A DNA stretch of 64,000 nt from Halorientalis litorea (lineage in GTDB: Archaea > Halobacteriota > Halobacteria > Halobacteriales > Haloarculaceae): contig NZ_CP095482.1 of the NCBI RefSeq assembly GCF_023028225.1, forward strand, positions 1,488,001-1,552,000. Reading direction: 5' to 3'. The position numbers were made by a program, and so were the translations under genes. Of this stretch, positions 1 through 64,000 are shown piece by piece. Each line of letters begins with the position of its first letter. Position 1 is the stretch's first letter. The notes under the pieces were generated by a model, which saw only the letters and a list, made by a program, of their open reading frames with translations, was not told the DNA's origin and made no database searches.

Positions 1-641
1 TGCACGTCGTTCAGCATGTCCTTCACGACGGCGACGCCGGCACTCGGCGTCTTCCGGATGCGGGCTATCTCCTCGTCGACGGCCGCGCCCAGTTCGCCGT
101 CGGGGACGACGTGGTTGACCAGCCCCATCCGCCGTGCCTCCTCGGCGTCGACGGACTTGCCGCTGTAGAGCAACTCCCGGGCGTGTTTCAGGGAGTTGGC
201 GACGAACGGCAGGACGAACTTCGGCGGCGGTTCCCCGAAGTGCATGTCCGGGTAGCCGAACTCCGACCGCTCGGTGGCGAAGGTCAGGTCACAGGCGATG
301 GCGAGGTTACAACCGCCCGCGAGTGCCGCCCCGTCCACGGCCGCGATGACCGGCTTGCGCGCCGAGAAGACGGCTTCGAGGTGGCTCCGCTGGTTCAGGA
401 TGCGGTCGTCGACGGACCCCTTCTCGCCCGCACCGCTGATGTCGTAGCCCGAGGAGAAGGCTGGGCCGTGGCCCGCGACGACGACGACTCGCACGTCGTC
501 GTCGGCCTCGGCGCGCGCGATGGCGTCCTCGAACTCCCCGAGTATCTCGGCGTTCAGCGCGTTCATCGCGTCCGGCCGGTCGAGACGGACGTGGGCCGTC
601 GCGTCCGTCCGCTCGTATTCGATTGTGCTGTACTTTGTCAC
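1..641 (-). CDS. Enoyl-CoA hydratase/isomerase family protein (partial, 3' end outside window)
   Basis: Crotonase-fold enzyme, expected to hydrate or isomerise enoyl-CoA esters in fatty-acid or amino-acid breakdown in the cytoplasm. The minus strand reads MTKYSTIEYERTDATAHVRL at the N-terminus, then the family block DRPDAMNALN. The oxyanion-hole region GHGPAFSSGYDISG and the helix-side block ALAGGCNLAIACDL follow. The frame is open to base 1, so the C-terminus lies outside the window. I chose the GTG at 641 because a TATA box at 667-672 sits about 27 bases upstream, which fits a leaderless transcript. In-frame GTGs at 650 and 656 are alternatives. Exact substrate is unknown. A second crotonase (9136-9912) lies in the same window. 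Confidence 0.88.
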   Translation of the reverse strand, partial: MTKYSTIEYERTDATAHVRLDRPDAMNALNAEILGEFEDAIARAEADDDVRVVVVAGHGPAFSSGYDISGAGEKGSVDDRILNQRSHLEAVFSARKPVIAAVDGAALAGGCNLAIACDLTFATERSEFGYPDMHFGEPPPKFVLPFVANSLKHARELLYSGKSVDAEEARRMGLVNHVVPDGELGAAVDEEIARIRKTPSAGVAVVKDMLNDV

Positions 642-665
642 GGGAGTCACTCTCACCCCGGTGGC

Positions 666-672
666 ATATATA
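666..672 (-). promoter_or_regulatory. TATA box for the enoyl-CoA hydratase
   Basis: TATATA element (read on the minus strand as TATATATG) about 27 bases before the GTG start at 641, the spacing expected for a leaderless haloarchaeal transcript. Confidence 0.5.
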
Positions 673-754
673 GCTATCCCGGCGGGACAGCGGTAGCCGC
701 CCGTCGGCCCGGACAGCCGAAGCGACTACGCCCTCGCGGCTCACAACTGGCGGT

Positions 755-856
755 ATGCCCGACCCGACCACCGACGTGGCCCTGCCGACGCCGGCGACGC
801 TCGCGGAGACGGTGGCCGACGCCGTCGCGGCGGCCGACACGTTCGCTACCGACTGA
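755..856 (+). CDS. Possible tiny acidic ORF, 33 codons
   Basis: An ATG-started frame encodes a 33-residue peptide beginning MPDPTTDVALPTPATLAETV and ending AAADTFATD. Its Ala/Asp/Thr-rich composition and third-position G+C bias look like haloarchaeal coding sequence. I see no clear TATA box or Shine-Dalgarno sequence before it and recognise no family. It occupies the gap between two minus-strand genes. It could be a real small protein, a remnant of a longer gene, or chance. Confidence 0.22.
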   Translation: MPDPTTDVALPTPATLAETVADAVAAADTFATD

Positions 857-887
857 CTGCTCGCTGCGTGGCGGCGGCTCCGCGTCT

Positions 888-1088
888 TCAGTCGACGAAC
901 CGCCGGTACCCCGTCCGCAGGAGTCGCGCCGCGCCGATACCGACGAAGACCACAGTCCCGAGAACGACGCCCGTGAGCGTCCCGGGGAGCGTCGGGAACC
1001 CCGAGTAGCGGCCGGCCAAGACCAACACCACGGCGACGAGCCACAGGACGTACGCGCCGAGTGCGACCTGCCGAAGGGTATCGCCCAT
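888..1088 (-). CDS. Small two-helix membrane protein, 66 aa
   Basis: Short hydrophobic protein beginning MGDTLRQVALGAYVLWLVAV. Two predicted membrane helices (about residues 8-26 and 34-56) are separated by a short Gly/Pro loop, and the C-terminal tail is basic (RLLRTGYRRFVD). An in-frame upstream ATG exists, but the start at 1088 is favoured because a TATA-like element at 1111-1117 lies about 26 bases upstream, giving a leaderless mRNA. Function unknown. It is one of several very small membrane proteins in this window. Confidence 0.65.
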   Translation of the reverse strand: MGDTLRQVALGAYVLWLVAVVLVLAGRYSGFPTLPGTLTGVVLGTVVFVGIGAARLLRTGYRRFVD

Positions 1089-1110
1089 ACCGACGGTAGG
1101 ACGGACACGA

Positions 1111-1117
1111 TTATAGA
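1111..1117 (-). promoter_or_regulatory. TATA box of the 66-aa membrane protein
   Basis: TCTATAA on the minus strand, centred about 26 bases before the ATG at 1088; supports that start and a leaderless transcript. Confidence 0.45.
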
Positions 1118-1255
1118 ACGCCCGGAACCCCGTCGTGGCGACCGTTCGGTGACATGCCCCGCCCGAGTCGGGCGGGAACTGACTCCGCAACACATATTAC
1201 TCACAGTGGCTAACCCAGAGATAGCCGGACGGTGCGGGCCACCGGCGACGACAGC

Positions 1256-1328
1256 AGTCCATTGGGGTAGTGGCCAATCCTGAAGCCTTCTGGGGGCTTC
1301 GACCCTGGTTCGAATCCAGGATGGACTA
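1256..1328 (+). tRNA. tRNA-Gln (anticodon CUG)
   Basis: Full cloverleaf visible by eye. The acceptor arms AGTCCAT (1256-1262) and ATGGACT (1321-1327) pair perfectly, followed by an unpaired A. The D arm is GGGGTAGTGGCCAATCC. The anticodon stem is AAGCC/GGCTT around loop TTCTGGG, giving anticodon CTG at 1290-1292, which reads CAG (Gln). The T arm is CCTGG-TTCGAAT-CCAGG. No CCA is encoded and no intron is present. As in other archaea, Gln-tRNA is probably made by transamidation of Glu-tRNA. The 3' end is not followed by an integrase, so there is no sign of an integrated element here. Confidence 0.95.
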
Positions 1329-1387
1329 CTTCTCGGACGCTGACCGGCCAGTCACGACGCCGGGTCCCGGTATCGGTCCGCTCTGGT

Positions 1388-1636
1388 TCACTGCCCGCCT
1401 TTCTTCCGAAACCAGACGCGTTCGCCGACCGGCGACTCGTCCGGTTCGATGTCGAGTCGACCGACGAACAACTCGCGGACGGCGACCGTCACGACCAACT
1501 CGACTGACTCGCCGTCGGGCGTCGAGACGGTGACGACGCAGTGACCGTCGCGCGCTGTCAGGTCTGCTATCGTGCCGACGCGCCACTTCTCCGGGTCGTG
1601 TGTCGGCTCGCGGGCGTGAATCCGGTCGTGTACCAT
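1388..1636 (-). CDS. Conserved haloarchaeal hypothetical protein, 82 aa
   Basis: Soluble 82-residue protein beginning MVHDRIHAREPTHDPEKWRV. After this polar N-terminus comes a run of short beta-strand-like segments (VGTIADL, GHCVVTVST, VELVVTVAV) and a C-terminus VWFRKKGGQ, consistent with a small beta-barrel. No catalytic motif is apparent. It lies directly downstream of the tRNA-Gln gene on the opposite strand. I believe such proteins recur as uncharacterised families in Halobacteria but cannot name the family with certainty. Confidence 0.6.
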   Translation of the reverse strand: MVHDRIHAREPTHDPEKWRVGTIADLTARDGHCVVTVSTPDGESVELVVTVAVRELFVGRLDIEPDESPVGERVWFRKKGGQ

Positions 1637-1758
1637 TCACCCGGAGGGAGGGGAGCCAGCCGTTTCAGCGCGACGGGACCGTCCTGCTGTGGGGTCGCCT
1701 CTGTTGGACGCTCGGGGCCGTCGGCTGGCTGAACTCACCGCTCGATACCGTCAGCAGG

Positions 1759-1766
1759 TATATAAT
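1759..1766 (+). promoter_or_regulatory. TATA box of the response-regulator operon
   Basis: TATATAAT lies about 26 bases upstream of the ATG at 1788. The expected transcription start is therefore at or next to that ATG, not at the response-regulator start at 1855. Confidence 0.6.
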
Positions 1767-1773
1767 CGACACG

Positions 1774-1788
1774 TGTTAACTAATAACA
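1774..1788 (+). promoter_or_regulatory. Operator-like inverted repeat at the transcription start
   Basis: TGTTA-ACTAA-TAACA: two perfect 5-base arms with a 5-base spacer, extendable outward with a mismatch. It lies just after the TATA box and ends at the first base of the ATG at 1788. A repressor bound here would block RNA polymerase recruitment or start-site opening. Confidence 0.4.
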
Positions 1789-1865
1789 TGTCTCTGACCG
1801 AGTACTCGGTATCCACGCTCCCGGTTGCGGTACGCCCTCTCGGAGGCCCCGATCATGACGGGTGA
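1788..1865 (+). CDS. Leaderless upstream mini-ORF, 25 codons, overlapping the response regulator start
   Basis: ATG at 1788 opens a 25-residue frame (MSLTEYSVSTLPVAVRPLGG then PDHDG) ending at TGA 1863-1865. It sits at the position predicted for the mRNA 5' end (TATA 1759-1766), so it could be translated from a leaderless transcript. It overlaps the start of the response regulator (1855) by 11 bases in another frame, and that gene has its own Shine-Dalgarno GGAGG at 1842-1846. Translational coupling or leader-peptide control is an inference. The peptide resembles no family I know, and it could be chance. Confidence 0.4.
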   Translation: MSLTEYSVSTLPVAVRPLGGPDHDG

Positions 1866-2433
1866 CACACAACCATCGTCGACTGTCCTCGTCGTCGAGG
1901 ACGAACGCAAACTCGCCGACTTCTACGCGAAGTGGCTCTCGGAAGCTCACGAGGTGTTGGTCGCCTACAGCGGTAAGGCCGCCATCCAGTTGTTCGACGA
2001 GAGCGTCGACGTTGTCCTGCTCGACCGGCGGATGCCGGATACGACCGGCGACGAAGTTCTCGAACACATCCGGTCGAGTTCGTCCGACCCCGGGGTGGCG
2101 ATGGTGACTGCAGTCAAACCATCGGTCGACGTGGTGTCGATGGGGTTCGACGAATACGTCGTCAAACCGGTCGACAAGGAAGAACTGCTGTCACTCACCG
2201 AAACCTTGCTTCGCCGTGCGGAACACGACGAGGCGATGCGACGGCACTACCGAATCGCCTCGAAAATCAGCCTGCTGGAGGAGAACCTGAGCGGGCGGGA
2301 ACTGGCTGCGAGCGAGGAGTACACGCGTCTTCAAGAAGAGCTCGACGCTATCGACGACGAACTGTCGGTGGCGGACGAACTAAGCGCGGAGGATGTCGGC
2401 GCGTTGCTCCGTTCCACGGACGGTGAACAGTGA
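1855..2433 (+). CDS. Response regulator with HalX output domain
   Basis: 192-residue two-component response regulator. The receiver domain covers about residues 9-120: acidic pair E15/D16, phospho-acceptor D57 in VVLLDRRMPD, switch residue T85 (MVTAV) and invariant K104 (YVVKP). Residues about 122-190 form a mostly helical HalX-type C-terminal domain (HYRIASKISLLEENLSGREL and following), found next to receivers in haloarchaea. The start at 1855 is supported by GGAGG eight bases upstream; an earlier in-frame ATG at 1825 is less likely. The next gene starts with GTG inside its stop region (4-base overlap), so the two are co-translated. The partner kinase is not in the immediate neighbourhood. 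Confidence 0.93.
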   Translation: MTGDTQPSSTVLVVEDERKLADFYAKWLSEAHEVLVAYSGKAAIQLFDESVDVVLLDRRMPDTTGDEVLEHIRSSSSDPGVAMVTAVKPSVDVVSMGFDEYVVKPVDKEELLSLTETLLRRAEHDEAMRRHYRIASKISLLEENLSGRELAASEEYTRLQEELDAIDDELSVADELSAEDVGALLRSTDGEQ

Positions 2434-3035
2434 AGGACCATCCGTCATCCGCGGAGAACGGAACGGTTCCGTTCACACCCGGGACGAACGTACTCGCCGT
2501 CGACGGGACCGACCGAGGCACGCTCCAGTTCTCACTGTCCCACCTCCAGAAGTTCGACCGACGCCTGCTCGTCAGTTTAGATATCGCCCCTAAGCAACTC
2601 GTCCAACTCGCGACGGACGCAGACGACGAGTCACCGACTACGGTCCTCGATTGTACTGCCGACTCGGAGCCGTTGCTGGCCAGCGAGATTCCTGCCGAGA
2701 CGTCGGTCAGGAACGTCGAACCGGAGACCGCTTCAGTAGGTGAGGCTACCATCGGCGCGCTCGACCAGTTGCCCGACGGGACGACAGCAGGCATCTGTGT
2801 CCACTCTGTCCCGACGCTCGTAGAACGCTCGACAGTCCAGAAGACGTACAAGTTGCTGTACGTGCTCGCACAACGAGTGCGCCGTGACGGCCACTTGGCT
2901 TTCTACACGTGGAACAACCCAACCGAAACCCGGAACCTCCGAATACTCGGCCGCGCTCTCGACTACCGGGTCACGCTCGACGAGGCAGACGAGCCTACGG
3001 TTCGCTCGCTGGTTGAGGTGGGGGAAGATGGATGA
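2430..3035 (+). CDS. Degenerate RecA/KaiC-like protein (DUF7504-type), 201 aa
   Basis: Soluble protein, probably a RecA-like fold without ATPase motifs. Alternating strand/helix segments such as RRLLVSLDIAPKQLVQL, PTTVLDCTADS and TAGICVHSVPTL resemble the haloarchaeal families placed beside response regulators, where they are annotated DUF7504 or RecA-like. There is no P-loop GxxxxGK[ST] and no obvious Walker B acid. It starts with GTG overlapping the response-regulator stop by 4 bases, and its own end overlaps the next gene by 8 bases. A role as signalling partner or scaffold is inferred from this coupling only. Confidence 0.7.
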   Translation: MKDHPSSAENGTVPFTPGTNVLAVDGTDRGTLQFSLSHLQKFDRRLLVSLDIAPKQLVQLATDADDESPTTVLDCTADSEPLLASEIPAETSVRNVEPETASVGEATIGALDQLPDGTTAGICVHSVPTLVERSTVQKTYKLLYVLAQRVRRDGHLAFYTWNNPTETRNLRILGRALDYRVTLDEADEPTVRSLVEVGEDG

Positions 3036-3690
3036 GCAGCCCTCGACAAGCACGGAGCGACCCACTCCTAACGACACGCCGACAGAGACTTTCGAAGCGG
3101 TCGTCGACCTACTGGAACGCTGGGAGACAACGGGCAGCGACAACCAGAGTACCCCGAACCAACTCCAGCAGTTCCTCGAACAGGAACTGAACGACGAAAC
3201 CGACTCGATACTCGACCGAGACATCGTGGAGCGTCACAGCGGGTCGAACGCGGCGGACCTGAGCGTAAACGGCGAAATCGGAATCAAAATCGTCGGTGAG
3301 GTCCGTCGGTCGACAGTCGACCAAATGAACAACACACTGTCGCTGCTGTCCGGGCTGTATCGTTTCGTCGCGGTGTACTGGTTGGAACCCTCGGCGGAAA
3401 CGTCCGACTACCGACGGACTATCGAGCGGATGGCGTTGAGAAACGACCTCGGGCTCAAAGGTATCAGATTCGTTACTGGTGAGTACACAGACGACGAGCG
3501 TACAGCCGACTCCTCGACCCGGATTATCCGACCGCTGACGGCTTGCCTGAGCGTTTTCCTCGCGCTGGTTCTAGTCGGCATCGGGCTTCTCGTCCGAACG
3601 CTGTCGTTCATCACTGGCCCGTTCTGGCTGTTGCTCGTCGGTACTGCCATGGTCTTTTTCTACGCGCTCGTGTTCGCGGCGGTGTTGTAG
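3028..3690 (+). CDS. Membrane-anchored protein with degenerate PD-(D/E)XK-like domain, 220 aa
   Basis: Third gene of the response-regulator operon. The ATG at 3028 overlaps the previous stop, preferable to a far-upstream in-frame start. Residues 1-65 are polar. Residues about 70-150 contain AADLSVNGEIGIKIVGEV, with D77, E83 and K87, reminiscent of restriction-nuclease-like folds. The second acidic residue expected two positions before the lysine is Gly, so catalysis is doubtful. Two hydrophobic helices (about 169-189 and 196-219) anchor the C-terminus. An Asp/Glu-rich soluble part plus anchor beside a response regulator suggests a membrane-localised signalling or effector protein. Function unknown. 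Confidence 0.72.
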   Translation: MDEQPSTSTERPTPNDTPTETFEAVVDLLERWETTGSDNQSTPNQLQQFLEQELNDETDSILDRDIVERHSGSNAADLSVNGEIGIKIVGEVRRSTVDQMNNTLSLLSGLYRFVAVYWLEPSAETSDYRRTIERMALRNDLGLKGIRFVTGEYTDDERTADSSTRIIRPLTACLSVFLALVLVGIGLLVRTLSFITGPFWLLLVGTAMVFFYALVFAAVL

Positions 3691-3893
3691 AGTATTGTAA
3701 AACGGACGAGACGGAGGTAGCGCGCCGGCGGTGTTCCGTACACTCTCCGTGTCCCCGGAACGGACGCGTCAGCACGACGGCCGCTGTTTCGAGCCGCCAA
3801 CACCCGGGCCACACGAACAGTCCCGACGGACGAACATTAGTCTGTGAGAACAACTCGCACAACTTCTATGAGCGGGCCACGTGAGGGTGTTGT

Positions 3894-5090
3894 ATGGTCG
3901 TGGATATCGACGACATCGACACGGTGGCAGTCATCGGCGCGGGTGAGATGGGACGCGGCATCGGTGCCGTCGCCGCGCTCGCGGGCTACGAGACGGCGGT
4001 CAACGACATCGACGAGGACCAACTCGCCGACGCCAGAGAGCAGGTCGAGTGGTCCTACGACAAGACCGTCGAGAACGGTGCGGCGACACGGGAGGAAGTC
4101 GAGGCCGCCCGCGACCGCCTCACCTTCACCACCGACTTCGACGCCGCCGTCGGGGACGCCGACTTCGTGACGGAGGCGGCCGTCGAACAGCAGGCCGTCA
4201 AGGAGGATATTTTCGCGGACCTCGACGAGACGGCCCCCGAGGAGGCAATTCTCGCCACCAACACCTCCGGGCTGAACATCACGCAACTGGCCGAGTCGAC
4301 CGACCGCCCCGCACAGGTCATCGGCACCCACTGGTTCAACCCGCCGATGCTGATGGAACTGGTGGAGGTCATCATGACCGAACACGCGCCCGAGAGTGTC
4401 GGCGACACCGGCGAGGCCCTCATCGAGTCGTTCGGGAAGACGCCCATCCGGTGCAAAATCGACATCCCTTCGTTCATCGTCAACCGGCTGATGCGACCCT
4501 ACGGCGAAGCTCCGGCGTGGATGGTCTACCGCGGCGAGTACTCCATCACGGAACTGGACTCGGCGATGAAGTACAAGGAAGGGTTCCCGATGGGGCCGTT
4601 CGAGTTGGCCGACTACACCGGCGGCATCCAGATTCGCGTCGAGGGCGAAGGGGACCACCTCGAAGACGACCGGCCGATGGCCTACGACACCGAGGTCTGC
4701 CCCCTGCTCCACCAACTCTACGAGAAGGGTCGCTACGGCCGGAAGGCCGACGCCGGGTACTACGAGTACGACGAACGCGACGAGCCACAGATTCCGGTCG
4801 ACGCCGGACAGGGCGTCGACACGCTGGAGGTGTGGGCACCCATCGTCAACGAGGCGGCCAAGATGGTGCAAAACGACGTGGCGACCGTCGAAGATGTCGA
4901 CACCGGCGCGCGTCTCGGCGGCAACTGGCCGATGGGACCGCTGGAGAAGGCCGACGAAGTGGGCGCGGATGCGGTGCTACAGACGCTGACCGACGTGGCC
5001 AGCAGGCAGAACGACACGAACAAACTCGCGGAGAACCTCCCGTGTGACCTCCTCGTCGAGAAGGCCACGACGGGCGAGACGTTCTACTGA
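3894..5090 (+). CDS. 3-hydroxyacyl-CoA dehydrogenase, two C-terminal domains
   Basis: NAD-dependent oxidation of L-3-hydroxyacyl-CoA to 3-ketoacyl-CoA in beta-oxidation. The N-terminal Rossmann domain carries VAVIGAGEMG (G15-x-G17-x-x-G20); the signature segment VIGTHWFNPP follows, and then the first dimerisation domain (FIVNRLMRPYGEAP, GFPMGPFELADYTG). A second copy of the C-terminal domain closes the protein (PIVNEAAKMVQND, NWPMGPLEKADEVG), explaining its 398 residues versus about 285 for single-domain enzymes. The ATG at 3894 probably heads a leaderless or near-leaderless mRNA. Convergent with the exchanger gene downstream. With the enoyl-CoA hydratases and acyl-CoA dehydrogenases of this window it completes a beta-oxidation set apart from the thiolase. 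Confidence 0.94.
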   Translation: MVVDIDDIDTVAVIGAGEMGRGIGAVAALAGYETAVNDIDEDQLADAREQVEWSYDKTVENGAATREEVEAARDRLTFTTDFDAAVGDADFVTEAAVEQQAVKEDIFADLDETAPEEAILATNTSGLNITQLAESTDRPAQVIGTHWFNPPMLMELVEVIMTEHAPESVGDTGEALIESFGKTPIRCKIDIPSFIVNRLMRPYGEAPAWMVYRGEYSITELDSAMKYKEGFPMGPFELADYTGGIQIRVEGEGDHLEDDRPMAYDTEVCPLLHQLYEKGRYGRKADAGYYEYDERDEPQIPVDAGQGVDTLEVWAPIVNEAAKMVQNDVATVEDVDTGARLGGNWPMGPLEKADEVGADAVLQTLTDVASRQNDTNKLAENLPCDLLVEKATTGETFY

Positions 5091-5105
5091 GCGGGAACCT
5101 GCCGT

Positions 5106-6137
5106 CTAGCCCCCGCGTAACACGCTCGTGAGGCCGGCCGCTTCGGCACCGACCCACGCCACGAAGACGGCGTAGGCGGCGAGCAACACGTAGGACTCGG
5201 CGGAACTCATCGAGAGGTCGGTGCGCAGGACGGTAAAGAGGAGGATGGTCGCCACCGTCAACACGCCCATCATCGGGGCGGCGACGGCGAAGTCGACGGC
5301 CACGCTCCCGGCGATGAGGACGCCGACGGGGACGGCGACCAGCAAGTCGAACGTGTTCGAGCCGAGGACGTTGCCCAGACTCGTCACACTCTTACCGGTC
5401 CGGGCCGCGCGGACGCTGATGAGCGTGTCGGGGAGGCTGGTCGCCGCCGCGACGACGACGGCACCCGCGAGGAACACGGGGATGCCGAACGTCCCGGTCA
5501 GACTTTCGACGGCCCCGACGAGTTGCTCGACGGCGACGAGGATGACGGCGAGGCCGCCGAGGAGTTTCAGCCACTCACGCCGCACGTCGACAGTGCCCAC
5601 GTCGTCGCTCTCGTAGTCGCTCACATCCTGCCACTGGATGAAGACGTACAGCCCGTAGAGCAGGACCGGGATGAGGGCGAGCGGGCGCGTTATCGTCCCG
5701 CGCAGGCTCTCCCCCTCGGTGGGGAAGTAGATGACCGCGAGCGCGAATGTGATGAGGAGCGCGGAGACGGCTATCATGTAGAACTGGGCTTCCTTGTAGA
5801 CCAGCGTGCGGTTCGCCTCGACGGCGTCGTCGGTCATGATACCCGCCAGCGCGGGGATGACGAGGACGTTGAAGATGGCCGACCCGACGATAGCACCCAC
5901 GCCCATGTCGAACACGCCCGCGAGGGCGGTGAAGACGACGCTCGCCAACTCGGGGAAACTCGACCCGACGGCGACGACGAGAGACCCCTGCACGACGGCC
6001 GGGAGACCGTAGTGTCGAGAGAGGTTCTCTGCGGCCGATTCGAGCCATCCGCTCCCGACCCAGACGAACGCCGTCGCGACGACGATGACGGCGACGTTCG
6101 CCAGCGGCGTGTCCGGCACGACACCACCGAGTACCAT
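5106..6137 (-). CDS. CaCA-family sodium/calcium (cation) exchanger
   Basis: Integral membrane antiporter of about 343 residues with some ten hydrophobic segments. Two inverted alpha-repeats characteristic of the family are visible: GSSFPELASVVFTALAG with GAIVGSAIFNVLVIP in the first half, and AATSLPDTLISVRAA with GNVLGSNTFDLLVAVP in the second. Both conserve the acidic residue and Asn that bind cations. The start at 6137 (MVLGGVVPDTPLAN) places the first helix properly; a much longer upstream frame is antisense noise. It is divergent from the MDR gene at 6231, so the roughly 90-base gap holds both promoters. Probably exports Ca2+ against Na+; ion specificity cannot be read from sequence. Confidence 0.9.
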   Translation of the reverse strand: MVLGGVVPDTPLANVAVIVVATAFVWVGSGWLESAAENLSRHYGLPAVVQGSLVVAVGSSFPELASVVFTALAGVFDMGVGAIVGSAIFNVLVIPALAGIMTDDAVEANRTLVYKEAQFYMIAVSALLITFALAVIYFPTEGESLRGTITRPLALIPVLLYGLYVFIQWQDVSDYESDDVGTVDVRREWLKLLGGLAVILVAVEQLVGAVESLTGTFGIPVFLAGAVVVAAATSLPDTLISVRAARTGKSVTSLGNVLGSNTFDLLVAVPVGVLIAGSVAVDFAVAAPMMGVLTVATILLFTVLRTDLSMSSAESYVLLAAYAVFVAWVGAEAAGLTSVLRGG

Positions 6138-6230
6138 CGTACCGGGTGCAACCCGGCGAGAGCCGAAATGTGTTCCCCTCCCGAACCGACCGGCGGAACC
6201 TATACCTCCCTCGCGCCAGTGTTCCCGTAG

Positions 6231-7202
6231 ATGCGCGCTGTTCGATACCACGACGCAGGCGGACCGGACGAGTTGACACTCGAAGAGATACCGCGCCCGG
6301 ACCCCGGCCCCGGCGACGTACTCGTCGACGTCCGCGCGGCGAGCGTCAATCCCGTCGACGCGAAGTACCACGAGTGGGGCGTTCCGACGATGCCCAAGAC
6401 CACCGGGTCGGACCTCGCGGGCGTCGTCGACGCCGTGGGCGAGGACGTGGACGCCTTCGCCGAGGGCGACCGGGTGTTCGCGACCGGGCTGCACGTCGAC
6501 CGTTTCTCCGGTGGGTCGTTCGCCGACTCCGCCGCCGTCCCGACGGACCTGCTGGCGACACTACCCGACGGCGTCTCCTTCGAGGCGGGGGCGGCCGTCG
6601 CACTGGCCGGCGTCACCGCGTGGCGGGCCTTCGTCGACCACGCCGGCCTCGAACCGGGGAGTACGGCGTTCGTCCACGGCGGCAACGGCGGCGTCGGTCA
6701 CGTCGCGGTCGGACTGGCCGACGCACTCGGCGCGACGCCCGTCGCCACGGCACGGCCCGAACACCACGACGTGGTTCGGACGTTCGGGGCCGAGACGGTG
6801 CTGGACTACACCCGCGACGACTTGCTCGCGGCCGCCCGCGAGGCGACGGGCGGCGCGGACGCGGTCCTCGACCACCGACCCGGCGACTACTACGAGTTCG
6901 ACGCCGAGGTTTCGGCCTACGGCGGCCACGTCGTCGTCATCGCCGGGACGGAGGCGGCCCTCTCGGACGCGGGGGCGGCGCGCTCGAAGGAACTCGCCCT
7001 CCACATGATGAGCATGTCGAACCTCGCGGCCCGGCCCGACACGCCGAACATCGGACCGATTCTCGCCCGACTGGGCCGCCTGCTCGCCGACGGCCGCCTC
7101 GACGTGACCGTCGACCGGACGTACTCCCTCGAAGAGGCCGCGGACGCCCACCGTGCGGTGATGGAGGAGAGTATCGTCGGGAAAATCGTCGTCGTCCCGT
7201 AG
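6231..7202 (+). CDS. MDR-superfamily NADPH:quinone reductase-like protein
   Basis: 323-residue medium-chain dehydrogenase/reductase without structural zinc ligands. The N-terminal GroES-like half begins MRAVRYHDAGGPDELTLEEI and includes AASVNPVDAKYHEWG. The C-terminal Rossmann half carries AFVHGGNGGVGHVAVGLA, the glycine-rich NADPH loop of zeta-crystallin-type quinone reductases, and ends IVGKIVVVP. Probably reduces quinones or enones with NADPH in the cytoplasm. A TATA-like TATACC lies about 27 bases upstream. Exact substrate unknown. Confidence 0.88.
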   Translation: MRAVRYHDAGGPDELTLEEIPRPDPGPGDVLVDVRAASVNPVDAKYHEWGVPTMPKTTGSDLAGVVDAVGEDVDAFAEGDRVFATGLHVDRFSGGSFADSAAVPTDLLATLPDGVSFEAGAAVALAGVTAWRAFVDHAGLEPGSTAFVHGGNGGVGHVAVGLADALGATPVATARPEHHDVVRTFGAETVLDYTRDDLLAAAREATGGADAVLDHRPGDYYEFDAEVSAYGGHVVVIAGTEAALSDAGAARSKELALHMMSMSNLAARPDTPNIGPILARLGRLLADGRLDVTVDRTYSLEEAADAHRAVMEESIVGKIVVVP

Positions 7203-7316
7203 CGGCCGGGACCGCCCCGACCGTGCTAGGCAGACACTATCATAATGAAAGTCCATGAAATTTATGTGGGTGCGAGCCTGAGCGGTGTGTACGGACAGAG
7301 ACAGTCCGTGAGTACC

Positions 7317-7484
7317 ATGACAGAACGGCTGCAGACAGACGACGACGGACGACTTGACCCGATGGTTCCGGAGATGCCCACGCGCCGCGTCCAGACTGAC
7401 GGTGGACGCGCCCACAGTACGTCGATAGCCCCGAAACTGGTACTCACGGAAGCCGACGCCCCCCTCGTCCCCGACCTCTCGTAG
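7317..7484 (+). CDS. Small hypothetical protein, 55 aa
   Basis: Short polar frame starting MTERLQTDDDGRLDPMVPEM and ending EADAPLVPDLS. An in-frame ATG at 7245 would lengthen it by 24 residues, but a TATA-like AAATTTATG at 7256-7264 makes a later start more plausible. It is Asp/Pro/Thr-rich without hydrophobic segments or metal motifs. It lies alone between the MDR gene and a minus-strand small acidic protein. No family recognised; moderate to low confidence that it is translated. Confidence 0.4.
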   Translation: MTERLQTDDDGRLDPMVPEMPTRRVQTDGGRAHSTSIAPKLVLTEADAPLVPDLS

Positions 7485-7618
7485 GTCGGCGGCGGTTTCT
7501 CCCGATTTCCCGTCCGCAGAGCGGACGCGCCGCCCGATACCCGCATTCGAGCGGCGGTGCTGTCGGTCCTGTACGGCTGAAAAATCGAGATGACTACACG
7601 GACCAGTCGCGGAGACGG

Positions 7619-7765
7619 CTACGCCTCGTCGCCGCCGTCGGTCAGCACTTCGACGTCGTCTCCCGCCTCCTCCGTGGCGAACGACGGCAACTCGTCGTCG
7701 CTCTCCGCCTCTTCCTCGTCGTGGTCACGCGTCCAGTCGGTGTCGAACCCGTGTGAATGGCACAT
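7619..7765 (-). CDS. Small acidic haloarchaeal protein, 48 aa
   Basis: Very acidic short protein beginning MCHSHGFDTDWTRDHDEEEA and ending LPSFATEEAGDDVEVLTDGG plus DEA. Short proteins with an MCxS start and this kind of tail recur, to my knowledge, among haloarchaea, which argues for a real gene. The start at 7765 has a purine-rich GAGGTGTGAG just upstream and a TTTATC element near 7802-7807. The Cys-His start might bind metal, but only one Cys is present. Function unknown. Confidence 0.6.
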   Translation of the reverse strand: MCHSHGFDTDWTRDHDEEEAESDDELPSFATEEAGDDVEVLTDGGDEA

Positions 7766-7883
7766 GTTCTCACACCTCACTGGGACCGCAGGACTGGATT
7801 CGGATAAATCCTCGGTGGTCACCGACCCCGGCCGATAGTGCCGGTGGCCGTGCTGTTATGTAACACGGGCCACGATGAGGTGT

Positions 7884-8285
7884 ATGGACGAGACACGGGT
7901 GGGCGACCTCATGACGTCGCCGATGCTGACGATTGGGATGGACGACAACGCGGCAGATGTCGGGCACGCGATGCGCGAGCAAGGCATCAAATCCGTCGTC
8001 GCCATCGACGAGGACTGTTCGCCCACGGGCATCGTCACCTCGACTGACTTCGTGGCGATGGCCGCCGACGACCGGCGACCGAGCGAGACGCCGGTCGGCG
8101 AGTACGCGACGACGGACGTGGTCACCGTCGACGCGGACGACCCGGTGTCCGGTGTCGCCGCCCGGATGCGCGAGAACGACATCAACCACCTCCCCGTCAT
8201 GGACGACGGACAGGTGGCCGGTATCCTGACGACGACGGACCTCACCGAGTGGTTCGCCGACCCGCCGCAGGCCACGGGCGACTGA
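7884..8285 (+). CDS. Tandem CBS domain protein
   Basis: 133-residue stand-alone pair of CBS motifs (Bateman module). The first spans about residues 3-60 (VGDLMTSPMLTIGMDDNAAD, GIVTSTDF) and the second about 68-130 (VGEYATTDVVTVDADDPVSG, ILTTTDL). CBS pairs bind adenosyl ligands such as AMP, ATP or SAM and regulate partner proteins. The ATG at 7884 is favoured over the one at 7875: TTATGTAA at 7854-7861 is about 26 bases upstream and GAGGTG precedes it. No enzyme is fused, so it may act in trans; the target is unknown. Confidence 0.9.
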   Translation: MDETRVGDLMTSPMLTIGMDDNAADVGHAMREQGIKSVVAIDEDCSPTGIVTSTDFVAMAADDRRPSETPVGEYATTDVVTVDADDPVSGVAARMRENDINHLPVMDDGQVAGILTTTDLTEWFADPPQATGD

Positions 8286-8333
8286 CTGCACGAGCGACCA
8301 CACGCTGATAGTTCCCGCGGCCGAACGACCGGC

Positions 8334-8735
8334 ATGAGTGTTCCCGACGCCGTCGCCGACCGCATCGCCGGAGTCGCGCTCCCGGCCAACCTCGCAACCT
8401 CGGTCAACGACCGCCCGCACGTCGCGCCGGTCTGGTACGACTACGCCGACGGCCACCTGCACATCCTGACCGGCGGGCAGAAACTCGACAACGTCCGCGC
8501 GAACCCGCGCGTCGCCGCCGCTATCGAACACACCGACGGGGAACACTGGCTGGTCACGCTCCGGGGCACGGCTACCGTCGTCGCGGACGAGGACCGAACC
8601 GAGGCCGTGGCGCGTCGCATCTTCGAGACGTACACGGGTGACCCCGAAGCCGCGGCGTACCGGACGGAGGACGGCGACCCGGAGGGCAGTCTCGTCGACG
8701 TGCGCATCGGGTCGGCTTCGCTCCGGACGTTCTGA
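8334..8735 (+). CDS. Pyridoxamine 5'-phosphate oxidase-like FMN/F420-binding protein
   Basis: 133-residue split-barrel flavoprotein. The N-terminal half has the family pattern ANLATSVNDRPHVAPVWYDY, then LHILTGGQKLDNVRANPRVA, where the K/R residues normally contact the cofactor phosphate. The C-terminal strand pattern VTLRGTATVVAD and VDVRIGSASLRTF matches small PPOX-family proteins. These act as reductases or binders with FMN or F420; the substrate cannot be inferred. It sits 48 bases after the CBS gene and 39 bases before a ferredoxin gene on the same strand, so the three may be expressed together. Confidence 0.83.
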   Translation: MSVPDAVADRIAGVALPANLATSVNDRPHVAPVWYDYADGHLHILTGGQKLDNVRANPRVAAAIEHTDGEHWLVTLRGTATVVADEDRTEAVARRIFETYTGDPEAAAYRTEDGDPEGSLVDVRIGSASLRTF

Positions 8736-8774
8736 CCCGGACGTACAATAGCGTGGCCCCCCTACGAGTCGTCG

Positions 8775-9089
8775 ATGCCAACCGTCGAGTTCGCGGGCGA
8801 GGAAATCGAGTGCGACCACGGGGCGGTCCTGCGCGACGTGTTACTCGGAGCCGACGCGCCAGTCCACAACGGCCCCCGCGCGCTGTCCTGCCACGGCCTC
8901 GGGAGTTGCGGCACCTGTGCAGTCGAAATCGAGGGCGACGCGGGTGTGGTGACGACCCGCGAACGCCTCCGCCTCTCGGTCCCACCGCACTCGCCCGACA
9001 GTGCCCTCCGACTGGCCTGCCGGGTCCGCGTGACGGACGACCTCACCGTGACCAAACACGGTGGTTTCTGGGGAACTGACACCGACTGA
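8775..9089 (+). CDS. [2Fe-2S] plant-type ferredoxin
   Basis: 104-residue electron carrier. Cluster ligands are C39, C45 and C48 in SCHGLGSCGTC, and C82 in LRLACRVRV, the plant/halobacterial ferredoxin arrangement. One extra Cys (C13) lies outside the cluster. It lacks the long acidic N-terminal insertion of the major haloarchaeal ferredoxin, so it is a shorter paralogue, perhaps dedicated to a particular oxidoreductase. Placed between a PPOX flavoprotein and an enoyl-CoA hydratase. Confidence 0.9.
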   Translation: MPTVEFAGEEIECDHGAVLRDVLLGADAPVHNGPRALSCHGLGSCGTCAVEIEGDAGVVTTRERLRLSVPPHSPDSALRLACRVRVTDDLTVTKHGGFWGTDTD

Positions 9090-9135
9090 CCGGGGCCACA
9101 CACTCAAGTAGTCGCGCCCGGTCTGTACGCCCCAG

Positions 9136-9912
9136 ATGTACGAGGACGTTCAGTACGAGGTCGCAGACGGTATCGCCACTATCACCATCGACCGCCCGGA
9201 CGTGCTCAACGCCTTCCGGGGCGAGACGCTGTTGGAACTGAACGAGGCACTCCGCGACGCCCGCGAGGACGACTCGGTGTACGTCATCGTCCTGACCGGC
9301 GCGGACGGCGCGTTCTGTGCCGGGGCCGACGTGACCGAGATGCCCGACTGGGGCGACCAGCCCAAAGAGGAGTACGCGGGGTATCTCTGGACCGTCCAGA
9401 ACGTCGTGCGCCAGTTGCGGGAGACGAGCAAGCCCAGCATCGCGGCGGTGCCCGGTCCGGCCATCGGTGCCGGCTGTGACTTCGCGCTGGCCTGTGACAT
9501 GCGCGTGGTCGGCCCGGAGGGACTGTTCCGCGAGGGGTTCGTCCGCGTCGGCCTCGTCCCCGGCGACGGCGGCGCGTGGTTGCTCCCGCGGCTCATCGGC
9601 GAGTCGGCGGCGAAGAAGTACCTGCTCACGGGCCGCGACATCGACCCCGCGGACGCCGTCGAGTTGGGACTCGCCGTCGAGGAGGCCGAGAACCCGCTGG
9701 CGGCCGCGACGGACCTCGCCGAGGAACTGCTCGCCCTCCCCGCGACGGCCGTGCGGCGGACGAACGACCTCGTGGACTCCGAGCGCGGCTTCGAGGACTA
9801 CTGCGAGCGCGCCATCGCCTACCAGTGGGAGTGTGTCACCGACCCCGAACACCACGAGGCCGTCGCCGCGTTCAACGAGAACCGGGACCCCGAGTACGAC
9901 CGCGACTACTGA
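9136..9912 (+). CDS. Enoyl-CoA hydratase/isomerase family protein
   Basis: 258-residue complete crotonase-fold enzyme. Key blocks: IDRPDVLNAFRGETLLELNE, the oxyanion-hole segment LTGADGAFCAGADVTEM, and PGPAIGAGCDFALACDMRV followed by GFVRVGLVPGDGGAWLLPRL. The second active-site region has Asp in VPGDGG where Glu or Gly is common, so the reaction may differ from simple hydration. The neighbouring ferredoxin is 46 bases upstream on the same strand. It could serve beta-oxidation or aromatic-acid degradation; substrate uncertain. Confidence 0.9.
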   Translation: MYEDVQYEVADGIATITIDRPDVLNAFRGETLLELNEALRDAREDDSVYVIVLTGADGAFCAGADVTEMPDWGDQPKEEYAGYLWTVQNVVRQLRETSKPSIAAVPGPAIGAGCDFALACDMRVVGPEGLFREGFVRVGLVPGDGGAWLLPRLIGESAAKKYLLTGRDIDPADAVELGLAVEEAENPLAAATDLAEELLALPATAVRRTNDLVDSERGFEDYCERAIAYQWECVTDPEHHEAVAAFNENRDPEYDRDY

Positions 9913-9947
9913 GGGATTTTAGTCGGTGCCGGTCGGACGGGTGACCG

Positions 9948-11165
9948 ATGCCCTCGCGCCGACAGGCACTCCGACTCGCCGGTGCCGGTCTCACGACGGC
10001 CCTCGCGGGGTGTGCCGCCCGCCCGCCGCGGGCCGCACACGAGTTCGAACCGCTCGCGGACACCGCACTCGACACCGAGGCATTCGCACAGTTTCAGGGC
10101 GGCCTCCGCAACCACGGGTACGTCGAGGCGACCGTTCCCGACGCGGTGACGGTGGACTGGTCGCTTCCGGTCAACCGCGGCGACCACACCGCCGCTAAGT
10201 CCACGCCCGTCGCCACGCCCGACGGCGACGTTCTCGTCGCGGCCGACACCGGTGACCTCCGGCGCGTGACGCCCGACGGCGAGGTGGTCTGGAGGAGTTC
10301 GGTCGACCCGACGACCCGCGGCATCCACGGCACGCCCGCCGTCGCCAACGGGAGTGCCTACGTGGGTGCCTACGACGGCGCGCTGTACGCCTTCGACCTC
10401 GAAACCGGCCGACGGCAGTGGCGCGCAGAACTAGGCGACGCCATCGGGTCCAGCCCCGTCTACTACAACGGGTACTGCTACATCGCCGTCGAGTACTACG
10501 ACCCCAGCGGGAGCGTCGCGGCCGTCGACGCCCGGACCGGCGACGTGGCGTGGTACGACGGCCGTCCGACCAACCACCCCCACTCGACCATCGGCATCGA
10601 CCGCGAGGCGGGCCGTCTCGTCGTCGGGGCCAACGACGGCGTCTGCTACGGATGGACCTTCCCCGAGATGGAACGGGCGTGGACGTTCGAGACGGACGGC
10701 GAAATCAAGGGACCGGTCGCCCTCACCGACGGCCTCGCCGTCTTCGGGTCGTGGGACGACACGGTGTACGCGGTGGCCCTCGACGACGGGCGCGAGGTGT
10801 GGACCTTCGAACCCGGGTCGGACGTGATGACCGGGCCGGCTATCGCCCCCGACGGCACCGTCTACGTCGGGAGCCACGACAGCCGAATATATGCCCTCGA
10901 CGGCACGAACGGCGAGGAGCGGTGGCAGTTCGACACGGACGGGTACGTCATCGGGTCGCTCACGGCGACGCCGGATACCGTCCTCGCGGGGTCGTGGGAC
11001 GGCACGATGTACGCCGTCGACGCCGACACCGGTCGGGCACGGTGGCTGGCGAACGGGCACGGCCACGCCACGAGTGCAGTGCTGGTCCGCGAGGACGCGC
11101 TCTACTACGCCGAACGCGCCACCGAGGACCGACCGGGCAACTGCTACCGGCTGGTCCCGGCCTGA
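9948..11165 (+). CDS. PQQ-binding-like beta-propeller lipoprotein (Tat-exported)
   Basis: 405-residue extracellular protein. The N-terminus MPSRRQALRLAGAGLTTALA followed by GC is a twin-arginine signal with a lipobox, so it should be folded in the cytoplasm, exported by Tat and lipid-anchored. The rest is a series of propeller blades with repeats such as GSAYVGAYDGALYAFDLETG, VYVGSHDSRIYALDGTNGEE and LAGSWDGTMYAVDADTGRAR. Such proteins may bind PQQ or act as protein-binding scaffolds; no dehydrogenase catalytic residues are evident. The MFS transporter starts 40 bases downstream on the same strand. Confidence 0.88.
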   Translation: MPSRRQALRLAGAGLTTALAGCAARPPRAAHEFEPLADTALDTEAFAQFQGGLRNHGYVEATVPDAVTVDWSLPVNRGDHTAAKSTPVATPDGDVLVAADTGDLRRVTPDGEVVWRSSVDPTTRGIHGTPAVANGSAYVGAYDGALYAFDLETGRRQWRAELGDAIGSSPVYYNGYCYIAVEYYDPSGSVAAVDARTGDVAWYDGRPTNHPHSTIGIDREAGRLVVGANDGVCYGWTFPEMERAWTFETDGEIKGPVALTDGLAVFGSWDDTVYAVALDDGREVWTFEPGSDVMTGPAIAPDGTVYVGSHDSRIYALDGTNGEERWQFDTDGYVIGSLTATPDTVLAGSWDGTMYAVDADTGRARWLANGHGHATSAVLVREDALYYAERATEDRPGNCYRLVPA

Positions 11166-11205
11166 GCATCGCAACTGTCTTGCCCGCCGGTTGGCAAGCC
11201 CGCCC

Positions 11206-12378
11206 GTGAACTGGGGCTACCGGTACACTGTCCTCCTCCTCTGTACCCTCGCGTTCGCCGCGACGATGGTGGCTCGCCTCGTCATCAGTCCGGTCGTCCC
11301 CGACATCGTGGACACTTTCCAGACGAGCAACGGTGCTATCGGCCTCGCGCTCACGGGGATGTGGGCCGCATACGCGCTCACGCAGTTCCCGAGCGGGGTC
11401 TTGGGCGACCGCTTCGGCGAACGGAAAGTCATCCTCGCCGCGCTGGCAGGGACGACGGTGTTCAGCCTCGTGTTGACGCTCTCGACGACCTACCTCCTGT
11501 TTCTGGTCGGAGCCGTCCTCCTCGGGGCCGCCACGGGGCTGCACTACAGCGTCGCCGTGACGTTCATCACGCGCCAGTTCGACGCCGTCGGCCGCGCCAT
11601 CGGCGTCCACGTCGCGGGCGGCCCCTTCGCCGGACTGGTCACGCCCATCGCCGCGGCGGCCGTGGCCGCACAGTTCGGCTGGCGGCCCGCACTCGCGCTG
11701 GGTGCGGCCGTGGCACTCCCCACGTTCGTCGTCTTCGCCCTCGGCATCCGCACGAGCGAACCGCAGCGTCCCGACCAGCCGATGGCCGACCGCCTCACCG
11801 TCGGCCCCATCGTCGAGTTGCTCTCCCGGCCCGAAATCGGCTACACCGTCGTGCTCGCGGTGCTGGGGGCGTTCACGTGGCAGGCCGTCGCTTCGTTCCT
11901 GCCTGCCTTCCTCGAACAGGGACGGGGGTTCTCCACCACGACGGCGGGCCTGCTGTTCTCGGCGTACTTCGTCGTCCACGGCGCGACCCAACCCGTGATG
12001 GGGCAACTCTCGGACTACTACTCCCGGGACATCGTGGTCGCGGGGGCGATGGGCCTCGGCGTCGTCGGCTTCGGGACGCTCGTGGTCGGTGAGGGACTCG
12101 CGACCGCCGTCCCGTCCGTCGTCTGCATCGGCGTGGCGATGAGTTGGGGCGCGCCCCTCCAGTCGCGGTTCATCGACGTCCTCTCCGACGCCGAGCGCGG
12201 GGCCGGGTTCGGACTGGTCAGGACCGTCTACATGACGCTCGGCGCGCTCGGGAGCGTCGTCACCGGGTCGACGGCTGACCTGTTCGGGTGGATGGCCGCC
12301 TTCGCGCTCCTCGCGGTCATCATGGGCGTCGGCGTCCTCGCCATCGCCGCCAACCTCCTGTTGCACCTGGGCTACTGA
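11206..12378 (+). CDS. MFS transporter
   Basis: About 390 residues with twelve predicted membrane helices. The loop 2-3 signature of the major facilitator superfamily is visible as GVLGDRFGERKVI, and there is a related segment in the second half near VMGQLSDYYSRDIVVAG. I chose the GTG at 11206 (VNWGYRYTVLLLCTLAFAAT) because the frame upstream overlaps the preceding gene out of register. Substrate unknown; the general layout resembles nitrate/sugar-phosphate or drug transporters without diagnostic residues. Confidence 0.88.
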   Translation: MNWGYRYTVLLLCTLAFAATMVARLVISPVVPDIVDTFQTSNGAIGLALTGMWAAYALTQFPSGVLGDRFGERKVILAALAGTTVFSLVLTLSTTYLLFLVGAVLLGAATGLHYSVAVTFITRQFDAVGRAIGVHVAGGPFAGLVTPIAAAAVAAQFGWRPALALGAAVALPTFVVFALGIRTSEPQRPDQPMADRLTVGPIVELLSRPEIGYTVVLAVLGAFTWQAVASFLPAFLEQGRGFSTTTAGLLFSAYFVVHGATQPVMGQLSDYYSRDIVVAGAMGLGVVGFGTLVVGEGLATAVPSVVCIGVAMSWGAPLQSRFIDVLSDAERGAGFGLVRTVYMTLGALGSVVTGSTADLFGWMAAFALLAVIMGVGVLAIAANLLLHLGY

Positions 12379-12441
12379 GAGACTACAACCGCCGTTTGAC
12401 TCTTACGAGGGGTTTTGCGGGGGGCACTCGACTGACCGTGT

Positions 12442-12615
12442 ATGGACGCGACTGCCCGCCCGCCGCGACACGCCGTGCCGCTCGCCGCCGTCGACATCGC
12501 CGCCGCCGTCCTCCTCTACCGACTGGTCAGCGAACCGATGGGCGTCGCGATGGGGCTGGTCGGTGCCATCCTCGCCACGACGCTCGTCTATCAGGTGACT
12601 GCCGGCTACCGGTGA
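12442..12615 (+). CDS. Small two-helix membrane protein, 57 aa
   Basis: Short ORF starting MDATARPPRHAVPLAAVDIA with two hydrophobic stretches (about residues 12-26 and 31-52) and ending VYQVTAGYR. G+C and codon use match neighbouring genes. It lies in the gap between the MFS gene and the convergent spermidine-synthase-like gene. No family recognised. Confidence 0.5.
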   Translation: MDATARPPRHAVPLAAVDIAAAVLLYRLVSEPMGVAMGLVGAILATTLVYQVTAGYR

Positions 12616-12635
12616 CACACCGCGGTCCCACGCCC

Positions 12636-14234
12636 TCACCCGGCCGCACCGGTGGCGTTCACCGTCGCCCGCGTGACGACGTACTGCTGTCCGGCCATCG
12701 GCTCCAAGAGCGCGTCCACCGGCGCGTCGTCGTCTCTGAGTATCGGCACGTCGCCGGTCGCCACGTCGGAGTCGAGGGTTCGAATCTCCGAACTGAGGTC
12801 GATGCCGATGGACCGGCGGTCGTTCCGCGCGAGCAACTCCTCGCGGGTGAGTCGCTCGTCGTCTTTCGTCGCCACGACTTCGATGTTCTGGACCACGTTC
12901 GCTCCCGCCGTCGGGAAACTGTACACCTGCGGGAACACCTCCTCCATCGTCCGGTACTCCGAGCGGTAGAACTGCGAGGCCGACCCGCTCGGAGCCGAGA
13001 TGACGTTAGCGAACAGGATGCCGTCCTCGTCGAGGCGGTCCCGCGCCAACTCCATGAACTCGACCGTCGTGAGGTGGAACGGCACCTTGTCCTTCTTGTA
13101 GGCGTCCATCACCACGAGGTCGTAGGTGTGGTTGGTCTCCCGGAGGAACTGCCGTCCGTCCCCGTTGTGGACGTTCAGTCGCGGGTGGTCCTCGACGCCG
13201 AAGTACTCCCGGGACACGTCGATGACCTCGGGGTCTATCTCCACCACGTCGACGGTCACGTTCTCGTACTCCGCGAGGAAGCGGCGCGGGCCGGTGAACC
13301 CGCCGCCACCGACGAACAACACGCGGTCGACCGACCCGGCGTGTGATTCGTTGGTGTCGTCCCACGACCCGCCGTCAGTCATCAGCAAGGGGAGATGGAA
13401 GTACCGCGTGTACTCGAAGACGTGGCGGGTCGGCTGGTCCAAATCCATCGCGCTGTGGCGTTGCCCGTCGAGGTACAGCGTCCGAGTCCCGCCGAGGTCG
13501 GAGACGCGCAGTTCCTGATACGGGGTCTGTGTCTCGTGGACGACTTCGCCGGTCACGGAGTACCCGACCGACGGCACTGCAATCGACCCGATTAAGAGGA
13601 GTGCGACGGCGACGGCCCCGACAGTCGGGCGGCCCGGCAGCTCCGGGAACAACACGACCAGCGACGTGCCGACCAACAGCAGTCCGAACACGAGGCCGAT
13701 GATATCGACCGAGAGCGTCGGGATGAGCAGGAACGTCGTGCCGAACGCGCCGACGATACTCCCGATGGTGCCGACGGCGTAGACGTGGCCCGACGCCTCA
13801 CCAGTCCCGTCCTTGGGCATGAGTTCGGCGGCGTAGGGACTGATGAACCCGAGCAGGTAGGTCGGCGGGCCGAACAGCAGGACGATGGCGGGGAGCGACG
13901 CGAACCGCGGCGGGAGCGGGAACCCCGAGGTACCCCGGAGCATCAGGTCGCCCCCGACGATGAGCAAGGCGACGTACGCCGCCGTCGCCAAGAGCAGGAC
14001 GACCAGTTTCGAGTTCGTCGCGCGCTCTGCGGCCTGCTTCCCGCCCCGCCAGTAGCCGAGGCTCAGTGCCGCGAGGAACACGCCGATAATCGACCCCCAC
14101 GTGTAGATGCTGCTCCCGAACTGGGGCGCGACCATTCGACCGGCGAGAATCTCCAGTCCCATACTGGCGACGCCGGAGACGAACACGGCGAGTTCCGGCT
14201 TGTCGAGTTGCCAGCCAGTGTCCGTGGCTCCCAT
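12636..14234 (-). CDS. Membrane-fused spermidine synthase-like protein
   Basis: 532 residues. The N-terminal ~240 residues contain about seven membrane helices (starting near ELAVFVSGVASMGLEILAGR, a segment shared with transporter-like fusions). The C-terminal ~290 residues form a SAM/decarboxy-SAM-type Rossmann domain of the spermidine synthase family: RVLFVGGGGFTGPRRFL, VDVVEIDPEVIDVSREYF, GDGRQFLRETNHTYDLVVMD. The usual catalytic Asp region is represented by VVMDAYKK. Whether it makes a polyamine is unproven; many such fusions are uncharacterised aminopropyl- or methyltransferases at the membrane. Confidence 0.86.
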   Translation of the reverse strand: MGATDTGWQLDKPELAVFVSGVASMGLEILAGRMVAPQFGSSIYTWGSIIGVFLAALSLGYWRGGKQAAERATNSKLVVLLLATAAYVALLIVGGDLMLRGTSGFPLPPRFASLPAIVLLFGPPTYLLGFISPYAAELMPKDGTGEASGHVYAVGTIGSIVGAFGTTFLLIPTLSVDIIGLVFGLLLVGTSLVVLFPELPGRPTVGAVAVALLLIGSIAVPSVGYSVTGEVVHETQTPYQELRVSDLGGTRTLYLDGQRHSAMDLDQPTRHVFEYTRYFHLPLLMTDGGSWDDTNESHAGSVDRVLFVGGGGFTGPRRFLAEYENVTVDVVEIDPEVIDVSREYFGVEDHPRLNVHNGDGRQFLRETNHTYDLVVMDAYKKDKVPFHLTTVEFMELARDRLDEDGILFANVISAPSGSASQFYRSEYRTMEEVFPQVYSFPTAGANVVQNIEVVATKDDERLTREELLARNDRRSIGIDLSSEIRTLDSDVATGDVPILRDDDAPVDALLEPMAGQQYVVTRATVNATGAAG

Positions 14235-14363
14235 TCAGTCCTTCTACGTCGGGCGTGGTCTAAAGCCCTCTCACTTCGCTCCGACGGGGCACCGCAGGGG
14301 TCGGGCGGTGGTGTCGGCCGGCTAACCGAGGTTTTCAAGCGGTTCCTGCCCGTTAGTCGGACC

Positions 14364-14540
14364 ATGTCCCTCGAACCACACCGGGCACGGGCGTACACGT
14401 TCGGCGCGTTCGCCGGCGCGTGGTCCGCGCTCGCCGTCGTCTCCGAGAAGCAGCGAACGACCGCCCTGTTCGTCGTCCTCGCGGCCGTCTCGGGGCTGCT
14501 CTCGGTCCGCTACGAGGAGCGTCCCGACTGGGGCGTGTGA
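14364..14540 (+). CDS. Small membrane protein, 58 aa
   Basis: Begins MSLEPHRARAYTFGAFAGAW and has two short hydrophobic stretches (about residues 11-26 and 33-47), ending SVRYEERPDWGV. Starts at the ATG at 14364 just after a purine-poor leader. The next gene (SDR) begins 29 bases downstream on the same strand, so they may be co-transcribed. Function unknown. Confidence 0.55.
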   Translation: MSLEPHRARAYTFGAFAGAWSALAVVSEKQRTTALFVVLAAVSGLLSVRYEERPDWGV

Positions 14541-14569
14541 GTCTTGAGGCGGGAGCCCGTACCACAGCC

Positions 14570-15298
14570 ATGAACGACAGCGGCGCGACCGTACTGGTGG
14601 CTGGCGCGAGCGGCGGAACCGGACGCGAGGTCCTTCGGATACTGGACGGCCGCGACCCGACGGTCCGGGCACTGACGCGTTCGGCGGCGATGGCCGACCG
14701 TCTCCGCCGACTGGGAGCCGACGACGTGGTCGTCGGCGACTTACTCGACGGGACGGGGCTGTCCGCGGCCGTCGAGGACGCGAGCGTCGTCATCTCGGCA
14801 GTCGGGTCCAGTCCCCGCGATATCCTGACGGCCGAGGAGTTCGTCGACGGTGCCGGGACCATCGCGTTGCTGGAGGCCGCCGTCGCCCACGGGGTCGACG
14901 CGTTCGTCATGGAGTCGGCACTCGGGGTCGGCGACGACCGAGCGAGTGTCCTCGGTCGCCTCTTCGACACGTTCATCGGGCCGATACAGGCCGCCAAGGG
15001 CCGGGCGGAGGCGGCCATCCGGGACGCGGATATCCGCCACACCATTCTCCGCCCGGGCGTGCTGACCAACGGCCGCCGGACCGACGACGTGACCGCCGCC
15101 CCGCCGGGACGGCAACTGTGGGGGACAGTGTCCCGGGCCGACGTGGCGCGACTGCTCGCCGCGGCACCGTACACCGGGGCGGCCGCCCATCGCACGCTCG
15201 AAGTCGTCGCTACCCCGTCACACCGCGACGCGGGGCTGTCCATCGACTGGCAACTCCCCCGACCGACCGGGACGATAGCCGTCGAGGACGGCGAATGA
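14570..15298 (+). CDS. NAD(P)H-binding atypical SDR protein
   Basis: 242-residue Rossmann protein of the NmrA/atypical short-chain dehydrogenase type. The dinucleotide loop is VLVAGASGGTGREVLRIL, and later blocks are VVISAVGSSPRDILTAEEFV and RHTILRPGVLTNG. The canonical YxxxK pair is not evident, which is usual for atypical members acting as redox sensors or NAD(P)-binding epimerase-like proteins. The stop overlaps the ATG of the SGNH hydrolase gene by four bases (ATGA), so the two are translationally coupled. Confidence 0.86.
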   Translation: MNDSGATVLVAGASGGTGREVLRILDGRDPTVRALTRSAAMADRLRRLGADDVVVGDLLDGTGLSAAVEDASVVISAVGSSPRDILTAEEFVDGAGTIALLEAAVAHGVDAFVMESALGVGDDRASVLGRLFDTFIGPIQAAKGRAEAAIRDADIRHTILRPGVLTNGRRTDDVTAAPPGRQLWGTVSRADVARLLAAAPYTGAAAHRTLEVVATPSHRDAGLSIDWQLPRPTGTIAVEDGE

Positions 15299-15870
15299 CT
15301 GCGGTGGTGGTCCTCGGGGACAGCGTCCCCTTCGGCCACGGGACCGACGCACCCGCGTGGCCCGCCCGCCTCCCCGACTACGCCGGACTCGACGGGGCGG
15401 TCCACCGCTACGGGGGGATGGGTTCCGCGTTCGCCGACCTCCTCGACCGCGCCGCCGTCCTCGACGAACACGCCCGGGAGGGGACGGAACTGGTCGTCCT
15501 CGTCCACGCCGGGCACAACGACGCACAACTCAGTGGTGGCGAACCGCGTGTCACCGAGTCGGCCTTCCGCGAGGCAGCGGCGACGCTCGACCGGACGCTG
15601 GCCGACCACCCGGCAGTCACCCGGCACGCCTTCGTGGGCATCGTCCCGCTGGTGCCGCTGGACCGGCCCGGCGCGGTCCCGCTCTCGGACGCCCAACCGG
15701 AGCGGTCGCTCTCCTACGACGACGTACTGGCCGAGACGGTGACCGACGCCGTCCCGATAGCACGGGACCCCGACCGCTGGCGCGAGTGGACTGCCGACGG
15801 CGTCCACCCCGCGGGCGAGGGGCACGCCGCCATCGCGCGGGCGGTTGCGGCGTGGCTGACGGCCGAGTGA
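15295..15870 (+). CDS. SGNH/GDSL-family hydrolase
   Basis: 191-residue lipase/esterase-like hydrolase. Block I is VVVLGDSVPFGHG with nucleophile Ser, block III is LVHAGHNDAQ (oxyanion Asn), and block V is TADGVHPAGEGHA providing the Asp-x-x-His pair. No signal peptide, so it is cytoplasmic. Overlaps the upstream SDR gene by four bases, implying linked function, perhaps on the same ester or acyl substrate; the substrate is unknown. Confidence 0.86.
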   Translation: MTAVVVLGDSVPFGHGTDAPAWPARLPDYAGLDGAVHRYGGMGSAFADLLDRAAVLDEHAREGTELVVLVHAGHNDAQLSGGEPRVTESAFREAAATLDRTLADHPAVTRHAFVGIVPLVPLDRPGAVPLSDAQPERSLSYDDVLAETVTDAVPIARDPDRWREWTADGVHPAGEGHAAIARAVAAWLTAE

Positions 15871-15898
15871 AGACAGATGAATCGCGGCGGCGCGCCGA

Positions 15899-17038
15899 CT
15901 ACTGGAGGCGGTCGGCGATGATGTTCTTCTGAATCTCGCTGGTCCCCTCGTAGATTTTCGTGATGCGGGCGTCGCGGTAGTAGCGTTCGACCGGGTGGTC
16001 GGTGACGTAGCCCGCACCGCCGTGGACCTGAATCGCCTCGTCGGCCACGTCGACGGCGTGTTCGGAGGCGAACAGCTTGGCCATGCTGGCGAACTTCGCG
16101 GCGGTCTGGTCGCGGCCGGCCTCGACCGTACTCGCCGCGCGGTAGGTCAGCGACCGGGCGGCCTCGATGTTCGTCGCCATCTCGGCGAGTTTGTGTTCGA
16201 TGGCCTGGAACTCGCCTATCTTCTGCCCGAACTGTTCACGCTCGCCGGCGTAGTCCAGCGCGGCGTCCAGCGCGCCCTGTGCGGCACCGACGGCCTGTGC
16301 GGCGACGCTGGTCCGGCCCGACGCGAAGAAGTCCATCAGCTGATAGAACCCCTTGTCGACCTCGCCGATGACGTTGTCTTCCGGAACTCGCACGTCGTTC
16401 AGGAGGACCTCCGCGAGGTCCGAGGCGCGGATGCCGAGTTTGTTGTCGATTTTCTCGGTTTCGACGCCCTCGCTGTCCATCGGGACGAGGAACGCGGTGA
16501 CGCCGCCGTGGCCCTCGCCGGGGGAGGTCTTGGTCATACAGACGCCCACGTCGGCGACTGTCCCGTTGGTTATCCACATCTTGTTGCCGTTGATGACGTA
16601 CTCGTCACCGTCCTTCTCGGCGTATGTCTCGATGCCCGCGACGTTACTCCCGTGTGCGGGCTCGGAGATCATCGAACACGACGCCATGTTTCCGGCCGCG
16701 ATTTCCGGCAGATACTCCTCTTTCATCCACTCGTCGCCGTACTCGATAATCATGTCCGTCCCGAAGCCCGCGCTCCCGACGGCACTCCCGATACCCGGGT
16801 CGGCCCGCCACAACTGCTCGGTCACCAGCACCGACGACAACAGGTCCATCCCCGCCCCGCCGTACTCCTCGGGGATGTTGGGCGCGACGAAGTCGTACTC
16901 GGCCGCTTTGCGCCGTATCTCCTCCGGGTACTCCTTGTTCTCGTCGTGTTCGCGGGCGACCGGCTCTATCTCGTCCTCGCCGAACTCCCGAACGGCGTCC
17001 TGAATGGCACGGTGTTCGCTCGATAGCTGAAACGACAT
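15899..17038 (-). CDS. Acyl-CoA dehydrogenase
   Basis: 379-residue FAD enzyme catalysing alpha,beta-desaturation of acyl-CoA, passing electrons to ETF. Typical blocks: MSFQLSSEHRAIQDAVREFG, IPEEYGGAGMDLLSSVLVTE, MISEPAHGSNVAGIETYAEK, WITNGTVADVGVCM, VHGGAGYVTDHPVERYYRD, and the C-terminal ITKIYEGTSEIQKNIIADRL. The ATG at 17038 is preferred to the GTG at 17044; a TATA element at 17061-17070 sits at leaderless spacing. Substrate chain length not deducible. Complements the hydratase and dehydrogenase genes at 1-641, 3894-5090 and 9136-9912. Confidence 0.94.
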   Translation of the reverse strand: MSFQLSSEHRAIQDAVREFGEDEIEPVAREHDENKEYPEEIRRKAAEYDFVAPNIPEEYGGAGMDLLSSVLVTEQLWRADPGIGSAVGSAGFGTDMIIEYGDEWMKEEYLPEIAAGNMASCSMISEPAHGSNVAGIETYAEKDGDEYVINGNKMWITNGTVADVGVCMTKTSPGEGHGGVTAFLVPMDSEGVETEKIDNKLGIRASDLAEVLLNDVRVPEDNVIGEVDKGFYQLMDFFASGRTSVAAQAVGAAQGALDAALDYAGEREQFGQKIGEFQAIEHKLAEMATNIEAARSLTYRAASTVEAGRDQTAAKFASMAKLFASEHAVDVADEAIQVHGGAGYVTDHPVERYYRDARITKIYEGTSEIQKNIIADRLQ

Positions 17039-17060
17039 ACCCACCCTTCGGGCTGTTGTG

Positions 17061-17070
17061 TAAAATATAT
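17061..17070 (-). promoter_or_regulatory. TATA box of the acyl-CoA dehydrogenase
   Basis: ATATATTTTA on the minus strand, centred about 27 bases before the ATG at 17038. The surrounding 40 bases are clearly A+T-rich against the G+C-rich background. Confidence 0.5.
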
Positions 17071-17141
17071 TCTGGAATGAGCTGTACTGTGTTAAAATTA
17101 CGACGCCACCTGTGCCTGTATGTTAATGGCGCGTGGTACCG

Positions 17142-17759
17142 TCACTCACGACTCGGACGGGAAACCGACGGATACGACTGGGATTGGCCGGTCGAGTTGC
17201 GCGCGACGATTCGGGCGACTGTCCCCCGGCGGCCGTCCGCCCGCCGCTCGATACCCTCCTCGTAGTGCAGGACGGTGAGGTCCGCACACGCCCCGAGGAG
17301 TTCGTTCGCGCCGAACCGGTAGCGGTCGCCGCTCGGGCCGCTCTCCATCTCGTCGGTGGTCCGCAGGTGGTGTTCCACGAACAGCACGCCGCCGGGCGCG
17401 AGCGCCGCCTTCAGGTCCGGGAACCGGTCGACCGCCCGGTAGAAACTGACCGTCACGAGGTCGTACGTATCGGTCGGGAAGCAGTAGGTCGGCACGTCCG
17501 CCTGCACCCAGTTCACCCGGTCGGCGACACCCCGGTCGCGGGCGTTCTCGCGGGCGATTTCCAGCCCCGCGCGCGACTGGTCGAGCGCGTCCACTCGGTA
17601 GCCCTCCCCGGCGAGGAAGACGGCGTTGCGGCCCGTCCCGGTCGCTACGTCCAGTGCCCGACCACCGCCGAGTGCGCGCACGTATCGCACCAACAGCGGT
17701 GCCGGGTCCGGGTTCTGAGGATACTCGCCCGCGCGGAACCGCTCGTCCCACGTCGTCAT
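17142..17759 (-). CDS. Class I SAM-dependent methyltransferase
   Basis: 205 residues. Motif I is RALDVATGTGRNAVFLAGEG, motif II-like YRVDALDQSRAGLEIAREN, and motif IV-like YDLVTVSFYRAVDRFPDLKA, followed by LAPGGVLFVEHHL. The start at 17759 (MTTWDERFRAGEYPQNPDPA) matches the N-terminus of small tellurite-resistance TehB-like methyltransferases; the longer upstream frame is not used. Substrate unknown. Divergent from the old yellow enzyme gene. Confidence 0.87.
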   Translation of the reverse strand: MTTWDERFRAGEYPQNPDPAPLLVRYVRALGGGRALDVATGTGRNAVFLAGEGYRVDALDQSRAGLEIARENARDRGVADRVNWVQADVPTYCFPTDTYDLVTVSFYRAVDRFPDLKAALAPGGVLFVEHHLRTTDEMESGPSGDRYRFGANELLGACADLTVLHYEEGIERRADGRRGTVARIVARNSTGQSQSYPSVSRPSRE

Positions 17760-17871
17760 ATGGAGGCCTACGACCGGGGGGACCGTGAACTGTTCGGCGG
17801 TTTCACGGCCGGTAGCGGCCTGTTTCGCCGGGACCACGGGTCCCTTGACCCGCTATCTCCTGCGTCTCACG

Positions 17872-18969
17872 ATGACAGCCGACCTCTTTACCCCCCTGTC
17901 GCTCCGCGAGACGGAGGTTCCGAACCGCGTGATGGTTTCCCCGATGTGCCAGTACTCCTGTGACGCCCGTGACGGCGTGGCGACCGACTGGCACTTCCAG
18001 CACCTCGCCAGCCGTGCCGTCGGCGGTGCCGGACTCGTGATGGCCGAGGCTACCGCCGTCGAACCCCGTGGCCGCATCTCGCCCGAGGACCTCGGCATCT
18101 GGAGTGACGACCACGTGCCGCCGCTGGCCGACATCGCCGCGTTCGTCCGCGAGCAGGGCAGCGTCCCCGCCATCCAACTCGCCCACGCCGGGCGAAAGGC
18201 CTCGACTGCCCGCCCGTGGGAGGGCCGCGACCCGCTCCAGTCCGACGAGGGCGGGTGGACCGCCGTCGGTCCGACCGACGACCCGTATCCCTACGACGGC
18301 GACGCGCCGCCGACGCGCGCGCTCTCGCCGGCCGACATCGCCGACGTGACCGAGGCGTTCGCCGACGCCGCCCGCCGCGCCCGTGAGGCCGGGTTCGAGG
18401 TGGCAGAGGTCCACGCCGCCCACGGGTACCTCCTCCACGAGTTCCTCTCGCCGGTGACGAACACCCGCGACGACGAGTACGGCGGCGACTTCGAGAGCCG
18501 AATCCGGTTCCCGCTCGAAGTCGTCGACGCGGTTCGGTCGGTGTGGCCCGAGGACAGGCCGGTCTTCCTGCGTATCTCCGCGACGGACTGGCTCCCGGAC
18601 CGCGAGTCCTGGACCGTCGCCCAGTCCATCCGGTTCGCCGACCGGGCGGCCGACCACGGCGTCGACCTCGTGGACGTGAGCGGCGGGGGCATCCACCCCG
18701 ACCAACAACTCCCCGACGCGGGCCCGGGGTATCAGGTCGACTACGGCCACCGCGTGACCGACGGCGTCGAGCGCGATATCGCGGTGGGGGCCGTCGGCGG
18801 CATCACCACCCCCGAACAGGCCGACGAACTGGTCCGCAACGGCCGCGCCGACCTCGCCGTCATCGGCCGCGAACACCTCCGCGACCCCTACTTTACGCTC
18901 CACGCCGCCCGCAAACTCGGCCGCGAGGACGCCGTCGACGTGCCGCCCCAGTACCACCGGGCGTTCTGA
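17872..18969 (+). CDS. Old yellow enzyme family NADH:flavin oxidoreductase (YqjM-like)
   Basis: 365-residue FMN TIM barrel. Begins MTADLFTPLSLRETEVPNRV and continues MVSPMCQYSC, where the Cys matches the flavin-tuning Cys of YqjM-type enzymes. Other blocks: IQLAHAGRKAS, EVHAAHGYLLHEFLSPVTN, TRDDEYGGDFESRIRFPLEV, and IGREHLRDPYFTLHAAR. Expected to reduce activated C=C bonds of enones or help in xenobiotic or oxidative-stress responses. Soluble; substrate unknown. Confidence 0.92.
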   Translation: MTADLFTPLSLRETEVPNRVMVSPMCQYSCDARDGVATDWHFQHLASRAVGGAGLVMAEATAVEPRGRISPEDLGIWSDDHVPPLADIAAFVREQGSVPAIQLAHAGRKASTARPWEGRDPLQSDEGGWTAVGPTDDPYPYDGDAPPTRALSPADIADVTEAFADAARRAREAGFEVAEVHAAHGYLLHEFLSPVTNTRDDEYGGDFESRIRFPLEVVDAVRSVWPEDRPVFLRISATDWLPDRESWTVAQSIRFADRAADHGVDLVDVSGGGIHPDQQLPDAGPGYQVDYGHRVTDGVERDIAVGAVGGITTPEQADELVRNGRADLAVIGREHLRDPYFTLHAARKLGREDAVDVPPQYHRAF

Positions 18970-18975
18970 GCCGCG

Positions 18976-19308
18976 TCAGTGGGCCGCCATGTCCGAGACG
19001 ACGTTGACGCAGTAGACGCCAGCGAGGATGAGGCCGATGCCGACGAGGGCGGCCGCGTCGAGTTGCTCGTCGAAGACGACGACGCCGATTGCGGCGATAC
19101 CGACGATACCGAGGGCGGCCCACGTCCCGTAGACGAGGCCGACCGGCAGGTCCTCGAGTGCCAGCGAGACGAGGTAGAACGCCGCGCCGTAGCCGAGGAG
19201 GACCCCGACGCTCGGGAGCGGTCGCGAGAACCCCTCCGAGAGCTTCAGGGCGGTGGTACCGAGCACTTCCGAGACGATAGCCATCCCGAGGAGGGCATAC
19301 GGGTTCAC
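18976..19308 (-). CDS. SMR-family small multidrug/guanidinium exporter
   Basis: 110-residue four-helix membrane protein of typical SMR length. I chose the GTG at 19308 (VNPYALLGMAIVSEVLGTTA), because the longer upstream frame is polar. The essential membrane Glu is in helix 1 (AIVSEVLGTTALK). Helix 3 contains GLVYGTWAALGIVG, the family pattern with Trp and Gly residues. Works as an antiparallel homodimer exchanging cations for protons. Only one copy is seen here, so a homodimer is likely rather than a paired heterodimer. Confidence 0.9.
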   Translation of the reverse strand: MNPYALLGMAIVSEVLGTTALKLSEGFSRPLPSVGVLLGYGAAFYLVSLALEDLPVGLVYGTWAALGIVGIAAIGVVVFDEQLDAAALVGIGLILAGVYCVNVVSDMAAH

Positions 19309-19348
19309 GCCCGGGTGACCGCCCGCCGAGACAATAGCTGTTCTGTCC

Positions 19349-20254
19349 TCACGCCTCGCGTGCGAACACGCCGTCGTCGCGGTAGTCGACCCGTACCCCG
19401 CCCTCGTCTGCGAGGTGGTCGAGGTACTCACAGGCGACCTGTGTGAGGAAGTGGAGCGTCGCGTCAGTCGCCCCGAACACCTCGCGGGCGATGGTCCCTG
19501 CCGTAGCCGCGCCGTCGCTCTCGGTCACGACTGCCCGAACGGCCGCCACGGTACGGTCCGCCTTCTCGATGGCGTCGGCGATTCGCCGCTCGGCGTCGTC
19601 CCACACCTCGCCGTGGCCAGGCACCAGTACGGCCGGGTCGCGGTCACGAACGCGGCGGAGCGAGTCACCGTACGCCCCGATGTCACAGTGAAGCGGTCCG
19701 TACATGAAGTAGCCGTTCGTGGAGACGAGGTCGGCCGAGAACAGCGTGTCCGAATCGTCGTGATACAGCCCCATCTGCTGTGCGGAGTGGCCGGGGACGT
19801 GGACCACCTCACAGTCGTAGCCGCCGAGCCGAACGGTGTCGCCGTCCCCGACCACGCGGTCGATATCGATTGCGTCCTCGGCGTAGTCGTCGAGGGGGAA
19901 GTACGAGTCGAAGACTGCCGTGCTGTCCGTGTCGAGGCCCGCCGTCCGGGTTCGCATCTCGTCGCGGGCCGCCCGGAGGTAGTCGGCGTAGTCGCGGAGG
20001 ATAGCCGGGACGCCCTCGAAGACGGTGTGGGGCAGGTCGGCAAGTTCGGGGACGGTCTGACTGCCGCCGACGTGGTCGACGTGGGGGTGGGTGAGGACGA
20101 CGCGGTCGACCCCCGCCAGCGCGCCGCCGTCGAGGGCGTCGGCGACGGCGGCACGGTTGCGCACGTGGCCGGTGTCGAGTAGCGTGTCCCCGACGCGGTA
20201 GACGTTGACCGTCCCGTAGAGCGGTTGGTCGAAGACGTGTCGCTCGTAGTCCAT
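19349..20254 (-). CDS. Metallo-beta-lactamase-fold hydrolase
   Basis: 301 residues. The metal motif is LTHPHVDHVGG; later ligands are in VPGHSAQQMGL, LFSADLVSTNGY and VPGHGEV. This resembles the glyoxalase-II/RNase Z superfamily hydrolases and arylsulfatase-like members with a long C-terminal helical region (ATAGTIAREVFGATDATLHF and onward). Cytoplasmic. Reaction uncertain; lactonase or thioesterase activity is plausible. Confidence 0.85.
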   Translation of the reverse strand: MDYERHVFDQPLYGTVNVYRVGDTLLDTGHVRNRAAVADALDGGALAGVDRVVLTHPHVDHVGGSQTVPELADLPHTVFEGVPAILRDYADYLRAARDEMRTRTAGLDTDSTAVFDSYFPLDDYAEDAIDIDRVVGDGDTVRLGGYDCEVVHVPGHSAQQMGLYHDDSDTLFSADLVSTNGYFMYGPLHCDIGAYGDSLRRVRDRDPAVLVPGHGEVWDDAERRIADAIEKADRTVAAVRAVVTESDGAATAGTIAREVFGATDATLHFLTQVACEYLDHLADEGGVRVDYRDDGVFAREA

Positions 20255-20293
20255 GCCGTCGCTTCGAGGGCCGCGAGGAAAGGCTGTCGCCCG

Positions 20294-21412
20294 TCAGCGG
20301 TCGGCGGCGGCCACCTCGGCGGTTTCGCCTGCCCCCTCGACGGCCCGCCGGAGTCGCTCGCGGACGGCCGGGACGACGGTCGCATCCAGCGAGTACGGTC
20401 CGGCTCCCGTCACCATGATGGCCGAGGAGAGGCCGAACAGCGTGACGTGGGCCAGCACCGGGTCGTCGGGGAGGCCGAACAGCGTGGCGGTGAACAGGAC
20501 GAACGCGGCGACGGCCGCGCCGCGCGTGAACAGGCCCGCCAACAGCAGACAGCCGACGGCGACTTCGCCGAGTCCCGCGGCGAACACCCACATCTCGGGA
20601 CTGACGGGGACGACGCTCGTCAGGTCGTACTTGGCGACGACGGTGAGCGACGCGCCCGGCTGGAGCCACTTCTGGGTCACGCCCAGCCAGACGAAGTTGA
20701 ACCCCACCGCCGCACGGAGGAACAGCGGCGCGAACCCCTTCGTCAGGCCCACCCGCTGGATTGCTCGCTGGCCGAGGTTGTGGTATGGCCGCACGCGGCT
20801 GAACAGCGTCCCGTCGGTGACCGCCAGCCGGCGGAGCAGGCCGTCGGCACTCGGTTGTCCGCTCCCGAGGACGAGAATCCCCAGAAAACCCGCGATGTAC
20901 TCGCTGGCCAGCAACATGTCCGCGCCGTAGACGGCGAGGCCCCCCACGTACGCCGCCACCCCGACGACGGCGGCCCCGCGACTGGCCAGCCCGAACAGCA
21001 GGAGAAAGCCCAGTCCGACCTGCAGGACCCGCGCCTCGACGCCGACGTTCGGCGTGAAGAAGTAGCCAGCGAACCCGGCCCCCACGAGCGGGAGGCCGAC
21101 CGAGAGCCGGAGCATCCACGGGAGATACGGCTGGTAGGAGGCGAGCGTCCGCCACATGACCTCGATGTCCGGGACCCGCGGCGCGAACGCGAGGTACGCC
21201 ACGACTGCCGCCGCCAGTCCGACCCCACCGCCGACGAGCAGGGCGACGTTCACCGGCTCCCCGAACACGCTCGCGGCGAGTTCCGCGGGCGATACGTCCC
21301 CGCCAGACCCGTCGGTCACGTAATCCACGTGGGCCGTCGCCGGACGGACGGCGACGGCGAGGAGGACCGCGAACACCGCGCCGCGAAGCCCGCGTCGAAT
21401 CATATTGTTCAT
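20294..21412 (-). CDS. DoxX-like polytopic membrane protein
   Basis: About 372 residues with an N-terminal signal/anchor (MNNMIRRGLRGAVFAVLLAV) followed by roughly nine hydrophobic segments. The C-terminal part has the DoxX pattern FLRAAVGFNFVWLGVTQKWL and GLGEVAVGCLLLAGLFTRGAA, the arrangement of haloarchaeal DoxX-family proteins. ATGs at 21412 and 21403 are both possible; A+T-rich DNA around 21427-21433 gives a TATA-like element near leaderless spacing. Role unknown; DoxX proteins elsewhere belong to quinone-linked or thiosulfate-oxidising and stress systems. Confidence 0.8.
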   Translation of the reverse strand: MNNMIRRGLRGAVFAVLLAVAVRPATAHVDYVTDGSGGDVSPAELAASVFGEPVNVALLVGGGVGLAAAVVAYLAFAPRVPDIEVMWRTLASYQPYLPWMLRLSVGLPLVGAGFAGYFFTPNVGVEARVLQVGLGFLLLFGLASRGAAVVGVAAYVGGLAVYGADMLLASEYIAGFLGILVLGSGQPSADGLLRRLAVTDGTLFSRVRPYHNLGQRAIQRVGLTKGFAPLFLRAAVGFNFVWLGVTQKWLQPGASLTVVAKYDLTSVVPVSPEMWVFAAGLGEVAVGCLLLAGLFTRGAAVAAFVLFTATLFGLPDDPVLAHVTLFGLSSAIMVTGAGPYSLDATVVPAVRERLRRAVEGAGETAEVAAADR

Positions 21413-21518
21413 TATTGGATGTGTAGATTTAAGCGCGCGGATTCGATACGTCGCCGCTCGATTCGCCCGCCAGAGGCCACCCGAACGCTCATCCCCCGGC
21501 CGTCCGTGTGAGTGTCGT

Positions 21519-22529
21519 ATGGCTCCCGACACGACCTGCCAGTGGGTCCTCGACAGCAGACCGACCGGCGAACCGACGATGGAGAACTTCGAACTCACCG
21601 AATCGCCCGTCCCCGACCCGGGGCCGCGCGAGGTGGTCGTTGAGACGCGGTACCTCTCGGTGGACCCGTACATGCGCGGCCGGATGCGCGACGCCGAATC
21701 CTACGCCGACCCGTGGGACGTTGGGCAGGTGATGGAGGCGCGCGTCGTCGGCGACGTACTGGAGTCGAACCACCCCGACTTCGCGGCGGGCGACGTGGTA
21801 CAGGGCAACTTGGAGTGGGCCGAGTACAGCGTCGCCGACGGCGACGACCTGCGGTCCGTCGACCCCGAGTTGGGGCCGCTCTCGACAGCGTTGGGTGTCC
21901 TCGGGATGCCCGGCCGGACGGCCTACTTCGGCACGTTCGACGTGGCCGAGCCGAAACCGGGCGACACGATGCTCGTCTCGGCCGCCGCGGGGGCTGTCGG
22001 GTCCGTCGTCGGCCAGTTGGGCAAACTCGCGGGTGCGCGCGTGGTCGGCGTCGCCGGTGCCGACGAGAAGACCGACTGGCTGACCGGCGAACTGGGGTTC
22101 GACGACGCCATCAACTACGCGACGGCCGACGACCTGTCGGCGGCCGTCGGGGACGCGTGTCCCGACGGCGTGGACGTGTACTTCGACAACGTGGGCGGCC
22201 CGATAACCGACGCCGCCTTCGACCACCTGAACGTCCGCGCTCGCGTCGCCATCTGTGGCCAGATTTCGCTGTACAACGCCGTCGAGCAACCCGTCGGCCC
22301 GCGGAAACTCCCGAAACTCATCCAGACCCGCGCCCGTGTCGAGGGGTTGCTCGTCCGGGACTACACCGACCGCTACCGCGAGGCCACCGAACGCCTCGCC
22401 GGGTGGGTCGACGCGGGCGACGTGCAGTACCGCGAGACGGTGACGGAGGGCTTCGAGGCCATCCCCGAGGCGTTCCTCGGCCTGTTCGAGGGTGTCAACG
22501 TCGGCAAGCAACTGGTCCGATTGGACTGA
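21519..22529 (+). CDS. NADP-dependent oxidoreductase (leukotriene B4 12-hydroxydehydrogenase/curcumin reductase type)
   Basis: 336-residue zinc-free MDR enzyme. Recognisable blocks: YLSVDPYMRGRMRDAESYAD, GMPGRTAYFGTFDVAEPKPG, VSAAAGAVGSVVGQLGKLAG (NADPH loop), and VDVYFDNVGGPITDAAFDHL followed by RVAICGQISLYN. The ending ENVGKQLV-like FEGVNVGKQLVRL is a family signature. Reduces alpha,beta-unsaturated ketones or aldehydes with NADPH. Divergent from the DoxX gene. Confidence 0.92.
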   Translation: MAPDTTCQWVLDSRPTGEPTMENFELTESPVPDPGPREVVVETRYLSVDPYMRGRMRDAESYADPWDVGQVMEARVVGDVLESNHPDFAAGDVVQGNLEWAEYSVADGDDLRSVDPELGPLSTALGVLGMPGRTAYFGTFDVAEPKPGDTMLVSAAAGAVGSVVGQLGKLAGARVVGVAGADEKTDWLTGELGFDDAINYATADDLSAAVGDACPDGVDVYFDNVGGPITDAAFDHLNVRARVAICGQISLYNAVEQPVGPRKLPKLIQTRARVEGLLVRDYTDRYREATERLAGWVDAGDVQYRETVTEGFEAIPEAFLGLFEGVNVGKQLVRLD

Positions 22530-22559
22530 CCACGCGACGCCGAGGGCGGCGTTCCCCGA

Positions 22560-23327
22560 CTACCTCCCGGGCGCGGTGGCAGTCGTGTACGTCACCTCGC
22601 CGTCGGTGACCGTCGCGACGGTCCACGCCCGAGCGAGTGCGCGGTTCTCCCGCACGTGGTGTTCGGGCACGAGCGGGAGCGGCACCGGCCGGTAGGCGTT
22701 CGCCTTCATCGCCGCGACACCCGCGTAGCGGCCGACGTCCCGCTGACGGTCGTACACGTGGACGCGCTTGTCCCCCTCGCGTTCGTACCGGTACGGGAAC
22801 GCGTCGGCCGTCGGGCCGGGACACGTCAGGGCCGCAACCGAGTCGAAGGCTGCGACGGCCTCCCCCTCGGTTTCGAGGAGCAGGCGCGGCGCGTCGGTTC
22901 CTCCGTCGGTGAGGGTCCCGTCTGCGGGTTCTTCGCGCCACGTCAGGCTGCCGTCGGTCCGAACGGCCGCATAGCCACCGTCCTGCAGGAGAATGCGGTC
23001 GGGAACCGTGTAGAACTCCCGGTGCCCGTCGTGTTCGGCCGCGAGGAGGAACGGCTGTTCGAGTACCGACGTGGCGCGGTGCCCGGTTCGGTCGTCCGCC
23101 ACGAACAGTACCGCCTGCTCCTTCGACGCCGCTCCCGCGAGATACGAGGCGAGCGTCAGCGGACTCGGCCGAGAGATGGGTTCGACGGCGAGCGGGCGGT
23201 CCGTGACTGCACCGGGTGCCTCCCCGCCTGCCGCGACTGCCACCGGGCCGTCGCCGTCGAGTCTCGTCACGTCGTACCCGCGCTCGTTTAGGTCGGCGAG
23301 TACTGCATCGGTGTCTGTTCGGCTCAC
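22560..23327 (-). CDS. Uncharacterised haloarchaeal protein, 255 aa
   Basis: Soluble protein, no family recognised. From the GTG at 23327 it begins VSRTDTDAVLADLNERGYDV; an in-frame ATG 60 bases upstream is an alternative. The region around residues 50-140 alternates strands and loops (SKEQAVLFVADDRTGHRATS, REFYTVPDRILLQDGGYAAV), perhaps a beta-rich domain. A conserved-looking segment PYRYEREGDKRVHVYDRQRD precedes a C-terminal helix-strand unit. No metal-binding motif or signal peptide. Tail-to-tail with the NADP-dependent oxidoreductase gene. Confidence 0.7.
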   Translation of the reverse strand: MSRTDTDAVLADLNERGYDVTRLDGDGPVAVAAGGEAPGAVTDRPLAVEPISRPSPLTLASYLAGAASKEQAVLFVADDRTGHRATSVLEQPFLLAAEHDGHREFYTVPDRILLQDGGYAAVRTDGSLTWREEPADGTLTDGGTDAPRLLLETEGEAVAAFDSVAALTCPGPTADAFPYRYEREGDKRVHVYDRQRDVGRYAGVAAMKANAYRPVPLPLVPEHHVRENRALARAWTVATVTDGEVTYTTATAPGR

Positions 23328-23451
23328 ACGACTTCTTCGGGTCCGAACGGTATGAACGCACGGCTGGACCGACCGACTGCGGGCCACGACCCGTCGAAAC
23401 CGGGCGACAGCACGCGAACAGGTTTTACGGCTCGCGCCCGTACAGTAGCTA

Positions 23452-24567
23452 ATGTCGCCGCGGACGGCAGTCCCGGCGGACCTCCCCGACCCGGAGTCGC
23501 TGACCGACGTGTTCCACGTCTACGAGGTGGAAGTCGAGGACGGGGACGTTCGCTACTACGGCGAACCGCTCGGCACCCAAGAGACGGTTGTCCGGGACCT
23601 CGCACCGCGCTTTCGCAACCGCGGGTACCGCCTCCGCATGAGTTACGAGACGGGCGAACACGTCCTCGTCGCCACGGAGCGGTCGACGAGCGTCGACGGG
23701 GTGCCGTGGCTCAACGTGGTCCTCTTCTTCGCAACCGTCGGGACCACCCTGTTCGCCGGAGCACAGTGGTACGGCTTCCCACTCCGCTCGGACCCGCTCT
23801 CGGTCCTCGCCGCGTGGCCGTTCGCCGCCTCCGTGCTGGGTGTGCTGGCGGTCCACGAACTCGGCCACTACGCGTTCAGTCGCTACCACCGCGTCGAGGC
23901 GACCCTGCCGTACTTCATCCCGCTCCCGAACCCGCTCGGGACGCTCGGGGCCGTCATCCGCATGAACGACCACATCCCGAGCCGGACGGCACTGTTCGAC
24001 ATCGGTGTCGCCGGGCCGCTGGCCGGACTCGGTGCGACAGTCGTCGTCACCGCCATCGGCGTCTCGCTGCCGCCCGTCGATACCGCCACTGTCGCCGGGA
24101 CGACGGTGGCGACCCGGTTGGAACTGGGCTACCCACTGTTGATTCAGGTCATCGCGGCCGCGCTCGGCCAACCGCTCCAGTACAGCGACCCGTCGCTGAC
24201 GGTCAACCCCGTCGTCGTCGGCGGATGGGTCGGCGCGTTCGTCACCTTCCTCAACCTCCTGCCGGTCGGCCAACTGGATGGCGCGCACGTCGCACGCGCG
24301 CTATTCGGGGACGCCATCGAGTACGTCCAGTGGGCCGTGCCCACCGCGCTCTTCTCGCTCGCGGCCTACTTGTTCCTGTTCGAGGACGGCCGCGCGGCGA
24401 CTATCTGGCTCCTGTGGGGCGTCATCGCGCTGGTGTTCGGGCGCGTCGGCAGCGCGCGCCCCCTCGACGAGTCGCCCGTGGACCGCCGCCGACAGGCCGT
24501 CGGCCTGCTGACGTTGGTGCTGGGCGTCCTCTGTTTCACGCCGATGCCGATTATCGTCACGCCCTGA
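23452..24567 (+). CDS. Site-2 protease family (M50) intramembrane metalloprotease
   Basis: 371 residues. The N-terminal ~80 residues are soluble. The zinc motif HELGH (H135-E136-L-G-H139) lies in a membrane helix (SVLGVLAVHELGHYAFSRYH), and the third ligand Asp is in FLNLLPVGQLDGAHVARALF. About seven hydrophobic segments. Resembles haloarchaeal and plant EGY-type S2P proteins. Likely cleaves membrane-anchored regulators; substrate unknown. The start at 23452 follows an A-rich stretch. Confidence 0.92.
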   Translation: MSPRTAVPADLPDPESLTDVFHVYEVEVEDGDVRYYGEPLGTQETVVRDLAPRFRNRGYRLRMSYETGEHVLVATERSTSVDGVPWLNVVLFFATVGTTLFAGAQWYGFPLRSDPLSVLAAWPFAASVLGVLAVHELGHYAFSRYHRVEATLPYFIPLPNPLGTLGAVIRMNDHIPSRTALFDIGVAGPLAGLGATVVVTAIGVSLPPVDTATVAGTTVATRLELGYPLLIQVIAAALGQPLQYSDPSLTVNPVVVGGWVGAFVTFLNLLPVGQLDGAHVARALFGDAIEYVQWAVPTALFSLAAYLFLFEDGRAATIWLLWGVIALVFGRVGSARPLDESPVDRRRQAVGLLTLVLGVLCFTPMPIIVTP

Positions 24568-24591
24568 ACGGAACTGGTGGGTGGGCTGTCC

Positions 24592-25941
24592 CTACCGCTC
24601 TTCGACCCGCATCGTCATCTCGTCGGCGGGGTGGGCGGTCAGCGTCGGGAACAGCGTCAGCGGCGTCTCGCCCTCGAAGTCGAGTCGGTACTGGCTGGCG
24701 ACGGTGGCGACGATGGAGCGGGCTTCGAGCATGGCGAGGTGCTTCCCGATGCAGTGGCGCGGGCCGCCGCCGAACGGGAAGTACGCGAACCGCGGTCGGT
24801 CGTTCGCACGTTCGGGGCTCCAGCGGTCGGGGTCGAACGTCTCGGGGTCGTCCCAGTACTTTTCAGAGCGGTGGACGGCCCATTGCGGGAGCATGATGGA
24901 GGCGTCCTCGGGGACGGTGTAGCCGCCGATTTCCACGTCCGTCGTCGGTGACCGGAAGATGGTGTAGACGGGCGGGTACAGCCGCATCGCCTCCTTGATG
25001 ACCCACTCGGTGTACTCCAACTCGCGCACGTCCTCGACTGTCGGGCGGTCGCCGTCGAGTACCTCGTCGAGTTCCGCGTGGACCCGCCGTTCGGCCTCGG
25101 GGTTCTCCGAGAGCAGGAACCACGTGTACGTGAGCGTCAGTGCCGTCGTGTCGTGGCCCGCCAACAGCATCGTCATCATCTCGTCACGCAACTGCTCGTC
25201 GGTCTGCTCGCCGCGTTCGCGCGCCCGCAGGAGTACCGAGAGGAAGTCCATCGGCGCGTCGGGGTCGTCCTCGCTCCCGATGTCGTGGCGTCGCTGTGCG
25301 ACGATGTCGCCGACGAGGTCCTCCAGCGACTCGACGGCTTCGGCGAACTCGGCGTCCCCGGGCATGGGCACCCACTCCGGGAGGGCGAAGCGGATGGGGC
25401 TGGGTTCGAAGCGGAAGGCGACGGGTTCGAGGTCCGCACGGACGCGCTCGACGCGCTCGCGGGGGAGTTCGGTCCCCATCATCAGGTCGAGAATCACGTC
25501 GATGGTGACGGTAGTCATCTCCTCCTCGATATCCACGCGGTCACCGTCCGCCCAGCCGTCGAGCAGGGATTCGGTGTGGTCGACGATGCGGTCGGCCATC
25601 CCCGAGAGCCGTCGCACGTCGAAGGCGGGTTGGGCGAGTTGCCGCTGTTGGCGCCACGTCTCGCCCTCGCTGAGGAGGAGTCCGTTGCCCAGCAAGTCAC
25701 CCAGCGCGTCGTCCTGAAACTCCGGTTTGGTGTAGGTGTCCGCGTCGGCGACGAGGATGCGCTCGATTGCCTCGGGGTCGGTCACCATGTAGGTGTCCAG
25801 CGGCCCCATCTGGAACTGTGCGATGTCGCCGTAGGCCTGTTCCAGCGCGGTCACGAAGCCGAACGGGTCTCGGGCGTACTGGCGACTGCTCCCGAACAGT
25901 GGTTGCCCTCGCGGGCCGGGTGGGGTCTGGGACATCGACAT
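24592..25941 (-). CDS. Cytochrome P450
   Basis: 449-residue soluble monooxygenase. The I-helix oxygen-binding motif is LLAGHDTTALTLTYTWFL, the K-helix ExxR is in EWVIKEAMRLYPP, and the haem-binding loop is FPFGGGPRHCIGKHLAMLEA with the axial Cys. There is no membrane anchor. It resembles soluble bacterial-type fatty-acid hydroxylase P450s; haloarchaeal relatives are classed in families such as CYP174, but I cannot assign one. Electron donors could include the [2Fe-2S] (8775) or [3Fe-4S]-type (46969) ferredoxins of this window, by inference only. Confidence 0.94.
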   Translation of the reverse strand: MSMSQTPPGPRGQPLFGSSRQYARDPFGFVTALEQAYGDIAQFQMGPLDTYMVTDPEAIERILVADADTYTKPEFQDDALGDLLGNGLLLSEGETWRQQRQLAQPAFDVRRLSGMADRIVDHTESLLDGWADGDRVDIEEEMTTVTIDVILDLMMGTELPRERVERVRADLEPVAFRFEPSPIRFALPEWVPMPGDAEFAEAVESLEDLVGDIVAQRRHDIGSEDDPDAPMDFLSVLLRARERGEQTDEQLRDEMMTMLLAGHDTTALTLTYTWFLLSENPEAERRVHAELDEVLDGDRPTVEDVRELEYTEWVIKEAMRLYPPVYTIFRSPTTDVEIGGYTVPEDASIMLPQWAVHRSEKYWDDPETFDPDRWSPERANDRPRFAYFPFGGGPRHCIGKHLAMLEARSIVATVASQYRLDFEGETPLTLFPTLTAHPADEMTMRVEER

Positions 25942-25990
25942 CGCTAGGGGCTACTGCTGTATAAACGCAATCCCGCGTCTCACCCGCTCG

Positions 25991-26422
25991 CTACTCGTAG
26001 CCGATGTCGGGCGTCAGTGCCACGTCGCTCTTGCGGAAGGTGCCGCTCCCACGGGCGAGTTCGTTGCCGTCGTCGTCGTAGGCAACCGACTCCGCGATGA
26101 GTTGCTCGGGGTTCTCGTTGACCAACTCGCCCTCGGCGCGGATGGTCCCCGCCGAGACGGGCCGCTCGAAGTAGAGGTTGAAGTCGGTGGTGAGGACGAA
26201 CACGTCTTCGACGACGGAGTTGGCCGCGAAGAAGGCGGCGTCGTCGAGTGCTTTGAAGTACACCGCGCCGTGGACACCGCTCAGCGCGTGGTGGTACCGT
26301 TCTTTCACCGGAACTTCGACCGTCGCCGCCCCGTCGCCGACGGTGAGTTCCGTCTCGATGGTCTCACCCACGGGCGAGTCGTGGTACATCCGTTCCAGTT
26401 TCCGGTAGTGGGTCTCGGACAT
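25991..26422 (-). CDS. PaaI-like hotdog thioesterase
   Basis: 143-residue single hotdog domain. Typical central segment YHHALSGVHGAVYFKALDDA, followed by strands VFVLTTDFNLYFERPVSAGT. The start at 26422 (MSETHYRKLERMYHDSPVGE) omits an unrelated upstream extension. Hydrolyses acyl-CoA or phenylacetyl-CoA type thioesters; substrate unknown. Downstream of the lactonase-like gene on the same strand with a 31-base gap, so probably co-transcribed. Confidence 0.86.
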   Translation of the reverse strand: MSETHYRKLERMYHDSPVGETIETELTVGDGAATVEVPVKERYHHALSGVHGAVYFKALDDAAFFAANSVVEDVFVLTTDFNLYFERPVSAGTIRAEGELVNENPEQLIAESVAYDDDGNELARGSGTFRKSDVALTPDIGYE

Positions 26423-26453
26423 AGCCGCCCTCCGACGGGCGGGGTGAAAAGTG

Positions 26454-27257
26454 TCAGGGCAGACCGTCGCGCAGTTGTTCCACGTCGTCGCCGTCGTGAC
26501 CACAGTACACCTCGGCGTCGTGGCGGCGTTCGAGTTCCTGTAGCCACCGCAGGCTCTCCTTCCAGTGACGTTTGCTCCAGAGGAGGCCGCCGCCCATCGG
26601 CTTCTCGCCGAAGTAGTTCGCCCGGGTGTACGCCTCGTCGGCGGTGAACAGCACCGTCCCGTAACCGTCGATGTCGAGTTTCGTCCCCAGTAGCCCCGGC
26701 GTGTGGCCCGGCAGGTGGAGGAACTCGATGCCCTCGAAGTGGGTCTCCCGCTCTCGATGGACGATTTCCCAGTTCAGGTCGTGGTCGAAATCGTCGAGGA
26801 CGTAGGCGTCGGACCCCTCGTCGGTTCGGGCACTGTAGTAGGCGTGCTTCAGTTCCTCGGCGTGGACGTAGACGGGCGTGTCCGTCCCGGCGAAGTTGTG
26901 CAGGCCGCCCGCGTGGTCCAGATGGAGGTGCGTCTGGAGGACGGCGTCGATGTCCGAGAGCGCGTACCCGGCGTCGTCCAAGTCGGCTTCGAGCGGGTGT
27001 TCGTCGGCGTCGACGGCCTCGAAGGCGTCGTACAACTCCTCGGGCCAGTGGCCGCTCCCGGCGTCGGGGTGGGACCCGGTGTCCCAGAGGAGCGTCACCT
27101 CCGGGTGGTCGACGACGAGATTGTACACCGGCCCCTCGCCCAGCATCGTCTCCGGGTCCGGGTCTGCGGCCGTCCCCACGTTGAAGTGTTCGACGATGCG
27201 GTTTACGTCCGTCCTGAGCGTGCCCCGGTCGAGCAGGGTGACCGTCACGTCGGCCAT
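26454..27257 (-). CDS. Metallo-beta-lactamase-fold, N-acyl homoserine lactonase-like protein
   Basis: 267 residues. Metal ligands are in QTHLHLDHAGGLHNF (HxHxDH), HLPGHTPGLLG and LFTADEAYTRANYF, the pattern of AiiA-type lactonases. The start at 27257 is supported by the TATA-like AAATTTTAAC at 27281-27290. N-acyl homoserine lactone cleavage is known for AiiA relatives, but lactonase substrates vary widely and the assignment here rests on the family pattern alone. Cytoplasmic. Confidence 0.82.
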   Translation of the reverse strand: MADVTVTLLDRGTLRTDVNRIVEHFNVGTAADPDPETMLGEGPVYNLVVDHPEVTLLWDTGSHPDAGSGHWPEELYDAFEAVDADEHPLEADLDDAGYALSDIDAVLQTHLHLDHAGGLHNFAGTDTPVYVHAEELKHAYYSARTDEGSDAYVLDDFDHDLNWEIVHRERETHFEGIEFLHLPGHTPGLLGTKLDIDGYGTVLFTADEAYTRANYFGEKPMGGGLLWSKRHWKESLRWLQELERRHDAEVYCGHDGDDVEQLRDGLP

Positions 27258-27388
27258 GCCACTCACTCCGCACGGGCGGGGTTAAAATTTCGCCCGAGAA
27301 CGGCACCGGCGGGAACGCGGTGCTCCCCGGCGGGAAATGGTTCCTACGTGTAAATCTGCCGGGTCGGACACGCCGCCCGCGTCGCCGG

Positions 27389-27550
27389 TCACCGGTTCGT
27401 GGTGTTCGTGCTCCCACACTCCGGACACTTCGTGAGCGTTCCCAGCGTCGGGTGGTCGGCCGACTCCCACGCCTCGCTCTCCGCTGGCGTCTCGAACCCA
27501 CACTCGACACACCGTGTCCGGTGGATGCGCGTCGTAGTTTCCTCACCCAT
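27389..27550 (-). CDS. Small zinc-ribbon protein, 53 aa
   Basis: Begins MGEETTTRIHRTRCVECGFE and ends TKCPECGSTNTTNR. Two CxxC knuckles (RCVEC and KCPEC) form a zinc ribbon of the rubredoxin-like type. An upstream in-frame ATG at 27577 would lie inside a 9-base palindrome (27558-27580), so the start at 27550 is preferred. Small haloarchaeal zinc-ribbon proteins are common and mostly uncharacterised. Downstream of an acyl-CoA dehydrogenase on the same strand. Confidence 0.75.
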   Translation of the reverse strand: MGEETTTRIHRTRCVECGFETPAESEAWESADHPTLGTLTKCPECGSTNTTNR

Positions 27551-27557
27551 ACCACGG

Positions 27558-27580
27558 ACTATGGTATTCGGTACCATAGT
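27558..27580 (-). promoter_or_regulatory. Perfect 9-base inverted repeat before the zinc-ribbon gene
   Basis: ACTATGGTA (27558-27566), spacer TTCGG (27567-27571), TACCATAGT (27572-27580): a 9-base palindrome with a 5-base spacer, ending seven bases before the ATG at 27550. Its position over the promoter and start region suggests an operator for a dimeric regulator. It is A+T-rich and lacks a T-tract, so it is not a good terminator. Confidence 0.6.
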
Positions 27581-27651
27581 TGTTGTAACTCACCACGTGA
27601 CACTTCCCGTCTCCCGATGGGTGTCGACTCGGGGCCGTCCGTTCCCGGGGG

Positions 27652-28869
27652 TCACTCCCCGAACCGAGTCACGGGGTCGAGTTCCGCCTCGTCCACGTCG
27701 GCAAAGGCCTCGCGGGCGACGGTTCGTTTGTGCACCTCGTCGGCCCCGTCCACGATGCGGAACGGCCGGACGGCCTCGTAGAAGTCGGCGAGCGGCAGGT
27801 CACGGGCGATGCCGTTCCCGCCGCAGAACTGCACCGCCGTGTCGATGGCCTCTTGGACGACGTTGGCGGTGAACACCTTCGCCATCGACACCTCGGTACG
27901 GGCCTGCCCACCGGCGGCGATTTCGTCGGCGGCCGTGCGGACGAGCGACCGTGCCGCCCCCAGCCGAATCTCGTGGTCGGTAATCGCGTACCGGGGGTGT
28001 TGTTTCTCGGCCATCGGCGTTCCGAACCCCTCGCGTTCGGTCATGTACGCCTTGGCGATGTCTAGGGCGCGGTCGGCCATCCCCGAGTAGCGCATGCAGT
28101 GGGTCAGACGGGCCGGGCCGAGTCGCTCTTGGACGTGCTGGAAGCCCTTCGCCTCCTCGCCGAGCAGGTGTTCCTCGGGAACGCGGACGCCGTCGTACTT
28201 CACTTCGGCGTGGCCCTTGCCCGTCATCTCGCTCCCGATGTGGGGGATGTTCCGGACGATTTCGACGCCGTCGGCCTCTGTCGGGACGAGGAAGACCGAA
28301 CAGCCCTCGTAGGGGTGTGCGTCGGGGTCCGTGCGGGCGAACACCAGCAGTACGTCGGCTCGGATGCCCTGTGTGGTCCACCACTTGTGGCCGTCGATGA
28401 CCCACTCGTCGCCGTCCTTCTCGGCGGTGGTCTGAATCATCTTGGGGTCCGAGCCAGCCCCCTGCATCGGTTCGGTCATCGAGAAGGCCGACCGCATCTC
28501 GCCCGCGACGAGCGGTTCGAGGTACTGCTCTTTCTGGAGGTCCGACCCGTGCAGTTCGAGCAGGTGCATGTTCCCCTCGTCGGGGGCGTCCACGCGCATC
28601 GCCGTCGGCCCGAGCAGACTCCGCCCGGCCTGCTCGAAGGCCGGAAGCACGTCCCGGAAGTCGTGCCCCATCCCGCCGTGTTCCTCGGGGACCTGCGGGG
28701 CGTACACGTCGTACTCGCGTGCCTGCCGTCGCAGGTCGCTGATGGTCCCGTCGGACGCTGTCGCCCCGCCAGCGAGGTCACGTTCCGTCGGGATGACCAC
28801 CTCGTCCATGAACGCTCGCGCACGCGCCGCCAGTTCCGTGGCCGTCTCCGAGTCGTCGAACGAGAGCAT
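27652..28869 (-). CDS. Acyl-CoA dehydrogenase (ACAD10/11-like)
   Basis: 405-residue FAD enzyme. Blocks: MLSFDDSETATELAARARAF, YAPQVPEEHGGMGHDF, AFSMTEPMQGAGSDPKMIQT, WWTTQGIRADVLLVF, and the C-terminal CGGNGIARDLPLADFYEAVR with FRIVDGADEVHKRTVAREA. The last motif and the RFG-like ending resemble the longer ACAD10/11-type subfamily more than the first enzyme at 15899. A TTTTTGTA element around 28892-28898 gives leaderless spacing to the ATG at 28869. Substrate unknown. Confidence 0.92.
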   Translation of the reverse strand: MLSFDDSETATELAARARAFMDEVVIPTERDLAGGATASDGTISDLRRQAREYDVYAPQVPEEHGGMGHDFRDVLPAFEQAGRSLLGPTAMRVDAPDEGNMHLLELHGSDLQKEQYLEPLVAGEMRSAFSMTEPMQGAGSDPKMIQTTAEKDGDEWVIDGHKWWTTQGIRADVLLVFARTDPDAHPYEGCSVFLVPTEADGVEIVRNIPHIGSEMTGKGHAEVKYDGVRVPEEHLLGEEAKGFQHVQERLGPARLTHCMRYSGMADRALDIAKAYMTEREGFGTPMAEKQHPRYAITDHEIRLGAARSLVRTAADEIAAGGQARTEVSMAKVFTANVVQEAIDTAVQFCGGNGIARDLPLADFYEAVRPFRIVDGADEVHKRTVAREAFADVDEAELDPVTRFGE

Positions 28870-29169
28870 GACACGGTGGTTTCGCGCCGACTACAAAAAC
28901 AGCCCCGCCGAACCTCACGTCGCTGGACCAGCCACGTACACTTATACTGGGGTAGGAGCCGCCTCGCCCGACGGCTGGCCGTCGTTGGGGTGTGGTACGC
29001 GACCGTCGGGAGCACTATAGAGCCGACCGGGGGTCCGTTTCGCTAGCCCTCTTCCTGCCGTCGAACTGGCTTCAGTCACTCGGTTCTCGACCCGAACAGA
29101 GGGGGTTTCCCCCGAAGCCCCGCGGGCCGAACAGTGATATACGCGGCGGGTGCAATGAACGCCAACGGG
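28870..29169. other. Intergenic region between acyl-CoA dehydrogenase and leuS
   Basis: No convincing gene. It contains the minus-strand TATA-like element for the acyl-CoA dehydrogenase (28892-28898) and a plus-strand ACTTATACT at about 28939-28947. It also holds a short palindrome GGGGGTTTCCCCC just after 29100, and GATATACG at about 29136-29143, which is 25-28 bases before the preferred leuS start. If transcription begins at the first plus-strand TATA there would be a long leader; I see no recognisable riboswitch. Confidence 0.5.
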
Positions 29170-31860
29170 ATGTCGCGCAGATACGACCACGCTCGGGTGC
29201 AGGAGTACTGGCAACACGTCTGGGACCGCGACGGGGTCTACGAGTGCCCCGAGGACCCCGAGAACCCCACGTACGTCCTCGGGATGTTCCCCTACACCTC
29301 GGGGGCACTCCACATGGGCCACGTCCGAAACTACGCCATCACCGACGCCTACGCCCGCTACCGTCGGATGTGTGGCGACGACGTACTCCACCCGATGGGC
29401 TGGGACGCCTTCGGCCTGCCCGCCGAGAACGCCGCCTTCGAGCGCGACACCGACCCCGAGTCCTGGACCCGAACCTGCATCGAGCGGATGCGCGACGAAC
29501 TGGAGGAGATGGGCTTTGGCTACGACTGGAGCCGCGAGATAACCACCTGTGACCCCGAGTACTACCGCTGGAACCAGTGGCTGTTCACCCGCCTCCACGA
29601 GGCGGGGCTGGTCGAGTACGAGGCCGCCACCGTCAACTGGTGCCCCGACTGTGAGACGGTACTGGCCGACGCGCAGGTCACCGACCACGAACGCGAACGC
29701 GCCGACGGCACGACGGAGACAACCGAGGTGTGCTGGCGCTGTGAGACGCCCGTCGGCCGCCGGGAACTCGACCAGTGGTTCTTCACCATCACCGACTACG
29801 CCGCCGAACTCCACGCCGACTTGGACGAGCTGGACGGGTGGCCCGAGGGCGTCCGCGAGGCCCAGCGCAACTGGATCGGTCGCCGTGAGGGTGCCGAACT
29901 CACCTTCGAGGTTCCCGGCGAGGGACCGGTCGACGTGTTCACGACCCGACTGGACACGGCCTTCGGCGCGACGTATCTGGCCGTGTCGCCGGGCCACGAC
30001 CTCGCGGACGCGGCCGCCGCCACGGACGAACAGGTCGCCGAGTACGTCGAGTCGGTCCGGGCCGCCGACCCCGGCGACGCGGGGCTCTCGGGCGTCGAGA
30101 CGGACCTGACGGCCGTCCATCCGCTGACGGGCGAGGAACTACCGGTCTACGTCGCCGCCTACGTGTTGGACGACGTGGGGACGGGTGCGGTGATGGGCGT
30201 GCCGGCCCACAACGAGCGTGACCACGAGTTCGCCAGCGAACACGACGTGCCCGTCCGGCAGGTGGTCGAACCCGTCGGCGAGGACGGGACGGACCCGGCG
30301 GCCGCCCCCTTCACCGAGGACGGGATGCTCACGAACAGCGGCGAGTACGACGGGCTGGCGAGTTCCGCCGCCCGCGAACGACTGCTCGACCACGACGCCG
30401 TCGAGTCGGCCGTCACCTACCGCCTGCGCGACTGGCTCATCTCCCGCCAGCGGTACTGGGGGACGCCCATCCCGATGGTCCACTGCCCCGACTGTGGCAG
30501 CGTGCCCGTCCCCGACGAGGATCTGCCGGTCGAACTCCCCGAGTTTGTCCGCACGACCGGGAATCCGCTGGACGCCGCGACGGACTGGAAAGAGACCACG
30601 TGTCCCGACTGTGGCGGCCCCGCCGAGCGCGAGACGGACACGATGGACACCTTCGTCGACTCCTCGTGGTACTTCTTGCGGTACTTGGCACCCGGTAGCG
30701 AGGCACGGAGTACCTCGGAAACAGCGAGCGTCGAGGACGCCCCCTTCGACACCGACGCCGCCGACGAGTGGCTCCCCGTCGACGTGTACGTCGGGGGCGA
30801 GGAACACGCCGTCCTCCACCTGCTGTACATCCGGTTTTTCACCCGCGCGCTGGCTGACCTCGGCCTGCTCGACACTCGCGAACCGGTCGACCGGTTGGTC
30901 AATCAGGGGACGGTCCTCCACGGCGGCCGGAAGATGTCGAAATCGAAGGGCAACGCCATCGCACCCCACGAGTACGGGCCCGAGACGACGCGGCTGTTCG
31001 TCCTCTCGGCCGCCCACCCGCGGCAGGATTTCGAGTGGACCACCGAGGACGTGAGCAACGCCTACGAGTTCCAGCAGGACCTCTACCGGATGGTCGCCGC
31101 CTTCGCCGACGGCGACGTTGACACCCGGACCGAGAGCGCGCCCCACGACGCCTACCTCGAACGCGAGGTCGACCGGACCATCGCGGCCGTCACCGACGAG
31201 TACGAGCGGTTCCGGTTCCACCAAGCCATCGGCGAACTCCGGCGGTTCGCCCGCCTGCTCCGCCGGTACCGCGAGTACGACGTTCCCTACAAGTACGCCT
31301 ACGCTCGGGGGTTGCGGACGCTCGCCGCACTGGTCGCGCCCATCGCCCCGTATCTGGGCGAGGAGTTGTGGAGTCTGCTGGGCGAGGACGGGCCGCTGGC
31401 GGCCGCCGACTGGCCCGCCCCGCTCTCGGACGTGCCCGACTACCGCGTCGAGCGGCGGCTCGTGGACCGGACGCTGGCGGACGTGCGCGACATCACCGAC
31501 GTGGTCGACATCGCCGACCCCGAACGCGTCGAGGTGGTCGTCGCACAGGCGTGGAAACACCGCGCCCATGACGCCGTTCGCGAGGCCGAGGACCCGGCCG
31601 CCGTGCCCCGGACGCTCGCCGACGACGCCGAACTCGGGGCGGACGCGGCACGGGCCGCCGAGTACGCCGCCGACTTACGGGCGGAACGCGCCGAACTCGA
31701 ACCGACGGTGTCGCCCGAGCGCGAACTGACGACGCTCGAACAGGCCGCGTGGCTCTTCGAAGACGAGTTCGGTGCCGAAGTGACCGTGCGGCGGGCCACG
31801 GCCGACGACGACCTCGCGGCGAAGGCCCGCCCGAACAAGCCCGCGATTCACATCGAGTGA
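29170..31860 (+). CDS. leuS: Leucyl-tRNA synthetase, bacterial type
   Basis: About 896-residue class I synthetase charging tRNA-Leu. HIGH motif is in [21 protein letters not shown] is in [19 protein letters not shown], the CP1 editing insertion includes [20 protein letters not shown], and zinc-ribbon segments are TVNWCPDC and CPDCGSVP. Overall order matches bacterial LeuRS (compare [17 protein letters not shown]) rather than the archaeal/eukaryal type, so an ancient transfer is inferred. I chose the ATG at 29170 ([20 protein letters not shown]) given the TATA at 29136; ATG at 29155 or 29134 would add 5-12 residues. Confidence 0.95.
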
Positions 31861-31906
31861 GGTCGTTCCGTTGACTATTTGACGGACCCGGCCACCCATC
31901 TCGCCC

Positions 31907-32656
31907 ATGGCAGCAACAGTTCGTGGCACGGTTCGAGGGATGGGCGAGCGAGCGAACCCGGCGTTCGCGACGGGTGCCGTCGTCGTCCCCGTCGCGGTAC
32001 TGCTCGCTGCGACGCTGTTCGGAACGGTCCAACACCACACGTACGCACACGTCATGGCTGGCGTCCTCTGGACGGGGACGGACCTGTTCATGGCGATGGT
32101 CCTCGGCCCGGTGCTGGGCGGCCTCTCCGTGGACGCACGGGCCGACGTGTTCCGCCGGTTCACGCCCAAGATGACGTTCCTGATGCCGTCGCTCGCGCTT
32201 GTCACCATCGCCGGCGGCATCACGCTCGCGCTCCGTCTCGACGTGTTCCCCAACGCCCACCCGTGGCTGGCGATACTGACGGCCGCGACGCTCCTCCCCG
32301 CGCTCGCGCTCATCGGCTGGCAGTTCGACGCCTTGACCGACACGCGCTGGCTGGCCGCGTTCGGAGTTGCCCTCGTGGGTAGTGGCGCGTATCTGGCGAC
32401 GACGCTCCCGGCCTTCGCGATGACCTCCCCGGCGATGCTCGTGACGCTCGTCATCGTCACCGTCCTCAGCGTCCTCGGGTTCGGCGTCCTGATGCCCGGC
32501 GAGGTGCGGATGTATCTGGAGATGACCTCCGAGAACCCCGACACCGACGTCATCAGCACCATCGGGATGCGGAACGCGAAACTCGCGGGCGTGCAGGGGC
32601 TGTTCCAGTTGACGATCGTCGCCGTGATGGTGTACGTCCGGTGGGGCGGCCTCTGA
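31907..32656 (+). CDS. Polytopic membrane protein, CopD/DUF2269-like
   Basis: 249 residues with about six to seven hydrophobic segments. The segment HVMAGVLWTGTDLFMAMVLG recalls the conserved helix of CopD-type copper-resistance and related membrane proteins, but metal-ligand residues are few (a His in TYAHVMAG and HHT). An internal ATG at 31940 (MGERANP) is an alternative start. The C-terminus carries MPGEVRMYLEMTSENPDTDV then a last helix. Function uncertain. Downstream of leuS on the same strand with a 46-base gap. Confidence 0.7.
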   Translation: MAATVRGTVRGMGERANPAFATGAVVVPVAVLLAATLFGTVQHHTYAHVMAGVLWTGTDLFMAMVLGPVLGGLSVDARADVFRRFTPKMTFLMPSLALVTIAGGITLALRLDVFPNAHPWLAILTAATLLPALALIGWQFDALTDTRWLAAFGVALVGSGAYLATTLPAFAMTSPAMLVTLVIVTVLSVLGFGVLMPGEVRMYLEMTSENPDTDVISTIGMRNAKLAGVQGLFQLTIVAVMVYVRWGGL

Positions 32657-32745
32657 GCCGGGTTTCGGGCTGTGGAACGGCCGTTCGACTTTTATTACTG
32701 GCACCGAAACTCCGTGTATATCCCCCTTCACGGAGACTGTCACTG

Positions 32746-33417
32746 ATGCCCGACGCGCGCTTCCGTCGTGCCCGCCCCGCCGATGCAGGGACCATTCTCG
32801 ACATCAAGCGGGCGGCAATCGAGGAACTCGAACACTGGCAGTACTCCCCCGAACAGATCGACGTGTGGGCACCGAAAGACAGCTACGTCGACACCTTCGA
32901 GGAGGCCATCGCGGACGACCGCTTCGTCGTCCACGTCGCCGAACGGGACGGCGAGATACTCGGCTACGGCGCGCTGACCGTCCCCGACGAACGCATCGAC
33001 GCCATCTACGTCCGGCCCGACGCCCACGGTGAGGGCATCGCCACCGCGCTCCTCAAGCAACTGGAACTGAGTGCCCAGTTTCAGGGCATCGACGAACTCG
33101 ACATCGTCGCCGCGCGTAACGCCGTCGGGTTCTACCAGTCGGTCGGCTACTGGCGACTCGAGGACGAGGTGGTGACCGTCGAGGACGTGGACGTGTTGTT
33201 CGTCCGTATGCGCAAGGACCTCCGTGAACTCGACCCCGACGACATCTTCGAGGACGTGCCCGAGGACAGGGTGCCCGAGGACGCCGATTGGTTCGAACTC
33301 GGTGCCCAGTCGGAGGCCGACGTGGACCCCGACGAGTGGTTCGAGAGCGATGGCGACGACGAGCGGATAGACGACGAGACGTACGAGGAGTGGTTCGGCC
33401 CCCACGTCGAGGACTGA
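32746..33417 (+). CDS. GNAT-family N-acetyltransferase with acidic tail
   Basis: 223 residues. GNAT fold spans about residues 1-150: FRRARPADAGTILDIKRAAI, acetyl-CoA-binding motif A in AIYVRPDAHGEGIATALLKQ, and motif B region NAVGFYQSVGYWR. Residues 155-223 form a very acidic tail (DPDDIFEDVPEDRVPEDADW and on). A TATA-like GTGTATATCC near 32715 sits at leaderless distance from the ATG at 32746. Substrate unknown; could be protein or small-molecule amino groups. Confidence 0.87.
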   Translation: MPDARFRRARPADAGTILDIKRAAIEELEHWQYSPEQIDVWAPKDSYVDTFEEAIADDRFVVHVAERDGEILGYGALTVPDERIDAIYVRPDAHGEGIATALLKQLELSAQFQGIDELDIVAARNAVGFYQSVGYWRLEDEVVTVEDVDVLFVRMRKDLRELDPDDIFEDVPEDRVPEDADWFELGAQSEADVDPDEWFESDGDDERIDDETYEEWFGPHVED

Positions 33418-33440
33418 CTGTGTGAGCGACCGGGAGCGGG

Positions 33441-34196
33441 CTACCGGCCGTCGCGTACGACGGGTTCGAACACCTCGTGGTGGAGGCGGTCGACGACCGT
33501 CTCCGAGAGTGCGCGGAGGTTGACGGCGTCCTCGCGGTTGTAGGAGACGAGCGTCTCCAGCGCGCCGTCTCTCCCGCGTTCGTGTTCCCGCCACAGTCGC
33601 ACGGCGTCCTCCCCGGAGATGTCCGGCCGGTCCCGTTCGATGCCGACGTCCGCCTCGACCTGTTTCAGGCCGCCGCTGAGCCCGAGTTTGCGACAGGTGT
33701 ACAGCAAATCGAGGTGGGGGTGGTCCAGCGAGAGGTCGAACGAGGTTTCGAGGAAGGGGACGTCGAACCGGGCACCGTTGAACGTCACCAGCAGGTCGGC
33801 GTCGGCGAACGCCGCGCGCAGGGCGTCGGCCGTCAGGTCGTCGCCGCGGACGAGCGTGGTCGTCTCGCCGCCCTGGTGGACGCTCACCGTCGTCACGCGG
33901 TCGCTGTACTGGTCCAGTCCCGTAGTCTCGATGTCGAAGAAACAGGCCCGCTCCCGGAAGTTCTCGTAGAGTCGCCACCGCTCGCTCGACGGGAACTGTT
34001 CGTCGAAGTACCGGGCGTCGTCCGCGGCGAGGCGGTCACGGGCGGTGTCGATGAACGCCTCGATTCGGTCCGCCGTCGTCTCACCCACGACTGTCCCGTC
34101 GAACTCGTTCCAGTGGGTGACGCCAGCCTCCCAGAGTTTCCGTTCCGTCGTCTCGCCCACGCCCCGAACCGGGATGAAACTGTTCTCGATGCGCAC
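33441..34196 (-). CDS. DEDD 3'-5' exonuclease-like protein with helix-hairpin-helix N-terminus
   Basis: 251 residues. Residues about 3-55 resemble a helix-hairpin-helix (SFIPVRGVGETTERKLWEAG). The rest is an RNase H-like exonuclease: ExoI FFDIETTGLDQYSD (Asp and Glu ligands), ExoII LVTFNGARFDVPFLETSFDL, and ExoIII YNREDAVNLRALSETVVD. Resembles the YprB-type ribonuclease H domain family. Starts with GTG at 34196; TATA-like TTTATACC near 34218-34225 gives leaderless spacing. Probably acts in DNA repair or RNA processing. Confidence 0.86.
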   Translation of the reverse strand: MRIENSFIPVRGVGETTERKLWEAGVTHWNEFDGTVVGETTADRIEAFIDTARDRLAADDARYFDEQFPSSERWRLYENFRERACFFDIETTGLDQYSDRVTTVSVHQGGETTTLVRGDDLTADALRAAFADADLLVTFNGARFDVPFLETSFDLSLDHPHLDLLYTCRKLGLSGGLKQVEADVGIERDRPDISGEDAVRLWREHERGRDGALETLVSYNREDAVNLRALSETVVDRLHHEVFEPVVRDGR

Positions 34197-34277
34197 AGTC
34201 GGGAAAGCGGGGCGACGGTATAAACGTCTCCGGGTTCCGGGGCAACTGGTTTGGTCCCCGCGCTCGCAGGTCCGGGC

Positions 34278-34658
34278 ATGACGAAGTTCCTCCTCGCCAC
34301 CGCATCGGTCCACACGACGGCGGCCGCCTGTGACTACCTCGGTGACCGCGTCACGCCCGAGGACACCGTCCTCGTCGTCAGCATCACCGAATCCGGGATG
34401 GACCCGCGGGACGCCGGGGACGCGACGAACGTCGCCCGGACGCGCCTCGTCGCACCGACCGTCGAGACCATCACCCGCGAGGGGTCGGCAAGCGAGGAGA
34501 TACAGGCACTCGTGGCCGACCACGACGTGGACGAAGTCGTCGCCGGGCCGCGGCGCGGCGACCCCGACGCACCGCCGGGACTGGGCGGCACCGTCGCGGA
34601 CCTGCTCGTGAGTCTCGACGTGCCGGTGGTCGTCGTACCCCTGCCGCCCCTCGATTGA
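34278..34658 (+). CDS. Universal stress protein-like protein
   Basis: 126 residues, short relative of UspA-type proteins. Begins MTKFLLATASVHTTAAACDY, with the strand/helix order ending ADLLVSLDVPVVVVPLPPLD. The usual ATP-binding GxxGxxxxxxxxGS is reduced to a loop GPRRGDPDAPPGLGG, so nucleotide binding is doubtful. Possible stress-related role; low certainty. Divergent from the exonuclease gene. Confidence 0.7.
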   Translation: MTKFLLATASVHTTAAACDYLGDRVTPEDTVLVVSITESGMDPRDAGDATNVARTRLVAPTVETITREGSASEEIQALVADHDVDEVVAGPRRGDPDAPPGLGGTVADLLVSLDVPVVVVPLPPLD

Positions 34659-34709
34659 CCGCGACCGGGAGGCCGCACGCTTAACACGGTGGCAGGCACA
34701 GGGTGGGGT

Positions 34710-36275
34710 ATGTCCGGCTCCGAACTCGCCGCCAAGGTGGCCGACACGCTGACTGTGGACGCAGAAGCGTTTCGAGCGCGCGCGGAGGCAGAGGCCGAGG
34801 ACCTCGTCGAGGAGGTTCACGCGGGCACCTTCGACAACTCACAGGCCATCGTCGGACTGGAGCAGGAACTGTACGCCGTCGACGACCGGACCGACGCACT
34901 GCGGCGCGTTCCCCGGGGCCTGCTGGACCGCATCGGGTTCGAGAAGGAACTCGGCCTCCACAACGCCGAGTTACAGACCACGCCAGCACCCCTCTCGGAG
35001 TACGGCCTCGACCAGCAGGTGACCGAGTTACAGGCCCACATCGCGGCCGCCCAGGACGCCTTGGGCCGGGAGAACATCCGTCTCGTCTCGGACGGGATGT
35101 GGACCGTCCCCCCGAACGGTGAGACGGCACGCGAGTACCTCTGTGACAGCATCGAGGCAGAGGGAGTCAGGAGCGAGAGCGGTGGGGGTCCGGGAGCCGA
35201 CGCGCCCGGTATCCGCATCGGGACGAACATGAGCGACTCCGTGCGCTACCACGCGATGGCGAACACGGACTACCCCTCGGGGCTGGAAATCGACGCGCCA
35301 CACGTCCACCTCGACGGCGACACGGTGATGCTCGAGAGTCTCATCACCTCCATCCAGCCACACTATCAGGTCGCCCACGCGCCGGACCTCCCCGAGTACT
35401 TCACCTACGCGCTCCGGGTCGCCGGCCCGCTCGTGGCACTCGGTGCGAACTCGCCGTTCTTCCCGCCGGACCTCTACGACGACGCCCCCGCCGAGCGGAT
35501 ACTGACCGACGCGTGGATGGAGAACCGCATCACCGTCTTCGAGGACGTGTTGAACCCGCCGACGGGTGCGGGCGACCCGAAGGTCTGTTTCCCGCCGGAC
35601 TTCGACACCGTCGAGGACGCCATCCGCGACATCGCCACCGACCGCACCATCGTCCCGATGGACGTGCCCGACGGCCAGCGGTTCGACGACCGGTTTCGAC
35701 ACTTCCGGCACAAACACGGCTCCTACTGGCGGTGGGTCCGCCCGGTGTTCGACGGGGCGACTCGGTCGGACGCCAACGCCCGCATCGAGTTTCGCCCGCT
35801 GTCGGCCCAGCCGACCATCCGGGACGCCGTCGCGTTCGAGGCCGTCTTCGCCGGCCTCATGGAGAGTCTGCCCCGCCGGGAACATCCCGTGCAGAACCTC
35901 GACTGGCAGACCGCCCGGGCGAACTTCTACGCCGCCGCCTGCGACGGCCTCGACGCCGAGTTCACGTGGCTCACCGCCGACGCCGCCGAGACCGGCGCGA
36001 TAGACGAGATATACGGCGAACTGTTCGAGTACGCCCGCGACGGCCTCGAACTCCGGGGCCTCTCCTCGGAGGCCGCACACCGGTACATTCGCCCGCTCCG
36101 CGAGCGCGTGGACCGCCGGCTGACGCCCGCCCGCTGGAAACACGACCACGTCGCCCGCGCCGTCGACCGGGGCGTCCCCTTCACCGAAGCCGTCTGGGGG
36201 ATGCAGGCCGAGTACATCGACCGACAGGCCGAGACGCTGATAGAGGAGACGTTCGTCGACTGGCTCGCCGACTAA
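34710..36275 (+). CDS. GCS2-type glutamate-cysteine ligase-like carboxylate-amine ligase, 521 aa
   Basis: Long member of the GCS2 superfamily. The N-terminal substrate/metal region reads AIVGLEQELYAVDDRTDALR (compare the GVEEELFLVD type) and is followed by LGLHNAELQTTPAPLSEYGL, the expected Glu-rich segment. Later DPKVCFPPDFDTVEDAIRDI and HGSYWRWVRPVFDGATRSD match the ligase core; conserved Arg/His near HFRHKHGSYWRWVRP are typical. About 521 residues, longer than the roughly 360-380 of standard bacterial YbdK or haloarchaeal gamma-glutamylcysteine enzymes; the extra length is in the C-terminus. Haloarchaea use gamma-glutamylcysteine as their main thiol; whether this makes it is unproven. Confidence 0.75.
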   Translation: MSGSELAAKVADTLTVDAEAFRARAEAEAEDLVEEVHAGTFDNSQAIVGLEQELYAVDDRTDALRRVPRGLLDRIGFEKELGLHNAELQTTPAPLSEYGLDQQVTELQAHIAAAQDALGRENIRLVSDGMWTVPPNGETAREYLCDSIEAEGVRSESGGGPGADAPGIRIGTNMSDSVRYHAMANTDYPSGLEIDAPHVHLDGDTVMLESLITSIQPHYQVAHAPDLPEYFTYALRVAGPLVALGANSPFFPPDLYDDAPAERILTDAWMENRITVFEDVLNPPTGAGDPKVCFPPDFDTVEDAIRDIATDRTIVPMDVPDGQRFDDRFRHFRHKHGSYWRWVRPVFDGATRSDANARIEFRPLSAQPTIRDAVAFEAVFAGLMESLPRREHPVQNLDWQTARANFYAAACDGLDAEFTWLTADAAETGAIDEIYGELFEYARDGLELRGLSSEAAHRYIRPLRERVDRRLTPARWKHDHVARAVDRGVPFTEAVWGMQAEYIDRQAETLIEETFVDWLAD

Positions 36276-36319
36276 CCGTTCCGCCGTCGGCCCACGCCCG
36301 AAGCGGCCATAGCTTGAAG

Positions 36320-36336
36320 AGATACCACGGTATTCT
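36320..36336 (+). promoter_or_regulatory. Near-palindrome before the APC permease
   Basis: ATACC-AC-GGTAT at the core, with AAGA/TCTT-type extensions on each side that pair if one base bulges. It lies about 10-20 bases before the ATG at 36345, in the position expected for an operator or start-site element. Confidence 0.3.
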
Positions 36337-36344
36337 TGCACACG

Positions 36345-37796
36345 ATGGCGGCCGAGCACAAACTCATCACCGAGCAAATCGGACTGTGGGGGGCGGTGGC
36401 GTTGCTGGTGGGAACGGCTATCGGCATGAGTATCTTCGTCGTGCCGACACAGATGAGTGCCGCGGCGGGCCCGAGCATCACGCTGGCGATTCTCGCGTCG
36501 GTCGTTCCGATGGTGCTGGGCGTCCTGCTTCTGTTGCAGTTGGGCGGTGCGATTCCGGTCGCCGGCGGCGTTTACGTGTACGGCTCCCGGCTCGTCGGGC
36601 CGTACTGGGGGATGGTCGGGGTGGCGATACCGGTCCTCGGCGTCTGGTCGTACCTGCTGTTCGCCGCGCTCGGGTTCGCGGACTACCTCAACGGCCTGCT
36701 GGCGACGCTCGTGGGGACGACCGTGCCCACAGTGGTCGCCGTCTGGGGCTTGCTCGGTCTGTTTCTGGCCCTCAACTACGTCGGCATCCGAATCGTCACG
36801 ACGGTCCAAATCGGACTGGTGGTGCTGTTCCTCGCCTCGCTGGTGACGTTCATTCTCGGTGCCGCGCCCGCGGTCGAACTGTCGAACTACCGGCCGCTGT
36901 TCCCGCCCGAACTGTACGGCGGCGGCCTCAGCCCCTTCCTGCTCGCTGTCGTCTTGCTGTACATCCCATTCCAGGGGTTCGGCATGATAATCGAAATCGG
37001 CGAGGAGGTCGAAAACCCCGTCAGGAACATCCCGCGCGTCCTCGCCATCGGCATGGGCATCGTGACGCTCGTCACCGTCGGCCTCGTGTTCGTCCTCGCC
37101 GGGGCAGTCCCGTGGCAGGCGACCATCAATCCCGACACGGGGGAGGCATACGCGGCGGGCTTGACCGCTGTGAGCGAGGGATTGTTGCCCGGCCCGGCCG
37201 TCCTCCTCGTCGGCCTCGGCGCGCTCGTCGCGGCGGCGACGACGGTGAACACGCTCTACACGTCCTACTCGCGGACCGTCATGCGCGCCGCCCGTGACGA
37301 GGTCATCCCCGAGGCGTTCGCGGCCGTCCACGACCGCCACGGGACGCCACACCGCGCGCTCTTGCTCCTCGGCGTCGCTCCGATGGTCGCGGCTCCGGTC
37401 GCACCAGTCGTCGACGAGACGCTGTTGGGCCACATCGACATCCTCGACTGGCTCGTGGTGGTCGTGGTGACTGGCATCTTCGTGGCCTTCCTCATCGGTG
37501 GCGTCGCGCTGTGGAACCTCCCGAAGGTCTTCCCCCAGCGGTACGAACACTCGATATACAAGCTCCCGATGCCGGTCCTCAAGGCCGTCGCCGTCGGGAA
37601 CGTCGTCGTCTCGGTGCTGTTCACGGTGCTCGTCGCCGCTTCCGCCCCCTCGGCACTCCTGTTCGTCGCCCTCGCGTTCGCGTTCGTCACCGTGCTGTAC
37701 GTCTACCGCGTCCGGACCTACGAGAAGGCGGGCGTCGACCTGAAGGCCCGGATGGCGTTGCTGCACAAACACGAACGACTCGGCGGTGACGAGTGA
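36345..37796 (+). CDS. APC-family amino acid/polyamine permease
   Basis: 483 residues, about twelve membrane helices. Family signature in helix 1: WGAVALLVGTAIGMSIFVVP; later QGFGMIIEIGEEVENPVRNI is the conserved amphipathic region of APC proteins. The frame could start at an upstream TTG (36336) but the ATG at 36345 is better. Substrate not deducible; likely an amino acid or a related amine. The next gene on the minus strand begins a separate unit. Confidence 0.9.
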   Translation: MAAEHKLITEQIGLWGAVALLVGTAIGMSIFVVPTQMSAAAGPSITLAILASVVPMVLGVLLLLQLGGAIPVAGGVYVYGSRLVGPYWGMVGVAIPVLGVWSYLLFAALGFADYLNGLLATLVGTTVPTVVAVWGLLGLFLALNYVGIRIVTTVQIGLVVLFLASLVTFILGAAPAVELSNYRPLFPPELYGGGLSPFLLAVVLLYIPFQGFGMIIEIGEEVENPVRNIPRVLAIGMGIVTLVTVGLVFVLAGAVPWQATINPDTGEAYAAGLTAVSEGLLPGPAVLLVGLGALVAAATTVNTLYTSYSRTVMRAARDEVIPEAFAAVHDRHGTPHRALLLLGVAPMVAAPVAPVVDETLLGHIDILDWLVVVVVTGIFVAFLIGGVALWNLPKVFPQRYEHSIYKLPMPVLKAVAVGNVVVSVLFTVLVAASAPSALLFVALAFAFVTVLYVYRVRTYEKAGVDLKARMALLHKHERLGGDE

Positions 37797-37819
37797 ACCG
37801 CGGCGCGCCGCAGATCTCC

Positions 37820-38269
37820 CTACTGCCCCGCGACCGCAGACTCCACGTACGCGACGGCCTCCTCGGGCGTCGCCACCGCTTCGACGCCTGGCACGTCGTG
37901 GGTGTCCAACCCGGCGACGGGGCGGCCGAAGTCCAGCGCGTGCCCCACCTCCGAGAGGGTACCCGTCGCCCCGTCGATTGCGATGGTCGCCCGCCCGTTC
38001 AACACGACGAGGACGTTCCGAGCGTTGCCCATCCCCGTGGCGATGGGTGTGTCGACGTACTCGTTGGCCGCGGCCGGGTCGTCGCCGGGGAGGATGCCGA
38101 TGGCGTGGCCGTCTGCGTCCTGCACGCCGCGACAGACGTTCGCCATTACACCGCCGAGGCCGCCACAGACGACGTCGTGTCCGCGCTCACCGAGTTCCCG
38201 CCCGACCGCACGTGCGGTGGCCGTGGTCGCCGCGTCGACTGCACTACCCCCGATTACGCTCACACGCAT
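37820..38269 (-). CDS. LOG-related (TIGR00725-type) nucleotide-fold protein
   Basis: 149 residues. MRVSVIGGSAVDAATTATAR opens a Rossmann-like fold; GGLGGVMANVCRGVQDADGH and IDGATGTLSEVGHALDFGRP match the TIGR00725/lysine decarboxylase-like family related to LOG nucleoside 5'-monophosphate phosphoribohydrolases. The PGGxGTxxE consensus is replaced by IDGATGTLSE, so catalytic activity is uncertain. The start at 38269 matches the fold boundary. Confidence 0.83.
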   Translation of the reverse strand: MRVSVIGGSAVDAATTATARAVGRELGERGHDVVCGGLGGVMANVCRGVQDADGHAIGILPGDDPAAANEYVDTPIATGMGNARNVLVVLNGRATIAIDGATGTLSEVGHALDFGRPVAGLDTHDVPGVEAVATPEEAVAYVESAVAGQ

Positions 38270-38351
38270 GCGTTGGGACGGGTCCCGTGACGACAAAACC
38301 GTCCCGGTCACCGGCCGGTTTTTGTTCGGCCCCGGTCTACCGGTCGATACT

Positions 38352-38552
38352 GTGAAACCCCATCGGGTTGCCGCACTCGTCGCGCTGGTCGGTGCCTGTC
38401 TGGCCCTCGTGGCCGACCCGGGACTCGCGGTGGCCGGGTATCACGACACCGCCCTGTCGCCCGTGCTGTCCATCGTCGGCGGGCTCTTGCTCCTCGCTGC
38501 CGCGGGGATGCTCGCGTATCGTGCGGCCCGACGCCGGGCCGGGCGGCAGTGA
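38352..38552 (+). CDS. Small two-helix membrane protein, 66 aa
   Basis: GTG start, VKPHRVAALVALVGACLALV, then a short loop and VLSIVGGLLLLAAAGMLAYR, ending with a basic tail RRRAGRQ. Two membrane segments predicted. No family recognised. Tail-to-tail with the phaB gene, 14 bases apart. Confidence 0.6.
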   Translation: MKPHRVAALVALVGACLALVADPGLAVAGYHDTALSPVLSIVGGLLLLAAAGMLAYRAARRRAGRQ

Positions 38553-38566
38553 GGATGTTGGCCGTC

Positions 38567-39307
38567 TCACCACTCCATGCCGCCGTTGACGGCGAGAATC
38601 TGGCCGGTCATGTAACTGGAGTCGGGGCCGGCGAGGAAGCGGACGATGCCGGCGACGTCGTCGACGGTGGCGAAGCGGTTGAGGGGGATGCGGTCGAGTA
38701 TCTTCTGCTGGACGCGTTCGGGCACTTCCTCGAGCATGTCCGTCTCGACGAACCCCGGCGCGACGCAGTTGGCTGTCGACCCCGTGCTGGCCAGTTCCAG
38801 CGCGAGCGTCCGAGTGAATCCGAACAGCCCCGACTTCGTCGTCGCGTAGTTGGCCTGCCCGTAGTTCCCCTGCTGGCCCACTACCGAGGAGATGTTGATG
38901 AGCCGGCCGTCGCTCGATTTCTTGATGTCGTCGAACAGGCAGTGGGTGCAGTTGAAGACGCCGCCGAGGTTCACCTCGACGACTGTCTGCCAGTCGTCTC
39001 TGGTCATGTTCTCGAACTTCTTGTCGATGGTGATGCCGGCGTTGTTCACCAACACGTCCACCCGACCGAAGGTGTCGTGTACCTGGTCACACATCGCCTC
39101 GACTTCCTCGTACTCGGCGACGTCCCCTTGGATGGCAATCGCGTTCCCGCCGCCGTCCTCGATCGCCTCGACTGTCTCGTGTGCCGCGGCCTCCGAGGAC
39201 CGGTAGTTGACGACCACGTCGGCCCCGTAACTCCCGAGTTCCTCCGCGATACCCCGTCCGATACCGCGTGAACTCCCGGTGACGACGCAGGTCTGGTCTT
39301 CCAGCAT
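38567..39307 (-). CDS. phaB: Acetoacetyl-CoA reductase-like SDR (PhaB)
   Basis: 246-residue classical short-chain dehydrogenase. Cofactor loop TGSSRGIGRGIAEELG, NNAG motif VNNAGITIDKKFENM, catalytic Ser in INISSVVGQQ and Tyr-x3-Lys in ANYATTKSGLFGFT. Reduces acetoacetyl-CoA or other 3-ketoacyl-CoA to the (R)-3-hydroxyacyl-CoA used by PHA synthase; a FabG-type role cannot be excluded. Next to the PHA synthase genes on the same strand, supporting PhaB. A TTTTTGTG element near 39331-39338 could be its own promoter. Confidence 0.88.
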   Translation of the reverse strand: MLEDQTCVVTGSSRGIGRGIAEELGSYGADVVVNYRSSEAAAHETVEAIEDGGGNAIAIQGDVAEYEEVEAMCDQVHDTFGRVDVLVNNAGITIDKKFENMTRDDWQTVVEVNLGGVFNCTHCLFDDIKKSSDGRLINISSVVGQQGNYGQANYATTKSGLFGFTRTLALELASTGSTANCVAPGFVETDMLEEVPERVQQKILDRIPLNRFATVDDVAGIVRFLAGPDSSYMTGQILAVNGGMEW

Positions 39308-39370
39308 ACCCTTCCTTTCGCTCCCCGGCACAAAAAGCATGGCCGCACCGACCGGCGTGTGTCTATCTGT

Positions 39371-39396
39371 AAAATACCCTCGTCGGAAAAATACCG
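39371..39396 (-). terminator. T-rich tracts downstream of phaC
   Basis: On the minus strand the phaC stop is followed within about 35 bases by two T-rich tracts (ATTTTT at 39387-39392, ATTTTA near 39370-39375), separated by a G+C-rich stretch. Such oligo-T runs are typical archaeal termination signals and would separate phaC from phaB, consistent with phaB having its own promoter. Confidence 0.45.
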
Positions 39397-39404
39397 TTCG
39401 CGCG

Positions 39405-40781
39405 TCAGGCGACTTGGTCGAGCCAGTCCTGTGCTCGTGATTCCGACACCTCGGCGGCGTCGGCGACGGTTGCGGCGTCCGCGGCGGCGAGGTCGGCCGT
39501 CGTCTCGATGCCGGCCGCGTGCAACCGCTCGGCGTAGGTCGGGCCGATGCCGGTGACCGTCTCGACGTCCGGTCCGGCCTGTTCGTCGGTCGCGTCCGCG
39601 GCGTCGTCCGTCGTCTCGGTTTCGTCGCTCTCGTCCTCGATTTCGATTTCGGTGGCGTCGTCTTCGGACTCGTCGTCGGCACCCTGTTCGTGGAACCACT
39701 CCGCGACGCGGGGCCACACGTCGGCGTGGGAACTGCCCGAGACGGAGAGGCCGATGTGGCCGGTCGGGTACTCGATAGTCTCGATGTCGTCGGTCCCCAC
39801 CACGTCGTTGAACGGGATGGAGGCGGCGGAGGGGATGAGGTGGTCGTACTCGCCGGTTATCTGGAGCAGCGGCATGTCGATGTTCGTCACGTCGACGTGC
39901 TGGCCGTCGAGTTCGAGTTCGTTCTCGTAGAGTTTGTTGTCCTGATACACGTCGGTCAGGAACTGCTCGTAGGTCTCTCCGGCGAGGTCGATGCCCTCAC
40001 CCAGCCACCGCTCCATCCGGGCGAAGTTCTCGACGAAATCCTCGTCTTCGAGGTTGTCGTAGAGGCGGACGTACTTCGAGACGTAGTTGTCGACGGGGTC
40101 CATCAGGGCAAAGCCCACGTCGAGCATCGTCGAGGGGACGTTCCCGAACGCTTCGGTCACGTCCTCGGGGTCGTAGTACTCGTCGCTTCCCCATTCTTCG
40201 AGGACGCCGCCGGTGTCCTCGAAGTAGAGGCCTGCGGCCATCAGTGCCAAGGCGTTGATTTTCTCGGGGTGGAGCGCGGCGTACATCGCGGACTTCGTGC
40301 CGCCCATGCAGTAGCCGAGGACGTTGATTTCGTCCGTCCCCGACCGCTCGCGCACCTCGTCGACGCAGTTGTCCATGTACCGGTTGACGTAGTCGTCGAG
40401 GGTGAGGAACTGGTCAAGCTGGGACGGCTCGTTCCAGTCGATGAGGTACACGTCGTGGCCCGCTTCGAGCAGACGCCGGACGACGGACCGCTCGGGCTGT
40501 AAGTCGAGGATGTACGGCTTGTTGATGAGCGCGTACACCACGAGGATGGGCACGTCGCTCTGCTCTTCTTCGGGGACCTCGATGCCCGCCTCCTCGGGTT
40601 TGTAGTGGAGTAGCTCCAGTTTGTTCTCGGTGTAGACGACTTCGCTTGGGGTCTGGCCCACGTCGATTTTGGCGAGCGGCCCCGCTCGCTCGGGCGCGAC
40701 TTCGGCCTTTTCGACACTCTCGGTCATCGCCTCGATGCTCTTGCGCTGGACATCGAGGGCCGCTTTCAGGGGGTTCATCAT
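39405..40781 (-). CDS. phaC: Class III PHA synthase catalytic subunit PhaC with helix-hairpin-helix tail
   Basis: 458 residues. Polymerises (R)-3-hydroxyacyl-CoA into PHA with PhaE. Catalytic triad: Cys158 in [11 protein letters not shown], Asp313 in ITGEYDHL and His342 in PTGHIGLS. Residues about 365-403 are an extremely acidic linker. Residues 404-458 read [20 protein letters not shown] with a second helical half ([14 protein letters not shown]), a pseudo-HhH2 unit like those of RadA and Hel308. The ATG at 40781 overlaps the phaE stop by four bases, so PhaE and PhaC are co-translated, as expected for a heteromeric enzyme. Confidence 0.95.
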
Positions 40782-41320
40782 AGTTGCTCGAGTATCCGGT
40801 CGAGTTTCTGCTCGACGTCGTGTTGTCGCCGCTCGAGTTCGAGCAGTCGCTCGCCGACCTCCATCACGTCGTCGCGTGTGGGCATGCCCATCTGTTGGAT
40901 GGTGTCCTGTGTCACCTCGTCGGCCTCGCTCTGCATGTCCATCATGGCCTCGACCAACTGCCCGTTGGCCGCCGCGAACGCCGAAGTCCCCATCACTTCC
41001 TTGAACGCCTCGTTGGCCGACTGGAGCCAGATGTCCCGGATTTCGGCCGGCTCGACGTCCTCACCCTGTGCGGCGTCGGTCGAGCGCTCGAACATCTTGT
41101 CCGCCGCGTCCATCCACACTTCGTAGGCGCGGTTGTATCCCTCGAACCCCTCGGCGAGTTCGTTCTGTTCGGGGACCGATTCCTCGACGGCGTCGGCCCA
41201 CGATTCCATGAACGCCGCCTGTGCCTTCATGTTCTGCTCGACGGAGTCGGCCACCGCGTCGTTCATGTCCTGTAGCATCTCGTTCCAGTCGTCCATCGGG
41301 TTGTTGGATGTATCGCTCAT
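40778..41320 (-). CDS. phaE: PHA synthase subunit PhaE
   Basis: 180-residue, largely helical partner of PhaC. Begins [20 protein letters not shown]. Typical content: [40 protein letters not shown] and a C-terminal coiled coil [19 protein letters not shown]. It has no catalytic residues, as expected, and is shorter than bacterial class III PhaE. Start at 41320; the upstream extension of the frame is not used. The 4-base overlap with phaC indicates stoichiometric expression. Confidence 0.92.
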
Positions 41321-41367
41321 GGGTGTGTGTTGTGCGTACGGAAACAAAAGTGGGGGTCCCTAGAAAC

Positions 41368-41931
41368 TCAGCCTTCGATCTGCTCGCGGGCCTGCTCCTG
41401 AACGTCTTCGACCTGCTCTTGGACCTGGTCCTGCACTTCTTCGATCTGGTCCTGCACCTGCTCTAGCTGTCCCTCGGCCTCTTCGACGGCCTCGACCGAT
41501 TGTTCTTCGATGTCCTCGTGGGCGTCGAGTGCCATCTCGACCTGCTCGTCGAGGGCGTCGAGGAAGTCGGTCACGAACTCGTCGTAGGTCTCGATGCCGT
41601 CGGCGTACTGCTCGTCGAGGGTCTCGAAGGCCTCGGCGTGGTTCTCGAGCAGCACGTCGTACTGCTCGTCGATGGTCTCACGCAGTTCGTCGAGCGCGCT
41701 GTCCACACCGGGAACCATTCCCTCGACGGCATCGAAGTAGCCGTGGAGGACGGACTGCGTCAGTTCGACGGTCCGACGCTGGGCCGACTCCTGGCTCTCG
41801 AAGCTGTCGAGGAACGCCTCGTTCATGTTCTGCTGGAACTCGATGCCCTGCTGTATGGCCTGTTGGCCCTGCTCGATTGCTTCACGCTGCATCTCGAAGG
41901 TCGTCGTTACGGGTGAGGTAAATTCTGGCAT
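41368..41931 (-). CDS. phaP: PHA granule-associated phasin-like protein PhaP
   Basis: 187-residue, very acidic, helical protein beginning MPEFTSPVTTTFEMQREAIE, rich in Gln/Glu heptad-like repeats that end in a long coiled coil (EEAEGQLEQVQDQIEEVQDQ and on). Consistent with the haloarchaeal phasin that coats PHA granules. Its ATG (41931) is two bases after the phaR stop, so phaR and phaP form one transcription unit. Confidence 0.88.
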   Translation of the reverse strand: MPEFTSPVTTTFEMQREAIEQGQQAIQQGIEFQQNMNEAFLDSFESQESAQRRTVELTQSVLHGYFDAVEGMVPGVDSALDELRETIDEQYDVLLENHAEAFETLDEQYADGIETYDEFVTDFLDALDEQVEMALDAHEDIEEQSVEAVEEAEGQLEQVQDQIEEVQDQVQEQVEDVQEQAREQIEG

Positions 41932-41933
41932 AG

Positions 41934-42245
41934 TTACTCCTGTGTTCTGTCGCGCTTGACCGGGATGACGACGGTTTGGACGATGTCTCCCTCCTCGATG
42001 TCGAGAGCTTCCCGTTCGGCGTCGGGAATGCTGACCCGACCCCCGCTCTGGACGCGAGTCTTGAACGTTGCCATCTGGCTCATCGCGCCGAGCTGTGGCA
42101 CGCCGACGCCGGAGGTACTCGCACCGAGCAGTTGTTGTATGAACTCCTGCTGTTGCTCCACCGCCTGCTCGCTGGCCTGCTGGAGACTCTTCATCATCGA
42201 AGGGGGCCACATCAAGCCGTCGGAACCGCCGTCGTTCTCGGTCAT
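41934..42245 (-). CDS. phaR: AbrB/SpoVT-type regulator PhaR
   Basis: 103 residues from the ATG at 42245 (MTENDGGSDGLMWPPSMMKS). The N-terminal half is helical with Gln-rich repeats (QQASEQAVEQQQEFIQQLLG). The C-terminal ~45 residues form an AbrB-like swapped-hairpin DNA-binding unit (FKTRVQSGGRVSIPDAEREA, DIEEGDIVQTVVIPVKRD). Matches haloarchaeal PhaR, which regulates phaRP and binds granules in Haloferax mediterranei (family knowledge). Earlier in-frame ATGs at 42278-42299 are less likely because the TATA box at 42276-42283 lies within them. Confidence 0.9.
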   Translation of the reverse strand: MTENDGGSDGLMWPPSMMKSLQQASEQAVEQQQEFIQQLLGASTSGVGVPQLGAMSQMATFKTRVQSGGRVSIPDAEREALDIEEGDIVQTVVIPVKRDRTQE

Positions 42246-42475
42246 CGCTTCACTACTCTCTACACCATCTGAGACCATAAAGATTGCCATCAAAACCATT
42301 GATTAACATCAGATGTAGCTGAATGGCATGAGACGGAGCGGAACCGACCGAAACACCGATTACGACGAGTGAGAAACGGCACGCTGTCGGTCGAGCGGGC
42401 GTAAAACGGCAGGAGAGCCGATTTGATGGCTGAACCACCACGCTTTAATATTGCCGTTACCAATAACTGGTGTCA
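42246..42475. promoter_or_regulatory. Divergent phaR/phaJ promoter region
   Basis: No gene. Minus-strand TATA TCTTTATG at 42276-42283 for phaR, leaving a leader of only several bases. Plus-strand TTTAATAT at 42444-42451 for the MaoC gene, about 27 bases before its ATG at 42476. The A+T-rich block 42284-42330 next to the phaR promoter is a candidate PhaR-binding area, but I see no perfect palindrome. Confidence 0.55.
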
Positions 42476-43102
42476 ATGAGTTCTCAGCCGAGCCGGAGCG
42501 CGCTGTTCGACACGTGGACGACGACGTCGTCACACGTGTTCAATAGCTTCCTCGAGGCTAACCGTGCGGCCTTCGCCGCGTTCGGCGTCGATGCCGACGC
42601 TGAAGCAGACGACGACGAGGCGACCCCGAGCCAACCGCCACGCGAGCGTATCGAGGCCGACGAGGACCTCACCGAGTGGACCGTCGAGATAAGCGAACAC
42701 GACCGAACGTCGCTGGGTGTCGGTGACCGCGTCGAGTTCACCAAGACCATCTCTAGCGACGACATCACGGCCTTCGCCGCGTCGAGCGGTGACACCAACC
42801 CGCTCCACCTCGACGACGAGTACGCCTCCGAGACGCGCTTCCGGGGGCGTATCGCCCACGGAACGCTCGTCAGCGGCCTCATCAGTGCGGCTCTGGCCCG
42901 GCTCCCGGGACTGGTCGTCTACCTCTCCCAAGACCTCGAATTTCACAATCCGGTTCGGCCGGGCGACCGAGTCACCGCCGACATCGAAATCGTCGAGGAC
43001 CTCGGGAACGACCAGTACCGGCTGTCGACCACCGTCTCCGTCGACGGCGAAACCGTCATCGACGGCGAGGCCGTCATCCTCATCGACGAACAGCCCGAAT
43101 AG
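42476..43102 (+). CDS. MaoC/PhaJ-type (R)-specific enoyl-CoA hydratase
   Basis: About 208 residues. The N-terminal ~65 residues are helical and acidic with no family match. The C-terminal ~135 residues form a hotdog MaoC domain with the hydratase motif AFAASSGDTNPLHLDDEYAS (catalytic Asp and His) followed by RFRGRIAHGTLVSGLISAAL. Converts enoyl-CoA from beta-oxidation to (R)-3-hydroxyacyl-CoA for PHA synthesis; placement divergent from phaR supports this. ATG at 42476; a GTG six bases upstream is an alternative. Confidence 0.88.
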   Translation: MSSQPSRSALFDTWTTTSSHVFNSFLEANRAAFAAFGVDADAEADDDEATPSQPPRERIEADEDLTEWTVEISEHDRTSLGVGDRVEFTKTISSDDITAFAASSGDTNPLHLDDEYASETRFRGRIAHGTLVSGLISAALARLPGLVVYLSQDLEFHNPVRPGDRVTADIEIVEDLGNDQYRLSTTVSVDGETVIDGEAVILIDEQPE

Positions 43103-43162
43103 TCGACCCCCTCCGCGCTCCGGCACCGCTCTTCTCTCGGCTCGGACTGACCGCGTCCGCTC

Positions 43163-44017
43163 TCAATTCCCCATGAACGCCGCGAGCAGGTCGTTGAACC
43201 GCTCCGGCCGCTCCCGTGGGGGCCAGTGCCCGCACTCTTCGAGGACGTGGAGTTCGCTCTCGGGAAGTCGGTCCGCGGCCCGCCGCGACCACGCCGCCGG
43301 CAGGAGCGAGTCGTCGTCGCCGTGGACCAACAGCGTCGGTGCCGAGAGGTCCGCGAGGTCACCGAGGTAGCACGACCGGAACCCGAACAGCCCGAACTCG
43401 CTTCGCTGCCACCGATTGAGTGCCCGCCTGCACCCGGGGTCCTGTAACACCTCGTGGACCTCCGAGACGAACGCCTCGGGGGTGCGGGTCGTGTACCCGC
43501 GAAGCGTCTGCTCGACGGTGCGTTCGTTGGTCCCCATCGCCGACCAGACGAGTTGCCCCATCCCGGGCGTCCGCAGTGCCGTCGCCGCCATCGGCCGCCA
43601 CGCCGCGTCCGTCCCCAACCCGTAACTGTCGACCAAGGCCAACCGGTCCACGTCGTTCTCGAGTGCGTACCCGAGCGCGATACAGCCGCCCATCGAGATA
43701 CCCGCGAGACTCGGGCACTCGAGGTCCAACGCCGCGACCAGCGCGTCGAGTATCTCGATGTAGTAGTCGGTCGTGTACGCCACGTCCGGCTTCTCGCTCT
43801 CGCCGTGGCCCGGCATGTCCGGCGCGATGACCCGGTGAGTCGCCGCGAGTTCGGGGATAGCGTGTTTCCACGAGATGCCAGCGGCGTCGAGACCGACACC
43901 GTGTAACAACACGAGCGGCGGCCCCGACCCGGCCGCCAGATAGCGGACCGTGGTCGACCCGTCCCGCCGCCCGGTCTCTACCTCGACCGTGTTCGACTGA
44001 CTCTGCGTGGCTTCCAT
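43163..44017 (-). CDS. Alpha/beta hydrolase
   Basis: 284 residues. Nucleophile elbow LAGISMGGCIALGYAL (Ser), oxyanion region VLLHGVGLDAAGISWKHAIP, acid in VHGDDDSLLP, and catalytic His in LEECGHWPPRERPERFN. Typical small-molecule esterase or C-C hydrolase of the MhpC type. No signal peptide. It neighbours the PHA cluster but has no lipase-box or linker expected of a PHA depolymerase, so a link to PHA is not supported. Confidence 0.88.
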   Translation of the reverse strand: MEATQSQSNTVEVETGRRDGSTTVRYLAAGSGPPLVLLHGVGLDAAGISWKHAIPELAATHRVIAPDMPGHGESEKPDVAYTTDYYIEILDALVAALDLECPSLAGISMGGCIALGYALENDVDRLALVDSYGLGTDAAWRPMAATALRTPGMGQLVWSAMGTNERTVEQTLRGYTTRTPEAFVSEVHEVLQDPGCRRALNRWQRSEFGLFGFRSCYLGDLADLSAPTLLVHGDDDSLLPAAWSRRAADRLPESELHVLEECGHWPPRERPERFNDLLAAFMGN

Positions 44018-44065
44018 TCGCCAGCTCTAGGCGGGCCGCGTGTATGGGTGTTCGGAACCGCACCC

Positions 44066-44554
44066 TCACCGCTCGACGACCAACAGGGCGACCCGTTCGC
44101 GGACGAGCGTCGGCAGGTCCGCCGCCGTCGCCGCTAATTCACGTTCGGACACGTCGAAGAACGCCCGGACCAGCGTCTCGTCGTAGTCCCCGAGCGTCTC
44201 CGCCGGGTCGAGCAGGTCCGCGACGGCCGCCGCCGCACCCGCCTCGTCCCGCCCGTGGACGACGACGGCGACCGGACACTCGCCCGCCGAGACGCCCATC
44301 TCCAGTGCCCGGGAAATCTGCCGACGGCCCGCGGCGTACAGCAGTATCTCGACGCCCGGGTCGTCGGCGATGGCCGCACCGCGCTCTCGCTCGCGCTCCG
44401 CGAGTTCGACGGCCCGTTCGAGGTGTGCCCGGTCCACGACGTAGCGGGCGTCGAACGCCTGCACGACACAGCCGTGGTCGTCCCCGATAGTCCCGAGTCG
44501 CTCGACGAACCCGGCCACGTCCTCGACTGTCGCCAGCCCCTCGACGACCCGCAT
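44066..44554 (-). CDS. cgi121: KEOPS complex subunit Cgi121
   Basis: 162 residues. Begins [20 protein letters not shown]; central segment CVVQAFDARYVVDRAHLERA and EILLYAAGRRQISRALEMGV match the Cgi121 fold, the fifth subunit of KEOPS that binds tRNA during t6A modification at position 37. The start codon shares its first base with the end of the hel308 stop (overlap at 44554), and haloarchaea often keep this gene pair together. Confidence 0.9.
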   Translation of the reverse strand: MRVVEGLATVEDVAGFVERLGTIGDDHGCVVQAFDARYVVDRAHLERAVELAERERERGAAIADDPGVEILLYAAGRRQISRALEMGVSAGECPVAVVVHGRDEAGAAAAVADLLDPAETLGDYDETLVRAFFDVSERELAATAADLPTLVRERVALLVVER

Positions 44555-46857
44555 CAGAAATCACCGAGGCTCGATTGGTCCTCACTGTCGGCCGTCCCGG
44601 CGGGACCCTCCGCCGCGTCGCTCCCGGCCGCCGTGTCCTCGACGCCCGCCACGTCAGCCGGGTCGATTCCGTCCATCGAAGGGTCCTGCCGCCCGGCGTT
44701 TTCGAGTACGTTCTCGGCCGTCTTCTCGCGGCCCCGGAGCGCGCCCAACACGACGGCCTTGTCGGCTTCCCGGAGGTCCGCGCGGGTGCGGATGCCCGCG
44801 TCGTAGAGCCGCCGGGCACGCTTGCGCCCGACGCCCCGGACACCGGCGAGGTCGACCAGTTCCGCCCGGACGCCGTGTTCGACCCGCGTGCGCGCCTCGC
44901 GGATGGCGGGCACGCAGTCGAGTCCGAGTTCGCCCGCCAGCGACTCGGCCGCACCCAGCAACCACTGGGCCGTCTCGACTTTCCCGCGGATGTCGCCCGG
45001 GCCGACGCCGTAGCGGTCGGTTATCTCGTCTTCCTCGATTTCGCTGGCCCAGTCTTCGAGCAACCGTGCGGTCTTGAGTGCCGCGAGCCAGTCCTCGAAT
45101 CGCCCCTCCTCGAACTCGCTGAGCATCGCGCCGAGGAAGTCCTCCTCGCGCTCGTAGGCCAGCATCGTGTACTCCTCGTCGTCGCCCGAGCGCAGGTACA
45201 GTTCGTACATGTCCGGCGTGCGCGCGACGAGGTGGTAGAGACCGAGTGCCGACGGCCGGTCGTCGGCGTCCCGCAGGCCGTCGATAATCTCGGCGGCACT
45301 CATCGGGTCCAGATACAGCCGCGAGACGGTGTGGCCGAGGCCGGTGGCCTGTAGTTGGTCGCCGTCGCTCGACCGTTCCGAGGCACTCTGTGCCTCGCGC
45401 GTGAGGAACTCGTTCCGTTCGAGGTACGTCAGCACGTCGTCGGTCACCCCCTCCAACCGGTCGCGCTCGGCGGTCTGTGCGGCGTAGAGCGTCCGTTCGA
45501 GGAACTCCAACAGGCCGCCGCGGGAACTCGCGAAGCCGGAGGCGACGGTGGCGAGCAGGTGGGTCCGCAGGGCGGGTTCGGCGGCCAACTTCGACCGCAC
45601 CGGCTCCGGGTCGGCCCAGACGTACCGCTCGAACAGTTCGTCGAGCTCGTCGTGGTTGTTCGCGAGCAGGACCGCCTCGCCGTACGGGTCCAGCCCCGGC
45701 CGGCCGGCCCGTCCCATCATCTGGTGGACTTCCAGCACCGACAGCGGGGCCATCCCGCCCGTCGACCCGTCGTAGCGTCGCCAGTCCCGGACGACGACGC
45801 GGCGGGAGGGGGTGTTGACGCCCGCCGCGAGCGTCGGCGTCGCACACACCGTCTTGATGAGGCGGTCACGGAACGCGTCCTCGACCAGCGAGCGGTGGTC
45901 GGCGGCCAGCCCCGCGTGGTGGAACGCCGCCCCGTCGGCCACGGCGTCGGCCAAGTCCTCGCTCGTCTCGGTGTCGCTCACGTCGCGGATGTCCGCGGCC
46001 ACCTCGGCCAGTCGTGTCCGCTCTTCCTCGTCGAGCGCGTCCCGCGTCGTCGTCGCCAACCGGCGGGCCGCCGCCTCGGCGTTGCGCCGGGAGTTGACGA
46101 ACACGAGCGTCGACCCGTCGTCCGCGAGCGTGTCCCGGACGACGGCGGCCGTCTCGCTCTCGCCGTCGTGGACCCGCAACTCCTGCTGGCTCCCGTCTTC
46201 GAGGTGGAGTGCCTGCCCGTAGTGGACGCCCTTGCGGAGCTCGATGGGTCGCCACTCCGAGTCCACGAGTTCGGCGTCCAACCAGTCGGCGAGCTCGTCG
46301 GCGTTGCCGATGGTCGCCGACAGTGCTACCGTCTGCAGGCCGGGGTTCAACTGCCGGAGTTTCGCCAGCGTCACTTCGAGCGTCGGGCCGCGCTCCCCGT
46401 CGTCGACCAGATGCACCTCGTCGGTCACGACACAGGAGAGGTCGTCTATCCACGCCGCGTCGTTGCGCACGAGCGAGTCCACCTTCTCGCTCGTGGCGAC
46501 TACGATGTCCGAATCCGACAGCCACTCCCCGCTGGACTCGTAGTTGCCCGTCGAGACGCCCACGTCCACGCCGTAGGACTCGAACGCCTCGAACTCGGCG
46601 GCCTTCTCGCTCGCCAACGCGCGCAAGGGAACGATGTACAGCGCGGTCCCACTCCCCTCGCCGACGTGGGACAGCATCGCCAACTCCGCGACGAGCGTCT
46701 TGCCGCTGGCCGTCGGCACGCTGGCGACGAGGTTCTCGCCCTCGGTGACGCCCGCCGTGACGGCCTCGGCCTGTGGCGGATACAGCGACTCGATGCCGTC
46801 GGCCCGCAGGTAGTCGGGCAACCAGTCGGGCACCCCCGGGATGTCCGCAACGTCCAT
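44554..46857 (-). CDS. hel308: ATP-dependent DNA helicase Hel308
   Basis: 767-residue superfamily 2 3'-5' helicase acting on branched and forked DNA in replication-linked repair. Q-type motif [12 protein letters not shown], Walker A in [21 protein letters not shown] box [13 protein letters not shown], motif [16 protein letters not shown], motif [18 protein letters not shown]. The C-terminus carries the ratchet/winged domains and an HhH ([20 protein letters not shown]), then an acidic tail ending QSSLGDF, possibly a PCNA-interacting type end. Overlaps cgi121 by one base, so expression is coupled. Confidence 0.95.
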
Positions 46858-46968
46858 TACCGCCCCGTTAGCGCGTCCCCCGGTTTAAACTGTCGTGTAG
46901 GGGACGCGGTGTCCGTCCGTGGCCCCGCCTCCCGCCAGTTCTATGGCCGCGACGGTCCAAGCCCGCCT

Positions 46969-47214
46969 ATGCGAATCGAGTACGACCGCGACACCTGCAT
47001 CGGGATGTTCCAGTGTGTCGCCGAGTGGGACGACTTCGAGGAAGACACCGACGCCGGGAAGGCCGTTCTCGCCGACAGCGAGGAACGCGACGACGGCCTG
47101 TTCGTCCGCGAGGTGCCCGACGACGCGGAGATGGACGCCAAGTTCGCCGCCCGTGCTTGCCCCGTCGACGCCATCGCCGTCTACGACGACGACGGCGAGC
47201 AGCTGGTTCCCTGA
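46969..47214 (+). CDS. Small [3Fe-4S]-type ferredoxin
   Basis: 81 residues. Three likely cluster Cys: C10 and C16 (DTCIGMFQCVAEW, C-x5-C) and C64 in RACPVDAIAVY. Only three ligands in the C-x5-C...CP pattern is the arrangement of single [3Fe-4S] ferredoxins such as P450 partners; a fourth Cys is absent (Met13 is where one would expect it). Very acidic. Could serve a P450 or another monooxygenase; partner unknown. Divergent from hel308. Confidence 0.87.
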   Translation: MRIEYDRDTCIGMFQCVAEWDDFEEDTDAGKAVLADSEERDDGLFVREVPDDAEMDAKFAARACPVDAIAVYDDDGEQLVP

Positions 47215-47347
47215 CCGCGGTTTCCCCCCGCAGTCCGTCCACTGCCCGGCTTCACTGAGTGCTACGTAGACCGCTCGAGAGCGTCTTTATTGGACGCACT
47301 CGATTTTGTAACGAATTACTTTATCTACGCGCCCGTTGGTCACGGTG

Positions 47348-48292
47348 ATGTCGGAAAACCGACAGAATCGGAGTGACGAAGCACAGCACGACGAACTACG
47401 CGGTGCGGTTCGCGGCGTCGTCTCGGCGGCCGAGACGGCACCGACGACTGCGGGTATCGCCGAGACGCTCTCGCTGTCGCGGGAGACGACGCGTGATATC
47501 CTCGCGGAACTGGCACAGCGGGGGACGCTACGGAAGCAGGACGACGGCGGCGTGACGCGCTGGCAGGAGACGGCGACCGACGTGCTCCTGAACGAGAGCG
47601 CGAACTCCTACGAGGTGAGCGACCCCGAGACGGGTATCGTCAGCCGTGCGGGCACGCGGCCCGAGGCGTTGCGGCAACTCGCCGACCGACTCGACCAGTA
47701 CGCCGACGGTGAGGCCATCGGGGCACAGATTATGGGCATCGGCGAGGCGGTGCTGAGTCCGGCCTACGTGCAGGGTATCGAGTCGCTCATCGAGGACTAC
47801 GTGGAACCGGACGACAAGCACCTCTACGTGTACGTCCCCGAGGAGGGCATCCGGGAGATTCGTGGGCAGGAACACCTCCACCGCGAACACGAGGTGGGCG
47901 GGTTCGCCGTCACCGGACGGTTCACCCGCGAGGAGTTCGACGCGGCGATTCAGGTCCCGGTCGACCGACTGCTCGCCGAGACGCCCATCGACGACGACGA
48001 CTTCCCGCTGAGCGTGTTCAAACTCGTCGCCATCCATCCCGACTATCAGGGACAGGGTATCGGCATGTCGTTGGTGACGCACGGGATGGCCTACCTCGCG
48101 GAGAACCCCCCGGTCGTCGGGATGCTCTGGGAGCGCGAGAGCGACGCGAACGTGGCGATAGCGGAGCAACACGGGGCCGAGCGACTGGCCGAGTTCGAGA
48201 ACACGTCGCCCTCGAAGTGGCAGTGCCCGGAGTGTGGCTTCGACACGCCCTGCACGTGCAAGAGTGCCTTCTACGGCTGGGGGTTCGAGTGA
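47348..48292 (+). CDS. Fusion of winged HTH, GNAT acetyltransferase and C-terminal zinc motif
   Basis: 314 residues. N-terminal about residues 15-75 form a winged helix (TTAGIAETLSLSRETTRDIL, RGTLRKQDDGGVTRWQ). Residues 150-285 contain a GNAT domain with the acetyl-CoA loop AIHPDYQGQGIGMSLVTHGM (about 229-247). The last 25 residues carry C293, C296, C302 and C304 in QCPECGFDTPCTCKSAFYGW, a compact zinc motif. The ATG at 47348 fits a TTTATC element near 47319. A DNA-binding acetyltransferase is plausible; its substrate is unknown. Its stop is one base from the stop of the converging histidine kinase gene. Confidence 0.8.
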   Translation: MSENRQNRSDEAQHDELRGAVRGVVSAAETAPTTAGIAETLSLSRETTRDILAELAQRGTLRKQDDGGVTRWQETATDVLLNESANSYEVSDPETGIVSRAGTRPEALRQLADRLDQYADGEAIGAQIMGIGEAVLSPAYVQGIESLIEDYVEPDDKHLYVYVPEEGIREIRGQEHLHREHEVGGFAVTGRFTREEFDAAIQVPVDRLLAETPIDDDDFPLSVFKLVAIHPDYQGQGIGMSLVTHGMAYLAENPPVVGMLWERESDANVAIAEQHGAERLAEFENTSPSKWQCPECGFDTPCTCKSAFYGWGFE

Positions 48293-48293
48293 G

Positions 48294-50012
48294 CTAGGGC
48301 CGCTCCCGGTCGGCGTCGCGGTCCGCGTCCGCCGTCTCGAAACTCCGGGTGAACGTCACGCTGACGCGCGTGCCTGAGTCGTCGGCGTCGATGTCGAGGC
48401 TCGCCTCGGAGTTTCGGACGACCCAATCGACCAGCCACAGCCCCAGCCCCGACCCGTGGTTGAGTTGGTCTATCGACCGACTGTAGAACACCTGCCGTTC
48501 CTGCTGGGTGATACCCGGGCCGTCGTCCTCGACGACGAGCCGGACGGCTTCGGCCGCCGTCTCGACGGCGACCCGGACCGACGGCGCGGGCCCCTCGTTG
48601 TGGTCGATGGCGTTCTCGACGAGGCTCCGCACCGCCAGCGTGACCGCCTCGTCGGCACGGACCCACGCTTCCGTCGGGGTCTCGACTTCGATGACGGCCG
48701 TCGGGTACTTCTCCGTCGCCCAGTCGACGGTGTCGCTGACGACAGCCACGAGGTCGATGTCGTAGCGGTCCCTGTCGGCGTCGACCAGCGACTCTATCGC
48801 CCGCGCCGTCTCGGCCGTCTCGATGATGTCGTCCGCGCTGTCGACGACCCGTCGGGCCTTCTCGCGCAGGTCGCCGTCCGTCCTGTGTGCGAGCAGTTCC
48901 CCGTTCATCCGGACGACGTTCAGCTTGTTTCTGATGTCGTGACGCAGGACCCTGCCGAGGACCTCCCGCAGGAGTTCGAGGTCCTCCTCGTGGCGCATCA
49001 GTTCGGTCTGGTCTTTCAGCGCGACGACCCACCCTATCGCGGCCTCTCCCTGCTCGATTGGGGTCTTGCTCACGGTCAGGAACCGCTCGTCGCCCGCGGA
49101 CGAGACTGCGACCGTCCGGTCGGTGACTGGCCCGCCGTGGAGTGCCGATTGGAGCGACGGGAACGGGTCGAGTACCGCTTCGAGGCGTCGGCCGGCGGGG
49201 TCTCCGTCGGTGTCTAACATCACCTGCGCGGCCGGGTTCGCGTCGGTGATGACCATCTCTTCGTCGAGGATGAGGACGCCCTCGTCCATCTCGCGGAGGG
49301 CCGTCCGGCGGGCGATGGGCATCGCTCGCAGCAGGCGGTACCGGAACAGTGCCCACCCCCAGATGCTGACGCCGACGAGGAACCCGACCGGCGTCGGGTT
49401 GAGGTAGTCCGTCGGGAACACGCCGGAGACGAACACGACGGACGTCGCCGCCGGAACGACCCAGCCGACGAGCATCAGTGCCGCCTGTTTCCGGTACAGC
49501 CCCTTGCGGTCGACGAGCGCGACGACGAGGAGGACGAGACTCGTGACGACGAGCAGGTAGCCGTAGCCGGTGTGCAGGAAAAAGCCGATACCGTGGTCCA
49601 ACTGGAGAACGCCGCGCGCGTCGACGAACGTCTCGGGACCCCAGAACAGTCCGTGGAGCGAGTTCGTCCAGAGCAGGAGTTGGACGGCCACGGGCACGAC
49701 GAGTACCGGGGCGATGATTCGGTAGCCGACGTGTGTCCGCCACGTGTACTCGATAGCCATGAACAACATTCCGACGAACGCGACGGTGACGAACACGATG
49801 ACGAGGTTCATGCTCAGCAGCGAGAGCGTGTACCCGTTGAACAGCAACATCAACCCCCAGCAGACGGCCCACCCCGTCGCCCCGGAGAGCGCGAGGACGA
49901 ACCAGCGGCCACCCGGCTGTTCGCGGTGGTCCCAGAGCCGACAAATCAGGTATCCCGTCGGAAGGACTGTGAGCAACAGGAAAGCCGCGTAGAGGTCCGT
50001 GCCAACCAACAC
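48294..50012 (-). CDS. Sensor histidine kinase with N-terminal 7TM domain and PAS
   Basis: 572 residues from the GTG at 50012. Residues 1-228 are seven hydrophobic helices (HisKA_7TM type). Residues about 235-340 form a PAS domain (MDEGVLILDEEMVITDANPA). H358 in VLGRVLRHDIRNKLNVVRMN is the phospho-acceptor, and the HATPase region has N box SLVENAIDHNEG, G1 VEDDGPGITQQE and G2 SGLGLWLVDWVV. TATA-like AATTAAATAG at about 50034-50043 gives leaderless spacing. No cognate regulator is adjacent; the HalX response regulator at 1855 is a distant candidate. Confidence 0.94.
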   Translation of the reverse strand: MLVGTDLYAAFLLLTVLPTGYLICRLWDHREQPGGRWFVLALSGATGWAVCWGLMLLFNGYTLSLLSMNLVIVFVTVAFVGMLFMAIEYTWRTHVGYRIIAPVLVVPVAVQLLLWTNSLHGLFWGPETFVDARGVLQLDHGIGFFLHTGYGYLLVVTSLVLLVVALVDRKGLYRKQAALMLVGWVVPAATSVVFVSGVFPTDYLNPTPVGFLVGVSIWGWALFRYRLLRAMPIARRTALREMDEGVLILDEEMVITDANPAAQVMLDTDGDPAGRRLEAVLDPFPSLQSALHGGPVTDRTVAVSSAGDERFLTVSKTPIEQGEAAIGWVVALKDQTELMRHEEDLELLREVLGRVLRHDIRNKLNVVRMNGELLAHRTDGDLREKARRVVDSADDIIETAETARAIESLVDADRDRYDIDLVAVVSDTVDWATEKYPTAVIEVETPTEAWVRADEAVTLAVRSLVENAIDHNEGPAPSVRVAVETAAEAVRLVVEDDGPGITQQERQVFYSRSIDQLNHGSGLGLWLVDWVVRNSEASLDIDADDSGTRVSVTFTRSFETADADRDADRERP

Positions 50013-50159
50013 ACAGAACTGTTTGTCGCCAGCCTATTTAATTGACCTTCCCGACACGCTTGTCGATACAATTGGGTAACACTTTCGCCGCGGCCGGCAG
50101 TTCGGGCCACCGAGCCAATCCCGAAGACAGAGGGGGACGGAGCGCGTAGCCCGGGTGGA

Positions 50160-51629
50160 ATGTGGTCTCGCGCCGCCGTCCGGGCCGCGCTGATGCGGTT
50201 CCCGGCGATGCTGGCACGGTTGGGGTTGGTCGACCGGGAGCAGGCCTCGGAGGCGTTCGACCTCGCCGTTCCGGTGATGGTCACCGGCGGACTCCGCGTC
50301 CTCCTGCGGGTGGCCGACTTCCTGTTCGTCGGCCTCGCCATCGGTGACACTGCTATCGCCGCGCTGGAGTTCGGCTTCCAGTACTACTTCGTCGGCTTCG
50401 GGCTGGCGTTGGCACTGACCAGCGGGACCATCAGCGTCGTCTCCAGACTTCAGGGGGCCGACCGACCGGCGCGGGCGAACCTCGCCGTCAAGCAGTCGCT
50501 GTGGCTCTCGCTCGCCGTCTCGCTCCCGCTGACGGTGGTGGCGTGGGTCGCCGCCCCCGCGCTCGTCGACGTGCTGACCGACGACCCGCGTACCATCGAC
50601 CTCGGGGCGACGTACCTGCGACTGGTGATGCTCACGCTCGCCTTCCGCTTCTGGAGCATGGTCGCCGCGCGGGCACTCGCCGGGAGCGGTGACACGCGCA
50701 CGCCGATGTACGTCCGTCTCCTGACCCTGCCGACCAACGTCGTCATCAACGCCGTCCTCGTGTTCGGCCTCGGGCCGTTTCCGCGCCTCGGCGTGGCGGG
50801 CGCGGCCATCGGGACGGCCGCCGCCAACGCGCTCGCGGGCGTGGTCTTCTTCGGCCTGCTCGCCTCGGGCCGGTACGCGGTTCGGCTCCCTCTCACGGGA
50901 CCACAACTCGACCTCTCGCTGTGTCGGGAAATCGTTCGCGTCGCGCTCCCGCTCTCGGGTATGCGCCTGCTCCAGACGGTCGCGCGCTTCCCCTTCCTGT
51001 TCGTCCTCGGGGTGCTGGGCACGCCCGTCGTCGCCGCCTACGCCATCGCACGCCGCGTCATGCTCCTCTCGCTGATGCCCGCGTGGGGGTACGCCACCGC
51101 CGCGAGCACGCTCGTCGGACAGGCGGTCGGTGCCGGCGACGACCGCACGGCGACCGCCTACGGGTGGCAGACCGCCCGTATCGCCATCGTCACGCAACTC
51201 CTGTTCGGCGCGGTGCTCGTCGCCGGCGCCCGCCCCATCGCGCTCGCGTTCGGGACCGAGTACCCGGGGCTCGCCGTCTCCTTCATCCGCGTGTTCGGCC
51301 TCGTCATCGTCGGGTTCTCCCTCTCGCGGACGATGCGTGGCAGTCTGCGCGGCGCGGGCGACACGCGTTGGCCGCTGTACGCCCAGTTCGTCGGCTCCTA
51401 CCTGTTCCGCCTGCCCGTCGCCGCCCTCGCGCTCCCGGCCGGGTTCGCAGTCACCGTCGGCGGCGTCTCCGTCGCGCCGGGACTCGGCTGGGGACTCCCG
51501 GCCGTCTACGTCGCCTTGGTCGGCGACTACTACCTCAAAGCGGGCATCAACTCCGCCCGCTTCGCTAGCGGGAAGTGGCAACTGGTCGCGCGCGCGGCCG
51601 GCGTCGGCCCCGACCCCGGCGACGACTGA
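50160..51629 (+). CDS. MATE-family efflux transporter
   Basis: 489 residues, twelve predicted helices in two similar halves. N-half: AFDLAVPVMVTGGLRVLLRV; C-half: REIVRVALPLSGMRLLQTVA. Matches DinF-type multidrug and toxin extrusion proteins exchanging substrates for Na+ or H+. Substrate unknown. Starts at 50160, 147 bases from the histidine kinase start on the other strand. Confidence 0.92.
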   Translation: MWSRAAVRAALMRFPAMLARLGLVDREQASEAFDLAVPVMVTGGLRVLLRVADFLFVGLAIGDTAIAALEFGFQYYFVGFGLALALTSGTISVVSRLQGADRPARANLAVKQSLWLSLAVSLPLTVVAWVAAPALVDVLTDDPRTIDLGATYLRLVMLTLAFRFWSMVAARALAGSGDTRTPMYVRLLTLPTNVVINAVLVFGLGPFPRLGVAGAAIGTAAANALAGVVFFGLLASGRYAVRLPLTGPQLDLSLCREIVRVALPLSGMRLLQTVARFPFLFVLGVLGTPVVAAYAIARRVMLLSLMPAWGYATAASTLVGQAVGAGDDRTATAYGWQTARIAIVTQLLFGAVLVAGARPIALAFGTEYPGLAVSFIRVFGLVIVGFSLSRTMRGSLRGAGDTRWPLYAQFVGSYLFRLPVAALALPAGFAVTVGGVSVAPGLGWGLPAVYVALVGDYYLKAGINSARFASGKWQLVARAAGVGPDPGDD

Positions 51630-51676
51630 CGACGCGAACTGAAGGCTTTAAACCCCTCCTGACGGAACGTGCGGGC

Positions 51677-51766
51677 ATGAGTCAGGCAACGAAAGTCGTC
51701 CTCGTCAGCCTCGCCGTCTTCGGACTGCTCGCCGTCGCACTCCTCGTCAACTCGGCACTAGCCTGA
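51677..51766 (+). CDS. Single-helix membrane peptide, 29 aa
   Basis: ATG at 51677 encodes MSQATKVVLVSLAVFGLLAV then ALLVNSALA, a single membrane helix with a short polar start. The stop TGA overlaps the ATG of the next gene (51766), a strong sign of translation and coupling. The function is unknown; it may assist the adjacent conserved haloarchaeal protein or insert in the membrane alone. Confidence 0.7.
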   Translation: MSQATKVVLVSLAVFGLLAVALLVNSALA

Positions 51767-52575
51767 TGTTCGAGGCGCGTGACCTCTCCGGCGACCTGTC
51801 GGCGGTCCGCACAGCACACGCGCCGGGCGCGCTCGTGGTGGACTGTGCCCGTGACTTCGAGACGCTCGACCCGGCCGTCGCGGAGGAACTCGCGCTCCTC
51901 ACGGACGCACTCGACCCGGCGACCTACCCCGAGTCGTGGCTCCCGGCGGATGCCCCCGACGAACTCCGGCGGTACGCCGGAGACGAGTTCACCGTCGGGA
52001 TGCCCGGCGACGGCGGTGTCGCGTGGACCCGGCAGACCGACCCGCCGACGGTGTTTGTCAAGCCGCGACTGGAGGGGTCCCCCGAGTCGTTCGTCCGCTT
52101 TCTCGTCGCCGAAGCACTACTCGAGGCCGGGTCGGACGTGCCCGAACACTTCCTGCCCTTTTTCGAGTCCCGGTACCGGGAGTTGGCGAGTGCTGTCCCG
52201 CTCGACCCGGCCGGCACCTACCAGCTCGCGGCCGCGCTCACGACGGCCTACACCGGTCTGCACACGCGCGAGACGTTCGTCGACTGGGACGAGGCGTACC
52301 CGGACCTGTTCGCGGCGTGGCTGGACGCGGGCGAACGGCTCGTGCCCCGCCTCACCGACCTGCCGGGCGAGGTGGCGCGCGGGGAGACGGCGTTCCCGGC
52401 GGCGGCCGAACTCGCCTGTAGCGCGGTCAAACACGCCGCCGCTCCCGACGGAACGGACCCGCCGGTCGAACTGCCCGCCCCCTTCGCTGCACTCGATACG
52501 AGTGCCTACCGCGACCACGGGGCCGAGTACGCGGTGACGTGGGCCGAGAAGACGTTCGCGGAACTGGACGAGTGA
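51766..52575 (+). CDS. Conserved haloarchaeal protein, 269 aa
   Basis: Acidic, soluble, mostly helical protein beginning MFEARDLSGDLSAVRTAHAP. No catalytic motif recognised. Internal Trp/Tyr-rich helical pattern (FVDWDEAYPDLFAAWLDAGE, EYAVTWAEKTFAELDE) suggests a helical bundle. I believe it belongs to a haloarchaea-specific uncharacterised family. Translationally coupled to the 29-aa membrane peptide. Confidence 0.68.
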   Translation: MFEARDLSGDLSAVRTAHAPGALVVDCARDFETLDPAVAEELALLTDALDPATYPESWLPADAPDELRRYAGDEFTVGMPGDGGVAWTRQTDPPTVFVKPRLEGSPESFVRFLVAEALLEAGSDVPEHFLPFFESRYRELASAVPLDPAGTYQLAAALTTAYTGLHTRETFVDWDEAYPDLFAAWLDAGERLVPRLTDLPGEVARGETAFPAAAELACSAVKHAAAPDGTDPPVELPAPFAALDTSAYRDHGAEYAVTWAEKTFAELDE

Positions 52576-52607
52576 CTTTTTGACGGGACGGTGCGACTGT
52601 CACGACG

Positions 52608-52781
52608 ATGGTCCTCACCGCCCTCTTCGCCGTGGGTGCCCTCGGCGGCATCTTCGCGCTCGTGTACCTCGCAGCGGTCGTCTACCTGTTCGTGTTGCTC
52701 CTCGACATCAGACACAACACGAAGGAGACGGCCGAGCGACTCGACCGAATCGCGACAGCCCTCGAAAACGACGAGCAGTGA
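52608..52781 (+). CDS. Small membrane protein with charged tail, 57 aa
   Basis: MVLTALFAVGALGGIFALVY forms a membrane segment that continues through LAAVVYLFVLLLDI, followed by a polar helix ending TALENDEQ. One to two membrane helices. Same strand as the 269-aa protein with a 32-base gap. Convergent with the KaiC-like gene, three bases apart. Function unknown. Confidence 0.65.
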   Translation: MVLTALFAVGALGGIFALVYLAAVVYLFVLLLDIRHNTKETAERLDRIATALENDEQ

Positions 52782-52784
52782 CGG

Positions 52785-53363
52785 TCAGAAATCGCTCGTG
52801 ACGGTGCCGTCCGCGGAGAGTTCGACGACGCCGTCGAACAACTCGCGGTAGCCGTCGACGATTTCCTCGTCGTGGACCTCCTCGGCGAGGTGGAACAGGC
52901 CAACGGCGTCGTGTTCGCGGATGAGCGCGAGGATGTCCTCGACGGCTCCGCGTGCGCGCTCCTCGTCGGCGTAGTAAGCCATCTCCGTGACGGAGTCGAC
53001 GCTGACCCGCCGTTTGCCCTCGTGGCTCGTGAGGAACTCCCGCGTCGTCTCGACGATGCCGCTCACGTCGTCGGGGGACGAGAGGTACTTGACGTTCTCG
53101 GTGGGGCGGCGCGTGTAGCCCCGTTCGACCGAGAGCGTGTCGAGGACGACCGCCCGCTCCTCGTCGACCTCGTAATGTTCGAGTTTCTGCTCGACCTCCC
53201 GGGCGGTGGTCCGGGTGGAGACGATGAGCATGTGGTCGGTGTCGGTCGAGAGGAAATCCGTGTCGATGCGGTCCGTCTCGCCGGTACTCGGGTGGAGAAG
53301 CAGGACGCCCGTCCCCCCGGAGATGGTCTCGGGCGCGTTCTCGATGGCGAGTTCGTACTCCAT
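52785..53363 (-). CDS. Degenerate RecA/KaiC-like haloarchaeal protein, 192 aa
   Basis: Reads as a RecA-like fold but without a functional P-loop: the region ISGGTGVLLLHPSTGETDRI has the place of Walker A with no GKT. Later strands (ERAVVLDTLSVERGYTRRPT, GLFHLAEEVHDEEIVDGYRE) match the fold order. To my knowledge related haloarchaeal proteins are annotated as HTR-like or DUF7090; I am not certain of the family number. It is divergent from sufU. The ATG at 53363 is preferred over a longer frame. Confidence 0.7.
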   Translation of the reverse strand: MEYELAIENAPETISGGTGVLLLHPSTGETDRIDTDFLSTDTDHMLIVSTRTTAREVEQKLEHYEVDEERAVVLDTLSVERGYTRRPTENVKYLSSPDDVSGIVETTREFLTSHEGKRRVSVDSVTEMAYYADEERARGAVEDILALIREHDAVGLFHLAEEVHDEEIVDGYRELFDGVVELSADGTVTSDF

Positions 53364-53462
53364 ACTGCCCCAAAGCGGCGGCCCGGGCGTTAAGGTTGCG
53401 GGTCGACTCGCCACGCGTCCCTCGGAACGCTTTTGGGTCGGACGTGCCTACTACAGACAACA

Positions 53463-53891
53463 ATGGGTATCGGTGGCTCGGACATGTACCGACAGCAGAT
53501 TCTCGACCACTACAAGAACCCGCGTAACTACGGGGAAGTCGAGGACCCCACGTACACCCACGTCGGCGAGAACCCGATGTGCGGTGACACCATCGAGATG
53601 CAGGTCAAACTCGACGACGACGAGGAGACCATCGAGTACGTCGCCTTCCAAGGTGACGGCTGTGCTATCAGTCAAGCCTCGGCCTCGATGCTCTCGGAGA
53701 AGCTACAGGGGATGGCTGTCGAGGAGTTACGCGAGATGGACCGCGACGACATCGTCGACATGCTCGGCGTCGACATCTCCCCGATGCGGGTCAAGTGCGC
53801 GGTGCTGGCCGAGAAGGTGGCACAGGACGGGGCCGACATCTACTTCGGCGAGTTGGACGTCGAGAAGACGACCACCGAAGACGACGACTGA
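53463..53891 (+). CDS. sufU: SufU/NifU-like Fe-S cluster scaffold
   Basis: 142 residues. Conserved ligands C40 (NPMCGD), C67 (DGCAIS) and C112 (MRVKCAVL) with Asp42, the SufU/IscU arrangement. Begins MGIGGSDMYRQQILDHYKNP. Assembles Fe-S clusters or, in SufU-type proteins, relays sulfur from SufS. Convergent with radA; the 260-base gap holds hairpins described separately. Confidence 0.93.
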   Translation: MGIGGSDMYRQQILDHYKNPRNYGEVEDPTYTHVGENPMCGDTIEMQVKLDDDEETIEYVAFQGDGCAISQASASMLSEKLQGMAVEELREMDRDDIVDMLGVDISPMRVKCAVLAEKVAQDGADIYFGELDVEKTTTEDDD

Positions 53892-53974
53892 CCGTCCGTT
53901 TGGGATTTCTGTCGACGAGGCCGTCGCAGTCGTGCGGTCAGCGGTAGAAAGCACCAGCATCCGCGCGAGCGGAG

Positions 53975-54079
53975 CGAGACGCGACCGGAGGGAGCGTCTC
54001 GGGAGTGCGAGCAGCGACGCCGCGAGCAAGCGAGCGCGGTTCACTGCGACCGAGCGAAGCGAGGTCGCAGGTCGTTTTT
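53975..54079 (+). repeat. Two tandem 8-base stem-loops plus oligo-T downstream of sufU
   Basis: Stem 1: CGAGACGC (53975-53982) and GCGTCTCG (53994-54001), 11-base loop. Stem 2: CTGCGACC (54044-54051) and GGTCGCAG (54063-54070), also an 11-base loop. A five-T run follows at 54075-54079. The interval is filled with GCGAGC/GGAGCGAG-type repeats, known to recur between haloarchaeal genes. Probably an RNA-level terminator or stability element. Confidence 0.6.
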
Positions 54080-54081
54080 CC

Positions 54082-54148
54082 CCACGTTTTTACAAGGAGG
54101 GGTACCCCAGCGCGCAGCGCGAGGATACCCCTCCTTGTAAAAACGTGG
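54082..54148. terminator. Perfect 23-base inverted repeat between sufU and radA
   Basis: Left arm 54082-54104 starts CCACGTTTTTAC and ends GGGGTA; right arm 54126-54148 is its exact reverse complement. The 21-base spacer (54105-54125) is G+C-rich with a repeated AGCGCG unit. Each strand shows an oligo-T run (five T) at the start of its arm, near the end of each convergent gene, so it is probably a shared bidirectional terminator. The radA stop is three bases away. Confidence 0.65.
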
Positions 54149-54151
54149 TCG

Positions 54152-55189
54152 TTATTCGTCCATCAGGCCGCCTTCCTCGACGCGCATGACGCCCTCGCCG
54201 TCGGGGAGGTTCGGCGCGTCGACGAGTTTGACGATGCGCTTGTTCCCCTTGGACTTGCGGAGGTACATGCGGAACGTGGAGGTGTGTCCGAGGATGTTGC
54301 CGCCGATGGGTTGGGTCGGGTCGCCGAAGAAGGAGTCGGGGTTGGCCGCCACCTGATTGGTGACGACGACGGCGGTGTTGTTCAGGTCGCCGACGCGCAT
54401 CAGGTCGTGGAGGTGCTTGTTGAGCTTCTGCTGGCGTTCGGCGAGTTCGCCACGGCCGACGTACTCGGCGCGGAAGTGGGCGGTCAGTGAGTCGACACAG
54501 AGGAGACGGACGGGGAACTCGTCGTCTTGGCTCTCGCTGGCGAGTTCCTTCGCCTTCTCGGCGAGCAGAATCTGGTGGTTGGAGTTGAAGGCCTTGGCGA
54601 CGTGGATGTTGTCGAGTACCGCCTCGACCAGTGCCTCGACGTCTTCTTCGTTGTCGACGCTTGCCTCCTCCATCCCGAACAACTCCATCGTGTCCTGGAG
54701 TACCTCGTCGTCGTGTCCGCGGACCATCTGGTCGATACGCTCGGGACGGAAGGTGTCCTCGGAGTCGACGAAGATGGCACTGCCCTCCAGCCCCCCGTGT
54801 TCACTCGGGAGCTGGACGTTCACCGCGAGCTGGTGGGTGACCTGTGACTTCCCGGCACCGAACTCGCCGTACACTTCGGTGATGGACTGGGTTTCGACGC
54901 CGCCGCCGAGCAAGTCGTCGACTTCTTCGACGCCCCACGTGAGTTTGCCGATTTGCTCGCGGCGTTCGAGGACCTGCGCGCCAGACTCGAAGCCGCCGAT
55001 GTCGGCGGCCTCGCGGGCGGCCTGAATGATGTCGGCGGCACTGGACTCGCCGATGTCGGCCGTGTTCGAGAGTTCCCCCGGACTCGCCACCGCGATGCCC
55101 TGATACGAGTCGAACCCGTTGTCCTGTAGCTTCTCCGCTGTCGCCGGACCCACGCCCGGCAGTTCTTCGAGGTCTTCGGTTGCTGCCAT
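54152..55189 (-). CDS. radA: RadA recombinase
   Basis: 345-residue archaeal RecA/Rad51 homologue, strand exchange in homologous recombination. The N-terminal HhH is [20 protein letters not shown]. Walker A is GEFGAGKS (residues 108-115), Walker B in [20 protein letters not shown], and loop 2 region [20 protein letters not shown]. No intein is visible. TATA TTTATG at 55214-55219 gives a start at 55189 with leaderless spacing. Convergent with sufU. Confidence 0.97.
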
Positions 55190-55211
55190 ACCCCGGGCTT
55201 CTGCCGCCTGT

Positions 55212-55249
55212 CACATAAACCCTCGTTAACACCAAAGTGAAAGTGAAAC
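55212..55249 (-). promoter_or_regulatory. radA: radA promoter with upstream direct repeat
   Basis: TATA TTTATG at 55214-55219 lies about 27 bases before the radA ATG (55189). Further upstream, 55234-55249 reads AAAGTGAAAGTGAAAC on the plus strand, two GTGAAA copies in tandem. A damage-response operator would lie here, but this is inference. Confidence 0.5.
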
Positions 55250-55340
55250 TGTTGCCGAGCGTGTGCGTCCGCGGCGGATGGGTTGCTTCCCGGTACCTTG
55301 ACCCATGAAACTCGTTTTCGTTGACCATAATTTAATACAA

Positions 55341-55350
55341 ATTTATATAG
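55341..55350 (+). promoter_or_regulatory. TATA box of first 7TM protein
   Basis: ATTTATATAG centred about 30 bases before the ATG at 55377, in an A+T-rich 60-base block; supports a leaderless mRNA. Confidence 0.55.
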
Positions 55351-55376
55351 GATGATATGCATGTTTGTCAACACAT

Positions 55377-56039
55377 ATGGTGGAGCTGACAACGCTCACA
55401 ATTCCGCTGTGGGTTGTCGTTGTACTGGGGACGGGGCTGTTCGCACTGACCGCGCTCAACCGAGAACAGAAGGGAGCGTACTCGCTGATGGGTATCTTCG
55501 GCGGGGCCGTTCTCTGGGCTGGCGGTTACGCCGTCGAGTTGACGAACCAGATGTTCCTCGCACACGCCATCAGATTCGCCGGTGCCGGTATCGTTCCGGT
55601 CGCGATTTTCGTCATCGCGCTCCAGCTCACCGGCCGTGAGGAACTGGTGACCGCTCGGAACGTCGGCGGCATCTTCGCCGTCTTGTTCGGGTTGTTCGCA
55701 CTCATCCTCACGAACTCGATGCACGAACTCTGGGCGGTCCAGAGTACGATAACGAACGCGGCCGTCGACGGCGCGAGCATCCAGTGGGGGCCGCTGTTCT
55801 ACGTCGCCTCCACTGCCCTGATGTTGCTTGCTGTGGCCGCGTTGGGGCTGTTCGGCCAACGTGCACTCCAACAGGACACCGACTCGTTCATCACGACGCC
55901 GTCGGTGTTCGTCCTCGTCACGGCGATTCCAGTCGTCACCTATACCGTCTACCTCGTCGGGATGACCACGATCGACGCGACGCCGTTCACGTTCCTCGTC
56001 TCCGGCCTGCTGATGATATTCGCGATGTTCTACCTCTGA
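55377..56039 (+). CDS. Stand-alone 7TM sensor domain (no kinase), 220 aa
   Basis: Seven predicted helices, beginning MVELTTLTIPLWVVVVLGTG. Contains QKGAYSLMGIFGGAVLWAGG and IVPVAIFVIALQLTGREEL, like the N-terminal HisKA_7TM domain of histidine kinases such as the 48294-50012 gene. Ends at VSGLLMIFAMFYL, exactly where the 7TM domain stops in kinases; PAS, H-box and ATPase regions are absent and the following 100 bases have no kinase frame. It may pair with a separate kinase or signal by itself. Paralogue immediately downstream. Confidence 0.82.
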   Translation: MVELTTLTIPLWVVVVLGTGLFALTALNREQKGAYSLMGIFGGAVLWAGGYAVELTNQMFLAHAIRFAGAGIVPVAIFVIALQLTGREELVTARNVGGIFAVLFGLFALILTNSMHELWAVQSTITNAAVDGASIQWGPLFYVASTALMLLAVAALGLFGQRALQQDTDSFITTPSVFVLVTAIPVVTYTVYLVGMTTIDATPFTFLVSGLLMIFAMFYL

Positions 56040-56116
56040 CCGGCGACGATTCGGACGCGGATCTTACGCTTTTTCCGACGCGCAGAGCCGTGTCGCCCCC
56101 CGTTGCCGGCACATAC

Positions 56117-56128
56117 TTATATATTATA
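56117..56128 (+). promoter_or_regulatory. TATA box of second 7TM protein
   Basis: TTATATATTATA about 27 bases before the ATG at 56150; the gene therefore has its own promoter in addition to any read-through. Confidence 0.55.
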
Positions 56129-56149
56129 ACGAATTGACACCCTTCTGGG

Positions 56150-56818
56150 ATGGTGGTGGAAGTCACGCCGCTTACAGTCCCGTTGCTCGTCGTCGCCGTC
56201 GTGGGGGCCGGGTTGGCGGTACTGTCGTTGAACTACCGCGGACAGAAGGGGGCGTATCCGCTCGCCGGTGTGTTCAGCGGGGCGGCACTCTGGGCGGGTG
56301 CGTACGCGCTCGAACTGTCGAGTACGGCCGTCGACCCAGCACTCTTGTGGCTCAGACTCCGATTCGTCGGCAGTACGGTCGTCCCCGTGGCGATTTTCGT
56401 CCTCGCGCTGGAACTGACCGACCGCGACGACCTGACGCTCCAGTACGTCCTCGCGCTGTTCGCGCTCCCGTCGTTCACCGCCGTCGCCGTCTGGCGGAAC
56501 CCCGCCGGTATCTGGGCGGCGCGGTACGTCTTCGACCCCGGAGCCGTCCCGTCGGTGACCGCCGACTGGGGGCCGTGGTTCGTCGTCTACGTCAGTTACC
56601 AGTTCACGCTCGCCGTCGGGGCCATCTTCCTGTTCGCGCGGCGGGCCGTCGACCGCGAGGGGGCACGGAGCAACACCGCGTCGCTCCTCCTCGTGGCGAC
56701 GGTGCTTCCCGCCGTCGGCACCGGCCTGTACGTCGCCGGCGTCTCGGGCATCGACTACGGGGCGTTCGCCTTCCTCCCCGCGGGCCTGTTGATGTTGGTC
56801 GCGATGTTCTACCTCTGA
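56150..56818 (+). CDS. Stand-alone 7TM sensor domain paralogue, 222 aa
   Basis: Paralogue of the preceding gene: QKGAYPLAGVFSGAALWAGA and VVPVAIFVLALELTDRDDL align with it, and the ending PAGLLMLVAMFYL is nearly the same. Starts MVVEVTPLTVPLLVVAVVGA. Divergence is high in helices 4-7 (for example WGPWFVVYVSYQFTLAVGAI), so the duplication is old. No kinase domain follows; the next gene is on the other strand. Ligand or partner unknown. Confidence 0.82.
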   Translation: MVVEVTPLTVPLLVVAVVGAGLAVLSLNYRGQKGAYPLAGVFSGAALWAGAYALELSSTAVDPALLWLRLRFVGSTVVPVAIFVLALELTDRDDLTLQYVLALFALPSFTAVAVWRNPAGIWAARYVFDPGAVPSVTADWGPWFVVYVSYQFTLAVGAIFLFARRAVDREGARSNTASLLLVATVLPAVGTGLYVAGVSGIDYGAFAFLPAGLLMLVAMFYL

Positions 56819-56824
56819 GTGTCC

Positions 56825-57436
56825 TCACTCCCACGGGTGCCGACCCGCCCGCTCGGGCCAGAGCGGGTACCAGTACTCCTTGTCCCCTTCCACGTCGAGT
56901 TCCCCGTCCAGCACGCTCTCTAACTTGAACTCCGCGCCGGTATCCCGTTCGTGGTCGCCGACGGGTGCGAACGGGTAGTACGACCCGCGACGGAACGAGT
57001 ACACCCAGTAGACGGGCGTGTCGGCGTCGGGTTTCTCGAAGGCGAACAGTGCCGCGAGGAGCCGCGACCCGAACCCCTGTTCGACCAGCGTATCGGCCGC
57101 GAAGTGGACGCTCGTCACCAAATCTTCCACGTCGTCGTCCTCCAAGACGACCCAGTCGTAGCCGTGGCGGTCCCCGACGAACGCGGCGTCGGTGCCGGTC
57201 TCCTCCGCGCCCGCCGCGAGAATCGCCTCCACGTCGTCGACGGCGGCCGCGAAGTCGGTGCTGTCGACTGCGGCGAAACAGAGCGCGGCCACGCCCGCCG
57301 GTTCGTAATCGAGGTTGGCCGCCATCGTCACGTAGGCGGTACTCATCCCGAAGAGGTCCTCGGGGTCGGCGTCCCGCGTCGCGTCGGCCCCGGCCCGGAG
57401 TCCGAGTGCCGATTTCAGCCCGTCGAGCAGTCCCAT
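56825..57436 (-). CDS. pspAB: PspA-associated protein PspAB
   Basis: 203 residues. Begins MGLLDGLKSALGLRAGADAT; contains DPEDLFGMSTAYVTMAANLD and a Tyr/Trp-rich end (DKEYWYPLWPERAGRHPWE). Matches PspAB-type proteins that occur beside HtpX in archaea and bacteria (family knowledge). It follows htpX on the same strand with a 38-base gap, consistent with a membrane-stress operon. Confidence 0.85.
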   Translation of the reverse strand: MGLLDGLKSALGLRAGADATRDADPEDLFGMSTAYVTMAANLDYEPAGVAALCFAAVDSTDFAAAVDDVEAILAAGAEETGTDAAFVGDRHGYDWVVLEDDDVEDLVTSVHFAADTLVEQGFGSRLLAALFAFEKPDADTPVYWVYSFRRGSYYPFAPVGDHERDTGAEFKLESVLDGELDVEGDKEYWYPLWPERAGRHPWE

Positions 57437-57474
57437 CGTCGCTGTTTCGCGTCCGCGCTCCGTGTAGGTGTCGT

Positions 57475-58344
57475 TTACCGCTCCATCTCGCGCTCCATCG
57501 CCCGCAGTCGCTCGACCCGCCGTTCGGTCTGGGGGTGGGTCCGGGCCAACTTGCCGATGAACCCGCTCTTGATGGGGATGATGAAGAACGCGTTCATCTC
57601 GGCCTGTTCGCGCATGTCCTCCTGTGGGATCTTGTCCATCCGGCCGTCTATCTTCAGCAGCGCGCTCGCCAGCGCGGAGGGGCGGCCGGTTATCATCGCC
57701 CCGCCGCGGTCGGCCGCGAACTCGCGGTACCGCGAGAGCGCGCGGATGAGCAGGAACGAAACCACCCACACCACGAGGGAAATCAGGATGGCGACGATGA
57801 CGCCGCCCCCGCCGCGCCGGTTGCGCCCGCCGAACAGCCACCCCCAGCGGACGATGAAGAAGGCGATGGTCGAGAGAAACGACGCGATGGTCATCACCAT
57901 CACGTCCCGGTTCTTGATGTGGGCCAGTTCGTGGGCGAGCACGCCGTCGAGTTCCTCCCGGTCGAGGGTCTGTAGCAGGCCCGTCGTCACGGCGACGGCG
58001 GCGGTGTCTTTCGACCGGCCGGTGGCGAAGGCGTTGGGGACGTTCGACTCGGCGACGGCCACCGTCGGCATCGGCAGGTCGGCCTGCTGTGAGAGCCGCC
58101 GGACCGAGCGGTGGAGGTCCGGATACTCCGACTCGCTGACTTCCTTCGCACCCATGCTCCGCAGGGCGAGTTTGTCGCTGAAGAAAAACTGCGCGAGCAT
58201 GAACCCCCCCATCACGACGAGGATGGGCAGGTACCCCTCGAAGTACAGCGAGAGGACGCCGATGAACGCGACGTAGAGGACGCCGAGCAGAACCATGGTG
58301 AAGGCCATGCGGCCCCGGAGCCCCCAGTCTGTCTGCCACTCCAT
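57475..58344 (-). CDS. htpX: HtpX-like M48 membrane protease
   Basis: 289 residues. Zinc motif HELAH (H138-E139-x-x-H142) in LDGVLAHELAHIKNRDVMVM; third ligand Glu in YREFAADRGGAMITGRPSAL. About four membrane helices. The start at 58344 (MEWQTDWGLRGRMAFTMVLL) is preferred. Degrades misfolded membrane proteins; paired with PspAB downstream. Confidence 0.95.
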   Translation of the reverse strand: MEWQTDWGLRGRMAFTMVLLGVLYVAFIGVLSLYFEGYLPILVVMGGFMLAQFFFSDKLALRSMGAKEVSESEYPDLHRSVRRLSQQADLPMPTVAVAESNVPNAFATGRSKDTAAVAVTTGLLQTLDREELDGVLAHELAHIKNRDVMVMTIASFLSTIAFFIVRWGWLFGGRNRRGGGGVIVAILISLVVWVVSFLLIRALSRYREFAADRGGAMITGRPSALASALLKIDGRMDKIPQEDMREQAEMNAFFIIPIKSGFIGKLARTHPQTERRVERLRAMEREMER

Positions 58345-58427
58345 ACCTGCGATAGGGGACGGTGACAATTAAGCTCGCCGTGGTCGGAGCGGGCAACTTA
58401 ACAGCACCAGCGGTGTACCTGTCCGCA

Positions 58428-59579
58428 ATGACCGAGTCACGCGAGTTCTGCCCGCGCTGTGGCGAGGCGACGACGGGCACCGCTCGCGAACGTCCCGCCG
58501 ACGGGGACAGCGACGGACAGCCACTCCAGCGCGACCCCGACAGCGTCCTCTGTGACTCCTGTTACTTCGAGCAGTTCGACCTCGTCGACGCCCCCGACCG
58601 CATCGAAGTCCGCGTCTGCTCGCGGTGCGGGGCCGTCCACCGGGGCAACCGGTGGGTCGACGTGGGCGCGCGCGACTACACCGACATCGCAATCGAGGAG
58701 GTCAGCGAGGCCCTCGGCGTCCACGTCGACGCGACGGACGTGAACTGGGAGGTCCGGCCCGAACAGGTCGACGAGACCACCGTGAAGATGCACTGCCGGT
58801 TCACCGGGACCGTCCGCGAGACGCCCGTCGTCGAGGAGGTGCTCGTCCCCGTGAAAATCGCACAGGAGACCTGCAAACGCTGTGGTCGCATCGCCGGGGG
58901 CTCCTACGCCGCCATCGTCCAGGTTCGGGGCGACGAGCGGACCCCGAGCGACGACGAACTCGACCGCGCCGAGGAAATTGCCCGCGAGTACGTCGCCGAC
59001 CGGGAGTCGAAAGGTGACCGCGAGGCGTACATCACCGAGTCGAGTGACGTACCCGGTGGCCTCGACATGAAGATATCCACGACGCAGATGGGTGGCGGCA
59101 TCGCCGAACGCATCGTCCGACAACTCGGCGGGTCCTACACGAGTGCCGAGACGCTCGTCACCGAGGATTCGGACGGCAACGAGGTGTACCGCGTCACCTA
59201 CGCCATCCGCCTGCCCCGCTATCGCCCGGGCGAAGTCATCGACCCCGACGACGACGGGGGGCCGGTGCTGGTCCGGAGCGTCCGCGGGAACCTCAAGGGC
59301 CGCCGGCTGACCACCGGCGAGGAGTACGAGGCCGCTTTCGAGGACGGCGACGCCCCCGAAGCCCGACGGCTCGGGTCCCGAGCGGACGCCACCGAGACCA
59401 CGCTGGTCGCCGTCGAGGACGACCACGCCGTACAGGTACTCGACCCGGAGACCTACGAGGCCAAAACTGTCGCCCGCCCCGACTACCTCGACACCGACGC
59501 CGACACCGTCCCCGTCCTGAAGAGTCGCGCCGGGTTACACGTCCTCCCACCCGAAGACGAGGCGACCGACAATGTGTGA
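58428..59579 (+). CDS. 60S ribosomal export protein NMD3-like
   Basis: 383 residues. N-terminal zinc ribbons: C8/C11 (FCPRCG), C42/C45 (LCDSC) and C64/C67 (VCSRCG); a later TCKRCG. The rest matches archaeal NMD3 (VNWEVRPEQVDETTVKMHCR, GGSYTSAETLVTEDSDGNEV). In archaea it probably acts in large-subunit maturation rather than nuclear export. The next gene starts 14 bases downstream, so they may be co-expressed. Confidence 0.93.
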   Translation: MTESREFCPRCGEATTGTARERPADGDSDGQPLQRDPDSVLCDSCYFEQFDLVDAPDRIEVRVCSRCGAVHRGNRWVDVGARDYTDIAIEEVSEALGVHVDATDVNWEVRPEQVDETTVKMHCRFTGTVRETPVVEEVLVPVKIAQETCKRCGRIAGGSYAAIVQVRGDERTPSDDELDRAEEIAREYVADRESKGDREAYITESSDVPGGLDMKISTTQMGGGIAERIVRQLGGSYTSAETLVTEDSDGNEVYRVTYAIRLPRYRPGEVIDPDDDGGPVLVRSVRGNLKGRRLTTGEEYEAAFEDGDAPEARRLGSRADATETTLVAVEDDHAVQVLDPETYEAKTVARPDYLDTDADTVPVLKSRAGLHVLPPEDEATDNV

Positions 59580-59593
59580 GGGCGGAGCGACCG

Positions 59594-60652
59594 ATGTCTG
59601 AGGACGACGACTCCGCGACGCCCGCCGACCGCGACCCGCTGGACACCGCCGACAAACCCCTCGCCGCCGTCGTCGGCAAACCCCGGACCGAGGACGCGAT
59701 GGCGTCGCTCCGTGCCGAGGGCGTCTACGACGCCGACCGGCAGGTGCGGCCGTTCGGCGACGACGCGGTGGCACTCCCGGTGACGGACCCACCCGTGGAG
59801 ACGGCAGTTCGACAGGTCGTCCGGCAGGACCCGGCCCCCCGTCTGCGGACGCTCGAAGACCACCTCCGCGAGCGCGGGTGGAGCGACGACGAACTCGCGC
59901 GCGCGCCGGGGTCGTGGGCCGTCGTCGGCACCGTCGTCCTCGTCGAGATGGGCGACGCGCCCCGACCGGCAGAGGTGGGCGACGCCCTGCTCTCGCTCCA
60001 CGAGAACGCCGACACGGTCCTCGCCCGCGGCGGCATCGACGGCACACAGCGGGAACCAGACGTGACCGTCGTCGCGGGCGACGGGGACACCGAGACGGTC
60101 CACACGGAACACGGTACGCGCTACGCGCTGGACCTCGCGGCGGTGATGTTCTCGCCGGGGAACAAGGCCGAGCGCGCACGAATGGGGGACGTGACCGACG
60201 ACGGCGAACGCGTCTTCGACATGTTCGCTGGCATCGGCTACTTCACGCTCCCGATGGCGCGGGCCGGGGCGCGAGTGACGGCGGCCGAAATCAACGCCAC
60301 CTCGTTCCGCTACCTGCTGGAGAACGCGAAACTGAACGACGTTCACGACCGGGTGGACCTCTACCGTGCGGACTGCCGTGAGGTGGCCGGCGGCGTCGAG
60401 GCCGACCGCGTCGTGATGGGCTACTACGAGGCGTGGGAGTACCTCGACGCGGCCCTCGCCGCCCTCGAACCCGGGGGCGTCCTCCACATGCACGAGGCGA
60501 CGCCCGAGTCCCTCGTCTTCGAGCGTCCCGTGGAGCGACTGGAAACGGCCGTGAACGACGCGGGCCGGCGTGTCGAGATACTCGACCGTCGGCGCGTGAA
60601 GGGGTACAGCGAGGGTGTCGCCCACGTCGTCGTCGACGCCCGGGTCGACTGA
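59594..60652 (+). CDS. Trm5/Taw2-like tRNA methyl- or aminocarboxypropyl-transferase
   Basis: 352 residues, class I SAM fold. Motif I is FDMFAGIGYFTLPMARAGAR, followed by AAEINATSFRYLLENAKLND. The FAGIGYFTLP wording and EIN region resemble Tyw2/Taw2 (wyosine pathway, tRNA-Phe) more than Trm5 (FAGVGPF with DLNP). An N-terminal domain (residues ~1-180) is typical for this group. Probably modifies m1G37/wyosine derivatives; the choice between the two enzymes is not certain. Downstream of the NMD3 gene. Confidence 0.82.
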   Translation: MSEDDDSATPADRDPLDTADKPLAAVVGKPRTEDAMASLRAEGVYDADRQVRPFGDDAVALPVTDPPVETAVRQVVRQDPAPRLRTLEDHLRERGWSDDELARAPGSWAVVGTVVLVEMGDAPRPAEVGDALLSLHENADTVLARGGIDGTQREPDVTVVAGDGDTETVHTEHGTRYALDLAAVMFSPGNKAERARMGDVTDDGERVFDMFAGIGYFTLPMARAGARVTAAEINATSFRYLLENAKLNDVHDRVDLYRADCREVAGGVEADRVVMGYYEAWEYLDAALAALEPGGVLHMHEATPESLVFERPVERLETAVNDAGRRVEILDRRRVKGYSEGVAHVVVDARVD

Positions 60653-60692
60653 CGGTCGTAAACCCTAATTCCTCGTGCCGCCACGCATCGGT

Positions 60693-60776
60693 ATGGACAG
60701 ACAGCAGATTATGGCTATCGTCCTCGTCGTTCTGATGCTCGGCTCGTCGCTCGCGTACGCGGCGACCATCATCTGA
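60693..60776 (+). CDS. 27-residue membrane peptide
   Basis: ATG at 60693 encodes MDRQQIMAIVLVVLMLGSSL then AYAATII: one hydrophobic helix with a charged N-terminus. Too short for routine calls but coding-like and neatly placed between two genes on the same strand. To my impression similar tiny membrane peptides occur in other haloarchaea. Function unknown. Confidence 0.55.
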   Translation: MDRQQIMAIVLVVLMLGSSLAYAATII

Positions 60777-60826
60777 CGCCGCACGCGACCGGAACGCTTT
60801 CGCAGTCGGATACATCACGACCGAGT

Positions 60827-61684
60827 ATGCGACGCCGCCAGTTCCTCGCGAGTGGAACAGCCCTCCTCTCCGTCGCTGTCGCCGGGTGCGGTCACCCGTC
60901 GGTCGTGTTCGACATGAACGATGCGACAGCCGACGACATCGCGGACGAAGTCTCGACGGTTGCAGCCCCCGGCTCCGACGAGTATCCCGTCGTCTCGGAC
61001 GCCGTCCAGAACGGGACCGCCACGCGATGGGGACGACGCACCCTCTTCGACCGCGTCGACACGGTCAGATACGAGGACGCGTTCTACGACGTCACCGAGA
61101 CTCGCGTCGAAACTAGTGAGGTGACCGTCTACGAGGTGATGGTCGATTTCAACCCCGGCGAGACATCGCCCGAGGCACGAGAAATCGCCTACGACGACCT
61201 CCCCGAGACCGACCGCCAGCGTCTCGACCGAATCCTCTCGGAAGACGAACCGCCCCAGCGGGAGGGGTTCGACGCCGGCATCGGTTACGGGTCCGAAACG
61301 GAGGTCGGCAACGACTCCGTGTTCGTCCCGGACCAGCAGTACGACGTCATCACCCGCGGCGAGGACCGGTACCGAATCGGGGTCGAGTCCCGGACTACCG
61401 AGGCAGGCAAGTACCGCTACGAAGTGACGGAAGTCGCGCCCGACGTCGAGACGTTCGTACAGGACGTGCGCGACCAGTACCTGTTCGTCCTCTCGGGCCT
61501 CTCCGACGCAGAGCGGGCGGTCGTCGAGGAGGCAATCGACGGAGCCTACTTCGAGGACGACGACGCCTTCCGCTCGCTCGTCGACCGGTTCCGGGCGCGG
61601 GACGGCTTCGAGGTGACGGACGCCTACGGGACGTGGCTCGTCGAGTACGAGGGCGACGAGTACATCACGTACGTCGAGTGGTAA
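60827..61684 (+). CDS. Tat-exported lipoprotein, 285 aa
   Basis: MRRRQFLASGTALLSVAVAG followed by C: a twin-arginine motif with a lipobox, so an extracellular lipid-anchored protein. The mature part is acidic with repeated strand/helix segments (VDTVRYEDAFYDVTETRVET, RIGVESRTTEAGKYRYEVTE). No domain recognised. Downstream of the 27-residue peptide; function unknown. Confidence 0.85.
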   Translation: MRRRQFLASGTALLSVAVAGCGHPSVVFDMNDATADDIADEVSTVAAPGSDEYPVVSDAVQNGTATRWGRRTLFDRVDTVRYEDAFYDVTETRVETSEVTVYEVMVDFNPGETSPEAREIAYDDLPETDRQRLDRILSEDEPPQREGFDAGIGYGSETEVGNDSVFVPDQQYDVITRGEDRYRIGVESRTTEAGKYRYEVTEVAPDVETFVQDVRDQYLFVLSGLSDAERAVVEEAIDGAYFEDDDAFRSLVDRFRARDGFEVTDAYGTWLVEYEGDEYITYVEW

Positions 61685-61707
61685 CTCGGGTGTCGCTTCG
61701 CAACCAG

Positions 61708-63444
61708 TCAGTCCCACACGTCGGAGAGGGGGTGGTCGTCGGTGGTGTCGCTGGACGGCCGCCGACGGCGTGACCGGGACCCGGACTGTGGTCCCGTCCC
61801 GCTCGACTCGACGGCCGCCGCCGGGTCGAACGCCGGGAGGTCGGGGCGGCTCATCCGGTCGACCTGCGCGGCGAACCACTCGGGGGTGTCGGTCCGGGCA
61901 CGCTCGAACAGGTCGAGCAGCGACGAGTCGCCCAGATACGTCGCGCCGTGGTCGTCCGGGGCGCGCACGACCCGCCCACAGGCCTGAATCACCGTCCGCA
62001 GTGCCGCCCGGTAGTACCAGCCCCACTGTCCGTCTTCGAGCCGTTTCGACACCCGGGAGTCACGCGTGTTGGGATAGGGGGCCTTACAGAGCAGTTGCCA
62101 CCGGGCGAGGTCACCCTCCAAGTCGAGTGCCTCCTCCATCTTGACCGAGAGGAACACGTCCGCGCCGTCGCCTCGCTTCCACGTCGCCAGCACGGCGTCG
62201 CGGTTCTCCCGGTCGTGGGTCCGCACTCGCTCGGCGACACCCATCTCGGCGAGGTGGTCGTGCAGTCGCTCCTGAATGTCGTAGGAGTGGCAGTGGACCA
62301 ACCCCTTCTCGTCGGGGTGGGCCTGCATGATGCGGACGAGCGTGTGGGCGATGTCCGGGAGCGTCCGGTCTCGCTCCTCGTAGGTCATCTTCCCCTCCGT
62401 CACGTCGTACAGCGGTCGGTTCTCGACGGGGAACGTGTGGTCGACCTCCACGAGTGCCACGCGGTCGGGCGAGAGGCCCGCCCCGGCGCAGAACGCGTCC
62501 TTGTTGAGGATGGTCGCCGACAGGAGCGCGAACTTCTGACCCCGGTCCCAGACGGTGTGTTCGAGGTACCGCTCGGGGTTCATCGGCTTGACCGTCACCG
62601 CGCCGCCCTCCCCGTCCGGTTGGTCGACCACCCACGTCGTCGCGCCCTCGGGGTCCCGATAATCTTCGAGGAACCACTGTAACTCCGAGACGAGTTCGGT
62701 CAACCGGTCGCGCTCGGCCACCTGCTCGGCCGTCAACTCGGCGTTGCCCCGTAGCTCCTCCTGTCGGCGCGAACAGACTGTCATCACCCGCTCGGCGTAG
62801 CCCGCGGCCTCGTCCAGTCCGCCGATGTCGGGTGGCCGTACGTCCTCCCAGACCGGGAGCATCCGGGCCGAGAGGTCGATGGTCGCGTACATCTCGGCCC
62901 ACTCCCCGAGGCCGTGGGCCTCGTCTATCACCACCACGTCCCGCGTCCCGAACACGTCAGAGCCGGCGGTCTGCATGAAGTACGCCAGCGTCATCGCCGC
63001 AATCGACCGGTTCGACGCGATGGCGCGGTCCGAGAAGTACGGACATCGGTGTTTGACCTGACAGTCGAAACCCCGTTCGCGGGCACAGGGGGCCTGATTC
63101 ACCGGCGTGTCCGTCTCCCCCGGGAGGAGACAGGAGTAGTTGTTCTTGCCGCGGATGACGTTCAAATCGTCCAACAGCGGGTCCGCGGCCACGTCGTCCA
63201 GTTGGGACACCTGCGGCGTCGTGTAGTACGCGCCGATGGGTTCGGTCGCCTCGGCCTCGCTCGCTCGCCGAGCACACCCGGCGATGGCGCGGGCGAGCAG
63301 TGACTTCCCGCTCCCGGTCGGCGCGCGGACCAGTACCACGTCGTTGCCCGCCGCGAAGGCCTCCCGGATGTCCTGGAGCGCGCGCTCTTGGTTCCCGCGG
63401 TAGGACGGGGCGGGGAACTCCTCGGTGATGCGCGCTGGATTCAC
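61708..63444 (-). CDS. XPD/DinG-like Fe-S DNA helicase
   Basis: 578 residues from the GTG at 63444. Walker A is VRAPTGSGKSLLARAIAG; the four Cys between motifs Ia and II (C104 NYSCLL, C119 APCARE, then FDCQVKHRCPYF) are placed to bind an Fe-S cluster as in XPD/DinG. DEAH box VVVIDEAHGLGEW, motif V/VI region VIQACGRVVRAPDDHG. The C-terminal ~40 residues are basic and Ser/Arg-rich. 5'-3' helicase in repair or transcription-coupled processes; not clearly XPD. Confidence 0.9.
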   Translation of the reverse strand: MNPARITEEFPAPSYRGNQERALQDIREAFAAGNDVVLVRAPTGSGKSLLARAIAGCARRASEAEATEPIGAYYTTPQVSQLDDVAADPLLDDLNVIRGKNNYSCLLPGETDTPVNQAPCARERGFDCQVKHRCPYFSDRAIASNRSIAAMTLAYFMQTAGSDVFGTRDVVVIDEAHGLGEWAEMYATIDLSARMLPVWEDVRPPDIGGLDEAAGYAERVMTVCSRRQEELRGNAELTAEQVAERDRLTELVSELQWFLEDYRDPEGATTWVVDQPDGEGGAVTVKPMNPERYLEHTVWDRGQKFALLSATILNKDAFCAGAGLSPDRVALVEVDHTFPVENRPLYDVTEGKMTYEERDRTLPDIAHTLVRIMQAHPDEKGLVHCHSYDIQERLHDHLAEMGVAERVRTHDRENRDAVLATWKRGDGADVFLSVKMEEALDLEGDLARWQLLCKAPYPNTRDSRVSKRLEDGQWGWYYRAALRTVIQACGRVVRAPDDHGATYLGDSSLLDLFERARTDTPEWFAAQVDRMSRPDLPAFDPAAAVESSGTGPQSGSRSRRRRPSSDTTDDHPLSDVWD

Positions 63445-63502
63445 GTCCCGAGCAACCGCGCCGCATCGCCTAAAGCCATCGGGTTCCGGCGGTCACGTCG
63501 CC

Positions 63503-63715
63503 TCACCGCGGCGGCAACGCCTCCACGTCGGCGGCCGTCACCTCCCGGTCGTCGGGCAAGTCGTCGACGCAGTCGTGACAGAGGAACCACTCCGAGCCGT
63601 CGGCCAACTCCAACTCCAAGCCCCCCGTACTGCCGGACGAGAACGACCAGAAGTCACCGATGCCGCCGGCGATGCGTACTGTCGTCCCACAGCCGTCACA
63701 CGGCTCGCTCGTCAT
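63503..63715 (-). CDS. Small zinc-binding haloarchaeal protein, 70 aa
   Basis: Begins MTSEPCDGCGTTVRIAGGIG; CxxC (C6, C9) and a second CxxC (FLCHDC) form a zinc ribbon. Ends VTAADVEALPPR. Conserved-looking family of haloarchaea (I believe a DUF, number not certain). Same strand as the helicase, 58 bases before its start. Confidence 0.75.
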   Translation of the reverse strand: MTSEPCDGCGTTVRIAGGIGDFWSFSSGSTGGLELELADGSEWFLCHDCVDDLPDDREVTAADVEALPPR

Positions 63716-63749
63716 ACCCGCGGTACGGCGGCGAGAGACATAAGTACCG

Positions 63750-64000
63750 TCACCCGACGTACCCGTCGAGCAGTCCCGAGTCCGGGAACGAGAGCGCGAG
63801 GTCCGTGTCCAGACACGACTCGACCGCGTCCGCGACCGCCGGCGCGAACGCGGCGTCGGGGGCCGCACAGACGGGGAGTGCCGCGAGTTCCCGTGCCTCG
63901 CTCTCTGGGACTGTGGCGTCGGCACCGCCGACCGTTGCGTCGTCGTCGTCGGCCCAGTTCGCCACCACGCTATCGACGGGCGCGCCGATATCGTGCAGTC
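63750..64000 (-). CDS. Partial gene, possible P-loop ATPase C-terminus
   Basis: The frame is open at the right edge, so the N-terminus is outside the window. Visible part reads LHDIGAPVDSVVANWADDDD near the edge, then a C-terminal helix-strand order ending SFPDSGLLDGYVG. APVDSVVANW followed by VPESEARELAALPVCAAPDA is reminiscent of ParA/MinD-type ATPases (VVxN and VPE...), but no P-loop is visible in this part. Identity uncertain. Confidence 0.55.
   Translation of the reverse strand, partial: LHDIGAPVDSVVANWADDDDATVGGADATVPESEARELAALPVCAAPDAAFAPAVADAVESCLDTDLALSFPDSGLLDGYVG

Follow-up and report, generated by a model that had tools for sequence, protein, structure and literature searches.

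SMR-A of Haloquadratum walsbyi is non-coding, about 110 bp long, multi-copy, and nested in other elements; the portion of its description cited here gives the mobilizing enzyme as unknown (PMC3119063). The repeat family described below, one copy of which separates sufU and radA in Halorientalis litorea, is likewise short, non-coding, haloarchaeal, multi-copy, and found nested in other elements. According to the same portion of that source, SMR-A is bounded by terminal inverted repeats and leaves its target unduplicated, its targets being the near-terminal palindromes of PATEs/IS605. The present element, in contrast, lies behind genes, and is flanked at 17 of 183 copies by repeats of 21–89 nt. 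Its inverted repeat, the hairpin termed hp3, is internal and placed at one end; nothing at the GTGG end corresponds to the AGCATCC end; and the flanks of the copies we read are the 3' ends of genes and tRNAs. PATEs and other IS605-derived Haloquadratum elements share with it palindromes near the ends, a lack of coding capacity, and haloarchaeal hosts, but are related to IS605 ends and, as far as the cited text goes, make no target duplications (PMC3119063); three of the genomes with near-identical copies of our element have no Y1 gene.

Bacterial REP/BIME and REPIN–RAYT sequences are also small extragenic palindromes in many copies, paired or mosaic in arrangement (excerpts of PMC3116915 and PMC2817692). 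The usual description of a REP—a short extragenic palindrome, in many copies, often paired—applies to the present element too, head-to-head pairs of which were seen. It differs in having no link to RAYT, in combining conserved linkers with hypervariable stems, and in abutting stop codons precisely. With the terminators of Haloferax volcanii it has the motif T5C in common; those are single T stretches or hairpins in the cited part of that study (PMC7237163), whereas this repeat is modular, is dispersed, and carries T tracts on either strand. RepRanger, in the part of its account cited here, has no haloarchaeon among its named archaea (PMC12306157). Our literature search found no account of the present family and, since subscription papers lie mostly outside its coverage, one may be in print; a text match of the signature strings returned six papers, none of them archaeal by title.

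The copy between sufU and radA

The window, a 64,000-nucleotide stretch of H. litorea contig NZ_CP095482.1, contains sufU (53463–53891, + strand; NCBIfam TIGR01994 SufU, above cut-off) and radA (54152–55189, − strand; NCBIfam TIGR02236 RadA, 516.6 bits), which converge on a gap of 260 nt (53892–54151). The original prediction placed in this gap two 8-base stems with 11-base loops, a T5 run, and an exact 23-base inverted repeat with a 21-base spacer, and all of these figures hold. The stems are at 53975–53982/53994–54001 and 54044–54051/54063–54070, with apices GACCGGAGGGA and GAGCGAAGCGA; T5 runs occupy 54075–54079 and 54087–54091 of the + strand; and the inverted repeat, 54082–54104/54126–54148, can be extended to 32-nt arms at 91% identity. 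The predicted start, 53975, lies too far in. The whole element begins at 53956, with AGCATCC, and runs on the + strand to 54148, a length of 193 nt, in a scaffold common to copies of the genus. It starts 64 nt after the end of the sufU stop codon, and its GTGG end is 3 nt from the stop codon of radA.

From its start the element reads as follows. Linker AGCATCC (53956–53962, + strand), near-invariant in alignments A1 and A2, overlaps an enlarged hairpin, hp1 (53961–54039, +), in which CCGCGC-GA-GC (53961–53970) pairs with GC-GA-GCGCGG (54030–54039). The arms enclose a 59-nt insert; other copies have a short hp1. The first of the two small hairpins (53975–54001, +) is nested inside hp1, and is itself of hp2 type, matching positions 33–59 of the covariance model R1 (20.1 bits, E 0.0035, searched in the window). 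Next come the linker GGTTCAC (54038–54044, +), invariant in all 12 copies of A2, and hp2 proper (54044–54070, +), with an 8-bp stem that covaries in the family alignments and the apex GA-GC-GAA-GC-GA. TTTTTC (54075–54080, +) is the predicted terminator tract for transcripts in the sufU direction, on the evidence of its sequence and of a T5C reporter precedent in the cited part of PMC7237163. The last hairpin, hp3 (54082–54148), recognized by inverted-repeat analysis and by the model R2, has a near-symmetric stem, CCACGTTTTTAC...GTAAAAACGTGG, and is assigned to neither strand. It contains the second T5 tract of the + strand (54087–54091) and, on the − strand, a further T5 (54139–54143), 9–13 nt past the radA stop codon and the predicted terminator tract of that gene. 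R1 matches the copy at 54013–54098 (72.3 bits) and R2 at 54082–54147 (49.9 bits).

That the equal geometry of the small stems and the length of the repeat are unlikely by chance was also rightly judged. Dinucleotide shuffling of the gap, done 100 times, gave no exact inverted repeat longer than 11 nt, against the 23 observed, and a fold of the gap with a few flanking bases gave z = −8.15, none of 200 shuffles being as good; chance hairpins are ruled out by these two comparisons. Both apices in the window conform to GA-NN-GNA-NN-GA, a pattern common to 52 of the 95 distinct hp2 hairpins of the family, located without the model. Loops of the d(GCGAAGC) type and tandem G-A pairs have unusual stability in DNA. 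The radA loci of the closest named species are those of Halorientalis, at 90–95% identity. Farther along the window, at 55365–56039 and 56150–56818, are two adjacent and similar open frames of membrane type, 222–224 aa, a likely tandem duplication.

A modular family with putatively exchangeable stems

The window feature is not a singleton but a copy of a dispersed, modular family in the Halobacteriales, whose scaffold is AGCATCC-[hp1]-GGTTCAC-[hp2]-GG..T5C..CCACGT5GC-[hp3]-AAAAA(G)GTGG, the hp3 end also taking the form A5(C)GTGG, with an overall size of about 120–250 nt. The original prediction raised two questions, whether the sequence occurs elsewhere and whether it is kept beside radA in relatives, and both are answered in the affirmative: copies are found genome-wide, and each of the six named Halorientalis congeners has an element behind radA (L095–L100). 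So do two Halobellus (L147, L158), and at the radA loci read the gene beyond the element is not always sufU. The suggestion that the long repeat might be the remains of a small mobile element gains support as to an element family, but not as to the long repeat alone; the unit is hp1-hp2-T5C-hp3.

DNA searches found 10 places in the H. litorea genome with 301 nt of sequence and, with 501 nt, 5–21 places in each of seven congeners. The covariance models reach further. R1, built from 12 copies and covering the first 86 positions, has 38 matches at E≤0.1 in the H. litorea genome. It also matches, at least once at E≤0.001, 55 of the 57 genomes searched from the host's taxonomic family, which include all 22 genera sampled. 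In the phylum sample it matches 22 of 196 genomes at E≤1e-5, all from the same order; 11 of the 33 order-mates are negative at this threshold, as are all 163 genomes from outside the order. R2, which covers hp3, has 47 matches in the H. litorea genome, some of them the two strands of a single site, and the union of both models, made by eye, comes to about 48 sites. All 48 are on contig C1, which accounts for 2.80 of the 3.21 Mb; the remaining 0.42 Mb has none. Two relatives behave in the same way, with 53 of 53 matches on C1 in G006 and 49 of 49 in G001. In G006 the two ends of this 3.38-Mb contig (C1:8150-14235 and 3369880-3375965; L191, L192) share at least 6 kb at 99.9% identity, and are probably an unclosed circle in the assembly. 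Copies from several genera, in G020, G038, G061, and G132 (e.g. L068, L250, L251, L253, L176), carry a further conserved block, GCGCGCCACCGCAAT..GTTCACTC..CTGTACTG, 5' of AGCATCC.

The linkers are constant, and the stems are anything but. Eleven base pairs are changed on both sides in the alignment of 12 copies, and 21 of 22 in an alignment of 112 matches (111 distinct), a result equaled in none of 500 shuffles. Double-changed cells in the latter number 494, against 118 ± 14 in shuffles and at most 66 in versions slid out of register; the covariation score is 0.519, against 0.111 shuffled and at most 0.049 slid. Because the 112 matches were fitted to the model, this alignment favors the structure, a bias that the slid controls leave in place. 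The outer stem of hp3 also changes in step, appearing as CCAC/GTGG, CCAT/ATGG, ACTAAA/TTTAGT, and CGCACA/TGTGC. G-U pairs (G-T in DNA) are rare: 7 of 622 interior pairs of hp2 stems, against 39 of 622 in the stems of 28 tRNAs from the same loci.

Orthologous sites show how the stems change. We compared 30 copies each from H. litorea, G006, and G001, genomes with 38–53 matches. Twelve of the 30 H. litorea copies stand at a gene end that carries a copy in a congener too. At such sites the flanks are 72–93% identical and the linkers are kept, while the stems differ wholesale yet stay paired. The 32 alignable pairs of orthologous copies have 337 base pairs the same, five changed on one side, and 151 changed on both; the nine pairs whose flanks are at least 85% identical have 101, 0, and 41, respectively. 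Stem identity averages 0.668 at orthologous sites (26 pairs) and 0.611 elsewhere. L070 and L323 illustrate the extreme, all three hairpins differing beside a flank that is 93% identical over 1453 nt. Some stems turn up again at other sites: L340 and L376, which were not paired as orthologous, have a 72-nt composite hp2 in common.

Point-by-point evolution of the stems as RNA is disfavored by the few G-U pairs and by the ratio of 151 to 5; constraint at the level of DNA, or replacement of whole stems, fits both observations better than slow RNA evolution. From the sequences we infer exchange between copies, with each stem replaced as a unit. Resident copies do not suffice, through gene conversion, as the only source of new stems, for there is no excess of shared hp2 within genomes: three of 583 pairs, two of them trivial duplicates, against five of 1187 between genomes, among the 60 of 90 hp2 that could be extracted. 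In the hp3 loops of L021, L026, L075, L210, L330, L331, L346, and others are nested two-hairpin modules, such as GTTCACGAG..CTCGTGAGCAAACCAG..CTGGTGTGAG and ATGCGAACGGG..CCCGTGAGCAGA; L075 and L189 differ by about 58 nt, cleanly inserted. The modules possibly make up a second class of very small hairpin inserts.

Gene ends and apparent movement

Gene context was examined for 147 unique copies (152 minus five duplicates), mostly the best-scoring ones, using a codon-score gene caller of our own and locating the hp3 end by regular expression. A gene points into the hp3 side of 99 of them, and in 65 of these 99 its stop codon or tRNA end falls between −5 and +6 nt of the GTGG end. No distance between 6 and 22 nt occurs, and a broad tail follows. 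In H. litorea the facing gene abuts the hp3 end in 16 of 22 cases. The hp1 side has no comparable peak, with 11 of 90 in the same interval. The facing gene is a tRNA gene at 20 copies, and at ten of these it lies 3 nt away or less. Abutment within a few nucleotides, together with residence at orthologous gene ends, suggests that the host makes use of the element. Insertion does not always take place behind a gene, since in 41 of the 147 copies the downstream gene points away, and none of 17 near-identical, recent copies abuts a stop codon.

Such recent copies occur in G020, G021, G031, and G132, as units of about 150–190 nt that are mostly 95–100% identical (some pairs 87–94%) at unrelated sites with unrelated flanks. 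The direct repeats of 21–89 nt mentioned at the outset lie no more than 15 nt from the element on both sides. The 183 copies are those left after removal of doubly identified loci that we had tracked, and the 17 with repeats represent 16 loci, because a single sequence, found near each end of a contig, appears as both L325 and L326. Controls gave three of 994 for mismatched pairs of flanks and none of 490 for pseudo-sites. In each case the repeat is the 3' end of the neighboring gene: the tail of nuoI in G001 (74 of 74 nt identical), the tail of ileS at L057 in H. litorea (38 of 39), the end of tRNA-Arg at L049 and L236.

Two genes were followed across genomes. NuoI had a match in 52 of 54 genomes of the family; 30 loci were taken and one, L422, was left out. 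Tail repeats follow nuoI at eight of the remaining 29 (74, 76, 26, 25, 26, 77, 81, and 76 nt), each ending 0–2 nt before the end of the stop codon. Several other loci have the element in the opposite orientation and no repeat (orientation in G048 and G051 was judged by eye), and some, including those in G031, G045, G057, and G046, have no element. Among eight Halorientalis genomes, ileS is followed by long repeats in two (39 and 37 nt), by a 13-nt remnant in one, by the element without a repeat in two, and by no element in three. Filled and empty sites thus coexist at both genes. The check for a target duplication that the original prediction proposed came out negative around the window copy, direct-repeat tests of whose ends found none; flanking repeats are a feature of other copies.

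From these patterns we infer that the flanking repeats are target duplications made on insertion, and that the element spread by inserting at gene ends. Tail repeats of protein genes were seen only where element and gene share a direction; in the commonest arrangement, with the facing gene abutting hp3 as at radA, repeats occur only beside tRNA genes. The nuoI repeats of different genera begin at nearly identical codons. Instead of repeated insertion, this could reflect a single ancient event whose copies recombination has kept alike, or a cassette that carries its own tail along. A general cause in tandem duplication of gene tail plus element is rejected, most cases being one element between two tails. 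Tandem arrays do exist: at L044/L045 (G000:C1:2268559-2268839), L093, L096, L100, and L412 the last 24–70 nt of the gene and the whole element are repeated two to four times, with the junction, in the arrays read, at the GTGG end. An origin in viruses or plasmids was considered and set aside; an exact pattern occurs in 17 IMG/VR contigs, and two plasmid records matched over 33 nt only.

Some copies lie within a MITE. The best-preserved copy in G031 (L088, within L279) lies between the termini GGTGTCATAGAAC of an insertion sequence that, at L267 of the same genome, encodes a 330-aa DDE transposase (Pfam DDE_Tnp_1). Other copies in G031, and those in G021, have the same or decayed termini nearby. 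Since copies lie inside a pair of these termini, at least some have been carried by a MITE, and the G021 and G031 copies can be explained, on this sequence evidence, as cargo of an IS-derived MITE. The likeness to haloarchaeal IS MITEs extends to these copies; most others, in the flanks read by eye, have no such termini, and in G021 and G031 the element is cargo. H. litorea has GGTGTCATAGAAC-terminated derivatives of 0.55–0.7 kb at L264 (G000:C1:803122-803792) and L272 (G000:C2:37796-38358), and their cargo is unrelated.

Predicted termination, competing explanations, and what follows

Reporter assays in Haloferax volcanii put the share of transcripts ended by T5C at 95%, and by a hairpin tested there at 59%, according to the cited part of the study (PMC7237163). 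The original prediction assigned to each arm of the long repeat an oligo-T that would terminate one gene. As far as sequence can tell, this finds support in the T tracts that lie past the gene ends on the two strands, at 54075–54079 (+) and 54139–54143 (−). Transcripts from the sufU side would meet hp1 and hp2, then T5C and the second T5; those from the radA side would meet CCAC-(G)-T5 a few nucleotides past the stop codon. The hp3 stem, exact over 23 bp in the window copy, would supply oligo-T to both strands, and termination could be strengthened, or 3' ends protected, by the hairpins. The element is a likely bidirectional terminator for sufU and radA, judging from sequence, position, and the published T5C assay (PMC7237163, in part). 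A scan for intrinsic terminators did not list the window element, probably owing to the scan's rules on loop and tail.

The interpretation in the original prediction is partly supported; its two suggestions, terminator and mobile element, each gain support, as two sides of one element family. What the sequences establish directly—the family, its covariation, its position behind stop codons, its dispersed near-identical copies, and the gene-tail repeats at some sites—is best read as the work of a non-autonomous repeat that lodges at the 3' ends of genes and would act there as a bidirectional terminator. For small, non-coding Halobacteriales repeats of conserved linkers and exchangeable hairpins, right behind genes and terminating in both directions, we put the probability at roughly 0.64. 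More tentatively, and at somewhat less than even odds, they form a class of mobile gene-end terminators that insert at the 3' ends of genes and tRNAs, copy the last 21–89 nt, keep the gene whole, sometimes supply the stop codon (TAG in TAGCATCC), terminate both ways, and exchange stems as cassettes on fixed linkers; the window copy would be an old, settled member, and the shared terminator of sufU and radA.

The element might instead be purely selfish, a non-autonomous MITE- or SMR-like repeat with no role in the host, found at gene 3' ends because insertion does least harm there. Dispersed near-identical units, carriage by a DDE-transposase MITE in G021 and G031, nested hairpin modules, and gene-tail repeats would all suit such a parasite. 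Confinement of all 48 H. litorea sites, and of the 53 and 49 matches in G006 and G001, to C1 would not, nor would abutment within a few nucleotides and the presence of 12 of 30 H. litorea copies at orthologous gene ends, and we consider this explanation unlikely. A REP/BIME-like family mobilized on single-strand hairpins by a Y1 (RAYT/TnpA) transposase could account for strand-specific GA-NN-GNA-NN-GA apices, head-to-head pairs (e.g. L204, L210, L235, L247), and few G-U pairs. PF01797, however, present in four of the eight genomes searched, is missing from G021, G031, and G132, three of the four with near-identical copies, and from G001, genomes with many or near-identical copies, so that Y1/RAYT mobilization is unsupported. 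Y1 transposition, moreover, is not known to leave long flanking repeats, and those here are 21–89 nt. The chance that such an enzyme moved the family seems very slim.

Nor do we give much more credence to a small structured RNA gene, or a regulatory RNA derived from 3' UTRs, its structure kept for the binding of a partner. Very strong covariation and two conserved single-stranded linkers are what such an RNA would display, but the scarcity of G-U in hp2 relative to tRNA stems and the excess of double over single changes at orthologous sites speak against it, as does the lack of any Rfam family at threshold; the Rfam 15 search returned two sub-threshold snoRNA matches only, both inside radA. 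Least probable, to the point of being scarcely credible, is a local origin, at this convergent gene pair, of two ordinary terminator hairpins. T tracts, GC-rich stems, and convergent genes are just what a plain bidirectional terminator would offer, but the AGCATCC and GGTTCAC linkers, like the order of the modules, are found again at dozens of unrelated loci, and in 22 of 22 genera sampled. For the linkers a local origin is refuted; it stands only for the function in termination.

If the reading as a settling, two-way terminator is right, an entire archaeal order owes some of its transcription termination to a spreading repeat, for which the 3' ends of genes such as nuoI, ileS, tRNA-Arg, and radA are landing sites. 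Compensatory change as fast as that seen here, 151 double to 5 single, is hard to obtain from slow RNA evolution, a warning that covariation alone need not imply a functional RNA. The long repeats of gene tails suggest a mechanism of insertion that no family compared here by description accounts for. Haloarchaeal terminators and 3' UTRs would, if all this is true, acquire a concrete and testable origin.

Follow-up and report, generated by a model that had tools for sequence, protein, structure and literature searches.

The question raised by this locus is what the sensor domain of a histidine kinase does when no kinase is attached to it. We analyzed a window of 64 kb (67% GC) from a Halorientalis genome (G000; 3.2 Mb, 99.9% complete), in which two adjacent genes separated by 110 nt encode proteins of 220 and 222 aa (copies 1 and 2; Table 1). 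A first-pass annotation had described them as the seven-transmembrane (7TM) sensor domain of a histidine kinase, ending with AMFYL at the junction to the kinase, and this description was borne out. Both proteins matched HisKA_7TM (PF16927) with Pfam scores of 96.1 and 129.4 bits, respectively, against a curated cut-off of 28.6, and the matches extended from profile position 2 or 3 to position 216 of 224, i.e., up to the end of TM7. HisKA_7TM was the sole Pfam domain above the cut-off in either copy. HisKA, PAS, and HATPase domains were absent according to Pfam, no NCBIfam model matched either protein, and the combination of a HisKA or dimerization domain with HATPase in the same protein, by which a histidine kinase is recognized in Pfam and NCBIfam, was found in neither. 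A hydropathy scan identified seven membrane segments per copy, with one segment of copy 1 being called as two, and the last hydrophobic segment reached the final residue in both. The copies are paralogs with 43% identity, and their AMFYL-stop ends are encoded by identical DNA, GCGATGTTCTACCTCTGA. These comparisons establish each copy, at the level of sequence, as a complete predicted sensor domain of kinase descent with nothing attached.

Table 1. Coordinates of the features discussed (positions in the window unless a locus handle is given).
Feature	Coordinates	Strand	Evidence and remarks
Stand-alone HisKA_7TM protein, copy 1, 220 aa, end AMFYL	55377..56039	+	Pfam PF16927 E 3.6e-27, residues 12-219
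Stand-alone HisKA_7TM protein, copy 2, 222 aa, end AMFYL	56150..56818	+	Pfam PF16927 E 2.4e-37, residues 12-221
TATA box of copy 1, TTTATATA	55342..55349	+	Unique in window; center ~31 nt before ATG
TATA box of copy 2, CTTATATA	56116..56123	+	Unique in window; center ~30 nt before ATG
RadA recombinase, left border of the slot, divergent	54152..55189	-	Pfam Rad51 E 1e-79; same border in six relatives
PspAB (PspA-associated protein B), right border, convergent with copy 2	56825..57439, start approximate	-	Pfam PF22742 E 5e-73 on 56828-57400
HtpX-type M48 membrane protease, part of the old RadA-PspAB-HtpX block	57475..58368	-	Pfam Peptidase_M48 E 5.9e-39; synteny
Full-length 7TM-PAS-histidine kinase, distant relative, not parent	48294..50012	-	Pfam HisKA_7TM, PAS_4, HATPase_c; tree
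7TM-PAS histidine kinases in the PspAB-HtpX gap of five relatives	L078:6361-8241, L080:6222-8156, L081:10065-12002, L082:9683-11692, L083:9546-11597		
Short gene in the RadA-PspAB gap of other genera	L136:931-1488, L142:538-1011, L150:2158-2658, L152:1002-1460, L141:2111-2551, L160:1057-1491		

Regarding the missing kinase half, the chain of typical kinases runs on past TM7 with ALFRYRLLDxxPxAR, which leads into the PAS and kinase domains, whereas the stand-alone proteins terminate after AMFYL at this point. No kinase remnant was found behind copy 1, in the gap between the two genes, or behind copy 2. A frameshifted kinase directly downstream, an objection foreseen in the first-pass annotation, was looked for and not detected; the antisense gene for PspAB, the stop codon of which lies on the opposite strand 6 nt past the end of copy 2, was present instead. 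This immediate antisense neighbor and the intact orthologs rule out a frameshifted or truncated kinase.

A single intact ortholog was located in the same slot in six of the eight other Halorientalis genomes, and the tandem pair was only observed in the genome of the window among the nine genomes of the genus. The window copies share 44-48% identity with these orthologs, and AMFYL forms the end of all eight proteins of the slot group (the six orthologs and two window copies). The search for further stand-alone copies with this end, which had been suggested as a check, yielded the six slot orthologs and, in addition, two groups of kinase-less paralogs with other ends: group B, found in five genomes, ends with IFYY or LFYY and is accompanied in the locus examined by MoxR-DUF58 genes and an amidohydrolase gene, and group C, found in two genomes, ends with ALHS or AVYS and has a YlbF-family gene adjacent and a diphthamide-synthesis gene near. 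At least one stand-alone member was present in all nine genomes. Pairwise dN/dS ratios, calculated by NG86 without correction for the strong GC bias, were 0.10-0.41 among the six single-copy slot orthologs and 0.16-0.37 in group B; pairs with the window copies gave 0.40-0.74, a range that is affected by saturation and to which a relaxation or change of selection following the duplication may also have contributed. As judged from these substitution ratios, the stand-alone 7TM protein has been kept by selection in the genus. The earlier view of receptor modules with no attached output is supported by the Pfam results and by the orthologs, in which this is a conserved state.

In a phylogenetic tree, the 13 stand-alone proteins tested formed one clade (support of 97/93) that was nested inside the 7TM kinases, with kinases of other genera and one kinase of the same genome (C1:2305875) as its neighbors. 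This topology is best explained by the kinase half having been lost once, and the simplest history suggested by these sequences is one such loss in the ancestor of the genus followed by duplication. The full-length kinase in the window to which the first-pass annotation had drawn attention is real, carrying HisKA_7TM, PAS, and HATPase; however, this genome encodes about 20 such kinases, and the one in the window is not the closest in the tree. HisKA_7TM kinases are numerous in haloarchaea in general. Copies 1 and 2 are the only stand-alone proteins among the 22 HisKA_7TM matches in the genome, the other matches being in frames of at least 555 codons. Neighboring full-length 7TM kinases also occur there in clusters of three and two (C1:1914818-1919258 and 2127561-2130677).

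Outside the genus, a search of 344 genomes of the class with a stand-alone profile gave no stand-alone HisKA_7TM protein among the matches listed, down to an E value of about 1e-31. In nine genomes representing nine other haloarchaeal genera of several families, none of the 39 above-cut-off HisKA_7TM domains was stand-alone, and all were in frames of at least 545 codons. A short frame in G026 (L179:985-1620) was recognized as a decayed 7TM kinase, in which the first HisKA_7TM helices are fused in frame to an ATPase-domain scrap. Since these surveys yielded no stand-alone protein and the short frame of G026 is a decayed kinase, the family looks restricted to Halorientalis in this sample, and an independent origin of stand-alone HisKA_7TM proteins elsewhere is possible. 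The DNA pattern of the AMFYL-stop end was found in two of 394 genomes of the class, both of which belong to the genus, and is not supported as a wide signature; it missed four members of the genus because it allows TAA and TGA only and their genes end in TAG. A PDB sequence search with the stand-alone proteins retrieved no relative.

The position of the pair between a divergent RadA gene and a convergent PspAB gene rules out an operon with these neighbors. The order in the six relatives is RadA (-), 7TM (+), and PspAB (-), with the 3' ends of the 7TM and PspAB genes overlapping. RadA and PspAB are separated by a gap of ~110-130 bases without a 7TM gene in the two other genomes of the genus, G074 and G100, and adjoin each other without a 7TM gene between them in most of the wider family; therefore, the RadA-PspAB-HtpX block is old and was most likely joined by the 7TM gene later, and a functional tie to PspAB or HtpX drawn from gene order is weak. 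Of the seven genomes that carry the slot gene, five have a 7TM kinase between PspAB and HtpX; because it is absent from this gap in the genome of the window and in G021, it is not supported as a fixed partner. The gap kinase of L081 is flanked by NMD3 in place of HtpX. The nearest relative of these gap kinases in the genome of the window is the kinase at C1:2571395 (45% identical), and G021 has another small membrane-protein-like frame in the gap (L079, about 10800-11500). The RadA-PspAB gap of some other genera holds a short gene (about 145-185 aa) that is unrelated to 7TM and shows a pattern like (V)YDHVR...GVYRVVG.

The first-pass annotation assigned a TATA box of its own and a leaderless start to each copy. 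The first part holds: each TATA octamer is unique within the 64 kb when both strands are counted, and the presence of one box per copy supports the putative separate transcription of copies 1 and 2. The spacing of ~30 nt to the ATG also fits the predicted starts being leaderless or near-leaderless. However, the orthologs do not share this trait; TTTATAT was found upstream of all six slot orthologs, where ~40 nt separate it from the most probable GTG start, and, thus, the leaderless start is not conserved in the genus.

The core conserved in the kinases is kept in copies 1/2 (Trp47/48, Gly69/74, Thr85/90, Arg87/92, Gly138/141-Pro, Pro185/187, and Asp200/202), whereas the slot group has lost both the Arg-x-Gln motif in the loop between TM5 and TM6 (70% and 82% among the compared kinases) and the basic hinge of the FRYRLL type that typically follows TM7 in kinases. 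A retained core together with the loss of features on the cytoplasmic face fits a receptor that is no longer coupled to its own kinase. Among the residues conserved in the family, copy 1 lacks two Trp and one Tyr and copy 2 lacks one Asn and one His, and these partly complementary losses may represent a division of labor. AlphaFold models of the two copies, based on only 6-7 sequences and of moderate confidence (pLDDT of 76 and 70), consisted of seven long helices, with TM7 extending to residue 219 of 220 in copy 1 and 221 of 222 in copy 2. The 50 best PDB matches of each low-depth model in Foldseek were GPCRs of several classes, apart from a single designed fold that is GPCR-like. These matches were weak (best E values of 9e-4 and 4.7e-3, TM mostly 0.5-0.64), and, considering the low depth of the models and an rmsd of mostly 6-9 Å, they indicate no more than that a GPCR-like arrangement of the helices is possible. 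Microbial rhodopsins were absent from the 50 best matches of each model, and neither copy has a lysine in TM7 or a rhodopsin match in Pfam up to an E value of 1.

Considering these features, there is about an even chance that copies 1 and 2 belong to a family of kinase-less 7TM sensor subunits that is restricted to the genus and acts in trans. We infer that these subunits most likely act on other proteins of the membrane, and full-length 7TM kinases may be among their targets. The 7TM core would still receive a cue from the membrane or the extracellular side, and, without a cytoplasmic part, this cue would be relayed sideways to another membrane protein via contacts between helices. The simplest target would be a full-length 7TM histidine kinase, with its activity being tuned or titrated, and the route may be through mixed dimers with full-length 7TM kinases or contact with another membrane protein; heteromerization with another protein is possible. 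In the genome of the window, the gene would perform this role twice, in copies that have diverged. Two points stand against sensing in trans, namely, gene order fixes no partner, with a promoter of its own, RadA divergent, and PspAB convergent, and the C-terminus lacks a coiled coil through which the protein could pair with a kinase. We only tentatively suggest that the proteins constitute a separable, non-rhodopsin 7TM receptor layer that signals sideways to partner kinases or effectors and was born in one genus by the splitting of a receptor kinase; if so, its logic would be comparable to that of sensory rhodopsin-Htr or GPCRs.

The main rival to a sensor subunit acting in trans is a non-signaling role, in which a repurposed membrane protein binds or moves small molecules or lipids or stabilizes the membrane, possibly in connection with envelope stress. 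The loss of the loop motif and kinase-ward hinge is consistent with such a role, as are the invariant C-terminus without a tail and the proximity of PspAB and HtpX, which are members of membrane-stress families. However, PspAB and HtpX are found beside RadA in most of the family without a 7TM gene, such that this neighborhood, being older than the 7TM gene, is weak evidence, and groups B and C have quite different neighbors (MoxR-DUF58 and amidohydrolase, and YlbF and diphthamide synthesis, respectively); we regard repurposing as rather unlikely. Heteromeric sensing by the two copies, as proposed in the first-pass annotation, has been weakened by the six relatives in which a single copy suffices in the same slot. 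An obligate heteromeric receptor formed by the copies with each other would explain the adjacent genes, similar promoters, and partly complementary losses of conserved residues; however, the tree does not settle whether the copies are sisters, and we regard such a receptor as unlikely. Since the tandem pair occurs in one genome only, an obligate two-subunit receptor is also improbable as the basic function of the family. Although the loss of the output half can be the initial step of decay and G026 holds such a remnant, the conserved end and the selection speak largely against the retention of decaying kinase remnants by chance, with intact frames in seven genomes sharing one end, ortholog dN/dS ratios well under 1, and a TATA box 5' of the gene in all seven genomes; this reading is extremely unlikely.

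The stand-alone proteins share the whole domain, seven helices, core residues, and descent with the HisKA_7TM sensor domain of haloarchaeal kinases, from which they differ in having no linker, PAS, HisKA, or HATPase, in stopping at TM7, and, in the slot group, in the loss of the loop Arg-x-Gln. Stand-alone REC and HalOD1 modules are soluble and widespread, but resemble the stand-alone proteins in being archaeal signaling modules without a fusion partner. They are discussed in a census of archaeal two-component systems, which lists HisKA_7TM among the sensor domains of haloarchaeal kinases and the available text of which contained no mention of a stand-alone HisKA_7TM (PMC5847659). The literature found on HisKA_7TM kinases reported no known signal.

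Sensory rhodopsins I and II of haloarchaea act via a separate transducer, Htr, and are likewise 7TM receptors with no output of their own, the signal passing sideways to a second membrane protein (PMC6798134). The stand-alone proteins differ from them in lacking the retinal lysine in TM7, a rhodopsin match in Pfam, and an adjacent transducer gene, and the tests performed here indicated no homology. UhpC is a transporter-like protein that, unlike the stand-alone proteins, has a known partner, UhpB. Accessory proteins in the bacterial inner membrane are described as binding signals and acting upon histidine kinases (PMC12691602), and the available text of this source cites UhpB-UhpC as a case in which a similarly kinase-less membrane protein tunes a kinase.

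Taken together, the stand-alone proteins are a genuine, small, and new genus-level branch of a known sensor family, and they show a young split of receptor and kinase within a single genus. As a natural receptor-only version with a fixed end at TM7 that is under selection, they are a tool for asking which cue is sensed by the 7TM part and whether its action requires a kinase.
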